Origin: Thermoanaerobaculia bacterium
Lineage (GTDB): Bacteria > Acidobacteriota > Thermoanaerobaculia > Multivoradales > JAIOJS01
Direction: 5' to 3'
Assembly (NCBI GenBank): GCA_030429235.1
Contig: JAUIDB010000003.1
Span: forward strand, 62,001 to 126,000
DNA: 64,000 nucleotides
Of this stretch, positions 1 through 64,000 are shown one piece after another. A program made the translations under genes and the position numbers. The notes beneath the pieces were generated by a model. It did not search any database. It was not told the DNA's origin and saw only the letters and a list, made by a program, of their open reading frames with translations. How positions within the stretch are numbered: the first letter of the stretch is position 1; every line of letters starts with the position of its first letter.

Positions 1-1706
1 GGCTGTCTGGCCAGGCTGTCACGAACCAGGTCGAGACCGCGATCCGTCTCGCCGCGGAAGTAGAGCGCCTGCCCCGCAAAGAGCAGCAGCCGTTCCGCCG
101 TCCCCGAGGTGGAGCCGAGATCGAAGATCCGCTCGAGGGTGATCAACAGCTCGTCGAAACGCTGTGCATGGCCCTGCGCTTGCGCCAACAGCTCGAGATA
201 GTAACGGTTCGACTCGTCGCCGGCCGCGAGTTCTTGCGACATCTCGAGGGCCATGTCGTAGCGGCCCTGGAAGAGCGCCTGCCGGATCCGGCTGATGTCG
301 CTGACGTCGTCGATACGGGACTGGGGAGCGATCCCCTCACGACTGAGTCGTTCCTCGACCTCCAGGGCTCCACCACCCTGCAAATAGCCCAGGGCCTCGA
401 GCTTCTGCCGGGTCTCGTCGTCGGGCATCACGGCCCCTACCGCCGAGGCGGCGGCGTGGCGCTGCAGAAAGGTCTCCAACTTGCGTTCCATGTCGGTCGC
501 GATTCCTGGCTCCGAGGCCACCAGGTTCTGATACTCGGGTTCCACGCCGCGGAGATCGAACAGCTCCGGCTCGGGGCCGTGCACGTACTTCCAGGGCCCG
601 TCGTAGAGCGCCCGCTGCTCTCCCCACCCGTTGTTGAACCGAGCCGAGAGCGACTCCGCGTAGTGGACCCGATCTCGTCCCTCCTGCCCCCGCAGCAACG
701 AGACCAGACTCTGCCCCTGCAAACCTTCGGGAGCGTCGATGTCGAGCAGTTCCAGAACCGTGGGCAGGATGTCGACAGAGCCGACCCGGGTGTCGACGTC
801 GGCGACGGCTGGAGCGAGTTCGTGGTCGGCCGGCAGGCTCATGACTAGCGGGACGTGCAGGGTGCCGTTGTACAACAGGTAGGCGTGGGTGAGCTCGCGG
901 TGCTCGCCCAGGCCCTCGCCGTGGTCGGCGGTCAACACCACCAGGGTACGCTCCCGCACCTCGAGCTCCTCGAGGAAAGCCAGCAATCGTCCCAACGACT
1001 CGTCGGCGTAGGCGATCTCCCCCAAATAAGGGTCGTCGGCGAACAGCTCGTCGTACGGCTTCGGAGGTTCCTGCGGTTGGTGGGGATCGTAGTAGTGAAC
1101 CCAGGCAAAGAAGGGGCGCGCCGCGTTCTCCTCGAGCCAGGGCATGATCGCCTCGTTGACCCGGCCGGCGGGCCGCTCGTCGAAGTAGATCCGGTCCTTG
1201 AGTTTCACCCGCTCGCCGCGGAAGTCCTCCCACCGTCCCGTCAGGTGGTCGTCGTAGAAGTCGAACCCCTGCGCGGTGCCGAACTGCGCCTCCAGCGGGA
1301 ACCCGCCGATCGCCGCTCCCGTCGCGTAGCCATGCTCGGAGAGGATCTCGGCCAGCGTCAGCTGCTCCTCCGCCAACACAAAAAGGCCGTTGTCCCGCAC
1401 CCCGTGGGCGAGAGGATATGCGCCGGTCAGGATCGTGGAATGAGAAGGCAGCGTCAGCGGCAGCGAGCTGTAGGCCTGGCGGAACAGGGTTCCGCTCGCG
1501 GCCAGGGCATCGACGTGCGGCGTCACCGCCCGGGGATGGCCGTAGCAACCCAGGTGGTCGGCACGAGTGGTATCGAAAGTGACCAGCAGCACGTTCCAGG
1601 CCGGCGGCCGGCCGCCACATTGGATGGCGCTAAGAAGGACCAGGACTATCGTGCCCAAGCGAAGACTGATGGCGCGGTCGAGCACCCGGCGAGAGATTCG
1701 TCCCAT
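1..1706 (-). CDS. Sulfatase-like alkaline phosphatase superfamily protein with C-terminal TPR (partial, C-terminus off window)
   Basis: The reading frame is open from an ATG at 1706 to the window edge. The N-terminus has a hydrophobic segment ending near Cys30, which suggests export and perhaps lipidation, although Gln at -1 is a poor lipobox residue. The sulfatase fold follows: metal-ligand Asp in VTFDTTRADHLG (about residue 45), then TLPSHSTILTG at 85-95 and a later ADHGEGLGEH block. The nucleophile position of sulfatases (C/S-x-P-S-R) reads T-L-P-S-H here, so it is not a formylglycine sulfatase; a phosphodiesterase or transferase role is possible. Downstream of the catalytic domain the frame continues into helical TPR-like repeats until position 1. 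It is divergent from the CRTAC1-like gene at 1771. The substrate is unknown. Confidence 0.85.
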   Translation of the reverse strand, partial: MGRISRRVLDRAISLRLGTIVLVLLSAIQCGGRPPAWNVLLVTFDTTRADHLGCYGHPRAVTPHVDALAASGTLFRQAYSSLPLTLPSHSTILTGAYPLAHGVRDNGLFVLAEEQLTLAEILSEHGYATGAAIGGFPLEAQFGTAQGFDFYDDHLTGRWEDFRGERVKLKDRIYFDERPAGRVNEAIMPWLEENAARPFFAWVHYYDPHQPQEPPKPYDELFADDPYLGEIAYADESLGRLLAFLEELEVRERTLVVLTADHGEGLGEHRELTHAYLLYNGTLHVPLVMSLPADHELAPAVADVDTRVGSVDILPTVLELLDIDAPEGLQGQSLVSLLRGQEGRDRVHYAESLSARFNNGWGEQRALYDGPWKYVHGPEPELFDLRGVEPEYQNLVASEPGIATDMERKLETFLQRHAAASAVGAVMPDDETRQKLEALGYLQGGGALEVEERLSREGIAPQSRIDDVSDISRIRQALFQGRYDMALEMSQELAAGDESNRYYLELLAQAQGHAQRFDELLITLERIFDLGSTSGTAERLLLFAGQALYFRGETDRGLDLVRDSLARQ

Positions 1707-1770
1707 CCGCCGATCATCTCTCAGAACTCACCCCTAGGGAAAGAAGGGGGCCCAAGCTAGGATCGGCCGC

Positions 1771-3513
1771 GTGCGCGCGCCCTTACCCCACCTCCTGACC
1801 TTCACCGTTCTGCTCGGCGGTCTCTCCTGCTCCCATCGAGAGGACGCCGACCCGATGGACTGGTACACCGACGTGACCGCCGCGAGCGGACTCGACTTCG
1901 TGCACTTCAACGGGATGTCGGGCGAGCTCTACTTCTCGGAGATCGTGGGTGCCGGCGCGGCGCTCTTCGACGCGGATGGCGACGGCGACCTCGATGCCTA
2001 CCTGGTGCAGGGAGCGATGCTCGGTCCCGGCAAGACGATCGCCGATGCACTCCTTCCGCCCCACGATCCGGGAGCGCTGCACGACCGACTCTTTCGCAAC
2101 CTCTGGGCGGAGAGTGGCGAACTCGCGTTCGAAGACGTAACCGCCGGCAGCGGTCTCGAGGGTGCCACCGGCTACGGCATGGGGGTAGCGGTGGGCGACG
2201 TCAACAACGACGGCCACGCCGATCTGTACCTCACCAACGCCGGTCCCAACCAGCTTTGGATCTCGACCGGAGACCGGACCTTCCGACGGAGCGAGGAGAA
2301 TCCCGAAGTCGCCGACCCACGCTGGTCGACGAGCGCAGCGTTCTTGGACTTCGATCGCGACGGCTGGCTCGATCTCTACGTCGCGAACTACGTGCGCTAC
2401 CGTCCGGAGAACCACAAAGGGTGCCTGGATTCCGCCGGCGCCCCGGAATACTGCGGCCCGCACAGCTTTCCTCCGGAGACCGACCGGCTCTTCCGGAACA
2501 CCGGCAACGGGCGGTTCGAAGACGTGACCGAGAGCTCCGGTATCGGTGCAGAGGCGGGAAGTGGTCTGGGGGTCGTCACCGGCGACTTCGACGGCGACGG
2601 CTGGGTCGATATCTACGTCGGCAACGACCTGATGCGGAATCTACTCTGGATCAATCAGGGGGACGGCACCTTCCGTAACGAAGGGCTGATGTCGGGGACG
2701 GCGGTCGGTGCCCTGGGCAAGGCCGAAGCGACGATGGGAGTGGACGCCGGCGACCTCGACAACGACGGAGACCTCGACCTCTTCATGACCCACCTCGACG
2801 GCGAGACCAACACCCTCTACCTCAACGCCGGCGACGGCCTTTTCCTCGACCACACCGCACGATTGGGGCTGGCGGAGGCCAGCCGTCCCGCCACCGGCTT
2901 CGGCACCGGCATGATCGATGTCGACAACGACGGCTGGCTCGATATCGTGGCCGTCAACGGTGCGGTCAAGGGGCTACCGAGTCAGAAACGTGCGGGAGAA
3001 GTCCTGCCTCTGCGCCAAAGCAATCAGCTGTTCGTCAACGGTGGCGCCAGCAGCTTCAGCGACCAGAGCCTACGGATCCCCGCCTTCGCGCAGGCCGACG
3101 TGAGTCGCGGTCTCGCCGCCGGCGACCTCGACAACGACGGAGACCTCGACCTTCTATTGACCCACAACGCCGCTCCAGCGCAGCTGCTCCGCAATGACAT
3201 CGGGCACAACCGGCCCTGGATCGGCTTCGACCTCGTCGGGGGCGCACGGCGGGTACCCCAAGGTACCGAACTCCGACTGCGGCAGGGTTCGATCGAACTG
3301 CTACGACGCGGCGGCACCGACTCCAGCTACTGTTCGGCCCGTGACCCCCGCGTCGTCCTGGGCCTGGCCTCGCTCGACCTGCCGGCCTCGGCTCAACTCG
3401 AAGTCGAGGTCCGCTGGGAGAACGGTCGCCGCGAGACGTTTCGCGACCTGCAAACCGGTCGGTACCACCCCTTGAAGGAGGGAACGGGAGCGGCGGTGGA
3501 AGCAGATCGATGA
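1771..3513 (+). CDS. CRTAC1-like FG-GAP/VCBS repeat lipoprotein with ASPIC/UnbV domain
   Basis: 580 aa from a GTG start. An N-terminal signal ending in GLSC (Cys20) suggests a lipoprotein, though Leu is not at -3. The body has repeated calcium-binding FG-GAP/VCBS motifs of the form D-x-D-x-D-G-D-x-D, for example at 67-75 and then about every 50-60 residues, predicting an integrin-type beta-propeller. The last 80 residues match ASPIC/UnbV, with the typical VEVRWENGRRE signature. The family is secreted or surface-attached; binding of carbohydrate or protein is assumed, and no enzymatic role is established. It begins a long plus-strand chain and overlaps the next start by ATGA at 3510-3513, so the two are probably translationally coupled. 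Confidence 0.88.
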   Translation: MRAPLPHLLTFTVLLGGLSCSHREDADPMDWYTDVTAASGLDFVHFNGMSGELYFSEIVGAGAALFDADGDGDLDAYLVQGAMLGPGKTIADALLPPHDPGALHDRLFRNLWAESGELAFEDVTAGSGLEGATGYGMGVAVGDVNNDGHADLYLTNAGPNQLWISTGDRTFRRSEENPEVADPRWSTSAAFLDFDRDGWLDLYVANYVRYRPENHKGCLDSAGAPEYCGPHSFPPETDRLFRNTGNGRFEDVTESSGIGAEAGSGLGVVTGDFDGDGWVDIYVGNDLMRNLLWINQGDGTFRNEGLMSGTAVGALGKAEATMGVDAGDLDNDGDLDLFMTHLDGETNTLYLNAGDGLFLDHTARLGLAEASRPATGFGTGMIDVDNDGWLDIVAVNGAVKGLPSQKRAGEVLPLRQSNQLFVNGGASSFSDQSLRIPAFAQADVSRGLAAGDLDNDGDLDLLLTHNAAPAQLLRNDIGHNRPWIGFDLVGGARRVPQGTELRLRQGSIELLRRGGTDSSYCSARDPRVVLGLASLDLPASAQLEVEVRWENGRRETFRDLQTGRYHPLKEGTGAAVEADR

Positions 3514-4682
3514 CCCGCCAGCTCGGCCTGACGCTGTTCCTAGGGCTTCTCGTCGGCTGTGCCCAGCCGGCACCGGAACCGCTGCCCGAGCCTTCCGATC
3601 TCGCGAGTCTCGAGGCTCCGGTACGCCGGCAGTTCGAACAAGCGCACGAGCTGCTCGAACGCCTGCGATCCGACCCGGAGACGCAGCCGGCCCGCCTGGC
3701 GCGAGCCTTTGCCGCGGTGGGCGAGATCCATCTCGCCTACGACCACCTCGAAACCGCCCGTCAGGCCTTCGAAGCCGCGGTGGCGCTAGAGCCGACCGAA
3801 CCCCGGTGGAGCTACCTGTCCGCGCACACGCACTACCAGCTGGGAGAAAACGAAGCCGCTCGAGCGAGATACCGAGCCGTCCTCGAACTGCAACCGAACC
3901 ATGTGCCGACGTTCGTCAGTCTCGCATCCTTGGCCCAACAAGAGGGCAAGGGCCCCAGAGCCGAGGAGTTGCTCGGTAGAGCCCGTGAGCTCGACCCCGG
4001 CAGTTCCCGCGTCCTCGCCGATTTGGCGAGTCTGGCTCTGGAAGGCGACCAGCCCGAGGTGGCAGTCTCCTATCTGCAGGAGGCGTTGATTCACCAACCC
4101 GGAGCATCACAGCTCCACTACCTGCTGGCGATGGCCTACCGAGGCCTCGGAGACGCCAACCGCTCGACCGAGCACCTGGCGAAGGTACGAGCCACGAGCA
4201 CCCAACAGGTGAGCCTGGTGCTCGAAGACGCTTGGCTGGCTCGCGTGCGGTCGCATCGGGTCGGAGCCAGGGTCCACGACCAGCGCGCCCAGCGAGCGCT
4301 CGCGGCCGGCCGGCTCGAGGTGGCCGAACTGGAACTGCGACAGGCCCTGCTCGCGAACCCGGAGCGCCACTACGCTCACTACGGACTGGCCGGAGTCCTC
4401 TTTCGACTCGGCCGTTCCGAGGAAGCCCTGCAGGAGTTGGATACCCTCCTGAACCACGACCCTCGCCACACTCCGAGTCTGGTCCTCCTCGCCCGGATCC
4501 AGCTCGCCCTGGGCCAGACCGCGGCGGCACGCGCCAGCTACCACCGAGCCCAGATCGTGGGGCCCGACGACCCCGAGGTCCAAGAACTCCGTAAGCTGTT
4601 GGAGCAAAGGGCCGGGCTCGAAACAGAAACCGAGCCCGCAGCAACTCCCCCGGAGGCCCCTCCGGGAGCTGGTACACTCTAG
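3510..4682 (+). CDS. TPR-repeat lipoprotein
   Basis: 390 aa. The signal peptide ends in LVGC with Cys17, a good lipobox, so the protein is probably anchored to a periplasmic membrane face. The rest is a run of tetratricopeptide repeats. Successive 34-residue helical pairs with the usual small and aromatic positions are seen from about residue 65 to 205 and again from 260 to 370, separated by a less regular stretch. The C-terminus is rich in Glu, Pro and Ala. TPR solenoids bind peptides or scaffold complexes; here the obvious partners are the flanking CRTAC1-like propellers. The start overlaps the stop of the preceding gene by ATGA. The next gene begins 47 bases downstream. Confidence 0.87.
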   Translation: MTRQLGLTLFLGLLVGCAQPAPEPLPEPSDLASLEAPVRRQFEQAHELLERLRSDPETQPARLARAFAAVGEIHLAYDHLETARQAFEAAVALEPTEPRWSYLSAHTHYQLGENEAARARYRAVLELQPNHVPTFVSLASLAQQEGKGPRAEELLGRARELDPGSSRVLADLASLALEGDQPEVAVSYLQEALIHQPGASQLHYLLAMAYRGLGDANRSTEHLAKVRATSTQQVSLVLEDAWLARVRSHRVGARVHDQRAQRALAAGRLEVAELELRQALLANPERHYAHYGLAGVLFRLGRSEEALQELDTLLNHDPRHTPSLVLLARIQLALGQTAAARASYHRAQIVGPDDPEVQELRKLLEQRAGLETETEPAATPPEAPPGAGTL

Positions 4683-4729
4683 GCCTAGGAACCACCGATC
4701 CGCCGACGCTCCGTTTCGTTCTCTCTTCG

Positions 4730-7177
4730 ATGACCAGAGACCTCCCCTCCTCTCCCGGCCGCCGCCCGCGCTGGCGGCGGCGAGTGCTACTTCTCGCCCT
4801 GCTGACCCTGGGGGCCGCGGGGGTCTGGGGCACCGTGTCCTGGCAGCGCCTCGAAGCCCAGGCCTTAGACCTCGCCGAGACGGGCCAGGGCGCGATCCAG
4901 TTGCTGTCGAGTCAAGCCAAAGCCATCGCCAACCACGACATCGACGCTCTGGCCGCGGTCTACGCTTCCGGATACGACGGCCTCGTCTTGGGTGATTGGG
5001 ACGAAACCGAGGCCTTCCGGAGGGACGGCATCACGGTGCGAACCTGGCGGGCCAAAGAGGGGGGCACCGGGTCGACGACCGACCGGCTCCAGCGCTTCCT
5101 GGACTCGTTGCACCGCATCGACCACAGCAAGCTCAAACTCGCCTCGGTCGAGGAGTCCGGCGACGGTACGGCGACGATTCGTAGCGTCCTGTGGCTACGG
5201 GGAGCGACCGAAGACGGCACCCACTTCGAGATGCACGGCACCCTGCGCTTTGGTTTACGGTACAGCGAGGACCGCTGGCAAATCGCCGACCAGGCCCTGG
5301 TCTCCGGCGAGACGGTGTTCGGTCCCGGCACCGCCTTCGAGGAGGTCGCGCTCGCTTCGGGACTCGACTTCGTGGCGCAACAGAATCCCAACTTCCGGAC
5401 GCCCGAGTGGGAACCCAAGAAGTTCGGAATCCTCAAGTACGGCTCCGCGGGGGTATCGGCTGCGGACTACGACGGTGACGGTTGGGACGATCTGTTCTTC
5501 GCGGACGGCGCCGACAGCCGGCTCTACCGCAACCAGGCCGACGACACCTTTCGAGATGTCACCGAGGAGGTCGGGTTGCCGACGCCGCTGGTCGGCGTCA
5601 ACGTAGCCCTGTTCGTCGATCTCGACAACGACGGCGATCAGGATCTCTTCCTCGGCGTCTTCACGGGTCCCAACCGGTTGTTCGAGAACGACGGCCAGGG
5701 GCACTACCGCGACGTCACCGACCAGGCCAACCTCGGAGGGAGCATGGTGACGGTCGCCTCCGCCGCCGACTACGACCGCGATGGGCTCCTCGACCTCTAC
5801 GTCGGCCGCTACCTCGACCCTCGGACGGAACTCCCTGACACCTTGTTCTACACCCGGAACGGTGAAGGCAACAGCCTGTTGCGAAACCTCGGCGGCCTCC
5901 GGTTCGAGGACGTGACCGATCGCGCCGGGGTCCGCGAAGGTGGTCTCACGCTGGGTGTCGCCTGGGCGGACTACGACGACGACGGCGACGACGACCTCTA
6001 CGTCGCCAACGACTTCGGTCGCAACGCGCTGCTCCGCAACGAAGGCGACGGTACCTTTCGCGACGTCTCCGAGGCCACCAATTCGCTCGACTTCGGCTTT
6101 GGCATGAGCGCGACCTGGGGCGACATCGACAACGACGGCGACTTCGACCTGTACACCTCGAACGTGCACTCGGGCCAGCGCTGGTACGGTCAAGCAGCGA
6201 CGCTGCAGCAGTACCTTCTGACCAGTATCCGCCAGGGCACGATCTTCGAGGACTACCCCCTCTACCGCGAGATCTACGGCTACGCAGGCTCCGACTGGCG
6301 CGACTACGGCGACCGCATGGTCAAGGGCAACTCCCTACTGGTCTTGGGTGAAGACGGCAGATTCGAGGACATCAGCGAACGAGCCCACACCAATCCTTAC
6401 GGCTGGTATTGGGGCTCGGGAATGCTCGACTACGACTACGACGGACGTCTCGATATCTATGCCGCCAACGGATGGATCACGGGGCGAACCACGGACGACT
6501 TGTGACTGCCCTACATCCTGAGCGCGGTCGCGCACATCGACGAGTACAAGACGGGACGCTTCTACAGCGACGATTACCGCGGTAGCGCCTCCTGGAACGG
6601 ATACGAGACCAACGTCTTGCTGCGCAACGAAGGAGAGGTTTCCGGCCAGCTTCGGTTTACCGATGTCGGCCTCGCCACGGGCAGCGACGATCTGCAGGAC
6701 TCACGCGGTTTCGCCGTCGCCGACTTCGACCGCGACGGTGACCTCGACCTGGCGGTCAACCACAACCCTGGCGACGCCAACCGGCCTGAACTGGGACAGG
6801 CCCGCCTCTACCGCAACGAGCTCGCGCAGGACAAACCGTGGATTGCGCTCGAGCTCGAAGGGACTGTCGACAATCGGGACGGAGTGGGCGCTGTGGTCCG
6901 CGTCTCCAGCGGTGATCTCGTGCAGACCCGCCGTCTCGAAGCCGGAAGCGGCTACGCTTCGCAGCACGGCCACCGCCTCTACTTCGGCCTGGGAGGGTCC
7001 ACGGAGGTGCATCGGATCAGCGTGCGCTGGCCGAACGGCGACGTCGAGGAGCTCGACCAACCCCTCGCTGCCGGTGCCAGCTACCGACTGCGGCAGGGCC
7101 AGGTGAGTTCGCCGGAACCGATGCTCCCCCCCGCTTCGACACCCGAGTCCGCGGACGAGTCAGTCGACAGACGATGA
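4730..7177 (+). CDS. CRTAC1-like FG-GAP/ASPIC-UnbV protein with one in-frame TGA (candidate selenoprotein, or single-base nonsense mutation)
   Basis: The frame runs 816 codons from ATG 4730 to TGA 7175-7177, broken only by TGA at 6503-6505 (codon 592). Domain order is: N-terminal membrane anchor or signal (about 20-38); an NTF2/SnoaL-like domain (about 50-200); FG-GAP/VCBS repeats such as DYDGDGWDDL, DLDNDGDQDL and DYDRDGLLDL; then an ASPIC/UnbV end (about 720-800). Sequence on both sides of the TGA is clearly one protein: the repeat DYDYDGRLDI lies just before it, and DFDRDGDLDL and UnbV come after, with no frame change. Either UGA is read (Sec is the usual meaning) or a recent mutation truncates the protein before two conserved domains. 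TGA is a normal stop elsewhere in the window, so genome-wide recoding is unlikely. The last four bases overlap the acyltransferase start. Confidence 0.8.
6503..6536 (+). other. In-frame TGA followed by a SECIS-like stem-loop
   Basis: The TGA occupies 6503-6505. Twenty bases later a hairpin forms: GCGC (6522-6525), loop GGTC (6526-6529), GCGC (6530-6533). An A-A mismatch and two further pairs (G6520-C6535, T6519-A6536) extend it. Bacterial SECIS elements sit within the coding region shortly after UGA, with an apical loop carrying G at its start; the E. coli fdhF element has a GGUC loop at a similar distance. A four-pair GC stem can arise by chance in DNA of this composition, so the structure supports the Sec reading but does not prove it. 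Confidence 0.4.
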
Positions 7178-8742
7178 CCTCCCTGCTCCGAGTCGTCGGC
7201 GGAGTCCAGGGAATCGCCGAGGACCTGGCGCGGGAGCTTCAACTCCGGGATCAGCGGACCTGGCAGGCCACGGCCGGGCTGGGCGAACTCGCCGACAGTA
7301 CCGCGGTCATCTACGTGGCCGCCGACCGAGCGCCCCGAGCGCGGCCAGACCCCGACGACCTTCGCGACTTCCTGCGCCGCGTCGAGACCGTGCCCATGGT
7401 CCTGATCATCGCCAGCGCCGCCCGCTTCGATCCCACCCCCCACCACCCCGGGTTGGTCGGTCCGGACTACGCCGGACGGCACGCAAGCAACCCGATCGCC
7501 CACGCCTGGCAAACCTTCGAAGGCTCGCTCGACACCCAGCCATTCCCGCGAGGCCAGCGGAGGGTCGTGATCCGCGTCCCCTCGCTGGTCCCCTCGTCCT
7601 CCGGGCCGGGTTACTGCAACCCGGGGTTCGGCGACCTCCTGAGCGGTCGCCGGAGTTGGACCGCGCTCGGCCACGATCCGCCTCTCCAGTGGATCGAGGT
7701 ACCGCAACTGGCCGAGCAGATCCTCCGAGTGCTGCGCTGCCCCCCGCCCGAGGCCACGGACCTGGTCCATCTCGCACCGGCCGGGCAGACCGCTCGTCTC
7801 AGCCGGGTGCTCCGCCGCCGCGCCATTCGCCGGTGGCGGCTGCCGGTTTCCTTGAGCCTGCTCTGGGACCGGCTGACCGGCCGGAGGGGATCCACCGACT
7901 ATCGGCGCTACCCCGTCACACTCCTGGAAGCCGAGGGGGATGGCGTCCCCGAGACCCTGTCGCAGGAGGACCCGTTCGGTCTCGACCGTGCCTACATCGA
8001 CCGCCTGGGCCGGACCCTGTTTCGGGCTCTGCACGACCTCTACTGGCGGATCGAACTCGCGGGCCTCGACCGGGTTCCAAAGCAGGGCGGCGCGGTCCTG
8101 GTCGGGGTCCACCGCGGCTTCCAGCCTTGGGACGGTGTGATGACGATGCACGCCATCGCTCGCCGGCAGGGCCGCTATCTTCGGTTTCTGATCCACCCCT
8201 CTCTAGTGAAACTTCCCTTCCTCGAGCCTTTCATGCGACGGCTCGGAGGGGTGCTGGCTCACAGCGACAACGCCGACTGGGTGCTCGAGCGGGGCCACCT
8301 ACTGGGGGTCTACCCCGAGGGAATTCGTGGCGCTTTCACTCCCTACCGGAAGGCCTACCGGATCCCACGCCTGGGGCGAGGAGAGTTCATTCAACTGGCG
8401 ATTCGCCACCAGGTCCCGATCGTCCCTTTCGTGACCGTCGGGAGTGCCGAGATCTTCCCGATCGTGGCCCGTTTTCGCTGGCCGGCCTTCTCCCGCTATA
8501 CGCTTTGGCCCTGGTTTCCCATCACGACTCCACTCCCGCTCCCATCGAAATGGCACACCGAATTCCTCGAACCGATCCCGACGCGCGACCACTACGATCC
8601 AGAATCAGCCGACGACCCCCACCAGGTGCGTCAGCTCCACGACCTGGTTCTGGAACGGATGCGCCAGTCGATGCAGCGCCAGCTCGCAGCTCGGCCCTCT
8701 CGCTTCTGGGGCGACATCTTCGACGACGAGGTCGCGCCATGA
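7174..8742 (+). CDS. Fusion of a nucleoside-diphosphate-sugar epimerase-like domain and a PlsC-type acyltransferase
   Basis: 522 aa. The first 200 residues resemble a worn SDR/epimerase-type domain: hydrophobic strands (VPMVLIIASAA) and a VIRVPSLVP segment occur, but I see no clean glycine-rich NAD motif. The C-terminal half is a lysophospholipid acyltransferase: an N-terminal VHRGFQPWDG block with catalytic His and Asp in the spaced form seen in distant PlsC relatives, then GVYPEG about 65 residues later, then VPIVPFVTVGSAEIF. It probably acylates a lipid precursor at the cytoplasmic membrane. It overlaps both neighbours by ATGA (7174-7177 and 8739-8742), which places it in one translation-coupled chain with the CRTAC1-like and thioredoxin genes. 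The acceptor is unknown. Confidence 0.82.
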   Translation: MTSLLRVVGGVQGIAEDLARELQLRDQRTWQATAGLGELADSTAVIYVAADRAPRARPDPDDLRDFLRRVETVPMVLIIASAARFDPTPHHPGLVGPDYAGRHASNPIAHAWQTFEGSLDTQPFPRGQRRVVIRVPSLVPSSSGPGYCNPGFGDLLSGRRSWTALGHDPPLQWIEVPQLAEQILRVLRCPPPEATDLVHLAPAGQTARLSRVLRRRAIRRWRLPVSLSLLWDRLTGRRGSTDYRRYPVTLLEAEGDGVPETLSQEDPFGLDRAYIDRLGRTLFRALHDLYWRIELAGLDRVPKQGGAVLVGVHRGFQPWDGVMTMHAIARRQGRYLRFLIHPSLVKLPFLEPFMRRLGGVLAHSDNADWVLERGHLLGVYPEGIRGAFTPYRKAYRIPRLGRGEFIQLAIRHQVPIVPFVTVGSAEIFPIVARFRWPAFSRYTLWPWFPITTPLPLPSKWHTEFLEPIPTRDHYDPESADDPHQVRQLHDLVLERMRQSMQRQLAARPSRFWGDIFDDEVAP

Positions 8743-9242
8743 CTCGCTGCGCCCCGAAGATCTCGACCTGGGTGGGGGTGATGCTCCTGGTCATCGCGAG
8801 TTGGAGCTGTAGCGGCCCCGCCACGCCCCCTCTCGCGGTCGGACACGAAGCACCTCACTTCGACCTCCCTGCCATCGACGGCGGATCCTGGTCGAGCCGG
8901 CAGCTCCTCGGCCAACCCTCCATCGTGGTCTTCTGGGCCACCTGGTGCCTGCCCTGCCACGAGGAGATTCCCCTCCTCAACTCGATCGCCTCATCGGGAG
9001 CGGCCCGCGTGGTTTCGATCAGCCTCGACGAAAAGGGAACCCAGGCGGTCGCCCCGTTTCTGCTGGAACACCCGCTCGAGTACCCAGTGCTCCTGGGTGA
9101 CGAGAAGGTGTTTCGTCGTTGGGATGGCCTGACGATTCCCTACACGCTGATCCTCGATGCGGACTTCGTCGTGGTCGGCAAGTTCCGAGGACGGCTCGAT
9201 CCCGCCGAGGCCTGGGACCTGGTCGGGGGACGTCCCGAGTGA
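8739..9242 (+). CDS. TlpA-like thioredoxin-fold lipoprotein
   Basis: 167 aa, from the ATG overlapping the previous stop (ATGA 8739-8742). The N-terminus is a signal ending in ASWSC, a probable lipidated Cys. The thioredoxin domain has VVFWATWCLPCHEEIPLL with redox cysteines C70 and C73, and the cis-Pro segment IPYTLILD further on. It belongs to the TlpA/ResA/AlkD-thioredoxin-like group of periplasmic thiol-disulfide oxidoreductases, which reduce cysteines in exported proteins such as apocytochromes. Its place beside CRTAC1-like and TPR lipoproteins suggests that one of these exported proteins could be its client; this is inference. The stop overlaps the next start (GTGA). Confidence 0.88.
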   Translation: MTRCAPKISTWVGVMLLVIASWSCSGPATPPLAVGHEAPHFDLPAIDGGSWSSRQLLGQPSIVVFWATWCLPCHEEIPLLNSIASSGAARVVSISLDEKGTQAVAPFLLEHPLEYPVLLGDEKVFRRWDGLTIPYTLILDADFVVVGKFRGRLDPAEAWDLVGGRPE

Positions 9243-10870
9243 GTCTCCGCCGTAGCCTCCGACTGGGATCGATCGCGGTCCGACACCTGCTCGGGCACTG
9301 GCTCGGCCGATCCCCGGAGGGGCCACAACGGTTGCGGCTGGCCCTGGAAGAGGCCGGCGGGACGTTCATCAAACTCGGGCAGATCCTCGCGCTCCAGACC
9401 GACTCCCTGCCTGCCGCCTATTGCAATGCCCTCTACGGCCTGATGGATCAGGTCACCCCCGTCGCCTGGCCCGACGTCGAGACCGTGCTGCGCCAGGAAC
9501 TCGGCACCTCCGGACTCGCGGCGTTCGACAGGATCGACCGAGTCCCCATCGCCGCGGCCTCGATCGGCCAGGTGCACCGCGCTCGCCGGGGAGAGAACGA
9601 GCTGGCGATCAAGGTCCAGCGACCTCGAATCGACGAGACCTTCGGGGCCGATTTGCGCTGGTTGCTCACCGCCGCGGGGCGCCTGCGTCGCTGGGCTCCG
9701 CGTCGTTACCACTGGCTGGGCGACATGCTCGAAGAGTTCGTCGAATGGACCCAGGACGAACTGGACTACCGCATCGAAGCCCGCTCGATGCACGAACTGG
9801 CGCGACGCACCGCCGACCGAGCCACGACCCGGGTTCCCAGAGTCGACTGGGATCTCACCACCCCCCGTGTACTCACCGCCGAATTCCTCGACGGCGTGCC
9901 CCTGGTCGACCACCTCCGAGACTTGGAACGGTCGACGACCGAGCCGGACAGCGCCGTATCTCGCCGACTGGCCCAACTCGGCTTCGATCCGACTCGGTTT
10001 GCGACCGCCATCGTGGAGAACTTCCTGACCGACGTGTTTCGGCAAGGGATCTACCATGCCGACCTCCACCCGGCGAACCTGTTGATCCTCCGCGACAACG
10101 TCGTCGGCTACGTCGACTTCGGAATCACCGGTGTCTTGAGCCGACCGAGTCGACGAGGGCTGGTCCAGATGACCTGGGCCTATACCCGAGGTGATCTCCG
10201 GAGCATGGTCGATCACTTCCTGAGCCTCGCCGACCACGCTCCGGCCACCAAGGCGGCCCTCTTTCGGAGTGCGATCGAGAGCCATCGCGACGATTGGTTC
10301 GACCTGACCCCGCAGGGAGTCCGCCTCCGGCAGTCGTTCACCCAGGTCGCCCTCGAAATGACCCGTCAGTCCCACCGTACGGGAATCTGGCCACACCAGG
10401 AGATCCTCAAGTACCTCAGATCCGTGATCGCCGTCGATGGTCTGATCGGACGTTTCGTTCCCGGCTTCGACCTCGGAGGCCTGATCGGAACCCATTGCCG
10501 CCGAGTCGTCAGCCGCAGCCAGATCGAAGAAGCGGTGGCCTTCGATCGGCTCCTCGATCAAGCCCTGGCCTTCACCCGTCTGCTCGCGGACGGCCCGCGG
10601 CGTCTCGAACTGGCCCTGCAGAGGCCTCCGGCCCCGGCGCCTGGTCCTCGATCCGCCGCGGCCCGGGCGCGCCTCGGAGCCGGCACTCGAACCGGCCTCG
10701 CGGGCCTCCTGTTCGCATCGTTGGCCTACTTGCTCCCGTCGGCGAGCCTGGGACCCAACCCGACGACCGCGCTGAGTCTGCTGGCCGTCGCGGCGCTGGT
10801 CTTGTCGCTGCGTTCCCTTGGCAGGTCCTCCCTTGAGAGGTCCCCCGGGCGCACCGAGGATCTTCGATGA
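9239..10870 (+). CDS. ABC1/UbiB (AarF) family atypical kinase
   Basis: 543 aa if started at the GTG that overlaps the upstream stop (GTGA 9239-9242); an upstream in-frame extension exists but would lie inside the thioredoxin gene. All UbiB marks are present: the KxGQ motif KLGQ at 45-48, the Ala-rich loop AAASIGQVH at 105-113, the ATP Lys125 in IKVQRP, the catalytic HADLHP at 273-278 and DFG beginning at Asp293. Two membrane helices close the protein (about 480-530). The family supports ubiquinone biosynthesis or handling of isoprenoid lipids through ATPase activity. No other ubi gene lies here; the neighbours are an acyltransferase and a UbiB-like pseudokinase, so a role in lipid handling is as likely as quinone synthesis. 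Confidence 0.92.
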   Translation: MSLRRSLRLGSIAVRHLLGHWLGRSPEGPQRLRLALEEAGGTFIKLGQILALQTDSLPAAYCNALYGLMDQVTPVAWPDVETVLRQELGTSGLAAFDRIDRVPIAAASIGQVHRARRGENELAIKVQRPRIDETFGADLRWLLTAAGRLRRWAPRRYHWLGDMLEEFVEWTQDELDYRIEARSMHELARRTADRATTRVPRVDWDLTTPRVLTAEFLDGVPLVDHLRDLERSTTEPDSAVSRRLAQLGFDPTRFATAIVENFLTDVFRQGIYHADLHPANLLILRDNVVGYVDFGITGVLSRPSRRGLVQMTWAYTRGDLRSMVDHFLSLADHAPATKAALFRSAIESHRDDWFDLTPQGVRLRQSFTQVALEMTRQSHRTGIWPHQEILKYLRSVIAVDGLIGRFVPGFDLGGLIGTHCRRVVSRSQIEEAVAFDRLLDQALAFTRLLADGPRRLELALQRPPAPAPGPRSAAARARLGAGTRTGLAGLLFASLAYLLPSASLGPNPTTALSLLAVAALVLSLRSLGRSSLERSPGRTEDLR

Positions 10871-12426
10871 GCGCCTCCCCAACCGCCGGTGCGGGGCGGT
10901 TCGCCCCGTCCGCCAGAGCCTTGAGGAAGCAACTCGACGAGGCGGGAGTGATCGCGCTCGAGCCGCGCCGGCGCCGATCGGACTCCCTGGCAGAGGCCCA
11001 CGAACGGAGTCCATCCTACGCCACGCTGCGCAAGCTCGCTCCCGTCCTAGAGGCCAACGGCCCGCTCTTCGTGGCGTTCGGCCGTTTTCTGTCGCTGCGG
11101 CTCGACCTTTTCACCTGGGAGGGATGCGAGCTTCTGAGGCACGTGGCGCTGCCCGACGCCTACTACCGCGCTGACGAGGCCGAGGAACTGTTCCGCCGAG
11201 GCCTCGGTCGCCGACCGGGACCGGCCGAGATCAGGGTGGCCTGGGACCGCCCGCACCCTCAGCTCCTCGGCCAATGGCACAAGGGGCGAGCCGGGGACGG
11301 TGCCAAAGTCGTCGTCCGACTGGTCGATCCAACCCTGCAACCCATCGACCCACCCCAGCGAGAGCAACTCCGGATCGTGCTCGACCGCCTGGTTCCCGCG
11401 GCGACTGTCGCACCGATCCTGCTCGATGAGTTCGCCGAAACCTGGAATCGGGAGCTCGACCTGGCTCGGCAGCAAGCGACCCTGACCGCGCTCGACAGCC
11501 TCTCGCCGGCGCCGTTTCAGGTTGCCGCGCCGCGCGACCACCTCTCCGGCGGGCGGGTCCTGACCCAACGGCGCTTCGGCACCCTCGACGAGCCGGCCGA
11601 ACCGGTGGAGCTTCTCCATCGCTGGTTGCTCAGCTCACTCATCCACGGAGTGGTCCCCATCGACTGGTTGGACGAGGCGGGGATCCTCCACCTCGAGGGC
11701 GCTCGTCTCGGGCTGGCTCGTGGCCCGTTCTTCACGCTGTCGCCGTCCGAGCGGACCGCGCTCCGGGACTACCTGAGCCGGCTCGCCGCCGACGACCCGG
11801 TGGCGGCCTTCCGAACCCTCGAGAGGATCCTCCTTCCGGCCCCCGGCGATCGCCGGGAGAACCTTCTGGCGGCGATGCGTCGGTCGATCTCCTTCCGCGA
11901 GACCGAAGGTCCCTGGGCCCACCAGAGCCTGACCGCTACGCTCGTCGCGCACTGGCGGCTGATCCACCGCGGAGGGCTCCACCTGATCCCGGCGGCCGAC
12001 CGATTCTTCATGGGACTGGTAGTGCAAGCCCGGACGACCTGCGACGCCGAGGACGTCGATACGCTGCGAGCCGCCAACGAGAACCTCAGGGTCGACGAGC
12101 TGTTGAGCAATCTCCGACAGCTGCTGCGACCCGCGGGCTCCACGGGCTGGTGGGTGGACCAGGGCGCCGCCTTGAGCCGACTGCCCTCCCAGATCGACGA
12201 CTGGCTCGAGCGCACCAGCCAGACAACCGAGTCCCCCACTCCGTCACCGCCGCCGCCGATCGCCGGACGCTGGCTACCGATCGCGCTCGCCGCCGCGATC
12301 GTGCTCCTGTTGGTTCTGACCTGGTTCGGCTCCTCGGCGCCGTCGGTTCCCCTCGACACCGTGGTCGCCGCCACCATCCTGTTCGGCGGCGGCCTCGCCC
12401 TGTACTCTTGGGCCCAAGACCGATGA
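10867..12426 (+). CDS. Degenerate UbiB/AarF-like pseudokinase with C-terminal membrane helices
   Basis: 519 aa, overlapping the upstream kinase by ATGA. Its layout follows the neighbour block by block, but the active site is gone. The KLGQ motif is replaced by AFGR (70-73) in the same context (GPLFVAFGRFL). The Ala-rich loop is unrecognisable in AEIRVAWDRPHPQ. The ATP-lysine strand reads AKVVVRLVDP. HADLHP is replaced by HGVVPIDW at 260-267, and the DFG position reads EGARLG. The C-terminus again has two hydrophobic helices (about 470-515). A paralogue that lost catalysis and now pairs with or regulates the kinase is the simplest reading. The homology call is from my eye alignment only. Confidence 0.7.
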   Translation: MSASPTAGAGRFAPSARALRKQLDEAGVIALEPRRRRSDSLAEAHERSPSYATLRKLAPVLEANGPLFVAFGRFLSLRLDLFTWEGCELLRHVALPDAYYRADEAEELFRRGLGRRPGPAEIRVAWDRPHPQLLGQWHKGRAGDGAKVVVRLVDPTLQPIDPPQREQLRIVLDRLVPAATVAPILLDEFAETWNRELDLARQQATLTALDSLSPAPFQVAAPRDHLSGGRVLTQRRFGTLDEPAEPVELLHRWLLSSLIHGVVPIDWLDEAGILHLEGARLGLARGPFFTLSPSERTALRDYLSRLAADDPVAAFRTLERILLPAPGDRRENLLAAMRRSISFRETEGPWAHQSLTATLVAHWRLIHRGGLHLIPAADRFFMGLVVQARTTCDAEDVDTLRAANENLRVDELLSNLRQLLRPAGSTGWWVDQGAALSRLPSQIDDWLERTSQTTESPTPSPPPPIAGRWLPIALAAAIVLLLVLTWFGSSAPSVPLDTVVAATILFGGGLALYSWAQDR

Positions 12427-12482
12427 CTGCCCGCCAACCGGAAGTGATAACGTAGCCCCAACCGATAGAAATGGAGAATCCG

Positions 12483-12845
12483 ATGAAGGAACTCGCCAAG
12501 TCGATGGCTCGCTTTTCCTGGGCAATGTCCATGGCCGGTGCTCGCCAACTCACCGAGCTGGTGGCCGACGACGAGGACCGCGCCTCGGATCCGGCTCGGT
12601 CGAAGCGCCTGCAGCAGGTCCTCGACGACGCCACGGAAACTACGACCGAGGACTTCGACGAACGGTTCCAGTCGTTGTACGAGGCCGGTACGAAGATGCA
12701 GGAAGAACTCATCGAGATCGCCTGTGATGTCTTCAACCCGAAGACGATGATCGATACGACGAGCCGACTCGTCCATCGCGCCGCTGATGCCGTCAAGGGG
12801 CTCGGTCCCGAAGAGGACCAGGGCCCAAGCGAAGGCGACGGCTGA
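12483..12845 (+). CDS. Small helical protein of unknown function
   Basis: 120 aa. I chose ATG 12483 because GGAGA at 12473-12477 sits six bases upstream as a ribosome-binding site; the ATG at 12471 would put that signal inside the gene. The product is predicted almost wholly helical and acidic, with no signal peptide or membrane segment. It starts with MKELAKSMARFSWAMSMAGA, has a middle rich in Asp and Glu, and a helix around FQSLYEAGTKMQEELIEIAC. The arrangement recalls small phasin-like or scaffold proteins, but I do not recognise a family. It stands 56 bases after the pseudokinase and 33 before the halogenase-like gene, so it may belong to either transcription unit. Confidence 0.65.
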   Translation: MKELAKSMARFSWAMSMAGARQLTELVADDEDRASDPARSKRLQQVLDDATETTTEDFDERFQSLYEAGTKMQEELIEIACDVFNPKTMIDTTSRLVHRAADAVKGLGPEEDQGPSEGDG

Positions 12846-12878
12846 CCCGTACGCCCTCTTCCACCTAAACGCTTCCAA

Positions 12879-14624
12879 ATGCAGCGCTTTGATGTCGCCA
12901 TCGTGGGCGCTGGCCTCGCCGGATTGACCCTCGCCCGCCAGCTAGTGCGGGAAACGGACAAGAGCGTGGCCATCCTCGAACGTCGGCCAGCCCCCTCCGA
13001 TCGACCCAAGGTCGGAGAGTCCACCGTCCAGCTCGCCGGCTACTACCTGTCGCGGGTGCTCGGTCTCGAGCGACTTCTCTTCGACGAGCACTACCTCAAG
13101 TACAACCTGCGGTTCTACTGGCCCGCCGAGGGACTTTCGGGCGACGCCTTCGAGCACTACTCGCAGTGTTATCTGCGCCGAATCTCGAACCTGTGCAGCT
13201 TCCAGATCGACCGTGGCCGCTTCGAGCAGTCACTCTACGAGGAACTCTCCCGCGAGCCGCAGGTCACTCTCGTCGCTGCGGTCGAGGGACTCGACGTGAC
13301 GATCCAGCCAGGGAGTACCCCGCATCAGGTGCACTTCCAGCACAACGGAGAGGTCGAGCAGTTCGAGGCCACCTGGCTGGTCGATGCTTCCGGTCGCCGT
13401 CGCCTCCTCCAGAAGAAACTCGGCCTCCAGCAGAAGAGCCCGGTGCGCCACGGCGCTTCCTTCCTCTGGGTCGAAGGCAACGTCGATATCGAACGGCTCA
13501 CGGCCCGCAGTCACCGCGCTACGCGACTGGACCCGCGGCGGTCCGAGGTCGGCCACATGCCCCTCTGGATGGCCACCAACCACTTCATGGGCGAGGGCTG
13601 GTGGTTGTGGGTGATTCCGCTGCGACAGCGCACCAGTCTCGGTCTGGTCTTCGACCATCGGGTGGTGGAGTTCTCGGAGGTGTCGAGCGCCGACCGTCTC
13701 CTCGACTGGGTCGATACCCACCTGCCCCTGTTTTCGTCCGATCTCCGGGCCCGCACGGTGATCGGTCACGCGGGCTTCCGCGACTACGCTTACGACACTC
13801 GGTTGAGCCTGAGTCCGGACCGCTGGGCGGCGACGGGCGAAGCCGCCCGCTTCTCGGATCCCCTGTACAGCCCGGGCTCGGACTTGATCGCGTTGCACAA
13901 CACGATGATCGTGGACTGCATCGAACGAGACTCCAGCGACGACCTCACGGTCCTGTGTCGCCGCCGTGAGGCACTGCTCCAGGCCCTACACGACGCCTAC
14001 CTGCCCTCCTACCATCGATCCTACGACGCCCTGGGTGATGCCGAGACCTTCGCCATGAAGTACGGGTGGGAGCTGGCGATCTACTTCGCCTTCTACGTGT
14101 TCCCCTTCATCAACGATCTCTTCTCCGAGGACCGCTTCCTGCCCGCCTTTCTGCGTCGCTTCGCTCAACTCGGTCAGCTCAACGCCAACGTCCAGGCTCT
14201 CGTCTCGGGCTACTTCCAATGGAAGAAGCAACAGGGGATGACGGCAGGCCCGATCGTCGACTTCGAACTCTCGAAGCTTGCACCGGTGCGGCGAGCCGAG
14301 CGCTGCTTCTATCGGGTCGGGATCGATGCCGACACCGCGCGATCGATCCTCGACGAACAGCTGGCCGGGCTCGAAGAGTTCAGCCGGTTTCTCGTGGCGC
14401 ACGTCGCCGCCGTGGTTCTGGATCGGGCCGCGGCCAAGCGCGACCGAGGGTTCGTAGCCGCCTTGAATCTCGAAGCTCCGGACTTCGATCGGGCCGCTCT
14501 CGAGAAGCTCTGGTCGCAGCACGCGGACGGGGAGGAGGCGACCTGGAGCTTCGACACCACGGCCCTGGATCTCTTCCACCAACCCGCGGCCCCGCTTGCG
14601 ACCCATCGGAAGGCCGGCGGATGA
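12879..14624 (+). CDS. Flavin-dependent halogenase-like FAD oxidoreductase
   Basis: 581 aa. The N-terminus has the FAD-binding GxGxxG as GAGLAG (10-15), followed by an acidic strand end in AILERR. A KVGEST block (44-49) matches the conserved segment of flavin halogenases and related reductases. The halogenase signature WxWxIP is present as W242-L-W244-V-I246-P247 within WWLWVIP. A later SDPLYSPGSD segment matches the usual FAD-contact loop. This set is typical of tryptophan-halogenase-like enzymes, which form hypohalite from FADH2, oxygen and halide; many relatives have unknown substrates and some may not halogenate. The stop overlaps the carotenoid oxygenase start by ATGA, so the two enzymes are coupled and probably act on one metabolite. 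A geranylgeranyl-reductase-like role is the alternative. Confidence 0.82.
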   Translation: MQRFDVAIVGAGLAGLTLARQLVRETDKSVAILERRPAPSDRPKVGESTVQLAGYYLSRVLGLERLLFDEHYLKYNLRFYWPAEGLSGDAFEHYSQCYLRRISNLCSFQIDRGRFEQSLYEELSREPQVTLVAAVEGLDVTIQPGSTPHQVHFQHNGEVEQFEATWLVDASGRRRLLQKKLGLQQKSPVRHGASFLWVEGNVDIERLTARSHRATRLDPRRSEVGHMPLWMATNHFMGEGWWLWVIPLRQRTSLGLVFDHRVVEFSEVSSADRLLDWVDTHLPLFSSDLRARTVIGHAGFRDYAYDTRLSLSPDRWAATGEAARFSDPLYSPGSDLIALHNTMIVDCIERDSSDDLTVLCRRREALLQALHDAYLPSYHRSYDALGDAETFAMKYGWELAIYFAFYVFPFINDLFSEDRFLPAFLRRFAQLGQLNANVQALVSGYFQWKKQQGMTAGPIVDFELSKLAPVRRAERCFYRVGIDADTARSILDEQLAGLEEFSRFLVAHVAAVVLDRAAAKRDRGFVAALNLEAPDFDRAALEKLWSQHADGEEATWSFDTTALDLFHQPAAPLATHRKAGG

Positions 14625-16057
14625 GCCGATCCACCGCGTCCTGGCCTCGACGCTGCGATCCGCCGGGACTCCCGGAGCTCTTCGATCAGCCGCTCGAGTT
14701 GGTCTCGGGAGCGCTGCCGACCGGGGTTCAGGGGCGGTACCTGTTCAACGGGCCCACGGGCTTCGAGCGCGGCGGGCTGACCTTCGAGCACTGGCTGGAC
14801 GGTGTGGGACGGATGGTCTCGCTCCAACTCGGCCCCGACGGCGCGAGGCTCACCAGTCGCAACGTAGCCACCGAAACCTGGCGAGAGGAGCGGTCCGAGG
14901 GCCGTGCCCTGTACCGCGGTTTCGGAACCAGCTTTGCCAACGATCGCCTGGTGCGAGGGCTGGTCACCGCGTCGCCGGTGAACGTCAGTCTCTACCCCTG
15001 GGCCGGCCACCTGCTCGCCTTCGGTGAGCAGGGATTGCCCTACCGGATCGCCGCCGAAAACCTCGACAGCGAGGGGCCGTGGACGTTCGGCGGCCGGCTG
15101 ACCGAGATCACCCCGTTCACCGGCCACCCGAAACTCGACCTCGCCACCGGCGAGCTCCTGGCGTTTGGGGTCTCCTTCTCGGCCCGACATCCCAGTCTCC
15201 TCTACTATCGCTTCGCGCCGGACGGCTCCCTCGCCACCCGCACCCGTACCCCCCTACCCGGTCCCTGGTCGATCCACGACTTCGCGATCTCCGCCGATCA
15301 CGTGGTCTTCCACCTAAGTCCCTACCGACTGTCGATGACGACTCTCCAGCACGGCGGTTCGGTGTTGGACGCCTTGTCGTGGCCCGCCGACGAAGAACGG
15401 AGCGCGAGTCGACTCCTGGTCCTCGACCGGACGTCTGGCGAGATTCGACTCGATGCGCCGATCGGGCGCGGCTATTGCCTCCACCTCGCCAACGCCTTCG
15501 ACCACGCGGCAGGCCTCATCGTAGACCTCCTGGAGATGCCTCGACCGATCTACTCCGACTATCGCCTGGAGCGGCTCCTGGTGGAGGCTCCGGCTGCCGT
15601 TCCGGTGCGCTTGGAGGTCGACCTGCGAACCGGCACGGTCTCCCAGGCCCGCTTGCCGCACGACCGGCACGCGGACTTCCCCACCCTGGACCGGCGGCGC
15701 ATCGGTCGCGAGAGCCAGCACTACTGGATGCTGTCCATCTCGCACCAGGCGGCCGGTCGGCCACGTCCCTACTACGACACCGTGTCCCGGGTCGACTGGA
15801 CGAGCGAGCGGATCGTCGACCTGTGGACCTGTCCCCCCGGGGGACTTCTGGGGGCGGAACCGGGGCTGATCCCTGCGGATCTGGGTTCGCCCGCCGGAGA
15901 CACCCTGATCGTGCCCTACCACGAGCCGGACGCCGGTCGTTGGGGATTCGTAGTGCTCGATGCGAGGCGGCCCGGTCCGCCGCTCGCCCGCTGGATTCTG
16001 CCGGACGCCGAGAGGATCCATCTCGGCTTCCATTCGACCTTCCTGCCGACTCGCTAG
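14621..16057 (+). CDS. Carotenoid cleavage oxygenase (RPE65/CCD family)
   Basis: 478 aa from the ATG inside the upstream stop (ATGA 14621-14624). It shows the RPE65/carotenoid oxygenase pattern: N-terminal GRYLFNGPTGFERG, then four histidines in the contexts that bind the non-haem iron: H169 in TGHPKLD, H219 in IHDFAIS, H288 in HLANAF and H471 in GFHSTFLP. All four ligands are present, so it should be active. The family cleaves conjugated double bonds of carotenoids, apocarotenoids or stilbenes with oxygen; the substrate cannot be read from sequence. No carotenoid biosynthesis gene lies in the window. Coupling to a halogenase-like flavoenzyme is unusual. It ends ten bases from the convergent efflux operon. 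Confidence 0.9.
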   Translation: MSRSTASWPRRCDPPGLPELFDQPLELVSGALPTGVQGRYLFNGPTGFERGGLTFEHWLDGVGRMVSLQLGPDGARLTSRNVATETWREERSEGRALYRGFGTSFANDRLVRGLVTASPVNVSLYPWAGHLLAFGEQGLPYRIAAENLDSEGPWTFGGRLTEITPFTGHPKLDLATGELLAFGVSFSARHPSLLYYRFAPDGSLATRTRTPLPGPWSIHDFAISADHVVFHLSPYRLSMTTLQHGGSVLDALSWPADEERSASRLLVLDRTSGEIRLDAPIGRGYCLHLANAFDHAAGLIVDLLEMPRPIYSDYRLERLLVEAPAAVPVRLEVDLRTGTVSQARLPHDRHADFPTLDRRRIGRESQHYWMLSISHQAAGRPRPYYDTVSRVDWTSERIVDLWTCPPGGLLGAEPGLIPADLGSPAGDTLIVPYHEPDAGRWGFVVLDARRPGPPLARWILPDAERIHLGFHSTFLPTR

Positions 16058-16067
16058 GCGGGTTCCT

Positions 16068-19000
16068 TCAGGGTCGTTCGGTCTCGAGGCTCGCGCCAAA
16101 CCGAGCCGAGATGCGTTCGGCCAGCGCATAAACGACCGGTAGGATCACCAGCGTCAGCACGGTGGAAGCGAGGAGACCCCCGATCACCGTCAAAGCCATC
16201 GGTCGACGGAGTTCGCTGCCCTCGCCCAGGCCCAGGGCCATGGGCAGGAGCCCCAGCACCGTGGTCGCGGTGGTCATGAGAATCGGCCTCAGGCGAGAGG
16301 CCGCCGCCGCTTCGAGCGCCCCCTGGATCTCCTCGCCGCTCCGACGACGCCGGTTGGCCGCGTCGACCAGCAGGATCGCGTTGTTGACGACGATTCCCGC
16401 GAGCAGAATGCCTCCGATGAGGACCACGATGCTGACGTTGACGCCCAGCACCACCAGCGTCACAACCACGCCTACCAGGGAGAACGGAATGCTCACCAGG
16501 ATCACCAGAGGGTGCAGGAGGGACTCGAACTGCGAAGCCATCACCAGGTACACGAGGAAGATCGCCAGCAAGATCGCGAGCCGGAGGCTGTCGAAGGACT
16601 GAGCCATCTCTCGACCCTGGCCGCCGATGCGCCAGTCGAAACCCGCCGGAAACGGCAGTGCCGCCATCATCTCCTCGATGTCCCGTGTCGCCGCCGCCAG
16701 ATCACGATCCTCCAGGTTCGCGGTGACCAGCGCCACGCGATCCCCCTCCGTCCGTCGGATCTCGGCCGGGCCCTCCTCGAGTTCGGCCTCGGCCACGGCC
16801 GAGAGGGGGATCGTCACGCCGTTGACCTCCCCTACCGACAACGCCATCAGCGCGTCCACACTGTCCCGCGAGTTCTCCGCCGCTCGCACCCGGATGTCGA
16901 TGGTGCGCTCCCGTCGTTGGATATCGGTGGCGACCGTGCCCAGGACCTTGGAGCGTACCGTCTCGGCGATCTGTCCCTGGTTGAGACCCAGGGCGGCGAT
17001 TCGATCGCGATCGAAGTGCAGGCGCAACTCGGGATGACCTCCCTCGGTAGAGGAACGGATGTCCCGCAGCCCCTCGATGGCCGCCATCCCCTCCGCCGCC
17101 TGGTCCCCCAGCCGCTGGAGGAGCCGTAGGTTGTAGCCACGGATCTCCACTTCGACCGGTGCCTCGAAGCTGAAGTAGGACGGGCGGCCAAAGCGATAGG
17201 CCACCTCGGAGTCGAGGTCGAGGGTGCGACGAAGCTGGGTCATGGCCTGATCCTCGCGCGACCGCTGCGGCCGCCCGGCCAACCGCACCGAGACCTGGCC
17301 GATGTTCTCGCGCAACTCACCCGCGACCCCGCCCTGCTGGTTCGACGATCCGATGACGGCGTAGGCCGACTCCACTCCCGGCAGAGCCAGCGCGGCCTGT
17401 TCGACCCCCTGTAGACGCCGCTCGGTCACCTCGAGGCGGGTGCCCGGTGGATACTCGAGGTCGACGTAGAACTCTCCCTGGATCAGGTCTGGCACCAGTT
17501 CGCGCCCCAGGCCCCCGGCCAACGGAACCGTCGCCGCCAACGCCACCCCGGCCGCCAGGAGCGTCCACCCCGGGCGAGACATGGCGGCACGCAGCGTTTG
17601 CCCATAGCTTGTTTCGACGAGCCGGTAGCCGCCGTCGAAGAGGCGGGTCAGCGGGCTGAGCAAGGCTCGCGAGGCGACATCGAGCAGCCGAACGGTACCC
17701 CTCACGCCCCGCACCAGGGCAACGGCGATCCCGAGCCCCGGTCCGGAACCGGTTGCGGGCGCAGGACCGTACTCGGTCTCGAGCTCTTCGGCCGCGCCTT
17801 CGAGCGCTGGACCCTCGGCGGCACCCCGGTCGAACCGTCCCCCTCGCGAAGCCAGCATCGGGATCAGGGTCAGGGCGACCAGCAACGAGAAGAGTAGCGA
17901 AAAGGTCACCGTCAGGGCCTGGTCGCCGAAGAACTGGCCCGCCAGGCCTTCCACGAAGACGATCGGCAGGAAAACGCAGACCGTCGTCAGGGTGCTGGCG
18001 ACCACCGCCCGGCCGACGGCTCCCGCTCCTTGCCGTGCTGCCTCGAGGTCACCGAGACCCTGATCTCGACGACGCTGAATCGCCTCCAGCACCACGATCG
18101 AATTGTCGACCAGAAGTCCGATACCCAGCGTCAAACCGCCCAACGACATGATGTTGAGCGAAACCCCAGCGGCGTACATCAAGAAGAAGGTCGCCACCAC
18201 CGACAGGGGGATCGACACCCCGATGATCAGCGTCGTCTTCCAACTCCGTAGGAAGAGAAACAACACCAGAATGGCCAGCAGGCCTCCCAGCGCCGCCGTA
18301 TCGAGGACCTCGGACACCGAGTCTTCGATGTAGGTCGCCTGGTCGCTGACCACCGTGAGGCCGACCCGAGGAGCCACTCGTTGCAACCGCTCCTGCAGGG
18401 CTCCGAGGCCCGCCTGTACGGCCCGCGACACCGCGACGGTGTTGGTTCCACCCTCCTTGTAGATCGCGATCTCGACCGCTTCCTGGCCGCCGGCGCGAGT
18501 GACGATCTCGCGGTCGGCCGAACCACGGCGAACACTGGCGACATCGCGCACCCGCACGGTACCCTCGGGGCCGGTCTGCAGGACGATCGAGCCGATGTCC
18601 TCGGGGCTCTCCAACTCGTTGACGGTCCGCACCAGGATCTCGTTCTGCCCCTCCAGCAGGCTGCCACCGGTGAGGTCGATGTTCTCCTCGGCCAGGCGCG
18701 TCGCCACCCGCTCGATGCTGAGACCCAAGGCGGCCACGCGCCGCTCGTCGATCAGAACCTGAAACTCCTCCTCGAGCCCTCCACTGACCACCACGCCAGC
18801 CACCCCATCGATCCGCTCGAGGGCTCGCTTCACCTCGTCCTCGGCCAGACGTCGCAGTTGGATGAGATCGTCTTCTCCCGATAGGGCCAACCGCAGGATC
18901 GGGTCGAGCGAGGGGTCGTAGCGTAGAAGGAGCGGTCGCTCGGCGTCGGCCGGCAACACCAGAACGTCCAGCCGTTCCCGCACGTCGAGGGCTGCCAGGT

Positions 19001-19304
19001 CGATATTGGTTCCCCAGGTGAACTCGAGGGTCACCTCCGAAACCTCCGAGCGGGAGGAGGAACTGACTCGCTCGACTCCGTTGACCACTCCCACCGAGTT
19101 TTCGACGGGACGGGTGACGAGGTTCTCGATCTCGGCGGGCGCCGCCCCCGTGAATTCGGTTCGAATGGTCAGACTCGGATAGCTGATCGACGGCAGGAGA
19201 TCGATCGCAAGGCGTTCCAGAGCCACGGCTCCGAAGAGCACCGCAGCCACGGCAAAGATGAAGACCGTGACCGGTCGACGAGTCGAAAGATCGACGATAC
19301 GCAC
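16068..19304 (-). CDS. RND efflux transporter (AcrB/HAE family), third gene of operon
   Basis: 1078 aa. Standard inner-membrane RND pump: the first helix is VTVFIFAVAAVLFG, porter-domain repeats follow, and helix 4 carries the proton-relay Asp in GIGLLVDNSIVVLEAI. A long charged cytoplasmic loop (about 495-545, rich in Glu, Gly and Pro) precedes the second half, whose helices end in VIGGLLASTVLTLVILP. The two-fold architecture and length fit the family. Transcribed last in RND-MFP-RND order, three bases after the membrane-fusion gene. Two different pump subunits sharing one adaptor suggests a heteromeric pump as in MdtBC, or two substrates. No outer-membrane channel gene is nearby. Drugs, lipids or metals remain possible cargo. 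Confidence 0.93.
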   Translation of the reverse strand: MRIVDLSTRRPVTVFIFAVAAVLFGAVALERLAIDLLPSISYPSLTIRTEFTGAAPAEIENLVTRPVENSVGVVNGVERVSSSSRSEVSEVTLEFTWGTNIDLAALDVRERLDVLVLPADAERPLLLRYDPSLDPILRLALSGEDDLIQLRRLAEDEVKRALERIDGVAGVVVSGGLEEEFQVLIDERRVAALGLSIERVATRLAEENIDLTGGSLLEGQNEILVRTVNELESPEDIGSIVLQTGPEGTVRVRDVASVRRGSADREIVTRAGGQEAVEIAIYKEGGTNTVAVSRAVQAGLGALQERLQRVAPRVGLTVVSDQATYIEDSVSEVLDTAALGGLLAILVLFLFLRSWKTTLIIGVSIPLSVVATFFLMYAAGVSLNIMSLGGLTLGIGLLVDNSIVVLEAIQRRRDQGLGDLEAARQGAGAVGRAVVASTLTTVCVFLPIVFVEGLAGQFFGDQALTVTFSLLFSLLVALTLIPMLASRGGRFDRGAAEGPALEGAAEELETEYGPAPATGSGPGLGIAVALVRGVRGTVRLLDVASRALLSPLTRLFDGGYRLVETSYGQTLRAAMSRPGWTLLAAGVALAATVPLAGGLGRELVPDLIQGEFYVDLEYPPGTRLEVTERRLQGVEQAALALPGVESAYAVIGSSNQQGGVAGELRENIGQVSVRLAGRPQRSREDQAMTQLRRTLDLDSEVAYRFGRPSYFSFEAPVEVEIRGYNLRLLQRLGDQAAEGMAAIEGLRDIRSSTEGGHPELRLHFDRDRIAALGLNQGQIAETVRSKVLGTVATDIQRRERTIDIRVRAAENSRDSVDALMALSVGEVNGVTIPLSAVAEAELEEGPAEIRRTEGDRVALVTANLEDRDLAAATRDIEEMMAALPFPAGFDWRIGGQGREMAQSFDSLRLAILLAIFLVYLVMASQFESLLHPLVILVSIPFSLVGVVVTLVVLGVNVSIVVLIGGILLAGIVVNNAILLVDAANRRRRSGEEIQGALEAAAASRLRPILMTTATTVLGLLPMALGLGEGSELRRPMALTVIGGLLASTVLTLVILPVVYALAERISARFGASLETERP

Positions 19305-19307
19305 GAA

Positions 19308-20705
19308 TCAGTTTCCTCGGTTGTCGCCGGGGTTCTCCCGCACGGCCCCCTCAGCGGTACGGCCTGGCGGATCTGGGAATCCGCCCTGCCGGAACCGCTC
19401 CAACCGCTCTTCGATCTCGGCCTCGGACAGACCCCGGGCCCGCATCCTCTCCTTGATCTGGTCGAGGCGCTCCGGATCCATGGCTTGCCCGCCAGGATCC
19501 CTTCCAGGAGGCGGTCCGTGGCTCGCTTCGGGAGGACGAGAGGCCGCCGCCCTCGCATCCAACCGCTGGACCGGAGTACCGTCCGCCAGACCATCTTGTC
19601 CGAGAACCACCACGAACTCTCCCTCCGCGAGGCCCGAAACCACCTCGATCCGCTCTCCCTCGCGGTAGCCGATGCCAATCTCACGCCGTTGCGCTGCCCC
19701 GTCGACCACCACGAAGACCGAGTCTCCGATCGAATCGAGCGACAGCGCCGCCCTGGGGACGACCAGAGCGTTCTCGCGGGCATCGACCTCGAGCGCAACG
19801 CTCGCGAACATGCCGGGGCGCAACTGCCCCTGGGGGTCCGCCTGCAAGGTGACCTTGACGGTGCCGCTCTCCGAGTCGACGACGGGGCTGATCCGTTCCA
19901 CCCGCGCCTCGAACCTGCGTTCTCCGTACGCTTCGACCTGTAGTAACGCCCGTTGCCCCGCCGACAGCCGCGGCAGTTCGCGCTCCGGTACCCGGATGTA
20001 GCACAACAGCGGGTCGAAGTCGGAGATGCGAAACAGGGCCTGGTTGTTGGCCACGGTTTCGGCATCCTTGATGTACCGACGGACGATCAGCCCGGCGAAG
20101 GGAGCCCGGATCTCGGTGTAAGCGAGCTGGATGTCGTTGCGCGCGTGTTCGGCCCGCGCTCGCTCCAGCGCCGACTGGGCGTCCTCGAAGACCTGCAGAC
20201 TGACCAGATTGGATTCGCGCAATGATCGCGTGCGTTCGAAATCGGCCTCCGCTTCGGCGAGTTGCACCCGAGAGATCTCCAGTTGCGCGCTGGCCTCGCG
20301 CGGATCGATGCGGGCCAGGAGCTGTCCCCTGGTCACGGTCATCCCCTCTTCGACCCGAAGGTCGACGATCGGGCCCGCCGTCCGCGCCACCAGATCGACC
20401 TCTTTCTCAGCTTCCAGCGTGCCATGGGTGGTCAGCGTCGCGGCGATCCTCGATCGTTCCACGGCCTCGACCTCGACTGGCACCGCCGCCGACTCCGGCC
20501 CGCCGCCGCCCGGTGGGCCGCCGCGACCGCCGGGGCCACCGCGAGACCCCCTCTCGCCACCGCCGCCTCCAGCTTCTTCCGAGGCCGCGTCGGATGACTC
20601 GCTTCCACAGCCGGCCAGGCCGACCCCGAGCAGCAAGAGGAAAGCCAGGACTCCCACGAAGGGACGGGTCCGTAGCCGGAATCGATATCGCTGGAATGCA
20701 ACCAT
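19308..20705 (-). CDS. RND membrane-fusion (periplasmic adaptor) lipoprotein
   Basis: 465 aa. The N-terminal hydrophobic segment ends in GLAGC, a good lipobox, so the adaptor is lipid-anchored like AcrA. Next comes a low-complexity Gly/Arg/Pro linker (about 45-70). The adaptor core follows: a lipoyl-like half (VEVEAVERSRIAATLTTHG), a helical hairpin with LEISRVQLAEAEADFERTRS, the second lipoyl half (IRAPFAGLIVRRYI) and the beta-barrel (LRPGMFASVALEV). The C-terminal 60 residues are polar, with many Arg, Glu and Pro. It bridges the RND pump to an outer-membrane channel. It lies one base after the upstream RND gene and three bases before the downstream one. Confidence 0.93.
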   Translation of the reverse strand: MVAFQRYRFRLRTRPFVGVLAFLLLLGVGLAGCGSESSDAASEEAGGGGGERGSRGGPGGRGGPPGGGGPESAAVPVEVEAVERSRIAATLTTHGTLEAEKEVDLVARTAGPIVDLRVEEGMTVTRGQLLARIDPREASAQLEISRVQLAEAEADFERTRSLRESNLVSLQVFEDAQSALERARAEHARNDIQLAYTEIRAPFAGLIVRRYIKDAETVANNQALFRISDFDPLLCYIRVPERELPRLSAGQRALLQVEAYGERRFEARVERISPVVDSESGTVKVTLQADPQGQLRPGMFASVALEVDARENALVVPRAALSLDSIGDSVFVVVDGAAQRREIGIGYREGERIEVVSGLAEGEFVVVLGQDGLADGTPVQRLDARAAASRPPEASHGPPPGRDPGGQAMDPERLDQIKERMRARGLSEAEIEERLERFRQGGFPDPPGRTAEGAVRENPGDNRGN

Positions 20706-20706
20706 G

Positions 20707-23700
20707 TCAGGCAGTCCTCAAGACCCGCAGCGCGAAGCGGGACAGGTCGTCGATCAGTGAGTAGAAAGTCGGGATGATGAGTAGGGTGAGGAAGGTCGAA
20801 GTGGTCAGGCCGCCCATGATGACCAGGCCGATTGGAGCCCAGATCCCAGCCCGCCCTTCCACCGGACCGAACCAGTCGGGCCACAGTATGGGCGCCACCA
20901 GGGGCATCAGGCCGAGGATGGTCGTGACCGCCGTGATCAGAATCGGTCGCAGTCGATTCTGTCCACCGCGCAGGATCGCTTCGTCTCGCGACAGTCCCTC
21001 GCGCCGGAGCTGGTTGATGTGGTCGATCAAGACGATCGCGTTGTTGACCACGATGCCGAGCAGGACGATCACGCCGATGGTGGCCATCGACTCCATCGCC
21101 TGGCCGGTCGCCTTCATGGCGAGAGCGACTCCGAACAGGGCAAAGGGAACCGACAGCATGATGGTAAGAGGCTGGAGAAAACTCTCGAAGAGGGCCGCCA
21201 TCAGGAGATAGACCAGGAGAATCGCGAAGAGCAGGGCGAAGTTGGTTTCCTGGTTCTCCTGCTGTTGGAAACGGTTGAACCGGCCAAACCGCCACTCGTA
21301 GCCGGCGGGCATCGCAAAACTCTCCATCAGCTGGCCCACCGAACGCATCGCCATGAAGGTCGCCCTGGGATCTCGGGTGTTGCCGGTCACCGTGATCTTG
21401 GACCGATGGTCCTCGCGTTCGATCTGCTGGGCACCCGTCGTGCGTTCGAACGCCACCAACGAACCGAGGGGCAACGCCCCTCCCGGGGCATCGACGCTGA
21501 GTTCCGCGAGCTGCTCCAACGACTCGCGCTCGGCCTCGGCGTACTGCACGAGTACGTCGATCTCCCGTTCGGCCGCCTTCAACCGGGTCACCGCCCGACT
21601 CGAAAGCGAACTGGAGATGGTCTGAGCGATCCGTTGGGTCGACAGACCTCGGTCGGAAACCCGTTCGCTGCCGATCGAAACGTGGATCTCCTCGTCCCCA
21701 CTGTCCAACGAGGTGTCGATGTCACGGAGTCCGGGAACCGTGGCCAGCTGCGCTACGAGATCCTCCGCCAGCAGCCGCAGGACGCTAGGGTCCTCTCCCA
21801 CGAGTTCGACCTCGACCCCCGAGCTCGAAGCCGGTCCGCGGGCCTGGGCGATGCGGAGGTTCGCCCCGGCCACGGTAGGCAAGAGCTGGCGGATCCGCTC
21901 GCGCGCCGCGGCGGTGGTCAATTGTCCCTCGGACTCGTCGACCAGAAAGACCTCGATCCGCCGGCCGCGACGACCGCGTGCGCGACCGTTGCCGCGGTCG
22001 TAGCCAAAGGCGATGTCCTGGATGTCCAACTCGCTCCGTCGTGCATCGAGCAATTCGTAGACCTGACGGTAGAGCTGTTCCTTCTGAGGTAGCGTCACCT
22101 GCCGATCGGTGTCGACGTAGATCGTGACGCTGCGCTCCTCGGTAGAACGGGTGTAGGAACGCTCGATGGTTCGAAATAGGTAGATCGAACCAAACAGCAG
22201 GACGACGATCAGGCCGACGAAGAGAAACCGATGGTGCAGGGTCAACCCGAGGACCCGGCCGTACCAGTCCTTCAGCCTCCCCATCGCCTCCCCCCTCCCC
22301 TCCTGGCGACGCAAGAAGAGAGCGGCCACCATCGGTACCACGGTCAAGGCCACGAACAGCGATGCCAGGATCACCACACTCACGGTCAGGGCGATGTTGG
22401 AGAAGTAGATCTTGGTCCGGCCACCACCCCCCATGAAGATCAACGGCAGGAAGACGCAGAGCGTGGTAATGGTGGACGCGATGATCGGCAGGGCCACTTC
22501 GCTCGCTCCGTCGAGGGCAGCACGGTGAGATTCCTTGGCCAGATCGTTGCGATGTCGGAAGATCGACTCGATCACGACGATCGAGTTGTCGACCAGCATC
22601 CCCAGCGCCAGCATCAGGCCCGCCAGGCTGACCACGTTGAGGGTGATGTCCGAGAACCCGCTCTGCCGCAGGAAGAAGAGGAGAGCGAACGTCGCCACCA
22701 CCGAGACCGGCACCGCCACCGCGACCAACGCCGTGGTCCGGAAACGCCGTAGGAAGAGGAAGACCGTGAGGATCGCCAGCCCTCCGCCGATCAAACCGGC
22801 GTCGCGCAACTGACCCAGCCCCTGCCGGACGTCGAGGGAGGAGTCGAAGTAGATCCGCCACCGCAGTCCCTCCGACTTCGGATCGGCTCGGATCACCTCC
22901 AACTCCTCCTTGACGCGATCGACGACGGCCAAGAGGTTGGCGCTGGAGGTCTTGTTGATACTGACGGTGAGGGCTTCGTCGCCGTTCAGGAAGTTGAAGG
23001 AGTCTTGGCGGGGGGTGCCGTAGCTCAGATCCGCCACATCGCCCAGACGGAGGCCCTGGTCGTCGATCGGAAGCTCGCGCAGTTCCTCGAGTGTCTGGAA
23101 CTCACCGACCGAGCGTACGGTCCACCGCTGGCCGGACGTATCGATCGTGCCGCCGACCTGGTTCTGGTTCTCCTGGCGGATCCGGTTGCTCAGCGTGCGG
23201 ACATCGATGCGATGTGCTTGCAAACGGGAGGGATCGAGATCCACCTGCACCGAGGGAGTCTGCAGCCCACCGATCGAGACCTGGCCGACCCCCTCCAGAC
23301 GCTCGAGTCGCCGTTGCAGGACGTTCTCGGCCCAGTAGAAGAGCCGTTCTCGCTCCCAGTCCGAGGTCACGTGAAACCGCACCACCGGGATGTCCGTCGA
23401 CTGGAACCGGCGCACCCAGAGGCGGTCGAGATCGTCGGGCAGACGGTGTCGGACCCTCTCTACCCGATCCCGTACCTCGACGGCCGCCATGTCCATGTCG
23501 GTGCCGTCGACGAATCCGATCCGAACTTGGCCCGATCCGCTACTGGCCACCGAGGAGAGCGTCTCGATGCCCGCGATGGTGCCGAGGCTCTCCTCGAGCG
23601 GCTGCACGATCAGACGCCGCACCTCCTCGGGCGAGGCCGACGGGTAACTTCCCTGCACCGTGATGTTCGACGACGAGAAGGTCGGCAGGAACTCCAGGGG

Positions 23701-23865
23701 AAGTCGGAACAGGGAGACCCAGCCGATCACGAGGACGCCGACCACGATCATCGCCGTCGTCACCGGGCGGTAGACGGCAAAGCGCACCAAGGGATGTCCC
23801 TGACGCGGAGCGGGAGAGGACGGCACTGGGGGTTTCATCGGCGGTTTCGGTCGGACTGAGCCCAT
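20707..23865 (-). CDS. RND efflux transporter, first gene of operon
   Basis: 1052 aa from ATG 23865; an internal ATG at 23838 is an alternative start nine codons in. A proline-rich leader precedes helix 1 (VTTAMIVVGVLVIGWVSLFR). The protein has the RND two-fold plan, with helix 4 as LALGMLVDNSIVVIESIF and a second half ending in MGGLTTSTFLTLLIIPTFYSL. The segment between the halves is shorter than in the operon's second pump. The porter domain contains an RGRRGRR basic patch around residue 650. It is the promoter-proximal gene; 23866-24030 upstream holds its leader and no further gene. Confidence 0.92.
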   Translation of the reverse strand: MGSVRPKPPMKPPVPSSPAPRQGHPLVRFAVYRPVTTAMIVVGVLVIGWVSLFRLPLEFLPTFSSSNITVQGSYPSASPEEVRRLIVQPLEESLGTIAGIETLSSVASSGSGQVRIGFVDGTDMDMAAVEVRDRVERVRHRLPDDLDRLWVRRFQSTDIPVVRFHVTSDWERERLFYWAENVLQRRLERLEGVGQVSIGGLQTPSVQVDLDPSRLQAHRIDVRTLSNRIRQENQNQVGGTIDTSGQRWTVRSVGEFQTLEELRELPIDDQGLRLGDVADLSYGTPRQDSFNFLNGDEALTVSINKTSSANLLAVVDRVKEELEVIRADPKSEGLRWRIYFDSSLDVRQGLGQLRDAGLIGGGLAILTVFLFLRRFRTTALVAVAVPVSVVATFALLFFLRQSGFSDITLNVVSLAGLMLALGMLVDNSIVVIESIFRHRNDLAKESHRAALDGASEVALPIIASTITTLCVFLPLIFMGGGGRTKIYFSNIALTVSVVILASLFVALTVVPMVAALFLRRQEGRGEAMGRLKDWYGRVLGLTLHHRFLFVGLIVVLLFGSIYLFRTIERSYTRSTEERSVTIYVDTDRQVTLPQKEQLYRQVYELLDARRSELDIQDIAFGYDRGNGRARGRRGRRIEVFLVDESEGQLTTAAARERIRQLLPTVAGANLRIAQARGPASSSGVEVELVGEDPSVLRLLAEDLVAQLATVPGLRDIDTSLDSGDEEIHVSIGSERVSDRGLSTQRIAQTISSSLSSRAVTRLKAAEREIDVLVQYAEAERESLEQLAELSVDAPGGALPLGSLVAFERTTGAQQIEREDHRSKITVTGNTRDPRATFMAMRSVGQLMESFAMPAGYEWRFGRFNRFQQQENQETNFALLFAILLVYLLMAALFESFLQPLTIMLSVPFALFGVALAMKATGQAMESMATIGVIVLLGIVVNNAIVLIDHINQLRREGLSRDEAILRGGQNRLRPILITAVTTILGLMPLVAPILWPDWFGPVEGRAGIWAPIGLVIMGGLTTSTFLTLLIIPTFYSLIDDLSRFALRVLRTA

Positions 23866-24030
23866 CGAGTCTGCAAATGGGATCCACCCTGACCGACAGC
23901 GGTCTCTAGTGTAACCCTCGGCGGCGGGAACCCTTGCGGTCGAGTTGTCTCAGATGAAGGACTCCGAAGCACCGCTGGCAGATCCCCTGGCCCGTACCGG
24001 TCCGGGCTAGGCTCGGAGCACGCGCCGACC

Positions 24031-24063
24031 CAACGAAAAGGGCCGCGCAGAAGCGCGGCCCTT
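24031..24063 (-). terminator. Rho-independent terminator of the TonB-dependent receptor gene
   Basis: A perfect 11-base stem (24038-24048 with 24053-24063) closes an AGAA tetraloop. Read on the minus strand the GC-rich stem runs into TTTTCGTT, giving the U-tract expected after a transcript from the receptor gene, whose stop is at 24104. It also separates that gene from the RND operon leader. Confidence 0.85.
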
Positions 24064-24103
24064 GGGAATCGATCCTGCCCCCACAAGGGCAGGACTCAGG
24101 TCA

Positions 24104-27100
24104 TCAGAACCTGAACTCGATGCCCCAGCGAGCCTCCCACAGAGACCGGTTCTCGAGCAGGTCGCTCAGCTCCGGCTCGTCGAAGTCGGTGAAGACGTAC
24201 TGCCCCTGCGCGTTGACGTCGGTGTCGACCACCTGCGGCACGAAGAAGGGCGCGTCGTAGACCTTGCCCCAATCGTCGTCGAGGAAGTTCAACAGGTTGT
24301 ACATCTTGATGAAGAACTTTCCGGTGACGCCGAAGCCCACCGGGAACTCCTGGTGGACGGCGAAGTCCACGCGGCTGGTCCAGCGAGCGTGCTTCTGGTT
24401 CCTCTGCACGAAGCCAGGGTTCAGACCCTCGCGGGCGACCCAGTCGAAGAATTCCTGAGTCTGGAAGCCGTCGGCGAAGACGACGTTCGGATCGGAGGTA
24501 CCGTTCGGCACGTAGAGCAGGTGGCGACCGAAGAAGCCGTCACCCTCGAGGTCCCCACCGTTCATGGCGTAGCTCTGGGGCTGGCCCTGGCCGGTGAAGG
24601 CGTAGAAGGTGAAACGGGTCTCGTTCTCACCGAAGAAGTCGCGCCCGATGCTCGCCCGCAGGGTGAAGCGCTCGGGTACCACGTAGTTCGAGGTCGCCGG
24701 CGTCGGGTTGTTGATGTCGATCACCGCCGTGCTGGTGTAGTTCGAGCCGGCCGTAGCGGCCGTCATCGGACTGATGTCCTCACCGTCGGTGTAGGAATAC
24801 CCGAGGGAGGCGTCGAGACCGAAGTCCCACTTCTTCTGCACCAGGAAGGAGAGTACGTCGGCGCTGGCGTCGGCACTCGAGTTGGTGAGCATGAAGTTGT
24901 CTTCACCGTTGGTGTAATCGTAGATCGGAGCCCCCGCCATGGTGGTTCCGACGATCGACTGCGACAGGTCGACGTAGTACGCGGAGTCCTGAAGCTCCGT
25001 GTGCAGGTAGTCGACGTCCAACTGGTAGCCACTGGCGAAGCGGTACGTCGCTCCCAGAGAGTACTTCCACTCCGAGGGTTGGTCATAGTTGGGGTCGATC
25101 AACACCAGAAAGCTGTCGCTGGCGTTGGCCGGGGTCACCGCCGCGACCTGGTCGAACAGCTCCTGCGGAATGTCGTAGCCCGGCCGGTTCCCGGTCAGAG
25201 GGATCGAACCATCGAGCACCGAACGATCGGAGCCGAAGTTGCGCAGCTGGAGCTGGACGTTGGTCAGGCCATCGTTGCTCCAGGCGTTGGAGATCCAGAC
25301 GTTGGGGTTGCCGCCCGAGTAGAGTCCCGCGCTACCGCGGACCGACAGTCGGGCCATTGGCAGCCAGGTGACTCCGAGACGGGGCATCACGAGGGAGAGC
25401 CCGTCGATGTTCTCGTCGTTCCGGAGGCCACCGTTGGCGGCGGCGAAGGTCGGGTTGAAGTTTGGACGGTCGCTGCTGGTGAAGAACTCGTAGCGCAGTC
25501 CGGCCACCACCGTGAGGTCGTGCTCGTCGAAGAAGATCTCGTCCTGCACGTAGACCGAGTTGAGCGTGTTGGCGAAACTCGCACCGGCGTCGTTGGCGAC
25601 GTTGGTACCACCTCCACTACCGTAGTAGATCCGGCTGGGACGGCCGAGTTCGAACTTGTCGATCCCCGACAGACCGCAGGAGGAGTCCTGGAATCGGCCC
25701 TGAGCGGTGAGTCCGGCGCAGTAGGCCGGATTGCCACCCGAGTCGTCGAAGAAGTCGTACTCACCACCCGCCGAGTGCTGTACGAAGATGTTGAAGATGT
25801 CGGTCTTCTCCATCTCGTAGCCGCCGGTGATGACGTGGTTGCCGAGCAGGTACTGCCCCGAAAGCTTGAGGTAGTCGGTCTCGGTGTTCAGCGAGTTGGC
25901 CTGACGCGAGTCATCCGCCCCGATGTAGACCGTGTTGCTCCCGATGCTGATCTGGAAGTCGCCGAAATCCTTGGGACCTACGGTGACCTGCGAGTCGTCC
26001 ATCGTGTTGTTGCTGAGGAACAGCTCGGTCGAGAGCGAGTTGCCCCACTGCGACGACAGTTTGGCGGTGATCGTCTCGGACTCGGCGCCCTTGACGTAGA
26101 AGTGGTTGGCGAACTCGAACTCGTTGGAGTCACCATCCGAGTCACGGTCCTGGAAACCGTCGTAGTAGTTGTAGATCATCGCGACGTTGTGGCTCGGGTT
26201 GACCCCCCAGTCCATACGCAGCATGTACTTGTCCTGCTCCTGGGCGCCGTCGTTCGGCTGCCCCCCGGGGTCGTAGCCGTACACGTCGTTGGCGATGCGG
26301 ACGATGCGGTCGTGGTCCGCCTGGCTGAACCAGTCGCGTTCGTTACCGATCCCGGAGCCGGCAAAACCCCGCGCCAGGAAACGCGGCGACTCGTTGGCCT
26401 CGAGGGCGGAGAAGAAGTGCAGCTTGTCCTGCAGGATCTTGCCACCGAACGTGAAGCCATACTTCTCGGAGTCGAAGGGCGGGGTGCTGAAGTCCCGCGT
26501 GTCGCCACCGAGCGAGTCACCACGCAGGCCATCGTCGGTGTGGTCCCAGAACAGGTTGCCACGGTATTCGTTGGTTCCCGACTTGGTCACGGCGTTGATG
26601 GTGCACGCCGAGAACCCACCGTAGGTCACGTCCGCCGGAGCCAACTCGACTGCGAGCTGACCGATGGCATCGTAAGGGAAGGGCATACCCACCGCAGTCG
26701 AGTAGCCGTTCTCGTTCAGACCGAACCGGTCGCTTTGACCGACACCGTCCAGGGTAACGCTATTGAACCGGGGGTGCTTACCCGCGCAGTTGATCGCGAA
26801 ACCGTCGTCCTCGTTGTCGACGTTGACACGGGGGTCGATTCCGTAGATGTCGACGATGTCCCGGTTGAAACCAACCGCGGTCTCGACCTCGAAGCTGGTA
26901 AACGTCGCCGCTGGACCGGTCGCTACTTCGACGAAGTCGCGGGAAGCCGTAACGGTCAGAATCTCGGTGATCGCATCGAGGTTGATCTTGAGGTTGTAGA
27001 TCTCGGCGACGGAGATGTTCTCTACCGCGACCGTCGCGATGTCGTTGACGATGACGGTATACGGGCCACCGGGTGAGAGGCGCGTCGCGAGGAACACGCC

Positions 27101-27301
27101 CTCGGCATTGGTGGTGAAGGTCCGCAGGTTGCCAGTCCGCTGATCCAGCACCTCGACCTTGGCGTCCGCCACGGGAGCGTCGGTCACGTCGACGACGACT
27201 CCACGAATCGAAGCGGTCGTCTCCTGCGCCACGACCGAAGGCGCACACAGCGCTCCGATCAGGATGCAGAGTCCTAGGGTTGATTTGAGAAGTGGTTTCA
27301 T
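24104..27301 (-). CDS. Oar-like TonB-dependent outer-membrane receptor with carboxypeptidase-regulatory N-terminal domain
   Basis: 1065 aa. The signal peptide ends about SVVAQ (residue 26). A CarboxypepD_reg-like beta domain follows at 28-110 (ASIRGVVVDVTDAPVADAKV). Then a plug with DGVGQSDRFGLNENG and TKSGTNEYRGNLFWD, the latter typical of Oar-type receptors, and a long beta-barrel rich in alternating aromatic strands. The last residues, WEARWGIEFRF, end in Phe, as needed for Bam insertion. Two cysteine pairs occur, in the plug region and in an extracellular loop near 540. Such proteins import or display large substrates in Acidobacteriota and Myxococcota; the ligand is unknown. An excellent Shine-Dalgarno precedes it and a strong terminator follows, so it is a single-gene unit. 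Confidence 0.93.
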   Translation of the reverse strand: MKPLLKSTLGLCILIGALCAPSVVAQETTASIRGVVVDVTDAPVADAKVEVLDQRTGNLRTFTTNAEGVFLATRLSPGGPYTVIVNDIATVAVENISVAEIYNLKINLDAITEILTVTASRDFVEVATGPAATFTSFEVETAVGFNRDIVDIYGIDPRVNVDNEDDGFAINCAGKHPRFNSVTLDGVGQSDRFGLNENGYSTAVGMPFPYDAIGQLAVELAPADVTYGGFSACTINAVTKSGTNEYRGNLFWDHTDDGLRGDSLGGDTRDFSTPPFDSEKYGFTFGGKILQDKLHFFSALEANESPRFLARGFAGSGIGNERDWFSQADHDRIVRIANDVYGYDPGGQPNDGAQEQDKYMLRMDWGVNPSHNVAMIYNYYDGFQDRDSDGDSNEFEFANHFYVKGAESETITAKLSSQWGNSLSTELFLSNNTMDDSQVTVGPKDFGDFQISIGSNTVYIGADDSRQANSLNTETDYLKLSGQYLLGNHVITGGYEMEKTDIFNIFVQHSAGGEYDFFDDSGGNPAYCAGLTAQGRFQDSSCGLSGIDKFELGRPSRIYYGSGGGTNVANDAGASFANTLNSVYVQDEIFFDEHDLTVVAGLRYEFFTSSDRPNFNPTFAAANGGLRNDENIDGLSLVMPRLGVTWLPMARLSVRGSAGLYSGGNPNVWISNAWSNDGLTNVQLQLRNFGSDRSVLDGSIPLTGNRPGYDIPQELFDQVAAVTPANASDSFLVLIDPNYDQPSEWKYSLGATYRFASGYQLDVDYLHTELQDSAYYVDLSQSIVGTTMAGAPIYDYTNGEDNFMLTNSSADASADVLSFLVQKKWDFGLDASLGYSYTDGEDISPMTAATAGSNYTSTAVIDINNPTPATSNYVVPERFTLRASIGRDFFGENETRFTFYAFTGQGQPQSYAMNGGDLEGDGFFGRHLLYVPNGTSDPNVVFADGFQTQEFFDWVAREGLNPGFVQRNQKHARWTSRVDFAVHQEFPVGFGVTGKFFIKMYNLLNFLDDDWGKVYDAPFFVPQVVDTDVNAQGQYVFTDFDEPELSDLLENRSLWEARWGIEFRF

Positions 27302-27307
27302 TCAGTA

Positions 27308-27313
27308 CTCCTT
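27308..27313 (-). promoter_or_regulatory. Strong Shine-Dalgarno of the TonB receptor gene
   Basis: On the minus strand this reads AAGGAG, six bases before ATG 27301, and lies within AAGAAGGAG. Most genes here have weaker sites or rely on overlap, so high expression of the receptor is likely. Confidence 0.8.
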
Positions 27314-27680
27314 CTTCGGCCCGATACTTAGGGAAACGGCTATCGACCCCGGAGGACGCAGACCAACCGAGCGAAGCTCGTCGGCCTCGGCCGCCAGGGG
27401 GGTGAAACAGATTGTCTCGCGAATGGGGGTTTCATGCTTCGTTCTGGTCCCGAATCCGGTAGATTCCGGTGCTGCCTGAGGGCAGGCCCTCAGGGCCGTT
27501 CGGGTTCAAACTCTGTAAGGGCAACGCTATCACAGGAAACCGCGGCTCGGGGAACGCCAGGTCACGAACCTGTGGCGCTCTGCGCACACTCTCCCGACGA
27601 ATCCTCGAGGCTTGGTACCGGCTCGACCGACCTCCTCGGAACGCTCTCTCGCCACCGACGCGTCAGAAAGTGGCTAAACA
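27314..27680. other. Non-coding region upstream of the TonB receptor gene, containing an inverted repeat
   Basis: No credible gene is present on either strand. It must hold the receptor promoter and the end of the FGE-like transcript. The only clear structure is an inverted repeat at 27475-27494. I could not identify convincing -35/-10 boxes. Confidence 0.55.
27475..27494. repeat. Perfect 8-base inverted repeat with 4-base loop
   Basis: CCTGAGGG (27475-27482) and CCCTCAGG (27487-27494) are exact reverse complements around CAGG. No T-run follows on either strand, so a simple intrinsic terminator is doubtful. It lies about 175 bases upstream of the receptor start and about 190 bases after the FGE-like gene stop. 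It could be an operator or a Rho-type end structure. Confidence 0.5.
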
Positions 27681-28301
27681 TCATGAACGAAATGGCTTGG
27701 CCACCCTGAATCCGGTCCAGTCTGGCCCGGAGAGTTCCGCCTCGGCCCGCAAGGACGGTCGCAGGATCTCCGGCGCCTCGCGCCACGACCCGCCGCGGAG
27801 CACTCCCCGGGACTCCGCCGACTCCACCAAGGTCCACTCCCACAGTCCGCCGAGCAGACCGTAGAGGCCGAAGCTGTTCGGTTCCTTCGCTTCCAGTGAC
27901 GGCAGACGATCCGCCGTGTTCGCTCGGTGCCACGCCAGCGCCTCGACCTGGTCAGGCGTGGGTTGCGCCACGCCCTCTTCTCCCCCCGTGCAGGCGTACT
28001 CCCATTCCAGCTCGGTGGGGAGCCGCATCGGTTTGCGCGACAGTGCGGCGTACCAGCGACAGTATTCGACGGCCTCCTCCCAAGTGACGCCGACGGCAGG
28101 ATCCCGATCCTCCGGCGACTCTGGAGCGCGGTCGAACGCTGGATCGAAGGCCTCGAACTGCTCATTGCTCACCGGCAGCTTCGACAGATAAAAGGGTTCG
28201 ATCTCGACCACCTCTCCCGATCGGTAGCCGCCGACGTCGAGGACCCGATGGTCCCCTCCCGGTACGAGCCAGAGGATGGGGCGGGGGACGCTGGTGTACA
28301 T
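27681..28301 (-). CDS. Formylglycine-generating-enzyme-like (SUMF1/FGE-sulfatase) domain protein
   Basis: 206 aa, a single FGE-sulfatase/C-type-lectin-like domain with the recognisable blocks EPFYLSKLPVSNEQFEAFDP, PAVGVTWEEAVEYCRWYA, RLPTELEWEYACTGG, GLYGLLGGLWEWT and RGGSW followed by GFRVAK. The two catalytic cysteines that real formylglycine-generating enzymes carry before the final GFR block are missing, so it is unlikely to oxidise sulfatase cysteines. It is probably a binding or regulatory version of the fold. It has no signal peptide. It sits 25 bases after the sensor kinase and is the last gene of that operon, which suggests a part in signalling. Confidence 0.82.
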   Translation of the reverse strand: MYTSVPRPILWLVPGGDHRVLDVGGYRSGEVVEIEPFYLSKLPVSNEQFEAFDPAFDRAPESPEDRDPAVGVTWEEAVEYCRWYAALSRKPMRLPTELEWEYACTGGEEGVAQPTPDQVEALAWHRANTADRLPSLEAKEPNSFGLYGLLGGLWEWTLVESAESRGVLRGGSWREAPEILRPSLRAEAELSGPDWTGFRVAKPFRS

Positions 28302-28326
28302 CGGAGGGGTCCTGGCCGGCGGTGGG

Positions 28327-29931
28327 TCAGGCCTGAGGAAGGGTTACGGTGAACCGGGCCCCGCCGGCGGGTGACTCGGTCAGGGCGACCGCGCCGCCAT
28401 GTCCTTCGACGATCGCTCGCACGATGGAGAGTCCGAGGCCGGCGTGCTCCTTCTGGGCACCGCGCTCCGCCTCGGCCTCGGGTCGGTGACTGAAGAACCG
28501 ATCGAAGACCCGGTCCCGATGTTCGGCCGCCACGCCTGGCCCCTCGTCGTCCACGACGACCACGACGCCGTAGTCCGCTGCGCCGTGAGCTCCCACCTCG
28601 ACGACGTGCGCCTCGACCCACACTGAACCGTCCGCTCCCGAGTAGCTTGCCGCATTGTCGAGGAGGTTCTCGAAGACCTGCGCCAGTCGTTCCGGCACCG
28701 CCTGCACCGCGAGGTCCGGCTCGAGGTCGAGTTCGAACTGCACCTCGGGGTATCGCCAACGCATCGCCTCGACCACGGACTCCAGGAGTCCGGTCAGTTC
28801 CACCCGACGACGGTCCTCTGCTTCCAGACGTGCATCGATCACCGTGATCTCGCGCACCTCGGAGAGCAAACGCTCGAGCCGGGCCACCTGATCCAGGACG
28901 ATCGCTCGCAGCCGTTCGGCTTCCTCCCCGCTCTCGGCATCCTCGGCCATCTCGGTCGCGGTGCGGATCGAGGCCAGGGGATTCTTGAACTCGTGCGAAA
29001 CGTCGGCCGCAAAACTCTGGAAGTACTCGACCTGCTGACGCAGTTGGCCCGACAGTTCCTCCAGACCGCGGGCCAGGTCACCGATTTCGTCGCGCCGCTC
29101 GGAACCGCGGAAGTGTCCGCGCATACGGCCGTGGTCGTCGACCAACTCACGAGCCTCGCGACGCAGCCGAGCCAAGGGACGGACGATGGTGGTCGCCACC
29201 AGCAAGCTGAGGATCGCCGCCGCGAAGAGCGATGCCACGAAGACCTTGGCCCCGGCCAGCCGGAGTTCGTAGAGGTCCTGCAGGATCCGTAGCGTCGACT
29301 GCGAGACGAGCACGGCCCCCACCACCCGCTCGCCGTCGCGCACCGGGATCGCACTGTAGAGCGTCACCGAACGCTGGCGTGGTGTGATCCGCGTGATCGC
29401 TCCGTAGCGTCCCGTGAGCGCCGCCCGGATCTCCGAACCGGTGAAGGGCTGCGCCGGATCGTAGAACTCCTCCGACTCTCCGAACTCCGGGGTGCCCAGC
29501 ACTCGATGGTAGAGGCGGAAGCCGACGGCACCCAGACGGTAGAGCCAGCTGCGCCGAGCCTCCGGGGTCGTGGGTTCGACCGATCCGTCGCTGGAGCGCG
29601 GGCCAAGACGACTCGAGTCCGCCAGCAGGCGGCCTTCGGCGTCGACGACGCGGAGCCTGGCCGTCACCCTCTGCTCCAGACCGCGGAGGACGCGTTCGGC
29701 CTCGATCCCGAGGAGTTCCCCGCGATCCGACAACGCCGCGGCCAGGATCCGGCCCTGCTGTACCATCGACCGCTCCTGGGTGTTGAGAAGTTGCGTCTCA
29801 TAGACTCCGAGGAAGAAAAAGCCCACGGCCGGTACGAACACCAGCAGCAGGTTGAAGGCCAGGATCCGGGGACCGATTCGGGCCAGCCATCCCTCGGGAA
29901 GGCGCCTACGGAATCGAGCCCACCAGTTCAC
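28327..29931 (-). CDS. HAMP-domain sensor histidine kinase (ChvG/StkS-like)
   Basis: 534 aa from a GTG that overlaps the regulator stop (GTGA at 29931-29928). Helix 1 is at about 22-45 (LAFNLLLVFVPAVGFFFLGV), a periplasmic sensor extends to about 235, and helix 2 (VFVASLFAAAILSLLVATTIV) leads into HAMP. The H-box reads AADVSHEFKNPLASIRTATE with the phospho-accepting His. The ATPase domain has an N-box (FENLLDNAASYS), G1 DDEGPGV and G2 GLGLSI. The order and the FKNPLAS H-box resemble the ChvG group of envelope sensors. Its partner is the regulator directly upstream. Confidence 0.92.
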   Translation of the reverse strand: MNWWARFRRRLPEGWLARIGPRILAFNLLLVFVPAVGFFFLGVYETQLLNTQERSMVQQGRILAAALSDRGELLGIEAERVLRGLEQRVTARLRVVDAEGRLLADSSRLGPRSSDGSVEPTTPEARRSWLYRLGAVGFRLYHRVLGTPEFGESEEFYDPAQPFTGSEIRAALTGRYGAITRITPRQRSVTLYSAIPVRDGERVVGAVLVSQSTLRILQDLYELRLAGAKVFVASLFAAAILSLLVATTIVRPLARLRREARELVDDHGRMRGHFRGSERRDEIGDLARGLEELSGQLRQQVEYFQSFAADVSHEFKNPLASIRTATEMAEDAESGEEAERLRAIVLDQVARLERLLSEVREITVIDARLEAEDRRRVELTGLLESVVEAMRWRYPEVQFELDLEPDLAVQAVPERLAQVFENLLDNAASYSGADGSVWVEAHVVEVGAHGAADYGVVVVVDDEGPGVAAEHRDRVFDRFFSHRPEAEAERGAQKEHAGLGLSIVRAIVEGHGGAVALTESPAGGARFTVTLPQA

Positions 29932-30638
29932 GCCGGTCGCAGTCGGTATCCCAGACCGTACACCGTGTCGATGGCATCGAAGTCGGTATCGACGTTGGTC
30001 AGCTTGCGACGCAACCGCTTGATATGCGTATCGATGGTGCGGTCACTGACGTAGGTGTCGTGCGGGTACCCCTCGTTGACCAGCTGCTCACGAGTCTTGA
30101 CGTGACCGGGATGGCGCGCCAGGGCCAGCAGGATCCGAAACTCGGTCACCGTCAGATCGAGGCGCTGCCCCCCCCAGGAGGCCTGGTAGCGGTTGAGATC
30201 GAGGCTCAACTCTCCACAGGACAACAACTCCTCGGCGTCGAGGCTCCGCTCCCCGGAGAGCAGCGCCGCCCGCCGAAAGAGGACCTTCACCCGCGCCATC
30301 AACTCGCGCATCGAGAAGGGCTTGCAGAGGTAATCGTCGGCGCCCAGCTCCAGACCCAGGACCCGATCGAACTCTTCGTCTCGCGAGGTGAGGAAGACGA
30401 TCGGCAGACTCTCCGAGACCCCCCGAAGGCGGCGGCAGAGTTCGAGTCCGTCGATCCCGGGCATCAGGATGTCGAGGATGACGAGATCGGGTAGAGCCCC
30501 TTCGAAGGCCGACCAGGCTGCGTGTCCGTCGCCGTAGGTCGCGACCCGATACCCCTCCCGACGCAGGGCCATCCCGACCGTTTCCCGAATCGGAGCCTCG
30601 TCGTCGGCCAAGGCCACCAGCGGGGAGGGCGAACTCAT
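29928..30638 (-). CDS. OmpR-family response regulator
   Basis: 236 aa from ATG 30638, which overlaps the ATP-grasp stop (ATGA); a longer in-frame extension upstream would lie within that gene. The receiver domain has the acidic pair in ALADDEAPIR, the phospho-Asp in LVILDILMPGIDG and the Lys in CKPFSMREL. The winged-helix output domain ends with SDRTIDTHIKRLRRKL and VYGLGYRL, diagnostic of OmpR/PhoB regulators. It should bind tandem DNA sites under control of the adjoining kinase. Its targets are unknown. Confidence 0.93.
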   Translation of the reverse strand: MSSPSPLVALADDEAPIRETVGMALRREGYRVATYGDGHAAWSAFEGALPDLVILDILMPGIDGLELCRRLRGVSESLPIVFLTSRDEEFDRVLGLELGADDYLCKPFSMRELMARVKVLFRRAALLSGERSLDAEELLSCGELSLDLNRYQASWGGQRLDLTVTEFRILLALARHPGHVKTREQLVNEGYPHDTYVSDRTIDTHIKRLRRKLTNVDTDFDAIDTVYGLGYRLRPA

Positions 30639-31903
30639 CCGCCCGGCACCTCCGGATGAAGGCGCGGTCGCAGTTCCTGTTGGCGCCAATCCTGGATGCG
30701 TTGGAAGAAGAGCTCGGTAAACGACTCGACCTCGTGTTCCGGAAAAAGAGACGCTACCTTGGCCCGCACCGTGCGCCGACAATCCTCGGACTGGAAGTAC
30801 TCGTCGGCCAGTTGGTCGAGGTCGGCCAGGTGTTCCTCACAAAACTCCGTGAAGCGATCGGCCTCGAGGCGCTCGCGAGCGATGGCTCCGTAGGCGGCCA
30901 GCTTCTCCCGATCCGATCGATCCGAATCGGCGATCTCGAAGAAGGGCTGCCAGTCGAGGTTGGGACGCATGCGGCGACCGGTCACGGCACAGAAGAGGGC
31001 CCAGCGCACGTTGGCCATCACCAGCCAGGGGAAGTGATAGTGCAACGACGTGACCTGCGAGTCGGGGCAGGCGTTGGCAAAGTCGATCGGATGGAAGACT
31101 CCGTCCTTCAGCAGCATCTCGCAAGAGTTGAAATCCCAACCGAAGAAGGTATTGATGGTCAGGGTCATGTCCTCGAGCGTGCGCAGATCCTCCGCCGGAA
31201 GATCCGGAGTTCCAGTGCGATAGCGATCGTGCAACGGCGCCGAAGGGTCGTAGGAGACGACGCGCAGCTGCGGTCCCAACCCGACGCAACGGACGAAGAG
31301 ATCGAAGGGGATGATTCCGGCCTGGAGGTGCATCACGCGCTTGCCACTCTCGTCGTAGGTCGCGCGCAGAGTCTCCTCGTCGTCGATCTTGGTCACCCCC
31401 ACCCAGGCCCCGCCGTCGTACGGCTTCATGAAGAGGGGGTACCCGAGTTCTTCGCCGATGGCTCCCAGATCGAACAGCTTGGCGTAACGCTCCAAGGTCG
31501 GAGCCAGATCGGGAAGTTCCTGGTCGTAGGACTTCGGCGGCACCATCCAGGTCCGCGGCACCGGCATGCCGAGCCGCATCATCGCGCAGTAGGTGGTCTG
31601 CTTCTCCATCGACTGAATCGACCAGGGGTTGTTGAGCACGTACAGGTCGTCGAGGAGAATCGACTTCTTCACCCACTCCCGACTGGTGTGGTACCAGTGG
31701 GTCAGCCGGTCGAGGAGCACGTCGTAGCGACCCGGCTGCTGCAGGTCGAAAGGCTCGATCGACACCCGCTCGACCTCGACCGAAATCGGCCCATTGGCGC
31801 CCTCGACCCGAAGGTCGAGTCGGGACACTAGCTGTTCGAAGCAGTGGGGCCAACAGAGGTCAGCTCCGAGGGAAAGACCGATCCGTCGCGTGTCTTGGGG
31901 CAA
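30635..31903 (-). CDS. ATP-grasp (RimK-like) protein at the head of the two-component operon
   Basis: 422 aa from TTG 31903, chosen because GAGGAGG at 31914-31908 lies just upstream; earlier in-frame codons give a low-complexity tail without such a site. The protein has an N-terminal pre-ATP-grasp region (IGLSLGADLCWPHCFEQL), then the ATP-grasp fold: GYPLFMKPYDGGAWVGV with the ATP-binding Lys and flexible loop, a central hydrophobic strand, and the metal-binding end GVFHPIDFANACPDS with Asp and Asn in ligand positions. The last 110 residues are helical and acidic. Such enzymes ligate carboxylates to amines. Linkage with a sensor kinase and regulator suggests that the product or substrate is tied to envelope signalling. 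Confidence 0.83.
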   Translation of the reverse strand: MPQDTRRIGLSLGADLCWPHCFEQLVSRLDLRVEGANGPISVEVERVSIEPFDLQQPGRYDVLLDRLTHWYHTSREWVKKSILLDDLYVLNNPWSIQSMEKQTTYCAMMRLGMPVPRTWMVPPKSYDQELPDLAPTLERYAKLFDLGAIGEELGYPLFMKPYDGGAWVGVTKIDDEETLRATYDESGKRVMHLQAGIIPFDLFVRCVGLGPQLRVVSYDPSAPLHDRYRTGTPDLPAEDLRTLEDMTLTINTFFGWDFNSCEMLLKDGVFHPIDFANACPDSQVTSLHYHFPWLVMANVRWALFCAVTGRRMRPNLDWQPFFEIADSDRSDREKLAAYGAIARERLEADRFTEFCEEHLADLDQLADEYFQSEDCRRTVRAKVASLFPEHEVESFTELFFQRIQDWRQQELRPRLHPEVPGG

Positions 31904-32099
31904 GGTTCCTCCTCTTTCGATGGAGTCTAGCCGGTCGCGCACGATGTTTCGAGACCCTTTCACACCAGCCGCGACAACCCTACCCAGCCAAGCCGGCGCG
32001 CTCGAACGGCAGACAGTCCGGCCCCATCTCCACATGCCGCAAGCCGAGTCCGGTCGACCTCCTCCTCACCAACTGGTCACGAGGAGTTCGAAGAGAGGC
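31904..32099. other. Divergent intergenic region between the ATP-grasp and BlaI-type genes
   Basis: About 260 bases separate the divergent starts. The part to 32099 holds the ATP-grasp ribosome-binding site at 31908-31914 and presumably its promoter. I found no gene and no second copy of the BlaI-type operator here. Confidence 0.5.
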
Positions 32100-32128
32100 T
32101 TGACGTCGTCTACGACCTCCGCTACATT
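32100..32128 (+). promoter_or_regulatory. Sigma70-type promoter of the BlaI-M56-DUF5916 operon
   Basis: TTGACG (32100-32105) and TACATT (32123-32128) match -35 and -10 boxes with the ideal 17-base spacing. The -10 box lies inside the left arm of the inverted-repeat operator, so bound repressor would block polymerase. Confidence 0.7.
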
Positions 32129-32155
32129 TGTAGCGCGCGACAAATGTAGCGGAGG
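32116..32155 (+). promoter_or_regulatory. BlaI/MecI-type operator: perfect 16-base inverted repeat
   Basis: Arms 32116-32131 and 32140-32155 are exact reverse complements, separated by AGCGCGCG. The left arm with its flank contains TACATTTGTA, a full TACA-N2-TGTA box of the kind BlaI and MecI dimers bind; the right arm holds ACAAATGTA. The repeat covers the -10 box and extends to the GGAGG ribosome-binding site (32151-32155), six bases from ATG 32162. It could repress by steric block and also fold in the mRNA to hide the ribosome site. Confidence 0.85.
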
Positions 32156-32161
32156 CACCAG

Positions 32162-32551
32162 ATGAAAAAACGATACGTAGAACTCAGCAGTCGAGAACGA
32201 CAGATCATGGACGTTGTCTGCCGCCGGCGGCAGGCGACGGTTTCTGAAATCCAGTCCGACCTCCCCGAAGCTCCGAGTGCTTCGGCAGTGCGAACGATGC
32301 TGAGTCGGCTGGAAGACAAGGGTTGGCTGGACCATCGAGCTGACGGAGCCCGCAACCTGTACTTTCCGGTCGAAGAGCTTCGAGACCTCAGACGATCGGC
32401 CCTGGATCGGCTCATGGAGACGTTCTTCGAGGGTTCTCCGGTGGCCACGACGGCTGCGATTCTCGACCGAGATGGTGACAGGATGAGCCTGTCGGAGCTG
32501 GATCAGCTACTGGAGTTGATCGAGCAGGCCAAGGAACGGGAGCGGGCATGA
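32162..32551 (+). CDS. BlaI/MecI/CopY-family transcriptional repressor
   Basis: 129 aa. It has an N-terminal winged helix with RERQIMDVVCRRRQATVSEI, recognition region ASAVRTMLSRLEDKGWLDHR and wing GARNLYFPV, all typical of the family. A C-terminal helical dimerisation region with SLSELDQLLELIEQAKE follows. BlaI-type repressors bind as dimers to TACA/TGTA sites and are removed by proteolysis in the wing-to-dimer linker. The matching operator overlaps its own promoter, so autorepression is expected. The stop overlaps the M56 protease start by ATGA, the usual arrangement for a repressor and its protease. Confidence 0.95.
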   Translation: MKKRYVELSSRERQIMDVVCRRRQATVSEIQSDLPEAPSASAVRTMLSRLEDKGWLDHRADGARNLYFPVEELRDLRRSALDRLMETFFEGSPVATTAAILDRDGDRMSLSELDQLLELIEQAKERERA

Positions 32552-34047
32552 CCGAGGTTCCCTACGGGCTAGCGTCTCTCCGAGAGTTCTTCGTCGAGGG
32601 GTGGATCCTCCTCGCATTGCTGATGATCGCCGATCGTGCGGCTCGAGCCTGGAAGCCAGAGCTGGTCGATCCACTCTGGCGAATCGGCCTGGCTTCTCTC
32701 TTGCTCTTTACCCTCTCTGGGCCGCTCCTGCCGGCCTGGAGCCTCCACATTCTCGATTCAGCCCCTGACGTGCAGGAAGCCCGGCTCGCCGCGATGCAGC
32801 CGGTCTCCGACCAAGCACTGGAACTCGACCTGCCGTCCGCGCCCGACACCATCAAGGGACCCGGGTTGCTGCAAGTCGCTGGGGGCATCTGGTTGGTCGG
32901 CGCGCTGGGAATCGGAGTCCTCCTCGTCGCGGAACGCCTGCGTCTCCTGCGCGCCGCCAAACGCTGGACCAGAGTCGCTGACCCAGAGCTGCTGTCGATC
33001 GTCGACCGTGCCGTGCAAACCCAAGGCTTGAAACGACGACCTCGAGTGGTCTGGCGCCCCTCGCCGGGTGCCGCCTGCACCTGGGGTCTGGTCCGGCCCG
33101 TCATCGCCCTACCGGCAGCCGCTGGAAGCTGGCCCCGGGAGCGGCTTGCCCACGTTCTCTGCCACGAATTGGCCCACATCCGTCGTCGCGACCACCTCCT
33201 GTTTTCGGTTGCGGCCTTGACCTGCATGCTGCACTGGCCCAATCCACTGGTTTGGCTGGCGCGCTCCCGACTGCTCGAGGAGGCAGAGTCGGCCTGCGAT
33301 CAGAGAGTTCTTCGGGCCGGCGCCTCCCCGAGCCACTACGCCGAGACTCTGCTCGGCCTCCAACGGAACGTTGGCTCACGGACCGCATGGACCGAGGCGA
33401 GTATGGCAAGAAAGGGCAGCCTCGCGCTCAGGATCCGCGCCGTACTGCAGCCAGGACTGCCAACGAAGCCTCCATCGCTCGCCAGCCGACTCCTTCTCGC
33501 CGGGATCTGCGGCCTGGTGGGGGTGGCGGTCGTATCGGCTGAAGTCGTGCCCTCTGAGCGCTCGGGCTCAGCCCCAGATCCGCCAGCCTCCTCACTCGAG
33601 CCCTCGTTCGAGGCGATCCACGTGCACCACGGTCCCTCGAACCCACTTGGGATGTCGATCGGCCCAGTGCGCCGGAAAACGATCGACAACGAATGCTGGG
33701 ATCGAACGGTTCGCAACCGCAGCTTCAACCGCAACGAAGAGCGCGGAACATGGACACTCGATTGGTCTAGCGGAGCCTGCCAGGCTCGCATCCGCCTCGA
33801 CGGATCTGCTGCTTGGGGACCCGGAGGAGCGCTCTCGCTCGAGGCCGGCGGTCGTCTCTTGCTCGAAGAGTCGACCCCCCGAGGCCGGTGGCGACTCGTG
33901 GCGAAGTCGACGGGCGGCGAAACGATCGATCTCGAGGCCGAAGGACCAGCCGAAGTGCGAGAGAACTACGACTGGGACCGTTGGCTCAGAAGTCGGCTAG
34001 CACTCCTCCAGAAACACTATCCGGTTGCCGTGCAGGACCATCGGTAG
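32548..34047 (+). CDS. M56 (BlaR1-like) membrane metalloprotease without penicillin-binding sensor
   Basis: 499 aa. Three N-terminal hydrophobic segments (about 17-37, 47-67, 108-130) precede a cytoplasmic zinc-protease domain with HELAH (H206, E207, H210) and the Glu region LLEEAESACDQRVL that supplies the third ligand. A fourth membrane helix near 315-335 leads to a periplasmic tail. In true BlaR1 that tail is a beta-lactam-acylated sensor with SxxK; here it is only about 165 residues of beta-rich sequence with one pair of cysteines and no such motif. The signal sensed is therefore not beta-lactam binding of the classic type. It should cleave the adjoining repressor. It shares one base with the next gene. 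Confidence 0.9.
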   Translation: MTEVPYGLASLREFFVEGWILLALLMIADRAARAWKPELVDPLWRIGLASLLLFTLSGPLLPAWSLHILDSAPDVQEARLAAMQPVSDQALELDLPSAPDTIKGPGLLQVAGGIWLVGALGIGVLLVAERLRLLRAAKRWTRVADPELLSIVDRAVQTQGLKRRPRVVWRPSPGAACTWGLVRPVIALPAAAGSWPRERLAHVLCHELAHIRRRDHLLFSVAALTCMLHWPNPLVWLARSRLLEEAESACDQRVLRAGASPSHYAETLLGLQRNVGSRTAWTEASMARKGSLALRIRAVLQPGLPTKPPSLASRLLLAGICGLVGVAVVSAEVVPSERSGSAPDPPASSLEPSFEAIHVHHGPSNPLGMSIGPVRRKTIDNECWDRTVRNRSFNRNEERGTWTLDWSSGACQARIRLDGSAAWGPGGALSLEAGGRLLLEESTPRGRWRLVAKSTGGETIDLEAEGPAEVRENYDWDRWLRSRLALLQKHYPVAVQDHR

Positions 34048-36263
34048 TGCGCCCTCGCTCAGTAGGCCTCTTCGTTGGCTGTGGCACCGGCTTGCTCGTG
34101 CTGCTCTCCCCGCCCGTCCGAGGCAGCCTCTCCGAAGGTGAGCAGGTACCTCGGGTCGAGAACGAGATCCGAGTCGATGGCCACCTCGACGAAGCGTTCT
34201 GGACCGAGGCGCTGGCAATCCCCCTTCCCTTCGAGATCGATCCCGGGGACAATCAGCCCGCCGTGGTGGCCACCGCCTGCTACTTGGCCTACGACGCCTC
34301 CCGGCTCCTCTTCGGATGTCGAGCCAGTGACCCGGACCCCGCGGGGATTCGGGCCCGATTTCGAGAGAGGGATCGCCTCGAGGACGACGATCGGATCGGG
34401 TTGACGCTCGACACTTTCGACGATGGCCGTAGAGCGTTCGAGTTCTGGGTCAACCCACTTGGGGTACAGCACGACCTGTTTCGCAACGACAGCGGAACCG
34501 GCGAGGAGGAGAACCACGCCTGGGACGCGCTTTGGGATGCTGCCGGGAGGATCGACTCCGAAGGCTTTACCGTCGAGGCCGCGATTCCCTTCTCGTCCCT
34601 CCGCTTCCAACGAACGAGCGAGGACCAGAACTGGCGCATCATGGTGCGGAGGAACTGGCCAAGAGCCACCGAGCACACGCTTTCCAGCGTACCGATCGAT
34701 CGCGCTCGTGACTGTCTACTCTGCCAAGCAGTCCGCGTCGGCGGCTTCGAGTCACGAGAGCCCGGTCACGACCTCGAGGTCATTCCTGCACTGACCGCGT
34801 TCAGAGCCGACCGACCGTCGCGCGACGAGCAAGGATCGCTCGATTCAGAGATGGGGATCACGGCCCTGTGGGGAGTGACTCCCAACATCTCCCTGGCGGC
34901 GACCCTCAATCCCGACTTTTCGCAAGTCGAGGCAGACGCGGCGCGATTGGACGTAAACCGGCGCTTCGCCCTCTTCTTCCCCGAGCGACGGCCCTTCTTT
35001 CTGGAGGATGCCGATCTCTTCGAGTCGTTCTTTGACGTAGTCCATACCCGTACCGTGGCCGACCCGACGTGGGGGTTGCGCACCACGGGCAAGCAGGGTG
35101 GGCACGCCTTTGGCTTCTTCACGGCTCGCGACGAGCGAACCGAAATCCTCCTGCCAGGACCAGAGTCCTCAGATGCGGTGTTTCTCGACCGAGAATCCCA
35201 GGCTTCGGTCCTGAGATACCGAAGAGACTTGGGAGAGAGATCCACTTTGGGAGCGATCGTCTCGGATCGCCGCGCCCGAGACTATTCCAACCGAGTCGCG
35301 GGCCTGGATGGTCGGTTTCGGCTCAACCCTTCCGATAGCGTCAGCTTTCAGGTTCTCGGCAGCCAGAGCCGGTTTTCGGAAGAGCTCGGTACCGATCTGG
35401 GAAGCGGCGTGGACCTCCAGGGCCTAGCCGTCCGAGCCGACCTCAAACGTCGTTCTCGGGATTGGGATTGGACCCTTCGCTACCAGCGGATAGGCCGGGA
35501 GTTTCGGGCCGACCTCGGCTTCATGCCCAGGGTCGGTCTCGCAGACTACGAGGTCGAGGTGCAGAGAACCTGGTGGGAACCGAGTGAGCGATGGAACCGA
35601 GTGGAGCTAGGGGCGCAGTGGGGACGAACGGAGAATCTAGAAGGAGAGCTTCTCGACGGTGCCCTAGAGCTTCGGTTGAAGCTTCGCGGTCCCTGGCAAA
35701 GCGAGTTGAGCTACCAACCCGAACTCAGCGAAACCACCTTTGGCGGCATCTCGTTCGAGTCGCTACGACACCAGATCGAAGTCTCGCTCGTCCCCTCGGC
35801 GATCTTGGAAACCGGAGTGGAGATCGGCTGGGGAGATGCGATCGACTTCGGTCAGGGTCGAAAGGGAAACTCGATCGAAGTAGAACCCTGGATCGTCTTG
35901 AACGCCGGTCGACGCCTCCAAGTCGAGGGTGCGTTCACCACGGAGCGCTTCGACCTCGAATCGGGACGGCTCTTCGAAGCCTTTCAGTCCGATATTCTGA
36001 CTCGTATCCACTTCAATGCCCGCAGCTTTGCACGACTCACTTTGCAGCACACGGACCTCCGGCGCGACCAAGACCTAGTGGGCCGCCCCGTACCCAGCCA
36101 ACAGCAAGAACTCCTGGGCCAACTTCTCGTCTCGTACCGCTTCTCGGCGAAAACAAACGTGTTTCTGGGACTGTCAGAAGAGCGACACCAGATCGAGAAC
36201 CGTTCCTGGGAAGTGGACGAAAGGACCGTCTTCTTCAAGGTTGCCTACGCGTGGACACCCTGA
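34047..36263 (+). CDS. DUF5916 protein: carbohydrate-binding-9-like domain plus outer-membrane barrel
   Basis: 738 aa from GTG 34047, whose G is the last base of the upstream TAG. A signal segment (GCGTGLLVLLSPPVRGS) is followed by a CBM9-like domain at about 40-230 with IRVDGHLDEAFW and the typical DDRIGLTLDTFDDGR. Then comes the DUF5916 barrel with SLAATLNPDFSQVEADAARL and ALFFPERRPFFLE, both signature stretches, and a barrel of amphipathic strands ending in VFFKVAYAW. These proteins are found in Bacteroidota, Acidobacteriota and Gemmatimonadota; their role is unproven. Being under BlaI/M56 control, it may be an envelope-stress-induced outer-membrane protein. Confidence 0.88.
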   Translation: MRPRSVGLFVGCGTGLLVLLSPPVRGSLSEGEQVPRVENEIRVDGHLDEAFWTEALAIPLPFEIDPGDNQPAVVATACYLAYDASRLLFGCRASDPDPAGIRARFRERDRLEDDDRIGLTLDTFDDGRRAFEFWVNPLGVQHDLFRNDSGTGEEENHAWDALWDAAGRIDSEGFTVEAAIPFSSLRFQRTSEDQNWRIMVRRNWPRATEHTLSSVPIDRARDCLLCQAVRVGGFESREPGHDLEVIPALTAFRADRPSRDEQGSLDSEMGITALWGVTPNISLAATLNPDFSQVEADAARLDVNRRFALFFPERRPFFLEDADLFESFFDVVHTRTVADPTWGLRTTGKQGGHAFGFFTARDERTEILLPGPESSDAVFLDRESQASVLRYRRDLGERSTLGAIVSDRRARDYSNRVAGLDGRFRLNPSDSVSFQVLGSQSRFSEELGTDLGSGVDLQGLAVRADLKRRSRDWDWTLRYQRIGREFRADLGFMPRVGLADYEVEVQRTWWEPSERWNRVELGAQWGRTENLEGELLDGALELRLKLRGPWQSELSYQPELSETTFGGISFESLRHQIEVSLVPSAILETGVEIGWGDAIDFGQGRKGNSIEVEPWIVLNAGRRLQVEGAFTTERFDLESGRLFEAFQSDILTRIHFNARSFARLTLQHTDLRRDQDLVGRPVPSQQQELLGQLLVSYRFSAKTNVFLGLSEERHQIENRSWEVDERTVFFKVAYAWTP

Positions 36264-36423
36264 AGCGGCGGAGAACGTCCAGACGGGTTCGACTGGCGCC
36301 TCCGTCCGATCAGCCCGACGGCTCCCGTAGATTGAAGTCACCTGCCCCCTCACCGGCTCCGGGTGTTGGGTCCCATGGAACCCAGCCGTCGGCTCGGGAC
36401 CACTCGGGCGGAGTCGTTCTCCC

Positions 36424-37560
36424 CTACTCGTAGACCATCCACAGCGGCCCCGGGAACAGCCAGGAGAGTCCCTCACGCAGACGGTCGCGCCAGTTCTCCC
36501 AGTTGTGTCCGTCCCGAGACTCGACGAACCGTACGTTCATCCCCGTCTTCTGCAGCAATGGCACCAGCGAGCGGTTCTCGTAGATCAACGACTCGTAGAC
36601 CCCGCAACTCTGAAAGATCTGCTCGGCCGGCCGCCCCGGCGCTTCGCGAAACTCGTTCATGAAGTCGACGATCGGAGCGAAGGCGGGCCCGCGGAAACTC
36701 TCGCCGATGTCGGTGAAGGCGAACGAGCCCGACTGCAGCAGGAGGCGCCCGAACTGCCCCGGGTAGCGCCACGCCGTCGACAGCGAGGCTACGGCACCGA
36801 AACTCGCCCCCATCAGACAGCGGGCGGCGGGATCCTCGATCAACGGGTATCGGGCCTCGACGGCGGGCACCAGTTCCTCGGCCAGAAAGCGAGAGTGCCG
36901 GGGATCCGCGGCGTACTCACCCATCCGATTGCGCGACTGGGTCAGGGCCACGATGACCTGCGGAATCTCCAGACGATGGATCAAGTTGTCGAGAACCACC
37001 TGCAGGCTGGCGAACCGTAGGTAGTCCACCCCGTCGTGGGCCACGATTAGGGGATAGCGGCGCGTGGGCCGCATCCGTGCGGGAAGGTAGAGCATCACCT
37101 CCCGCCGATCGTTGAACACGGCGCTCTCGATCTCCAGGTCGACGAGACGTCCGGAGCGGGCATCGGGGTTGGGCTGCGTCCAGTCGGGGGTCTCGTACCC
37201 TTCGGCCTGGCAGACCGAGTTCGCTCCGAAGGGATCCATGGCCAGGTTCGGGTTGAAGGGATCCCGTATCAGTGAGCGCTGGTCTCCCTGGCGGACCTCG
37301 AGCTTGTACTCCACCCGCGAACCGGGTGGTAGTTGCTCGGTGAGATACCAGAAGTCGGTACCCTCGAGCCGCTCGAACGGCCGGCTCGACTCGAGACTGA
37401 AGATCCAGTGGCGGAATCGAACCTCGTCCGCCTGTCCGTAGAAGACGAAGGTCGCGTTGGACCCTTCGATGATCGGAAACTGGTGGGACCCGAGAAACTC
37501 CTCGATCGACTTCTGGTCGACGCTCTCACCGTGCACGAAGCGGTCGATCAAGAGGCTCAC
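36424..37560 (-). CDS. Enterochelin-esterase-like alpha/beta hydrolase (Fes/D family)
   Basis: 378 aa from a GTG that overlaps the upstream stop (GTGA at 37560-37557). An N-terminal E-set-like beta domain (about 20-130) with FVFYGQADEVRF and DPFNPNLAMDPFG precedes the esterase-D/enterochelin-esterase fold. The nucleophile elbow is LMGASFGAVASL with Ser, the strand before it is YPLIVAHDGVDYL, and the catalytic His is in GHNWENWRD near the end. It is cytoplasmic by lack of a signal. It is translationally coupled to the S51-like gene and divergent from an ATP-grasp ligase, which fits a hydrolase acting on a peptide or ester product. The substrate is not predictable. Confidence 0.85.
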   Translation of the reverse strand: MSLLIDRFVHGESVDQKSIEEFLGSHQFPIIEGSNATFVFYGQADEVRFRHWIFSLESSRPFERLEGTDFWYLTEQLPPGSRVEYKLEVRQGDQRSLIRDPFNPNLAMDPFGANSVCQAEGYETPDWTQPNPDARSGRLVDLEIESAVFNDRREVMLYLPARMRPTRRYPLIVAHDGVDYLRFASLQVVLDNLIHRLEIPQVIVALTQSRNRMGEYAADPRHSRFLAEELVPAVEARYPLIEDPAARCLMGASFGAVASLSTAWRYPGQFGRLLLQSGSFAFTDIGESFRGPAFAPIVDFMNEFREAPGRPAEQIFQSCGVYESLIYENRSLVPLLQKTGMNVRFVESRDGHNWENWRDRLREGLSWLFPGPLWMVYE

Positions 37561-38474
37561 GCCGCCACCTCTTCCACCGAGCCATCGACGGCGAGCCGGC
37601 GCCCGACGGCATCGAACCACGTGCCTTCGTCGGAGCGGATCCGGGTCCCCTCGTCCATCGCGAAACAGAGGGAGTCGGGAAACCGCCCCGCCAGCAGGGC
37701 AACGCGAGCCGGGTCCTCGAGTCGGAGGCGGTGCCGCGGGTGCGGCAGCGGCAGCACCCCATGGTAGAGCCCCAACCCCGACTCGAGCACTTCGGCGTAA
37801 CCCTTGCCCTGGGGAGGAGAATCGTGGAACAGCACCACCCGCTCGCCGAGGACCATCGCCCCGCCGGACCAGGCGAAGATCGGTAGCTCGCGCACCAGGT
37901 CCGCAATCCCGAATAGGCGCAACCGGTTCAGCAGGATGGCGACGTGCCCCCCGGCCACGGCGAAGGCCTGGACGGAAGCGAGTTCCTCCCTGACCTGCTC
38001 CCGCTCCGCCGCCACACTGGGTCGGCGGGCGGGGTCGAAACGTTCCCGGAACTCCGCCTGGACCTCGGCCACGCGGCTCAGGTGGTGACGGTCGAGCGCT
38101 CGAACCGCGGCCATCGCATCCTCGCGCTCCGGAGCGAGGAGGGAGGGTTCGCCTTCGCGGCGGAACAGCGCCTCGGCTTGGCCGAGGGTGTAGTCCAGTC
38201 GCTCGCGGTAGATCCGCTGCAGGCTCCGCAACCTCTCCTGCCGCTGTCGGTAGGCCTGAAAGAACTCGCGGTCCCGCCGGAAGAGCTTCTCGGCCCGATC
38301 GTAGAGGCGGAGATTGACCACCGGGAAACCCACGTGCTGACCGAGTTCGTCGACCTCAGACTCGCGTTCCTGCCAACCCGCGGTCACCACGGCCATCGGC
38401 CCGGAGATCTCGGCTCGGCTCAGTTCCGCGGCCAGATTGGGTCGCTGGCGTTGGGGTCCAAGAAGGGTAATCAT
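37557..38474 (-). CDS. Peptidase S51/cyanophycinase-like (class I glutamine-amidotransferase fold) protein
   Basis: 305 aa. The central block IFAWSGGAMVLGERVVLFHD has the nucleophile-elbow shape of the S51 group, with Ser in WSGGAM in place of the usual GTSAGA, and LPIFAWSGG preceded by a strand at VAGGHVAILLNRLRLFG. The first 150 residues include a long charged helical region (VRALDRHHLSRVAEVQAEFRE) not typical of short S51 dipeptidases. Cyanophycinase and aspartyl dipeptidase belong to this fold. With an esterase and an ATP-grasp ligase nearby, peptide turnover is plausible, but this is inference. Confidence 0.72.
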   Translation of the reverse strand: MITLLGPQRQRPNLAAELSRAEISGPMAVVTAGWQERESEVDELGQHVGFPVVNLRLYDRAEKLFRRDREFFQAYRQRQERLRSLQRIYRERLDYTLGQAEALFRREGEPSLLAPEREDAMAAVRALDRHHLSRVAEVQAEFRERFDPARRPSVAAEREQVREELASVQAFAVAGGHVAILLNRLRLFGIADLVRELPIFAWSGGAMVLGERVVLFHDSPPQGKGYAEVLESGLGLYHGVLPLPHPRHRLRLEDPARVALLAGRFPDSLCFAMDEGTRIRSDEGTWFDAVGRRLAVDGSVEEVAA

Positions 38475-38584
38475 GAGAATCCTGAAATGATGATATTTTG
38501 TCTGGATCCGGTGACCGATCGGTACCGGAACCGCACAGTACGGGCGGCTCGATTCGAGCCCGCGCAGAAGGGGAAGCTTACGCC

Positions 38585-39811
38585 ATGCACGTCATCTTCG
38601 TTGAACCCCGTTTCCCGACCAACCAGGCGCGCTTCATCGAAGCCCTGAAGAAGGCCGGAGCCTATGTCACCGGAATCGGAGAAACGCCCTACGAATACCT
38701 TGGCGATTCGCTCCGCGGCCTGCTCGATGCCTACGAGCAGGTCCCGAACGTTTGTGACGTCGGCCGAATGCACGACACGGTCACCAAGATCCAGAAACGC
38801 GGTCCCTGGGTGGACCGGCTCGAAGCGACGGTCGAGGCCCACATCATGACCGCCGCCAAGGTCCGAGAGGCTTGCGGCATCCCCGGTACGCAGGTGCAGA
38901 CCGCCTACCTGTGTCGCGACAAGCCGGCGATGAAGGAAGCGCTGCGCGAAGCCGGCGTGCCGACCGCCCTGTCGACCGGCGCCTCGAGCGAAGAAGAGGT
39001 GCGCGCGTTCGCCAAGCGGGTGGGGTACCCCCTGATCCTCAAGCCCACGGCCGGTGCGGGAGCGGCCGGCACCTACCGGGCCGATAGCGACGAGGAACTC
39101 GAGCGGATCATGCCCCAGACCGGAGTCGACCGGGGGGGCACGGTGGCGGTCGAAGAGTTCGTCGAAGGGCACGAGGGGTTTCTCGACACCCTCACGATCG
39201 GTGGCGAGATCGCGATGTACTTCATTTCGCACTACTACCCCACTGTCCTCGAGGCGATGCGGACGCGCTGGGTGGCGCCCCAGATCGTCACCACCAATCG
39301 GGTCGACTCCAGCGGCTACGACGAGGTCAAGGCGCTGGCCGCCAAGGTCATCACGGCTCTAGGCATCGGAACGTCGGCGACTCATATGGAGTGGTTCTAC
39401 GGCCCCAAGGGACTCAAGTTCTCCGAGATCGGCTGCCGCCCCCCGGGGGTTTCGGTCTGGGATATCTACTCGGCCGCAAACGACATCGACCTCTACGACG
39501 AGTGGGCCAACGCCATCACTCACGGCCGGGTCTCGCGTGAGCCCAGCCGTCGCTTCGCGGCCGGTATGATCGCCCTCCGCCCCGAAACCGACGGGCAGAT
39601 CACCGGCTACGAGGGCGTCGAACGGGTTCAACAGCAACTCGGCAAGTGGATCATCGACGCGCACTTCCCTCCTCCCGGCTCGCGTACCCAGCCGATCGAG
39701 GGCGGTTACAAAGCCAACGCCTGGGTACGAGTCAAACACCCCGACTACGATCAACTGAGAAACATGCTCGACTACGTCGGTAAGACGATCAAGGTGCGAG
39801 CTCAAAGCTAG
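38585..39811 (+). CDS. ATP-grasp ligase (carbamoyl-phosphate-synthase-like / amino-acid ligase type)
   Basis: 408 aa. I start at ATG 38585 (MHVIFVEPRFPTNQARF), where homologous folds begin; an in-frame extension to 38498 has no protein-like sequence. A Rossmann-like pre-domain comes first, then the ATP-grasp domain with VGYPLILKPTAGAGAAGTY (Lys and glycine loop), VEEFVEGHEG and the metal-binding end LKFSEIGCRPPGVSVWD. A C-terminal domain of about 90 residues follows. The pattern resembles L-amino-acid ligases and other carboxylate-amine ligases. It is divergent from the S51-like gene across an AT-rich gap and lies 14 bases before the UDP-glucose dehydrogenase gene. Confidence 0.85.
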   Translation: MHVIFVEPRFPTNQARFIEALKKAGAYVTGIGETPYEYLGDSLRGLLDAYEQVPNVCDVGRMHDTVTKIQKRGPWVDRLEATVEAHIMTAAKVREACGIPGTQVQTAYLCRDKPAMKEALREAGVPTALSTGASSEEEVRAFAKRVGYPLILKPTAGAGAAGTYRADSDEELERIMPQTGVDRGGTVAVEEFVEGHEGFLDTLTIGGEIAMYFISHYYPTVLEAMRTRWVAPQIVTTNRVDSSGYDEVKALAAKVITALGIGTSATHMEWFYGPKGLKFSEIGCRPPGVSVWDIYSAANDIDLYDEWANAITHGRVSREPSRRFAAGMIALRPETDGQITGYEGVERVQQQLGKWIIDAHFPPPGSRTQPIEGGYKANAWVRVKHPDYDQLRNMLDYVGKTIKVRAQS

Positions 39812-39825
39812 GAGTCCCTTCAAAC

Positions 39826-41178
39826 ATGGATATCTGCGTCGTCGGCACAGGCTACGTCGGTCTGGTGACCGGCTCCTGCCTGGCCGACTTTGGTATGAAC
39901 GTCACCTGCGTCGACAAGGACGTGGCGAAGATCGAAGCCCTTCATCGGGGAGAGATTCCCATCTACGAGCCGGGTCTGGACACCCTGGTCGCCCGCAACG
40001 TGCAGGCGCGGCGTCTGCACTTCACGACGGACCTCGGCCAGGCAGCCCGAGGAGCCCGAGCGATCTTCATTGCCGTCGGGACACCCCCCAAACCCGATGG
40101 CTCGGCGGATCTCTCGTACGTGGTTCAGGTGGCCGAAGAGCTCTCTCAGCACCTCGTCGACTACAAGGTCATCATCACCAAGTCGACGGTACCGATCGGT
40201 ACCGGTCAACTGATCGAAGGGATCCTGACCGAGAAGACCGGCGGCACGGCGGACTTCTCGGTGGTGTCCAACCCCGAATTCCTGCGCGAGGGATCGGCCA
40301 TCGAAGACTTCATGCGCCCCGATCGAGTCGTACTGGGAGCCCGCGACGAACGCGCCATCGCCATCCTGCGCGAGATCTACGCTCCGCTGGACAATCTCGA
40401 GGTCCCCTTCGTGGTCACCAACACCGAGACGTCGGAGTTGATCAAGTACGCCTCGAACGCCTTCCTCGCCACCAAGATCACCTTCATCAACGAGGTGGCG
40501 GGGCTTTGCGAGCGCCTCGGCGCGGACGTCATCCAGGTGGCCAAGGGGATGGGTCTCGACAGCCGCATCGGCCCCCAGTTCTTGCATCCCGGACCTGGCT
40601 ACGGTGGCTCCTGTTTTCCCAAGGACACCCAGGCCCTGGTCGACATTGCCAAACAAGCCGGAACCAACTTTGAGATCGTCGACACCGTGGTTCGGGTCAA
40701 CGACCAGGTCAAGCGCCGCGCCGCCGACAAGGTGACCGCGGCCCTGGGTGGCGACCTATCGCGCAAGACGGTGGCCGTGCTCGGACTCTCTTTCAAGCCG
40801 GGTACCGACGATATCCGGGACACCCCGGCCCTACCCCTGGTCGAGGGGTTGCTCGCCGGCGGCGCTTCGGTCCGCGCCTACGACCCCGCCTCGATGAAGA
40901 ATGCCCGCCAGGACTTCCCGGCGGGGGTCGTCTACTGCGAGGACGCCTACGATGCCGCCCAAGGTGCCGACGCGCTGGTCCTCGCCACGGAATGGAACGA
41001 GTTCCGGTCGCTGAACCTCGAGCGGGTGCGGGCCGCGATGAACGCTCCGGTCCTCGTCGACCTGCGCAACGTCTACGATCCGGTCCTGATGCGGCAGCGC
41101 GGGTTCCAGTACGAATGTCTAGGCCGGGCCCCCGAGGCACTCTTCCACGGTCCGGAAGCGGGCCACTCCGACGTTTGA
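39826..41178 (+). CDS. ugd: UDP-glucose 6-dehydrogenase
   Basis: 450 aa. Oxidises UDP-glucose to UDP-glucuronate with two NAD+. The N-terminal NAD domain begins ICVVGTGYVGLVTGSCLADFG with GxGxxG. The central part has KSTVPIGTG, NPEFLREGSAIEDF and the family helix ELIKYASNAFLATKITFINE. The catalytic Cys is in GPGYGGSCFPKDTQAL, followed by the NAD-contact LGLSFKPGTDDIRD. Complete and of usual length. UDP-glucuronate feeds extracellular polysaccharide or lipid A-type decoration, but no glycosyltransferases are in the window. It lies in line with the ATP-grasp gene and, seven bases on, the S4 protein. Confidence 0.96.
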   Translation: MDICVVGTGYVGLVTGSCLADFGMNVTCVDKDVAKIEALHRGEIPIYEPGLDTLVARNVQARRLHFTTDLGQAARGARAIFIAVGTPPKPDGSADLSYVVQVAEELSQHLVDYKVIITKSTVPIGTGQLIEGILTEKTGGTADFSVVSNPEFLREGSAIEDFMRPDRVVLGARDERAIAILREIYAPLDNLEVPFVVTNTETSELIKYASNAFLATKITFINEVAGLCERLGADVIQVAKGMGLDSRIGPQFLHPGPGYGGSCFPKDTQALVDIAKQAGTNFEIVDTVVRVNDQVKRRAADKVTAALGGDLSRKTVAVLGLSFKPGTDDIRDTPALPLVEGLLAGGASVRAYDPASMKNARQDFPAGVVYCEDAYDAAQGADALVLATEWNEFRSLNLERVRAAMNAPVLVDLRNVYDPVLMRQRGFQYECLGRAPEALFHGPEAGHSDV

Positions 41179-41185
41179 CCCCGCG

Positions 41186-41575
41186 ATGACCTCGCCCGCC
41201 CTCGAATCGCAGCGCCTCGACATCTGGTTGGACGTGGCGTGCCTGTTCAAGACGCGGTCGCAGGCGCAGACCGCCTGCAAGGCGGGCAAGGTCGACGTGA
41301 ACGAACAACGGGGCAAGCCCAACCGCCAGATTCGCCCCGGCGATCGCCTGCGCATCTCGCGCACCGGCTGGAAACAGATCGTCGAGGTGGTGGGGCTGGC
41401 GGAACAGCACCTGCCGAAGGCCGAGGCTCGTAAACTCTACGTCGACCAGACCCCGGCTCCGACCGAGGAGGAACTGGTGGTGCGACGCCTGATGCGGGAC
41501 GCCAGGATCCACGCCCCCAAGGGCGCCCCCGACAAACGGGAACGTCGCCAGCTCAGGAAACTGAAGCGGCAATGA
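41186..41575 (+). CDS. S4-domain RNA-binding protein (Hsp15-like)
   Basis: 129 aa. The S4 fold is at residues 10-70: QRLDIWLDVACLFKTRSQAQTACKAG style start, VDVNEQRGKPNRQIRPGD turn and LRISRTG. The basic C-terminus (KGAPDKRERRQLRKLKRQ) fits ribosome or RNA contact as in Hsp15, which rescues stalled 50S subunits with attached peptidyl-tRNA. It lies seven bases after ugd with no visible terminator, so co-transcription is likely even though no functional link is clear. Confidence 0.88.
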   Translation: MTSPALESQRLDIWLDVACLFKTRSQAQTACKAGKVDVNEQRGKPNRQIRPGDRLRISRTGWKQIVEVVGLAEQHLPKAEARKLYVDQTPAPTEEELVVRRLMRDARIHAPKGAPDKRERRQLRKLKRQ

Positions 41576-41618
41576 CCGTTCGCCTCGGCTCCGAGCGACC
41601 GCAGAGGGGGTGCCGCGG

Positions 41619-44600
41619 GTGACCCAGCCGCAGGACCAGCTCGGGGTTTCGCTGGACCGTGATCGCGCCACGGTGTTCTTTCTGCCGATCTCGCACCTCG
41701 ACACCCAGTGGCGCTGGACCGTTCGCGACACGATTGCCAAGTTCCTTCCCAAGACGCTGTCGGACCACCGCCACCGGTTCGACCGCTTCCCCAGCTACTG
41801 CGTCAACTTCGACGGCGCCTTTCGCTACGCGCTGATCGAGGAATACGACCCGGAGGGTTTCGCCGATCTCACCCAATGGGTCGCGGACGGTCGGCTCCGC
41901 GTTTCTGGGGCGTTCTGGGACGCCGCCGACGTCAACGTCCCCTCGCCGGAGTCGCTGATTCGCCAGTGCCTGTATGGTTCGCTGTACTTTCGCCAGCGCT
42001 TTGGCGTGACGCCATCCGATATCTTCCTGCCCGACTGCTTCGGCTTCGGTGCCCAACTGCCCATCGTCGCGGCGCACTGCGGGCTCGTCGGCTTCACCTC
42101 CTCCAAGCTGCGACGCGACGACTGGATGCGCTCCTCCGTCGGCATCCCGTTCCCGATCGGCGTCTGGGAGGGACCGGACGGTTCCGAACTGGTCTGCGCC
42201 CTCGATCCCGGGGGCTACGGCGCGCCACTGACTCGGACCCCGGCCGAGGACGACGAGATCGTGCGGCAGATCGAAGAGCAGCGGGAGCTCTCGAACCAGC
42301 GTTGGTCGGTGCGCTACTTCGGCATCGGCGACAAGGGAGGAGCCCCTGGGCCCGACTCTCTCGAGGTTCTGGAACGGGCCGTGGCCGACGAGTCGATCAC
42401 CACCCGCGCGGTCGGTTCCAGCGCCCTCTTCCGGCATCTCCACCGGCACCGCGAGTCGCTGCCGCGCCACCGCGGCGACATCTTGCTCACCACCCACGGC
42501 ACCGGCTGCTACACCGCCCATGCGGCGATGAAGCGGGGCAACCACGCCAACGAGCTGCTGGCCGAGGCGGCCGAGAAGGCGGCGAGTGCCGCGTCCTGGC
42601 TCGGGGGAATGCGCTACCCGACCGAGGAGCTGCGGCAGGCCTGGCAGCTGATGCTCTGGCATCAGTTCCACGACGACCTCACCGGCACCAGCCTGCCGGC
42701 GGCCTACGACATCTCCTGGAACGACCTGGCGTTGGCCGCCAATCGGTTCCAGGAGATCCTGAACCAGGCGGTCGGCACGGTGGCGGCGGCGCTCGACACC
42801 GAGACCGAGGGGATCCCACTCGTCGTCTTCAATCCGTTGTCGCAACCCCGCACCGATCTCGTCGTGGCCCGGCTCGACGCCTCGGCCGAGTGGCGCTCGG
42901 TCCGCGTCCTCGACCCCGACGGCGCTCCCTGTCGGGCGCAGCTCGAGACTGGCGACCAGGGGGAAGCGCTGGTGGTGTTCTCAGCCGAGCTTCCTCCCCT
43001 GGGTTTTGCCGTCTTCGACGTCACTGGCGGCCCCGAGATCGAAGAGGCCCCCAGCGACGGGCTCGGTCTACGGGAGCAGGACAACGGCCGCTATCGGATC
43101 CGGCTCGACGACCGAGGCGATCTCGCCGAGCTGTACGACCACAAACTGGAGCGCGACCTGCTCGGCGGACCGACCCGCCTCCAGTTGCTGCACAACCACT
43201 CGGTCCGCTTCCCGGCCTGGGAGATCCAGCACGAGGACGTCGCCCGAGTCCCCATGGCCCAGGTGAGGGGTCCCAGCACCAGTCGACTGTTGGCTCGAGG
43301 GCCGGCGCGTGTCGTGGTCGAGACCCGGAGACAGGCCAAGGGGTCCACCTTCGTGCAACGACTGCGGTTGGCCCACGGTACGGCAGGAGACCGCGTCGAG
43401 GTCGAGTCGCTGGTCGACTGGCGGACCCGCGGGGCACTCCTCAAGGCCGCCTTCCCGCTGGCCGCCACCGCCCCGACCGCCCTCTACGATCGCGGGGTCA
43501 CGGCGGTCGAGCACGGTGTCAACCACCCTCAGTTGTACGAGGTACCGGCGCAACAGTGGGCGCTGCAGCGCTCCCGAGGCCAGGACGAGGCGGCCTGGGG
43601 AACGGCGGTCCTGTCACGGGCCCGCTACGGCTGGGACAAGCCCGACGACCAGACCTTGCGACTGACCCTGCTCCACACTCCGCGCGTCGGTCGGCGCTTC
43701 CGCCACCAGGGCGTCCTCGACATCGGACGGCACCGCATGGAGTGGGCGCTCTTCGGGTTCCAGGGTGGTGGACGGCCCGTCGTTCCCTGGGCAGCTGCCC
43801 GCTTCAACCAGCCCCCCCTTCCTTTCGTCGTGGCCCGTAGTGCAGGCCAACTCGGGCGACGGTGGAGCTTCTTCCAGACCTCGGGGGACAGCGCGCTGGT
43901 CCGCACTGTCAAACGCGCCGAGGAGGGTTCGGAGCTGGTGGTGCGGCTCCACGAGGTGGCCGGCCAGGGGCGGGACCTCAGCCTCGAGGGGGCAGCCGAC
44001 ATCACTGCGGCTCGTTCCTTGACCGGCACCGAGCAGCCACTCCCCTTGACGCCACCCGCGATCGCGAACGGTGCCCTCCAGTTGGAGCTACGGCCCAGCG
44101 AACCCCAGACCATCGGCATCGAACTTGAAGGCTCGAGTACCGCAGTCTCCGCGGTTCAATCGAGGCCGATCGAACTCCACTGCGACTGGAACGTGGTGTC
44201 GCGCCAGAACGAGCCCAATCAAGCGGGCCTCGACGGTGGAGTCTGTTTCCCAGCAGAACTGTGGCCGCGGTCTCTGGCCCACCACGGCGTGGAGTTCAAA
44301 CTCGCCGCCCCTGGGGTCTACCACCAGCAAGCCGTGCGGGCTCGCGGACAGCGGCTCGGCCTCGACTCGCGCGGGTTGCGCGCCGACCGACTCCACCTGC
44401 TCTGCTGCGCCCGCCAGGAGAGCCGCAGCGTCACGCTTCGCGTCGGCGACGTCGAGCATCAGTGCGAGATCGCCTCGGCCCTCCGCCCCCTCCACCACTG
44501 GGACCGCGTCCACCAGGGCCGCGCCCGTTGGCTGCGACAGCTGCAGGTCGAGCCGGGGTCGCTGCGGACCGATCCGGTCGCCTGGTTTGCCACGCACACC

Positions 44601-44822
44601 CACGATCGCCGAGGGCGGGACCGGCCCTACCACTTCGCCTACCTCTTCCACCTGGCCGTGCCCTGGTCCGGCGGCGACCTCCGGCTGCCCGAGGACGAGG
44701 ACGTGTTGCTGATCGCCGTGACCCTGGCCGACGATGGGCGGCGCGTGGCCCACCCCGCCGCGTCGAGTTTCGATGGCAATCTCGTCCCCGAGACGCTGTT
44801 TTTCGCCGCTCGAGAAGCGTAG
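41619..44822 (+). CDS. Glycoside hydrolase family 38 (alpha-mannosidase-like)
   Basis: About 1067 aa from GTG 41619, chosen since GAGGGGG ends eight bases upstream; GTG 41610 is an alternative three codons earlier. N-terminal catalytic domain: ISHLDTQWRW supplies the zinc-binding His and Asp, AFWDAADVNVPSPESLIRQ is typical, and LPDCFGFGAQLP holds the nucleophile Asp region (family PDSFG). The helical domain has LMLWHQFHDDLTGTSLPAAY. The remaining 600 residues are beta-rich C-terminal mannosidase domains. There is no signal peptide, so cytoplasmic action on mannosyl oligosaccharides is likely. No transporter is linked to it. A single-gene unit by position. Confidence 0.9.
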   Translation: MTQPQDQLGVSLDRDRATVFFLPISHLDTQWRWTVRDTIAKFLPKTLSDHRHRFDRFPSYCVNFDGAFRYALIEEYDPEGFADLTQWVADGRLRVSGAFWDAADVNVPSPESLIRQCLYGSLYFRQRFGVTPSDIFLPDCFGFGAQLPIVAAHCGLVGFTSSKLRRDDWMRSSVGIPFPIGVWEGPDGSELVCALDPGGYGAPLTRTPAEDDEIVRQIEEQRELSNQRWSVRYFGIGDKGGAPGPDSLEVLERAVADESITTRAVGSSALFRHLHRHRESLPRHRGDILLTTHGTGCYTAHAAMKRGNHANELLAEAAEKAASAASWLGGMRYPTEELRQAWQLMLWHQFHDDLTGTSLPAAYDISWNDLALAANRFQEILNQAVGTVAAALDTETEGIPLVVFNPLSQPRTDLVVARLDASAEWRSVRVLDPDGAPCRAQLETGDQGEALVVFSAELPPLGFAVFDVTGGPEIEEAPSDGLGLREQDNGRYRIRLDDRGDLAELYDHKLERDLLGGPTRLQLLHNHSVRFPAWEIQHEDVARVPMAQVRGPSTSRLLARGPARVVVETRRQAKGSTFVQRLRLAHGTAGDRVEVESLVDWRTRGALLKAAFPLAATAPTALYDRGVTAVEHGVNHPQLYEVPAQQWALQRSRGQDEAAWGTAVLSRARYGWDKPDDQTLRLTLLHTPRVGRRFRHQGVLDIGRHRMEWALFGFQGGGRPVVPWAAARFNQPPLPFVVARSAGQLGRRWSFFQTSGDSALVRTVKRAEEGSELVVRLHEVAGQGRDLSLEGAADITAARSLTGTEQPLPLTPPAIANGALQLELRPSEPQTIGIELEGSSTAVSAVQSRPIELHCDWNVVSRQNEPNQAGLDGGVCFPAELWPRSLAHHGVEFKLAAPGVYHQQAVRARGQRLGLDSRGLRADRLHLLCCARQESRSVTLRVGDVEHQCEIASALRPLHHWDRVHQGRARWLRQLQVEPGSLRTDPVAWFATHTHDRRGRDRPYHFAYLFHLAVPWSGGDLRLPEDEDVLLIAVTLADDGRRVAHPAASSFDGNLVPETLFFAAREA

Positions 44823-44904
44823 TGCTCCCCCACCCGTTGCTGGGCGCCCTCTCTCGTGGTCGACACGAAAGGGGCCGAGGCTGGAATAAACTAGCCCACT
44901 AGAG

Positions 44905-44919
44905 ACTTGCAACGTCTAG
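44905..44919 (+). promoter_or_regulatory. 15-base motif shared with the upstream region at 50537-50551
   Basis: ACTTGCAACGTCTAG, 37 bases before the matrixin-like gene. The region before 50618 carries the same word with one change. It does not fit standard -35/-10 spacing, so a regulator-binding site or an alternative promoter element is possible. Confidence 0.5.
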
Positions 44920-44956
44920 ACCCAACATTCTCCTCGCGCTTCCCTGGAGGCCCACG

Positions 44957-46861
44957 ATGGCTCGACTCTCACTCTCCTCCCACGACCCTCGGTCGCTCCT
45001 CCCCGTTGTTCTCTCGGCACTGATGCTCCTCGTGTCCGGACCCTCGGGGGCCACGAGTTACGTGCTGATGGCAGACGGTGACCTCGTCGACGGCACCAGT
45101 CTGATCGTGTACGGGACCGTAGAAGCAGTCGATTCCGCACCCGGTGAGGCAGCGACTCATACCCGGGTTCGCCTCAGCGAGGCTCTCAAGGGTCGTCTCC
45201 CCACTGGCGACCAAATCACGGTGCGAGTACCCGGCGGTATCGGTCCCGACGGTAAGCAACTCCACATCTACGGAGCACCTCAGTTCGCGGTCGGCCAAGA
45301 AGTCCTGCTCTTTCTGGACGAACGGGACGACGGCAACTTCGGGGTACACCAACTGATGATGGGTGCCTTCTACCGAGCCGACGACGGCTCGGCGATCGGA
45401 GTTCGCAACTTCAACGGAGCGGCTCGGATGGGAAGCGCGCCGGGAGCCCAGGAGGGACCCCGTGATCTCGATGCCTTCAAGGGCTGGATTCGGGACCGCG
45501 TGGCGGGCCTGCAGCGGGCCGCCGACTACTTCGTCACTTCCAGCCCGCGCTCCGGTCCGCAAAACCAGGCCGAGCCCTTTCGCTTCATCGTCAACAACCC
45601 CGCCGTTCGGTTCTTCGAGTTCGATACCGGAGGGTCGGTTCCCTGGCGACTGAATCAAAACGGTTCGGCCATCGACGCCAGCGTTGTCAACGCAGCTCGC
45701 AACGCCTGGAACAACGAGGGCCAAACCCCAATCAACTACACCTACGCCGGGACCACCGGCGCCACCGGAGGTCTGCAGAACAACGGTTTCGACGGCATCA
45801 ACGCCGTCTTGGGCGGCGACCCAAACAATGAGATGTCGGGAAGCTTCTCGTGCACTAGTGGGGGTGTTCTCGCCATCGGCGGACCCTGGTTCGAATCGAC
45901 CCAGACCGGCATCTTCAACAGCGTAGTATGGATCCGCACCCTGGGAGCCGACGTCGTCTTCAACGATGGTACCAACTGCTACTTCAGCGGCGCGGCGGGG
46001 GCAACTCGGGCCAAGGAGGTGATGGCCCATGAGTTCGGTCACACACTCGGGCTGGGCCATTCCTGTGGAGACTCGAGCAGTGGTGCGTGCAACACCGCGG
46101 CCAAAGACGATGCCCTCATGCGAGCGAGTGTTCACGATGACAACCGGGGTGCCTCTCTTCGTAACGACGACCGATCCGGGATTCGCGCCCTGTACAAGCC
46201 CCCTGGCGGGGGCGGAGGCGGGGGCGGGACTCCGGCGGCGCCGACCAGTCTGGTAGCTACCGCGGTGTCACCCACCCAGGCAAACATGAGTTTTCTCGAC
46301 AACTCGAACAACGAGACTGGCTTTAGGGTCGAGGTCGCGCCACCCGGACTCGGCTTCTCCACTCTCGCCGAAGGACCGCCCAACCTCACCGACCTTACCG
46401 TCGGCGGCTTAACTCCCGGTCTGAACTACCGGTTCCGCGTTCGGGCCCTCGGCGGATCGGTTTCCGCGCCCTCGAACGAAGCGACAACCTCGCAGACCCC
46501 GATCATTGGAAGTTGTTTCCCCACCACCAAAAATCTCTGCCTCCAGGACGGCCGATTCCATGTCAGTGCCTCGTACATCGCCTTCCAGGAATCGGGCGTC
46601 GGACACAACGTCGAGCTCACCCCAGACACCGGCTACTTCTGGTTCTTCAACCAGAATAACGTCGAGATGGTGGTCAAAGTCCTGGACGCCTGTGTGCCGC
46701 CCTTCGACCGTTTCTGGGTCTTCGCCGGTGGCTTGACCAACGTGCAGGTCACGCTCACCGTCGTCGATACGGAGACCGGGGTGACGGTGGCCTACGACAA
46801 CCCCCTCGAACAGAGCTTCGCGCCGATCAACGATACCGACGCCTTCGCGACCTGCCCCTGA
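44957..46861 (+). CDS. Secreted matrixin-like zinc metalloprotease with fibronectin type III and C-terminal Acidobacteria-type domain
   Basis: 634 aa, with GGAGG six bases before ATG. The signal peptide ends about SGATS (residue 33). A beta domain at 35-150 (TSLIVYGTVEAVDSAPGE) is common in exported proteases of this group. The protease domain has VMAHEFGHTLGLGHSCG: H358, E359, H362 and H368 complete HExxHxxGxxH. A run of eight glycines links to an FN3 domain (about 430-510, with LTVGGLTPGLNYRFRVRAL). The last 110 residues include TPDTGYFWFFNQNNVEMVVK and FWVFAGGLTNVQVTLTV, a domain I associate with Acidobacteriota secreted proteins, probably for surface retention. Expected to be an extracellular endopeptidase. 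Confidence 0.9.
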   Translation: MARLSLSSHDPRSLLPVVLSALMLLVSGPSGATSYVLMADGDLVDGTSLIVYGTVEAVDSAPGEAATHTRVRLSEALKGRLPTGDQITVRVPGGIGPDGKQLHIYGAPQFAVGQEVLLFLDERDDGNFGVHQLMMGAFYRADDGSAIGVRNFNGAARMGSAPGAQEGPRDLDAFKGWIRDRVAGLQRAADYFVTSSPRSGPQNQAEPFRFIVNNPAVRFFEFDTGGSVPWRLNQNGSAIDASVVNAARNAWNNEGQTPINYTYAGTTGATGGLQNNGFDGINAVLGGDPNNEMSGSFSCTSGGVLAIGGPWFESTQTGIFNSVVWIRTLGADVVFNDGTNCYFSGAAGATRAKEVMAHEFGHTLGLGHSCGDSSSGACNTAAKDDALMRASVHDDNRGASLRNDDRSGIRALYKPPGGGGGGGGTPAAPTSLVATAVSPTQANMSFLDNSNNETGFRVEVAPPGLGFSTLAEGPPNLTDLTVGGLTPGLNYRFRVRALGGSVSAPSNEATTSQTPIIGSCFPTTKNLCLQDGRFHVSASYIAFQESGVGHNVELTPDTGYFWFFNQNNVEMVVKVLDACVPPFDRFWVFAGGLTNVQVTLTVVDTETGVTVAYDNPLEQSFAPINDTDAFATCP

Positions 46862-46889
46862 ACTCGCTTCCAAACCTGAGGAGTCGAAC

Positions 46890-47546
46890 GTGACCCTGCG
46901 CATCAACGACACCGCCCCCGACTTCGCCGCCGACACCACGCACGGACCGATCCGGTTCCACGAGTGGCTGGGAAACGGTTGGGGTCTCCTCTTTTCCCAC
47001 CCCAAGGACTTCACGCCGGTGTGCACCACCGAACTGGGAGCGGTCGCCGCACTGGCCCCTGACTTCGCGGCGCGCAACTGCAAGATCCTGGGAGTGAGCG
47101 TCGACGGGGTCAGCGACCACCACGCCTGGTCGAAGGACATCGAGGCATCCCAGGGCTACGCCGTCGGCTACCCGCTGATCGGCGACCCCACCCTCGAGAT
47201 CGTCAAGCTCTACGACATGCTGCCCGCCGATGCCGGGGGGACATCCGAGGGGCGAACCGCCGGTGACAACGCCACCGCGCGCTCGGTGTTCTTGATCGGT
47301 CCCGACAAGAAGATCAAGGCCACCATCACCTACCCGATGAGCACGGGACGCAACTTCGCCGAGATCCTGCGGCTGCTCGACTCGTTGCAGCTCACGGCGA
47401 CCGAGCAGGTCGCCACACCCGCGGACTGGCAGCCCGGTGACGACGTCATCATCCTGCCCTCGGTGTCGGACGAGGCGGCCCGAGAGAAGTACCCTGACGG
47501 CTGGGAGCAGCCGCTGCCCTACATCCGGATCGTGCCGCAGCCCTAG
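46890..47546 (+). CDS. 1-Cys (Prx6-type) peroxiredoxin
   Basis: 218 aa from GTG 46890 with GAGGAG upstream. The peroxidatic Cys45 lies in FSHPKDFTPVCTTELG, the Prx6 signature. The C-terminal arm has NFAEILRLLDSLQLT and PYIRIVPQP, and no resolving Cys sits at the 2-Cys position. It reduces hydrogen peroxide and organic or lipid peroxides in the cytoplasm. Length is normal. It follows the protease gene by 28 bases and is convergent with the debranching-enzyme gene 62 bases away. Confidence 0.95.
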   Translation: MTLRINDTAPDFAADTTHGPIRFHEWLGNGWGLLFSHPKDFTPVCTTELGAVAALAPDFAARNCKILGVSVDGVSDHHAWSKDIEASQGYAVGYPLIGDPTLEIVKLYDMLPADAGGTSEGRTAGDNATARSVFLIGPDKKIKATITYPMSTGRNFAEILRLLDSLQLTATEQVATPADWQPGDDVIILPSVSDEAAREKYPDGWEQPLPYIRIVPQP

Positions 47547-47608
47547 TTCGTGGGACGAATTCCACGACCCGAACGACGGGCGATCGGCGGTTCGGTCGCC
47601 GCCGTCGC

Positions 47609-49597
47609 CTAGTCGACCGCCTCCAGAGCCAACAGCGTGCCCCAGGCCGGGAGTTCCAGGGGCGTCGCCAGGCGCCGCCCCGAGGCGAGTTCGTGCCAGC
47701 TCGATCCCGCCGCACTCTCCGGTAGGTGCACTTTCACCGTCTGGTCGGTGGGATTGAACGCCGCGTACAGATCGGGGGTCTCCGGCTCGCCTCCGACCCA
47801 CTGTGCTGCCAGAAATCGAGAAGCCCCGCTCCAATCCGGCGCCAAGGGCCGCTGACCGTGCCAGACAACGTCCGGACAGCCGAAGACGCTGGCGTCCGCG
47901 GGTAGCTCGGAGGAGCGCAGCGACGGCAGCCGCTGGCGGAGACGGATCAAGCGCCGGACGAGATCGTGGCGGTCGAGGTGATCGGCCAACCGGCCCCAAT
48001 CGACCCAGCCCACGACGTTGTCCTGGCAGTAGCTGTTGTTGTTGCCGCCCTGCGTACGGCCGAATTCGTCCCCGGCCAGCAGCATCGGAGTGCCCCGGGC
48101 CAGAAAGAGCAGGGTGAGGAGCATCTCGACCTGGCGGCGGCGTCGTTCGACCACCGTGGGCTCGGCCGTGGGGCCCTCGATCCCACCGTTCCAGCTCGGC
48201 ACCCAGGAGTCGCCGTCCCGGTTGTCCTCGCCGTTGGCCAGGTTGTGCTTGGTCTCGTACGAGACGCTGTCCTCGAGGGTGAAACCGTCGTGGCAGGTGA
48301 CGTAGTTGATCGAGTGCAGGGCACCGTCGGACCGGGAACCGTAGAGGTCCGGGCTACCGAGCAGACGCAGGGCGACGTTCCTGGTCTGACCGGCGTCGCC
48401 CCGCACGAAGCAGCGGACTTCGTCGCGAAAGCGGCCGTTCCACTCCGCCCAAGGACCCCAGCGGGGAAACTCGCCCAGGAGATAGAGCCCGGCCGCATCC
48501 CAGGTTTCGGCGATCAGCAGACAATCCTGCAGCCCCGGATCGTCGGCGATGGCTCGAATCAGCTCCGGAGGGTCTTGCGCGACTCCCTCGAGATCGCGCG
48601 TGAGGGCCGCCGCGAGGTCGAAACGGAAGCCGTCGATGCGGTACTCCGTGCGCCAGTGACGGAGCGCCGCCAGGATCATCTCGCCCCCCCGGGGACCCGC
48701 CGCCGCGAAGGTGTGACCGCAGCCCGTCACGTCGCGCCGACCGCCCGTTCGGTCCCAGAGGTAGTAGCCCCCCCGGTCCAGAGCCACCCAGGAATAGACG
48801 GGGTCCCGATCACCCCGTTCGCCGAGCTCCTTCTCCGCCGTGTGGTTGAACACCACGTCGAGCACGACCTCCAAGCCGACACGGTGGCACTCCCGGATCA
48901 GTGTCTTGAGTTCGTCGGTCGCAGACCCAGGGTCCGCCGACGAGCCGTAGGCAGCCTTGGGGGCGAAAAACGATAACGGGCTGTAGCCCCACAGGTTGCG
49001 CAACCACTCGCCGCTTTCGGGATGGCGTCGTTCGAGTTCGAGTTCGTCGAACTCGAACACCGGGAGCAGTTCGATCGTGGTGACGCCGAGTTCCAGCCAG
49101 TACGGGATCTTCTCGCACAGCCCCTGGTAGCTGCCGGGAACTCGGACGCGAGCTGTCGCGTGCTGGGTGTAGCCCCTGACGTCGAGTTCGTAGATCACTC
49201 GCTGCGTGGGGTCGACCCGTGGAGGCTCCACCCCTTGCCAATCGAACGTGTCACGTTGCCAACCGGACCACCGCTCCTTGGTCTGACCCGCCCGCTCCAC
49301 GTCTCGGCCCCAGACCTCACCACCGAGGACCAGGGGCGCGTAGGGATCGAGAACCGGCGTCTCGTCGTCGAGCCACCATCGGTAGCCGACCACGGTCCCG
49401 ACCTCCGGGGCCTCGATCTCAGCCTGCCAGGTACCCCGCGCCACCTGGACCGCCTCGACCCGTCTTCCGGACCGCAACTCGAGCGTTGCGCGCCGCGTGT
49501 CGGGCGCCCAGAGCGAGCACCGAAGCCGGCCTGAAGCCTGGATCCGGGGACCAAAACGGAATGCCTCGACGGTGGCGGGAGAGGTGCCTGGCGACAT
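47609..49597 (-). CDS. glgX: Glycogen debranching enzyme (isoamylase-type GH13)
   Basis: 662 aa. An N-terminal CBM48-like domain (LRCSLWAPDTRRATLELRSG) leads to the GH13 barrel with VIYELDVRGYTQH, VVLDVVFNHTAE, the nucleophile Asp in GFRFDLAAALTRD, the acid Glu in LLIAETWDAAGLY and the transition-state Asp in VTCHDGFTLEDSVSY. The NLANGEDNRDG stretch is diagnostic of the GlgX/TreX group, which cuts alpha-1,6 branches of glycogen or limit dextrins. Complete. No other glycogen gene lies alongside. The start ATG is 98 bases from the divergent TerC gene. Confidence 0.95.
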   Translation of the reverse strand: MSPGTSPATVEAFRFGPRIQASGRLRCSLWAPDTRRATLELRSGRRVEAVQVARGTWQAEIEAPEVGTVVGYRWWLDDETPVLDPYAPLVLGGEVWGRDVERAGQTKERWSGWQRDTFDWQGVEPPRVDPTQRVIYELDVRGYTQHATARVRVPGSYQGLCEKIPYWLELGVTTIELLPVFEFDELELERRHPESGEWLRNLWGYSPLSFFAPKAAYGSSADPGSATDELKTLIRECHRVGLEVVLDVVFNHTAEKELGERGDRDPVYSWVALDRGGYYLWDRTGGRRDVTGCGHTFAAAGPRGGEMILAALRHWRTEYRIDGFRFDLAAALTRDLEGVAQDPPELIRAIADDPGLQDCLLIAETWDAAGLYLLGEFPRWGPWAEWNGRFRDEVRCFVRGDAGQTRNVALRLLGSPDLYGSRSDGALHSINYVTCHDGFTLEDSVSYETKHNLANGEDNRDGDSWVPSWNGGIEGPTAEPTVVERRRRQVEMLLTLLFLARGTPMLLAGDEFGRTQGGNNNSYCQDNVVGWVDWGRLADHLDRHDLVRRLIRLRQRLPSLRSSELPADASVFGCPDVVWHGQRPLAPDWSGASRFLAAQWVGGEPETPDLYAAFNPTDQTVKVHLPESAAGSSWHELASGRRLATPLELPAWGTLLALEAVD

Positions 49598-49695
49598 CGC
49601 CGAAGCCTAGCAGGCTAGTGGGTGTCTCGACGGTCGGCGGGACGTGATACAACACCCTCAACCGAGACCTTGCACAACCTTCAGGAGGCGAGCCG

Positions 49696-50505
49696 ATGGA
49701 ACTCCTCACCCTCGACAATCTGTTCACGCTGGTCATGCTCACGTTACTCCAGGCCGTTCTGGGCTTCGACAACCTGCTCTACGTCTCCCTCGAATCGAAA
49801 CGTGCTCCCGTCGACCAGCAGGCCAAGGTTCGCCGCCTCGGCATCGGCATGGCGGTGGCGCTGCGGATCGTCCTGCTCTTCTTCGTCCTCCGGGTCATCG
49901 CCAGTTTCGAGGATCCCTTCTTCGGCATCCACTGGACGGGCGTGATCGAAGGCGAGTTCAATCTCCACTGCCTCATCGTGCTGCTCGGGGGAGCCTTCAT
50001 CCTCTACACCGCGACCAAGGAGATCTGGCACATGATGGGGGTCGAGGACCTCCACGCGGCGGAACGGCAACCGAAGTCCGCCGCCATGGTGGTGACGTCG
50101 ATCGTACTGATGAACCTCGTCTTCTCCTTCGACTCGATCCTCTCTGCGATGGCCCTGACTCAGGTGTTTGCGGTGATGGCCCTGGCCATCGTCATCGGCG
50201 GCGTGCTGATGATCTGGCTCGCCGATCGCGTGGCGTCGTTTCTCGAGAAGAACCGGATGTACGAGGTGCTCGGACTGTTCGTGCTCTTCGTGGTCGGCGT
50301 GATGCTGGTCACCGAAGGTGGACACCTCGGTCACCTGTTGCTGTTCGGTCACCCGGTCCACGCCATGACCAAGACCACCTTCTACTTCGTGATCTTCGTC
50401 CTCGTCCTCACCGACATCGTGCAGAGCCGGTACCAGAAGAAGCTGCTCGCCAAACGAGCCGCCGCCCACGCCGCGGCCCAGGGGGCCAAAGCGGCAGCGA
50501 CCTAA
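49696..50505 (+). CDS. TerC-family integral membrane protein
   Basis: 269 aa with AGGAGG seven bases upstream. Seven or so hydrophobic helices; TerC marks are GFDNLLYVSL in helix 1 and LVFSFDSILSAMALTQ in the middle, whose acidic residues probably bind a cation. Many histidines lie in GHLGHLLLFGHPVHAM. Family members (TerC, Alx, MeeF/MeeY) export manganese or help metallate secreted proteins. Here the next genes are predicted metalloproteases, which fits metal supply to exported enzymes, though this is inference. It ends with a Lys/Ala-rich tail. Confidence 0.9.
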   Translation: MELLTLDNLFTLVMLTLLQAVLGFDNLLYVSLESKRAPVDQQAKVRRLGIGMAVALRIVLLFFVLRVIASFEDPFFGIHWTGVIEGEFNLHCLIVLLGGAFILYTATKEIWHMMGVEDLHAAERQPKSAAMVVTSIVLMNLVFSFDSILSAMALTQVFAVMALAIVIGGVLMIWLADRVASFLEKNRMYEVLGLFVLFVVGVMLVTEGGHLGHLLLFGHPVHAMTKTTFYFVIFVLVLTDIVQSRYQKKLLAKRAAAHAAAQGAKAAAT

Positions 50506-50536
50506 GGTATTGAAGCCAAGTTCATGAAAATAGGTC

Positions 50537-50551
50537 ACTTGCAACCTCTAG
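50537..50551 (+). promoter_or_regulatory. 15-base motif shared with the upstream region at 44905-44919
   Basis: ACTTGCAACCTCTAG, 66 bases before the small matrixin-like gene; 14 of 15 bases match the site before the larger protease gene. Both lie in short non-coding regions before secreted protease genes. Confidence 0.5.
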
Positions 50552-50617
50552 CCATCTGCGGCGTATCCCTTTCAGAAGACCCGGTGGGAGGGTCCTCTGG
50601 CAACCAGGGAGAACGGC

Positions 50618-51226
50618 ATGGGATGGCGACGCAGCATGGTGATGATCCTGGGACTCGTGATCGGAGGTTCGCTCCCAGACGAGGCCGCGGCCTGTAGCAA
50701 CTACCGCACCGATTCCGTCTTCGTCGGCGCCTCGATCGGTCTGCGCTACGACGCCGACCAGGCGGGCACCCAGGCTCTGCTCGAAGAGGCGGTCGCGATG
50801 TGGCAGGGATGCCACAACTACGGCCTCGGCTTTCCCGAGTTCCTGATCGGCGAAGCCGGCACCCGCACCCTCCGAATCGAGTACCTTCCCGAGGTCGCCG
50901 GCGATGAGAAGTGCGGCTCCTTCGGCCAGGAACAGATCACGATCTACGGCTACCAACGGCTCGGCGACGACCTCTACTCCTGTGGCGATCTGGTGCAAAA
51001 CCTGGCCCACGAGCTCGGTCACGCGCTCGGTCTCTCCGAGGCCGGAACCGCCCAGCGCTGCCAGCTGCACGTGATGGCCTGGATCAACCCCGACAATGCC
51101 TTCCGACGCGCCGTTCAGCCCGGCGAATGCATGGCCGCCGGCCAACGGTGGCTGACCTTCGACGAACTCGGAGCGGTGCAGGCCAGCCGCGACCTCCGAG
51201 TCGCCTCGCTCACGGTGGGTCGATAG
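50618..51226 (+). CDS. Small secreted matrixin-like metalloprotease with altered third zinc position
   Basis: 202 aa. The signal peptide ends near AAACS. The protease core has AHELGHALGLSEAG with H131, E132 and H135; the third position of HExxHxxGxxH is Glu141 in place of His or Asp. A candidate Met-turn, HVMAW, follows. Five to six cysteines suggest disulfides, fitting an exported protein. It could use Glu as ligand, find another His nearby (QLHVMAW) or be inactive. It is followed three bases later by a calcium-binding-type protein, and the two probably form one unit. Confidence 0.78.
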   Translation: MGWRRSMVMILGLVIGGSLPDEAAACSNYRTDSVFVGASIGLRYDADQAGTQALLEEAVAMWQGCHNYGLGFPEFLIGEAGTRTLRIEYLPEVAGDEKCGSFGQEQITIYGYQRLGDDLYSCGDLVQNLAHELGHALGLSEAGTAQRCQLHVMAWINPDNAFRRAVQPGECMAAGQRWLTFDELGAVQASRDLRVASLTVGR

Positions 51227-51229
51227 CCC

Positions 51230-51841
51230 GTGGGGTCCCTGCGATCCGGTCCGGTCGGGCTGCTCGTGCTCGGTCTCTCTATTGGGCTGCCGGCCGGCGC
51301 ACTCTCCGACGAGTGCCGCTCGGTCCTGCTCTTCGACCTCGACGGCGACGGGCTCTTCCTGAGCGATGCGAGCTATCCGGTCCACTTCGACCTGGACGGC
51401 GACGGCGTGCACGAGGCCACGACCTGGACCGCCTCGGGACAGGAGGAGGCCTTCCTCTGGCACGACCTCGACGAGGACGGCGAGTTCGACGGCAGTGCCG
51501 AACTGGTCTGTGGGAGCGCAACCCCCGAAGACTCCAGTTTCGATCGGCTCCGGAGGCTCGACCGCCAAGACGCCGGTGGTAACGGTGACGGGTGGATCAA
51601 CGCGGAGGACGCCGCGTTCGCGCACCTTCGCCTCTGGGTCGACCGCGACCACGACGGTCAGATGGACCGGCGGGAGCACGGACCACCGAGCCGCTGGGAG
51701 GTCACCGGCATCAATCTCGGCTCGGTCGCCGAGCCGCAGGTAGATGGCAATCTGAACCTCCACACCGCGGTCTCGACCTACCGCAAGAACGAGGTCGGCG
51801 TCGGACCACTGATCGAGGTCCGGCTCCGGCGCCTCGACTGA
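51230..51841 (+). CDS. Secreted EF-hand/dockerin-like calcium-binding protein
   Basis: 203 aa from GTG 51230. The signal peptide ends about GALSD. Acidic loops of EF-hand/dockerin or thrombospondin-3 type occur at LLFDLDGDGLF, FDLDGDGVHE, HDLDEDGEFDG and WVDRDHDGQMDRRE, with a GDGWINAEDAAFAHL segment like a dockerin helix. The C-terminus (VSTYRKNEVGVG) is plain. No catalytic motif. Coupled to the small protease three bases upstream, it may bind calcium and act as its partner or anchor. I do not recognise a specific family. Confidence 0.78.
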   Translation: MGSLRSGPVGLLVLGLSIGLPAGALSDECRSVLLFDLDGDGLFLSDASYPVHFDLDGDGVHEATTWTASGQEEAFLWHDLDEDGEFDGSAELVCGSATPEDSSFDRLRRLDRQDAGGNGDGWINAEDAAFAHLRLWVDRDHDGQMDRREHGPPSRWEVTGINLGSVAEPQVDGNLNLHTAVSTYRKNEVGVGPLIEVRLRRLD

Positions 51842-51856
51842 GCGTCTCGAGCTCGG

Positions 51857-53170
51857 TCAACCGACGCGACGCAGCGGCTGCCCCACCGCCTCGAGATAGG
51901 CGTCGAGGGTTTCGAGTGCGAGCCGGTCCGCGGCCGTGGTCACGGTGGTCACCCCTCGGCCCCGAAGTCCTCGGGCGAGGCGACGATTGGCGAGTTGGAT
52001 CTCCATCGCTGCCACCTTGGCGAAGGCCTCCACCGGACCGGTCGGTCGGGACCGGGCCCGGCGCGCGACCTTCGGGTCCTCGAGATTGACCAACAGGGTG
52101 GCGTGGCGACGGTGCAGCGACAGAGCCGCGTCTCGCAGCCTCTCCGACACCGCGAGATCCGTCACCGAGGTACAGAGTACCGCCAGCGCCCGTCGTGGCT
52201 CGAGGGCGAGCGCCGCCTCGATCGCACTCTCGTGGGCCGACTCGACCAGCCGAGCCTGCAAGTCGTACAGAGCGGCGTACGCCTGTCGGATCCCGGCCGC
52301 GCCGGGACGCACCCGGACCTGGCGTTCGATCCGGTCGGAATAGGCCACGACCGTCACCCGGTCCCCCCGACCGCTCGCCAACCGCAGCAAGGCCAGGACG
52401 CTGGCCAGCGCGTGGTCGAGCTTGCTGCGGTCTTCGTCGGTCGAAGCCATGCTCCGTCCGCAGTCGAGCAGGATGACGAGACGACCGCCCTGTTCCCAGG
52501 TGTCTTCGCGCAGAATCAGCCGTCCGTGGCGCGCGGTAGCCCGCCAGTGGATCTTGCGCGGAGGGTCCCCTCGACGGTAGGCGCGTAGGGCGTAGGGCTC
52601 GGCGCCCTCGCCGGTACTGCGCAGGGGCGACTGCCCCAGTTCGCGACGCTGGGCCAGGGCCAGCAGCCGGCCCACACGCCCCGTCCAACGGACTCGAGGG
52701 TAGACGCGGGTCGGTCGCGAAGAGAGGAGTTCGCGCTGTGACCAGGCGAGTCCCAGGGGACCCAACAACCGCCCGGTCAACGGGCCCCACTCGCAGCGGC
52801 CGCGACCACGGGGTGCGAGGGTGTAGCTCCACTCCACACTCTGCCGCGGCGGCAGGAGCATCTCGGCTCGTCGCGGCTCGCTCGCCAGCACGGGATGCAA
52901 TGCCTCCCGCAGTCGCAGGTGGAGCGGACGGCGCCCCGGGGTCTCGAAACGAAGGACCACCGAACTGGCCTCACCCTGCGCTAGCAGGGGTGGGATCTCA
53001 CGGCCCACCTCCACGACCTGCCGGCGGGCCAACCACAGATCGGCACCGAAGGCGATCAGGACCAGCAAATCTCCGAGGAGCACGAACCCCGCCAACCAGG
53101 GAACCGTGACGGCAGCGGCGAGGGGCACCGTGAGCAACCCGAGAAAGAGGAGGGTGCGCGCACTCGGCAT
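51857..53170 (-). CDS. DUF58 protein with von Willebrand A domain
   Basis: 437 aa. Two N-terminal membrane helices (about 6-25 and 30-48) are followed by a beta domain and then the DUF58 signature YALRAYRRGDPPRKIHWRAT. The vWA domain has a MIDAS-like LDCGRSMAS in place of DxSxS, with Cys-Gly in the motif. DUF58 proteins pair with MoxR ATPases, probably for assembling or inserting cofactors or envelope complexes. It is the last gene of the block, 89 bases after the MoxR gene, the largest gap in that run. Confidence 0.9.
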   Translation of the reverse strand: MPSARTLLFLGLLTVPLAAAVTVPWLAGFVLLGDLLVLIAFGADLWLARRQVVEVGREIPPLLAQGEASSVVLRFETPGRRPLHLRLREALHPVLASEPRRAEMLLPPRQSVEWSYTLAPRGRGRCEWGPLTGRLLGPLGLAWSQRELLSSRPTRVYPRVRWTGRVGRLLALAQRRELGQSPLRSTGEGAEPYALRAYRRGDPPRKIHWRATARHGRLILREDTWEQGGRLVILLDCGRSMASTDEDRSKLDHALASVLALLRLASGRGDRVTVVAYSDRIERQVRVRPGAAGIRQAYAALYDLQARLVESAHESAIEAALALEPRRALAVLCTSVTDLAVSERLRDAALSLHRRHATLLVNLEDPKVARRARSRPTGPVEAFAKVAAMEIQLANRRLARGLRGRGVTTVTTAADRLALETLDAYLEAVGQPLRRVG

Positions 53171-53259
53171 CGGTCAGGAATCTCCACCGGTCGACGCAGC
53201 TCGAGCCCCTACCGACCTGGGCCCCACACTGAACACCCTGCACGCCACGGCCGACCTCG

Positions 53260-54240
53260 TCAATGCGGCACCGGAACGGTCGCGGCCACACCCTGCAGCA
53301 CACTGGCGGCGGAGAAACCCTCGAGCTCGCTCTCAGCCGAGAGCAGGAGCCGATGCCCCCACCCCGGTTCGAGGAGGCGCTTGAGGTCGTCGGGCCGAAC
53401 GTAGTCACGACCCCGCAGTACGGCCCAACCGCGTGCGGCTTCCAGCAGGGAGAGCGCCCCGCGCGGGCTCGGCCCGAGTTCGACATGAGGCGACTCGCGC
53501 ACCGCGGTGGCGAGTTGCAGCAGGTAGCCCAGGACGCTCTCCTCGACGTGTGCGGCGGCACTCGCCTGCCGTAGTGCATCGGCCTCCCCTTCGTCGAGAC
53601 GGAGGGCTACGACCTCGTCGTCGCTGCGCCACCCCGCCAGCTCACCCCGTACCGCCCGGCGGTAGAGTTCGAGTTCCGAGTCGGCCGCAGGAGGTTCCAT
53701 GCGAACCCGCAGCAAGAACCGGTCGACCTGCGCTTCGGGCAGAGGGTAGGTGCCTTCGAACTCCAGAGGATTCTGGGTCGCAACGACGAAAAAACGGGCC
53801 GACAAGGGGTAGCTCGTGCCGTCGATCGACACCTGCCGTTCCTGCATCCCTTCGAGCAGGGCCGCCTGGGTCTTGGGCGGCGTCCGGTTGATCTCGTCCG
53901 CCATCAGGACGTCGGTGAAGATCGGACCCGGTACCAGATGGAACGCACCGGCCGAGGGGTCGAAGACGTTGGTCCCGGTGACGTCCGAGGGCATGAGATC
54001 CGGCGTGAACTGAACCCGATGGAAGGTCTGGCCGAGCGCTTCAGCGAAGCCACGGGCCAGCAACGTCTTGCCGATCCCCGGTACCCCTTCGAGCAGACAG
54101 TGGCCACCCGCCATGTACACGACGAGCAGTTCGTCGATGGCCCGTTCCAAGCCCGGTAGGGCCGCCGTCAAGGCGCCACGAACCCGCTGCGCGATCTCCT
54201 GGCCGCGCTGCGCGTCCTGTTCTGCTTCCGAATCACTCAC
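53260..54240 (-). CDS. MoxR-family AAA+ ATPase
   Basis: 326 aa. Walker A is GVPGIGKT, Walker B is [15 protein letters not shown], and the MoxR blocks [28 protein letters not shown] and [21 protein letters not shown] are present, along with the lid domain [20 protein letters not shown]. MoxR ATPases act as chaperones for vWA proteins; the DUF58 protein downstream is the expected client. It overlaps the DUF4350-like gene by ATGA (54240-54237). Confidence 0.95.
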
Positions 54241-55331
54241 ACGAAACTCCCTTCGAGTTCATTGCACAGAGTCACTAGTTCCCCAGCATCCGCCGCGACC
54301 GCGCGAGCCCGCAGACTGTCGTCGATCTCCACACGGGGATCGAGGAGCGCCGCCCGCTCCAACAGCAGTTCGGCCGCGGCGGCATGATGTCCTAGACGGT
54401 GGTGCTGCTCACCCAGCCCGAGGAGGAAGTCGTCGGCGCTGGCGGCTCGCGTCGAGCGCTGTCGCCAGGCCGGGCCCATCCGCCGGCTCCAGGCCCAGAC
54501 GAAGGCGAGGTAGACCAGGCCGATCTGGAGGAGGAGAGCATCGAGACCCACCCCCTCTCGGACCTGCTCGCGAGCCAGTGCGGGGTCGACGAGGCCGTGG
54601 TGGTACTCGTCGAAGACCCAGGGCTCTGGCAGCGTCGTCGCTAGGGTCTCGAGCCACGAGGGACCGGGTGCGGTACCGAGGCGGCCGTTCGAAAGCAACT
54701 CGGCGGGCATGGCGAGGATCGTCCCGGCTCCAACCCTCCACCGACCGACTACGGGTTCCCCCGAGGCCGTGTGGTAGAGCACCTCGGTCTCGGGAGGGAA
54801 GTTGGGGAACCACCGCAACGAGCGCACCCGCAACGCTTCCCCTTCGAATTTTGGTACGAGCTGCTCTGGCGCCCGCCGGGTTCTCATCCACTCGGTCGGT
54901 CGCAGCGAGCTGGCCACCAGTTCCCACGGCTCGCCAGGGCCGAACTCGCTCAGAGTGCGGGCCTCGGCCCGGCCCGGATGGCGGCCGTTCGAATAGGCGA
55001 GCAGAACACTGCCGCCGGCCTGCAGGTGATCGCGCAACACCGTCGGGTCAAAGGTGAGCGCGGCGCGCTGGAACGGAAAGCCCAGGACCCACGTCTCACC
55101 GGAGCGCGCGGTATCGTGCAGCCGTCGATCGAGAGGAGTCGCGATCGTCTGGACGTCCCGGCCTCGAGCCTCGAGGTAGGACCGGGCCAGAATCCAGCCG
55201 TCGGATCGCGGCGAGAGAGTACTCGGCCCCGCCAGACCGCGCCGCCCCTGGATCAAGAGACCTGCCACCAGGGTGGCCACGAGCCAGAAACCGAGCCAGG
55301 CGACCCGACGACGAGCTGATCCATCAACCAC
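54237..55331 (-). CDS. DUF4350-like membrane protein
   Basis: 364 aa from GTG 55331. N-terminal helix [17 protein letters not shown], then a soluble domain that resembles DUF4350: [20 protein letters not shown], the strand GSVLLAYSN, and [11 protein letters not shown], a typical conserved stretch. A second helix ([22 protein letters not shown]) lies near 265, then a helical cytoplasmic tail. Proteins of this type stand between the DUF4129 and MoxR genes in many genomes. It overlaps the DUF4129-like gene by eight bases and MoxR by four. Confidence 0.82.
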
Positions 55332-56019
55332 GATCGGCTCCCATCTGTACGTCGGAGGCGGAGCCGACCGCGGCCGCCACCCGACGACCGAGCTGCGCCA
55401 CCTCGTCGATGCCCCGGAGCTGGGGACCGTAGAGACCCCGATCGATCAGTTCCAGCGATCGCCGGGTCTCGGCTCCGATTCCGGCAGTGGCCACTACGAG
55501 TTCGTCGGTGGTCCAAGATTCGTCGAGACCGGACGGAGCCAACCGGAGGGCCGCAAACCACCACAGTGCTTCCAGCGCCGGTCTGATCTCCCCGGCTGCC
55601 ACCGCGCGCGAGAACGTCGCCCACCACTGCTCGGCCGAAAGTCCTGCTTCCTCCCGCCGCGACGGCGTGGCCGCTCGCACGGTCGCCATCGGCACCGAGC
55701 GACCGCGCCAGAGAGCTACCCAGCGGAAGGTGAGCGCGACGACCAGACCGACCAGCAGCAGAAGCAGTCCCCAGAGCAGGACCGCCACCAGGGTATCGAG
55801 CAGCTCGACCGACACCCGGGTCTGAATCCATCCGCCCAGAGCGTCGAAGAGGGTCGCCACGACCTCACCGCCGTAGTCGACCCAGTCGAGGCCCTCGACT
55901 TCGGTATCGACTTCGTGACCCGCGACGACCCGTTCCCAGACCGCAGCGTCAGCCGGTTGCCAGACCACAGGAGCCATTTCGACGGCGGCGTCGAGTCCCG
56001 CGCCCGGGGGACCCTTCAC
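55324..56019 (-). CDS. DUF4129-like membrane protein
   Basis: 231 aa from GTG 56019, which forms GTGA with the upstream stop; a frame extension to 56052 would overlap more. One strong membrane helix, LLDTLVAVLLWGLLLLLVGLVVALTF, lies at about 72-97. The C-terminal cytoplasmic domain has the DUF4129-like pattern with RPALEALWWFAALRLA, WTTDELV and the final ELIDRGLYGPQL. The N-terminal part is periplasmic by this orientation. Its place among SpoIIM, MoxR and DUF58 genes supports the call. Function is unknown. Confidence 0.78.
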   Translation of the reverse strand: MKGPPGAGLDAAVEMAPVVWQPADAAVWERVVAGHEVDTEVEGLDWVDYGGEVVATLFDALGGWIQTRVSVELLDTLVAVLLWGLLLLLVGLVVALTFRWVALWRGRSVPMATVRAATPSRREEAGLSAEQWWATFSRAVAAGEIRPALEALWWFAALRLAPSGLDESWTTDELVVATAGIGAETRRSLELIDRGLYGPQLRGIDEVAQLGRRVAAAVGSASDVQMGADRG

Positions 56020-56987
56020 TCGCGATCGTCTCCCGTGGGCGGCAACGTCCACGACTCACCCTGCCAGCTCTCACCCTCCTCCGTCGACGGTTCCGACGGG
56101 GCGGCGCTCCCTGCCGGGGAGGGATGCGGCTCGATCAGAGACTCCAGGCGACTGGCGATGTCGTCTCCTTCTCGCCGTCGCCGCTGGTCGATGTAGAGGG
56201 CCGCCAGGATGAAGTAGGAGTAGAGGGTGACGCCGAGTTGTACCAGGCCGGCCAGGACCGAAAACGGCATCGAGATCCAGAGGACGCGGCTCAGGGTCTG
56301 ATGCAGTTGCTGGACATCGCCCGAGGCAGCGTCGCGGAAGGTGACGTACTGGGTCCAGGCCGTCACCGGAAGCTGGACCGCCATGCTAACGGCGGTACTG
56401 AGCACCACGACGACCACCAGGGCTCCCAGCGCCTTGACCAGCGGAGACCTCGTGAACTGCTGCGACGGGTTGAACTTCATCAACTCCCAGGAACGACTCA
56501 ACGCATCGAAGCCGAATCTCTGCTCGCGCAGCATGATCGGCATCCGCAGCGTCCACATCAGCATCAAGAAGACCCCGGGGAGAATGCAGGCGACGAAGCC
56601 GAAGCCAATCAAGACACAGGCGAGGAGGTCGGTACCCCAGATCCGGGGCCGAAGGTAGGTCGCGAGGGCGCGCTTCCAGGGAATCGGCTCGCCGTGCTCC
56701 GCCCCGATCGCAGCGAGAAACTGGGCCCGGTAAATCACCATCATCCACGCCATGAGCACCAGCAGGACCACGAAGTAGATCCCCATTACGGCCAACAAGC
56801 TGAACGGGTCGCTCTCTCCCATCTCCAGGGTCTTCAGACTGAAGTAGTTGGACGAGACGTTGACCACCACCAGCGCCGGCGCCAGCAAAAGGGCAAACGG
56901 GACGAGAATCGCCCGCAGGTGTTGGCGCGTGCTCTTCCAGGCGTGGTCGAGCAGTTCGGCGAAACCCAGAGTTCGAAGTTCGTTCAT
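56016..56987 (-). CDS. Integral membrane protein of the MoxR/DUF58 cluster
   Basis: 323 aa. Six predicted membrane helices (about 25-45, 65-90, 115-145, 180-205, 230-260), with the first cytoplasmic helix LGFAELLDHAWKSTRQHLR, which resembles the start of glycerophosphodiester-phosphodiesterase-membrane-domain and DUF975-type proteins. A Ser/Glu/Pro-rich tail ends it. No catalytic residues are visible. ATGA overlap with the SpoIIM-like gene upstream and GTGA with the DUF4129-like gene downstream place it firmly in the operon. Confidence 0.82.
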   Translation of the reverse strand: MNELRTLGFAELLDHAWKSTRQHLRAILVPFALLLAPALVVVNVSSNYFSLKTLEMGESDPFSLLAVMGIYFVVLLVLMAWMMVIYRAQFLAAIGAEHGEPIPWKRALATYLRPRIWGTDLLACVLIGFGFVACILPGVFLMLMWTLRMPIMLREQRFGFDALSRSWELMKFNPSQQFTRSPLVKALGALVVVVVLSTAVSMAVQLPVTAWTQYVTFRDAASGDVQQLHQTLSRVLWISMPFSVLAGLVQLGVTLYSYFILAALYIDQRRRREGDDIASRLESLIEPHPSPAGSAAPSEPSTEEGESWQGESWTLPPTGDDRE

Positions 56988-58033
56988 GATTCTCTCCTCA
57001 CGTGCATTCGAGGGAAGGGCTTCGAGCCGATGGGGTCTCGATTCGCTTCCCGATCCCTACCCACCATCGCCGGTCTCCGCTCCTCGCCGCTAGCGCCCGA
57101 GAAGACCCAAGCCAAGAAGAGGGCCAGCAGGACCCAGCCCAGTGCCACCTTCAAACCCAGGGCCAGTGCCGGCGCCGGTGAGACGACGGCTTCGACCAGG
57201 CCCAGGACCGCGAACCAGGGCAGACAACCCAGGATCACCACCACGCCATCACGACCCGCCGCCGCCATCACCTCGGCGCGCGGGCGGTCCGAAGCCAGGA
57301 ACCAGGAAGCGCCGACCCGCAGCCCCACCCCGGCGGCGACCAGAATCAGAGTGATCTCCAGGGGCCCGTGGGCGGCGACGAACTCCAATAGCTCGCCCGC
57401 CATGGCGAACCGCAGCGTGCCTCCCAGGACCGCCCCCAGCATGTACCCGTTGAGCAGGACCACCCAGAGCGCGCCGAGACCGAAGAGGGCCCCCAGGGCA
57501 AAGGCGGTCAGCGCGACCGACATGTTGTTGGTGGCGATCGCCGACGACGACATGGCGGGCGGCATGGTGGTGGTGAGGGACTCGGTCCAGAGTCTGCCCT
57601 CCTCCAGGCCCGCCAGGGCATCGTCGGGGAGCAGGGCCGAGGTCACGGCCGGATCGATGAGGGCACCGAAGAAACCGAAGAGCGCTGCCACCAGAAAGAG
57701 CGCCAGACAAACTCCCGCCGCCGGCAGGTGCCGCCGGGCGGCGGCCGGAAAGGTCTGCCGAAAGAACCGTCCCAGCGACTTCCACACGCTCCGCTGCCGC
57801 CCCTGCAGCAGGTGGGTTCCCTCGACGGTGAGCTGCGCCAGCCGCCGGGCTACTCCGGTACCGGGCAGATGGGATCGCGCCCACGCGTGGTCGTGCATCA
57901 CCTGCCGGTAGAGCAGGGCCAGCCGTTCGAGTTCGCGATAGTCCATCGCCTCGCCCCGTCGGAGGCACCCGAGTTGCGCGTCCAGTTCGTCCCAGACCGG
58001 GCGGCGCAAACGGACGAACCGTTCGTAGTTCAC
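56984..58033 (-). CDS. SpoIIM-like (stage II sporulation protein M family) membrane protein
   Basis: 349 aa. An N-terminal cytoplasmic helical region with ELERLALLYRQVMHDHAWAR, then six or seven membrane helices including LFLVAALFGFFGALI and a central IATNNMSVALTAFALGALFGLGALWVVLLNGYMLG, the best-conserved SpoIIM stretch. The family is widespread in non-sporulating bacteria next to RDD and MoxR genes, where it is thought to be part of an envelope complex. It is coupled to both neighbours by ATGA overlaps (58033-58030, 56987-56984). Confidence 0.9.
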   Translation of the reverse strand: MNYERFVRLRRPVWDELDAQLGCLRRGEAMDYRELERLALLYRQVMHDHAWARSHLPGTGVARRLAQLTVEGTHLLQGRQRSVWKSLGRFFRQTFPAAARRHLPAAGVCLALFLVAALFGFFGALIDPAVTSALLPDDALAGLEEGRLWTESLTTTMPPAMSSSAIATNNMSVALTAFALGALFGLGALWVVLLNGYMLGAVLGGTLRFAMAGELLEFVAAHGPLEITLILVAAGVGLRVGASWFLASDRPRAEVMAAAGRDGVVVILGCLPWFAVLGLVEAVVSPAPALALGLKVALGWVLLALFLAWVFSGASGEERRPAMVGRDREANRDPIGSKPFPRMHVRRES

Positions 58034-58776
58034 TCTCCGGGCTCCGACTTCGGGGGCGCCAGGAACGCCTCCTCGAGCCGAGCTCGAGGCTCTCCGGTGG
58101 GAGGCAGGAATCCCGGAGAGGCCTGGTCAACCCACTCGACGAGGCGCGACGCCAACCGGGTTCGCTCCCTCTCTTCCAGGATCGGCGCTCGCCGCAGAAA
58201 GGCCTCGATGACCTCGACCTCCTGCCGACGCCAACCGGTGGGAACCCGGCTCACGATCAACTCGGTCTGGGCTCGCCGTTCGTGGATCACCAGGGTGCCG
58301 GCGATACGATCGCCGAGGCGACGCGCCAGGGGGTCGATCGCCATCAGTAGCGCACCGATCAGGACGTCGACGGTGCGAACCAGATTCCGCACCACGAGCT
58401 GCGTGGCATCGGCTCGGCCGCCGAGACGGGACACCACGCGGAGCCCCAGCCATCGTTTACCGAGAGTCTGTCCCCGACCGTAGAGCTCCTGCAGGGCGAA
58501 GAACCCGTAGTCGATGGCAAACGCGCCCGCCAACAGGATCCCGATCGTCCAGGCCACCGACAACCCGATGAACTGGGCTCCGAAGAACCCGCCGAGCCAC
58601 CAGAAGAGGAGCAGGATCGCCAGCAGGGTGTAGTCGATCGTGGCCGCGAGGATGCGGCTTCCCACCCGCGCCACGGGCAGATCGATGACGACGTTGTCGA
58701 TTCCCAGCACCCGTTCGGGGGCGGCCGGCGCGCTCGACGCGCGGGAACTCGAAAACGAACCGGAGGAACTCGACAC
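58030..58776 (-). CDS. RDD-family membrane protein
   Basis: 248 aa if started at GTG 58776, before a Ser-rich leader; the frame stays open further upstream but would run into the upp gene. RDD marks: ARVGSRILAATIDYTLLAILL with the Arg and Asp pair, and a second helix pair, then LGKRWLGLRVV and RNLVRTVDVL, with the final conserved Asp in GDRIAGTLVI. The C-terminal 80 residues are soluble. RDD proteins may be ion exchangers or transporters; here it opens the SpoIIM-MoxR block. Confidence 0.85.
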   Translation of the reverse strand: MSSSSGSFSSSRASSAPAAPERVLGIDNVVIDLPVARVGSRILAATIDYTLLAILLLFWWLGGFFGAQFIGLSVAWTIGILLAGAFAIDYGFFALQELYGRGQTLGKRWLGLRVVSRLGGRADATQLVVRNLVRTVDVLIGALLMAIDPLARRLGDRIAGTLVIHERRAQTELIVSRVPTGWRRQEVEVIEAFLRRAPILEERERTRLASRLVEWVDQASPGFLPPTGEPRARLEEAFLAPPKSEPGE

Positions 58777-58825
58777 GGTGGCGCCATTGTACTGCGGTGG
58801 CGCGGGGTCGCCGGCCCGTCGCGAC

Positions 58826-59470
58826 CTACTCGTTGGTGCCGAACATTCGATCGCCGGCATCTCCCAGACCGGGGACGATGAAACCCCGCTCGTCGAGATG
58901 GCTGTCGACCGCCGCCGTGATGATCGGCACCTCGGGGAACTGACGATGGAAGTTGGAGATACCCTCGGGCGCGGCCAGCAGGCAGACCATCCGAATCGAT
59001 CGCGGCTTCTCGCGCCAGACTCGACCGACGGCCGCCGCCGCCGAGTTGCCGGTAGCGAGCATGGGATCGACGACCACCACGTCGCGCTCTTCCATCCAGG
59101 CCGGCATCTTGAAGTAGTACTCGACCGGCTCGAGCGTCTCTTCGTTGCGATACATCCCGACGTGGCCGACCCGGGCCCCCGGGATCAGATCGAGGAACCC
59201 ATCGAGCATGCCGAGACCGGCCCGCAGCACCGGAGCGATCACCAGCTTGCGACCCTCGATGCGGGGAACCTTCATCTCGGCGAGGGGCGTCCGAATGGTC
59301 TCCTCGCGCAACGGCAAGTCCCGTGTGGCCTCGTAGGCGAGCAGCAGGCTCACCTCGCGCAGCAGGGAGCGAAACTGCAGGGTCGGCGTCTCGGTCCGCC
59401 GCATCAGGCCGAGCTTGTGCTGCACCAGGGGGTGTTCGACGACCGTAACGCTTCCCGTTTCCGCTCCCAT
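58826..59470 (-). CDS. upp: Uracil phosphoribosyltransferase
   Basis: 214 aa from ATG 59470, which overlaps the thiolase stop by one base. Converts uracil and PRPP to UMP in pyrimidine salvage. Marks: [30 protein letters not shown], the PRPP loop [15 protein letters not shown] (GN for the commoner GG), and the uracil-binding end [16 protein letters not shown]. Length and both ends are normal. Its placing after a thiolase gene seems to reflect operon packing more than pathway. Confidence 0.96.
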
Positions 59471-60906
59471 CAGCCTCGCTCCACGACCATGGCGAAGCCG
59501 ACGCCGCCGGCCGCACAGACCGTCATCAGACCCAGCTCCTGACCGCGACGCCGCAGCTCGTACAGGAGCTGCATCGTGACCCGCCCACCGGTGGCTCCGA
59601 ACGGGTGGCCGATCGAGATCGACCCGCCGTTGACGTTGAACTTGTCGAGGTCGACGACCCCCAGGGGCTTGGACCGTCCCAGCTCCTCGCGGGCGAACTT
59701 CGGCGAGGCGAACGCCTTCAGGTTCGAGACGATCTGAGCCGCGAAGGCCTCGTGCATCTCGATCAGGTCGAGATCCCCCAGCTGGACGCCGGCCCGAGCC
59801 AGGGCCTGCGGCGCCGCGTAGGCGGGCCCCTGCAGCAATTGGGTGGCGGGATCGAGCGAGGCGTAGGCCCACGACCGGATGTAGCCGAGCGGTTCGTAGC
59901 CGAGAGCCTTGGCCTTCTTCTCGCTCATCAGCAGGAGCGCCGACGCGCCGTCAGTGAGAGGGCTCGAGTTGCCCGCCGACAGGGTCCCGTACCGCTTGTC
60001 GAACACGGGCTTGAGCTTGGCCAGGGCTTCCATGGTGGAGTCCGAACGCACGCCGTTGTCGACCAGGGTGACGCGGTCGTGCTTCGGCGGCGCGAATACC
60101 GGCACCACCTGCTCCGCGAAACGACCCTCGCGGATGGCGGCCGCCGCCCGCTCGTGGGACATCAGGGCGATCTCGTCCTGAGAGAAGCGGGAGATGTCGT
60201 TCTCCTTGGCCATCTTCTCCGCCGACTGACCCATGGTCTGGCCCGTGGTGTACTCCGCGATGGCCGGAGGGATCGGAACCAGATCCTTGGGACGGACCTT
60301 GGCGATGACTCCCAGTTTCTGGGCCGTGCTCTTGGCCTTTGACAGCTCCATCAAGCGGTGCGCCGCGTTCTGCGAGTACCGGATCGGAACGTTGGAGAGC
60401 GACTCGGCGCCACCGGCGAGTCCGACCTCGGCCTGCCCCACCAGAATCGCTTCGGCCACCGACGTGATCGCCCGGTTCGAAGACGCGCAGGCCAGATTGA
60501 CCGAGTAGCCAGGGATGTCGCCGGGGAGCGAAGCACGGAAGACGACCTCGCGACCGAGATTGGGCGCCGCCAGCGACGGCATCACGCAACCGAACACCGA
60601 GAGGTCGACCTCGGAGCCGTCGATGCCGCTCCGCGTGACGAGCTCCGAGGCGGCGACGCCGGCCAGATCGACCACGTCCATGGCGTTGTAGTCGGTCCCC
60701 ACCTTGCAGAAGGGAGTGCGGCAGGCATCGACGATGGCGACCCGACCACCGGGTCCCGAGAGCTTGCGCTTCGAGACCTTGCGAATCGCTGGCGCCTGCT
60801 TCGAGGTCCACACGGTGTCGGCGCGCGTGGAGATCTCTTCGAGGACCGACGCTTCGTTCGGGGTGGGAAGCGGATCGAGGGCCGGGGCGGTGGACTTGGG
60901 GGCCAT
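59470..60906 (-). CDS. Thiolase family acetyl-CoA acyltransferase (FadI-like)
   Basis: 478 aa with AGGAG seven bases before ATG. An N-terminal extension of about 50 residues, basic near its end, precedes the thiolase fold [15 protein letters not shown]. The acyl-accepting Cys140 is in [12 protein letters not shown], with the catalytic [19 protein letters not shown] with His, and the final [11 protein letters not shown] with the second Cys. FadI-type enzymes cleave 3-ketoacyl-CoA in beta-oxidation. No FadJ-type partner lies adjacent; the extension is longer than in most bacterial thiolases. Confidence 0.93.
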
Positions 60907-61114
60907 GGAAGTCTCCTAGCTGGGGTCCCGAGGTGTATCCGGGACCGACATTCGATACGAAAATGCCGCCGTGCGGCTCGACTCTGGAGTCACCCACAGG
61001 CGCCTCCACACTCGCGTTCGATCTCACTGATCTCGTGCTAAACCGGGTGCATCGAGCCGAACTCGCTCGACCTCACCCCACTACTCTACCGCACTCCCGA
61101 CCTGGTTTGCCGCA

Positions 61115-61984
61115 CTACGGCATCGCACCCGTGGTGAGTGCCGGAAGGCTCGGAAAGGCCACTCGGCGCACTCCGAGCTCGGTCCACATCGCTCCGAGAT
61201 CGACCTCTGGTGCTTGGCGGTCCTCGCCCTGGTCCTCAGGGCGCTCGATCTCATCGTCCTCGACCTCCACCCAGGCTCGCAAGCGCTCGAAGCGAAGGGC
61301 CAGGCCACGCGTTCGCCGCCCCGGACCGTGCTCTCGGTGGTGCTGCACGGCCGCCCGGAGTTCGCTCGTCGAGCCGAGGACGAGGTGAGGACGGGCCCAG
61401 GTCGTCGCCCAAGGCAGATCCTGCGAGTCACGCAACAGCAACAGAGTTGCGCCTCGACGAGCCGCCCACCAGCACCATACCAAGGTCTCGGCTCGCGACA
61501 CCGGTCCGCACGCGAGGACGATCGGCCGGCCGTCGACTCCCGTCAGGTGGGGTTCGAGTCGGACGGCCAACCCCTCGGCAGCTCGGCCCAGCGTCGAACT
61601 CTCCAGGCTCAGCGGCTGGCCACGCCAGAGCACGAAACCGGTTCCGCCGTCGGGAAGCAACGACCCATCGGCGACCGGCACCGTCGCAAGACCCTCGAGC
61701 GGAGGCACCGACCAGTGGTCCGAACCTTCACCGGCGCTCAGCCAGGGGACCGATTCCCAGCCCGCGCCCCGCAGACCGAGGTCGGTCGCCAAGGCGTGAT
61801 GGGGCCAGTCCGCCCCGAAGGCGACTCGGTGGGAAGGAGCATCCCTAGGCGCCGCTTCACCGACCTTCAGGATGGCGGTCGCGAGGTATCGGAACGACCA
61901 CCAGCGCCAATGGCCACCCCGCAGAAAGAACAGGGCCGGCTGGTCGGGATCCGAGACCAGCTGCTGATCCCAGCCGGTGACCAA
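61115..61984 (-). CDS. Degenerate AMP-binding (ANL superfamily)-like protein
   Basis: 289 aa from TTG 61984, with AGGA a few bases upstream. The course resembles the N-terminal half of acyl-CoA synthetases: ALFFLRGGHWRWWSFRYLA, then VAFGADWPHHALATDLGLRG, VPVADGSLLPDGGTGFVLWR, and IVLACGPVSRAETLVWCWWA with GATLLLLRD. The P-loop (TSGTTGxPK) and the C-terminal domain are absent, so it cannot be a working synthetase. This homology is my reading and weak. It lies six bases after the PHA-region-like gene, so the two are likely co-transcribed. Confidence 0.5.
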   Translation of the reverse strand: MVTGWDQQLVSDPDQPALFFLRGGHWRWWSFRYLATAILKVGEAAPRDAPSHRVAFGADWPHHALATDLGLRGAGWESVPWLSAGEGSDHWSVPPLEGLATVPVADGSLLPDGGTGFVLWRGQPLSLESSTLGRAAEGLAVRLEPHLTGVDGRPIVLACGPVSRAETLVWCWWAARRGATLLLLRDSQDLPWATTWARPHLVLGSTSELRAAVQHHREHGPGRRTRGLALRFERLRAWVEVEDDEIERPEDQGEDRQAPEVDLGAMWTELGVRRVAFPSLPALTTGAMP

Positions 61985-61990
61985 GCGGTC

Positions 61991-62275
61991 CTAGGCTCGC
62001 TCCATCGCGGCTTCGAGTGCCTGGCTGATCTTCTGCTCGATCAACCCACGCATCATGCTGGCCGGCGGACTCAGCTGGGCCCGACCGACGACCTTGCCGT
62101 CCTCCAACTGGATGGTCCCCTTGGCGCCAGGACCGGAAAGATGGAGGACATCGCCCTCCCACTTTCGCTGCAACATGCCACCGGGAAACTGTTGGGCCAG
62201 GGCACCGTCCAGGATGGGACGCAACTCGTCGGTGGACGTGATGTTGGTGGGGCGTTCGATCATCAGCTCGCTCAT
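61991..62275 (-). CDS. Small polyhydroxyalkanoate-granule-region-like protein
   Basis: 94 aa. The middle KWEGDVLHLSGPGAKGTIQLED and following AQLSPPASMMRGLIEQKISQALE have the strand-loop-strand-helix pattern of the short PHA system / granule-region family, whose members read like a START-type beta half ending in a helix. No phaC or other PHA gene is in the window. No signal peptide. It lies 53 bases after the sulfatase-like gene and six before the ANL-like gene. Confidence 0.6.
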   Translation of the reverse strand: MSELMIERPTNITSTDELRPILDGALAQQFPGGMLQRKWEGDVLHLSGPGAKGTIQLEDGKVVGRAQLSPPASMMRGLIEQKISQALEAAMERA

Positions 62276-62328
62276 GCGGCGGAAACTATCACAGCCGAGT
62301 TCCGGGCGCCGACTTCCGGCAGTCCCGA

Positions 62329-64000
62329 CTAGAGGTAGCCCAGCGCGCGGAGAGCGGCCTCCTCGGCCTCGCTCCGTTCGACTCCTTCCGACCCCGTCGA
62401 CGCCCGAAAACCGACAGCGGTGGACAGCGCCGAGAAGTCAGGAGCCTCCGGTGGGCACTCGGCGGGCATCCAGACTCCACCGTGCTGGCGCTCACACTGG
62501 AGGTGGTCGTCCCAGGCCGTCACGCGGAGATCCCCCTGCTGGGCGCCGAGGAGGTCCTTCGCCACCTTCATCTCGGCGAACAGCGGATGCGGTTCGGCCT
62601 CGTGCTCCTCGAAGTAGAGGAAACGCTCCGGTGGCACCGTCAGCTCTCGATCCGGGTAGAGCAGCGCACCCTGCTGCTCGCGAGGGATTCTCAGACCGGC
62701 CGCCCGAAGGATGGTCGGGAAGAGATCGACTTGGGACACCGGGGTCTCGATCCGGCGTCCGGCTCGTTGTCCCGGCCACTTGATCAGCAGCGGAATCTCG
62801 ACCAACTCGGGATCCAGCCGATGAGCGTGAGTGAAGAGACCTCGCTCCCCGAGCAGTTCGCCATGGTCGGCAACGACCACGATCAAGGTCTCGTCCCAGA
62901 GCCCGCCGGCTCGGAGCCCCTCGAAGAGCCGGCCCAGTTGGTCGTCCATGTACGCCAGTTCGGCTCGATAGGCTCGCCGCAAGTACTCCTCCACTGCGGG
63001 GCCGAACCCTCCTTCACCGCGGATCGCGGCCGACAGTAGATCGGTGTTTCCGGCGACCAGTTCACCCCAGACCGGAAGCCCTTCGAGGTCGACTCCGGCC
63101 TGCGCCACCTCGAACCGCTCCTGGAAGCTCGACGGTGCCTGAAACAGAGCGTGAGGGTCGAAGTAGTTTGCAAACAGAAAAAGCGGTCGAGAGGTGGCCT
63201 CCTGGAGTAGACCCAGCACGTGATCGGTTAGCTCCTCTCCCGTGGTCTCGAACCCAGCGGGATTGCGGTAGCGATGCATTCCCTGGGCGAGTCCGAACTG
63301 ATGGCGGGCCAAGAAACCGCCGGCGGTGCCGAGGGTTCGGTAACCAGCGGCTCGGAGGTGCTCGGTGAGTGTTTCCAAGCTCGAAGGCAGGGCGCGATGC
63401 GTCGAGCCGGCTCCATGTTGACTCGGCCAGAGCCCAGTGAGGATCGAACTGTGGCTCGGAAGGGTCCAGGGAGAGGTGGCGAGCGCGCGGTCGAAGACGG
63501 TGGCCGTGCCGGCGAAGGCAGCCAGACTCGGCGTCGCAGACTCTGGGTGGTAGGGGGCCACGAAGTCGCGCCGCGTCGTATCGAGGGTGATCAGCACGAT
63601 CGAGGGTCGGGGGCTGGTGTCCGCATCTCCGGCGGGAGCGAAGTGGAGATCGCCGACGATCGTCAATCCCGAACCGCCTTGGATCTCGAGCCGAGCCGAC
63701 TCGCCGGCGGCCAGGGGTACCGTCCAGCGGGACTGGCTCGCGCTCCCGATCCGGTCGTGCACGTCCAGCCCCGGCGCCGTCAAACTCAGACCTCGATCCC
63801 TTCCCCCCACGCTCTCGACCTGGAAACGAAGCTCGCCGCTCTCCGACGCGACCAGATTAACGGTCTGCGCCCCGTCGACCAACAGCCCCCCGAGCAGTTC
63901 GTCGCCGCTCCCCGCCAGCCCCAGATCGAAGAACTCCCGCAGCTGACGGTAGCGCTCGAGACTCTCCGAACGCAGCTCTCCCGAAACGTCGCCCAGACGA
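62329..64000 (-). CDS. Sulfatase-like alkaline phosphatase superfamily protein (N-terminus beyond window)
   Basis: The frame is open from the window edge to the stop at 62329 (557 codons seen). An N-terminal beta region of about 130 residues (LVASESGELRFQVESVGG) precedes the enzyme domain: IVLITLDTTRRDFVAPY with metal Asp, WTLPSHSSILTGLWPSQHG, and VVVADHGELLGERG with the second metal site. The nucleophile position is Thr (T-L-P-S-H), as in the gene at the other end of the window, so formylglycine modification cannot occur. It ends with ALRALGYL, a common terminus of this group. The substrate is unknown. Confidence 0.87.
   Translation of the reverse strand, partial: RLGDVSGELRSESLERYRQLREFFDLGLAGSGDELLGGLLVDGAQTVNLVASESGELRFQVESVGGRDRGLSLTAPGLDVHDRIGSASQSRWTVPLAAGESARLEIQGGSGLTIVGDLHFAPAGDADTSPRPSIVLITLDTTRRDFVAPYHPESATPSLAAFAGTATVFDRALATSPWTLPSHSSILTGLWPSQHGAGSTHRALPSSLETLTEHLRAAGYRTLGTAGGFLARHQFGLAQGMHRYRNPAGFETTGEELTDHVLGLLQEATSRPLFLFANYFDPHALFQAPSSFQERFEVAQAGVDLEGLPVWGELVAGNTDLLSAAIRGEGGFGPAVEEYLRRAYRAELAYMDDQLGRLFEGLRAGGLWDETLIVVVADHGELLGERGLFTHAHRLDPELVEIPLLIKWPGQRAGRRIETPVSQVDLFPTILRAAGLRIPREQQGALLYPDRELTVPPERFLYFEEHEAEPHPLFAEMKVAKDLLGAQQGDLRVTAWDDHLQCERQHGGVWMPAECPPEAPDFSALSTAVGFRASTGSEGVERSEAEEAALRALGYL

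Follow-up and report, generated by a model that had tools for sequence, protein, structure and literature searches.

The analysed stretch of DNA (below called the window, 64,000 nucleotides at its full length) contains a gene interrupted by one in-frame TGA codon, with conserved protein domains before and after it. The question is whether this codon ends the protein or is read as an amino acid and, if it is read, as which one and for what function.

The interrupted gene and its surroundings

Translation of positions 4730–7180 gave a product of 815 residues with a single internal in-frame stop in the gene 4730–7177 (+), the TGA of codon 592 at 6503–6505, as expected from the earlier description of one continuous gene with a sole internal stop. 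Also the described overlap with the following gene was found, the terminal TGA (7175–7177) overlapping the next ATG as ATGA, with the next gene starting from 7174 (Table 1). The domain search agreed with the claim that FG-GAP precedes the TGA and FG-GAP and UnbV follow it: FG-GAP repeats were present on both sides and UnbV_ASPIC at residues 718–778. The Pfam scores, 139.8 bits for FG-GAP (cut-off 26.9) and 58.9 bits for UnbV_ASPIC (cut-off 23.4), place the protein in the CRTAC1/ASPIC-UnbV family. Apart from the Sec592 position the protein does not include any Cys. It has an N-terminal hydrophobic stretch, which suggests that it is extracytoplasmic or anchored.

Table 1. Features of the window around the interrupted gene.
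Feature	Position	Strand	Basis
Predicted selenoprotein gene, FG-GAP propeller and UnbV/ASPIC, 815 aa, Sec592	4730..7177	+	translation, Pfam
In-frame UGA, predicted Sec codon 592	6503..6505	+	UGA in matching column of all close orthologues and two other subfamilies
Putative bSECIS core: apical GGUC loop, 20 nt past UGA, on a GCGC stem	6522..6533	+	conservation, covariation
Acyltransferase-domain gene (PF01553), ATGA overlap with predicted selenoprotein gene	7174..8742	+	
TlpA-like thioredoxin (FWATWCLPC; AhpC-TSA, Redoxin), may reduce Sec592; start overlaps the acyltransferase gene (ATGA)	8739..9242	+	
TPR protein, directly upstream of predicted selenoprotein gene	3510..4682	+	
Non-Sec paralogue: FG-GAP/UnbV protein without internal stop	1771..3513	+	

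Further downstream, positions 12879–14624 of the window encode a tryptophan-halogenase-like FAD protein, located downstream of an ABC1-kinase-domain gene (PF03109). The genome is strongly expanded in the FG-GAP/UnbV superfamily, with 46 matches, dozens of them beyond the upstream paralogue of the window.

At first sight, a lone in-frame stop in a single draft genome resembles a true stop, left in a decayed or split pseudogene or produced by a sequencing error in the assembly. However, when compared with a same-genus orthologue, pN/pS was 0.32 downstream of the UGA and 0.23 upstream, and the downstream value shows that this part is under protein constraint, i.e. purifying selection.

The UGA column, the hairpin and the decoding machinery

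The same-order comparison covered 58 other genomes, and orthologue copies were counted in 11 of them. All of the 12 copies, with identities of 60–77%, had TGA at codon 592 of the window gene. In the close orthologues this was the sole in-frame TGA of the aligned part, with the exception of one locus (L033) in which a second TGA was present 216 codons downstream, close to the end of the match. TGA was found in the same column also in a divergent paralogue of the window's own genome, 39–41% identical. This paralogue (L002, G000:C16:101460-103247) appears to be a second selenoprotein of the same superfamily; its SECIS has a GGTC loop on a 7-bp stem, and a TlpA domain (WCTAC) is fused to the protein.

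Three Sec-bearing subfamilies were recognisable. Subfamily I, with the motif DLULPYILSAVAHI, includes the window gene, and subfamily II (DLULPF..GAVAH) is often encoded immediately upstream of subfamily I. Seven loci (L074, L075, L077, L158–L161) carry such tandem genes of subfamilies II and I, followed in most cases by a TlpA gene. The largest, subfamily III (DLUSFFWRQV or DTUSIFWRQV), has UGA in the great majority of its members and occurs in Acidobacteriota, Planctomycetota and Verrucomicrobiota. Altogether, dozens of relatives in these phyla have UGA in the column, and an independent phylum sample of 149 genomes left this picture unchanged. A highly divergent UGA paralogue (DLUSDLWRAV; second site of L104, ~4023–4030) with a thioredoxin-like MATWCPVC motif in a Verrucomicrobiota genome suggests yet more subfamilies.

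The nonsense change or sequencing error considered as an alternative in the earlier note is ruled out, as dozens of independent genomes have the identical UGA. The note's selenoprotein interpretation stood, and what did not stand was its framing as a single candidate, the family being large and spread over at least three phyla.

The GGTC hairpin claimed to start 16 bases after the TGA was confirmed. It consists of GCGC at 6522–6525, the GGTC loop at 6526–6529 and GCGC at 6530–6533. The published bSECIS model describes a hairpin with an apical-loop G at 16–37 nt and an energy threshold of -7.5. The apical-loop G of the window hairpin lies within this range. The 4-bp stem alone has an energy of -5.1 kcal/mol (-8.3 for the 50-nt region) and misses the published limit; it is weak alone, yet conserved far beyond chance. 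An Rfam search of the window region gave no SECIS match.

In subfamilies I and II the full GGTC-loop hairpin was present in 24 of 24 sites, when 0.71 were expected from synonymous-codon resampling, which drew on each gene's own codon usage and compared each gene only with itself. The variable stem pair of these subfamilies occupies two wobble positions, which change jointly between C–G and U–A in all sequences (9 and 6 of 15, respectively). All six pairs were kept in 55 of the 71 UGA sites of subfamily III (2.9 expected), and covariation in this subfamily amounted to 20 doubly changed cells, compared with 2.7 in shuffles and with none of the 500 shuffles reaching as high a value. Among non-UGA homologues with a nearly identical peptide, only two of 28 had the full hairpin (Fisher 7.5e-11 against the UGA sites; the SECIS p-values come from related sequences and are uncorrected for phylogeny, while the synonymous-codon control works within genes). 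The hairpin is kept with the UGA and lost without it, and thus the RNA structure is selected together with, and essentially only with, the UGA. Its conservation, its compensatory changes and its absence from most non-UGA homologues bear out the earlier idea that it could act as a bacterial SECIS. They also argue against a true stop, a reading left with practically negligible probability by a structure selected specifically where UGA occurs, by the purifying selection on the downstream half and by a UGA sharing its column across many independent genomes and subfamilies.

All four genes that the earlier note had proposed to look for were present in the window's own genome: tRNA-Sec (selC; 72.9 bits, anticodon tca), selB (338.9 bits), selA (439.2 bits) and, at a contig end, selD (314.6 bits). 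In the same-order set, selB scored above the curated cut-off in 54 of 59 genomes. Among the UGA-bearing genomes of the public collection, selB was found in 23 of 29 and tRNA-Sec in three more. The remaining three, with neither, are probably incomplete assemblies. The presence of selB did not separate the two groups (23/29 UGA genomes, 13/20 non-UGA genomes), and many non-UGA Terriglobia presumably retain the machinery for other selenoproteins.

A DNA sequence does not show how a codon is decoded, and Sec is not indicated by any Cys homologue, so that a suppressor tRNA or programmed readthrough could in principle place another amino acid at the UGA. The complete selABCD set of the genome and the SelB-type GGUC hairpin, similar to that of E. 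coli fdhF and within the distance range of the bSECIS model, make such a readthrough very improbable. The comparative evidence shows that the UGA at 6503–6505 is read as an amino acid, and all signs indicate Sec, since a matching UGA column, a conserved SECIS and complete machinery are found together. SelB and tRNA-Sec would then decode the codon, directed by the GGUC-loop SECIS downstream of it.

Sec replacement, the proposed thioredoxin partner and predicted function

The column of codon 592, which the earlier note had suggested to compare, contained UGA in every close homologue and no Trp, Arg or Cys elsewhere. The non-UGA homologues had Asn, Ser, Gln, Asp, Ala, Met, Glu or Gly. The expected exchange between Cys and Sec was thus not borne out, Cys being absent from the column in all homologues compared. 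Cys homologues at the Sec column, the usual but not obligatory criterion of a selenoprotein, are therefore missing from this family, which would explain why searches based on Cys/Sec pairs have missed it. Trp and Arg, named together with Gly as residues speaking against Sec, were unseen. Gly occurred once, in the non-Sec homologue L178, whose thioredoxin motif is degenerate, and does not refute Sec in the UGA-bearing members. The non-Sec group is also altered at the Glu after CxxC and at Ser and His of the UnbV region. A subfamily in which Glu takes the position of Sec (TEIELDFF; L036, L038, L039, L056, L172–L174) sometimes shares a genome with the Sec subfamilies, and no fused thioredoxin was found in the stretches of it seen.

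The earlier guess of a TlpA-like partner encoded two genes downstream gained support from conserved synteny and gene fusion. A TlpA-like gene was present on the same strand, 2.4–2.9 kb downstream, in nine of the 12 subfamily I loci whose flanking sequence was long enough. In subfamily III a thioredoxin domain is fused in frame at the C-terminal end, ~265 codons past the Sec. The CxxC of this domain was intact in 48 of the 51 Sec proteins and in none of the 17 non-Sec proteins. One of the three Sec proteins in which it was not intact is cut short at a contig end; L097 and L112 have Sec but no intact CxxC. The tree shows about two losses of Sec, one in a clade of Terriglobia and the other in a single Planctomycetota sequence, and the correlation between Sec and CxxC therefore represents about two independent events, both in one direction; the phylum sample showed a matching split.

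The AlphaFold2 model of the window protein had a pTM of 0.76, with local confidence of 51–76 near the Sec. In the model a helix begins exactly at residue 592, in a loop of lower confidence that follows a propeller strand. The best PDB match was murine CRTAC1 (9etn), with a profile E-value of 1.6e-35 and a Foldseek E-value of 8.1e-30 (TM 0.74 on target).

The best explanation, with a probability of roughly 0.8, is a full-length CRTAC1-like selenoprotein with a predicted single redox selenol, acting outside the cytoplasm and recycled by TlpA. Sec592, at the N-terminus of the predicted short helix on a propeller loop, would be the single catalytic selenol, as it is the only Sec or Cys of the protein. 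The N-terminal hydrophobic stretch and the TlpA partner are consistent with action outside the cytoplasm. The TlpA-like thioredoxin, encoded two genes downstream in the window and as a C-terminal fusion in subfamily III, would recycle Sec592, and the enzyme is most likely a thioredoxin-dependent reductase or peroxidase. Trp and Gln near the Sec of subfamily III had suggested an analogy to the catalytic tetrad of glutathione peroxidase, which was abandoned since those residues are missing from subfamilies I and II. A CRTAC1 family gene has been reported from hydrazine-synthase-like gene clusters of anammox relatives (PMC12758564).

The main functional rival accepts the selenoprotein but takes Sec592 as a ligand of a metal, e.g. 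copper or iron, on the propeller, with the TlpA-like domain as a metallochaperone or as reductant of the site. Metal coordination by Sec is known from formate dehydrogenase and NiFeSe hydrogenase (PMC13188914), and motifs of metal-binding type (Dx[DN]xDG) occur in the FG-GAP propeller. The window protein, with Sec as its sole residue of the Cys/Sec type, has no resolving Cys, nor does a Cys homologue back a redox role by exchange. The classical WCxPC of the partner, however, is kept in most Sec members and lost together with Sec, which suits thiol exchange better and makes the ligand role rather unlikely.

Relation to catalogued selenoproteins and to CRTAC1

The FG-GAP/UnbV/CRTAC1 family is absent from the 119 families and subfamilies in Table 1 of a 2026 selenoprotein review (PMC13188914), and NCBIfam 20.0 includes no model for a CRTAC1-like selenoprotein family. 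The literature searched for selenoproteins with FG-GAP, UnbV, CRTAC1 or VCBS, its coverage being incomplete, contained nothing relevant. The odds are about even that these genes form a widespread, uncatalogued superfamily of extracytoplasmic propeller selenoenzymes, very broadly distributed, with several paralogous subfamilies in three or more phyla and with a catalytic Sec that Cys never replaces; after a loss of Sec the position would drift to residues such as Asn, Ser and Gln, and the partner would lose its CxxC. If so, the family would carry out chemistry beyond the reach of cysteine on a scaffold unused by catalogued selenoproteins. As it stands, the predicted family is a large addition to the bacterial selenoproteome, in phyla with little-studied selenium biology. 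In those genomes, annotation probably lists many CRTAC1-like genes as truncated or split. The missing Cys homologues provide a concrete reason why pair-based methods would overlook such families, and the joint decay of Sec and of the thioredoxin motif opens a way, accessible to direct tests, to finding a first function of UnbV/CRTAC1 proteins in bacteria.

Known bacterial selenoprotein families share with the window family the in-frame UGA, the downstream bSECIS and the SelA/SelB/tRNA-Sec/SelD machinery, but most of them have a thioredoxin-like fold, UxxC or CxxU motifs and Cys homologues. The SECIS of E. coli fdhF likewise has a GGUC apical loop, 18 nt past the UGA (17–20 nt in the window family), whereas the window-type stem has just 4 bp and the gene families are unrelated. 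Like the extracytoplasmic thioredoxins of the TlpA/AhpC-TSA type, the downstream gene and the fused domain have the WCxPC motif; here the thioredoxin stands beside a selenoprotein propeller and degenerates where the homologues have lost Sec. Murine CRTAC1 (9etn) shares the FG-GAP propeller and UnbV/ASPIC, with 17% identity in the fold alignment, while in the window family an inserted propeller loop carries the predicted Sec, and TlpA is present as a partner or as a fused domain.
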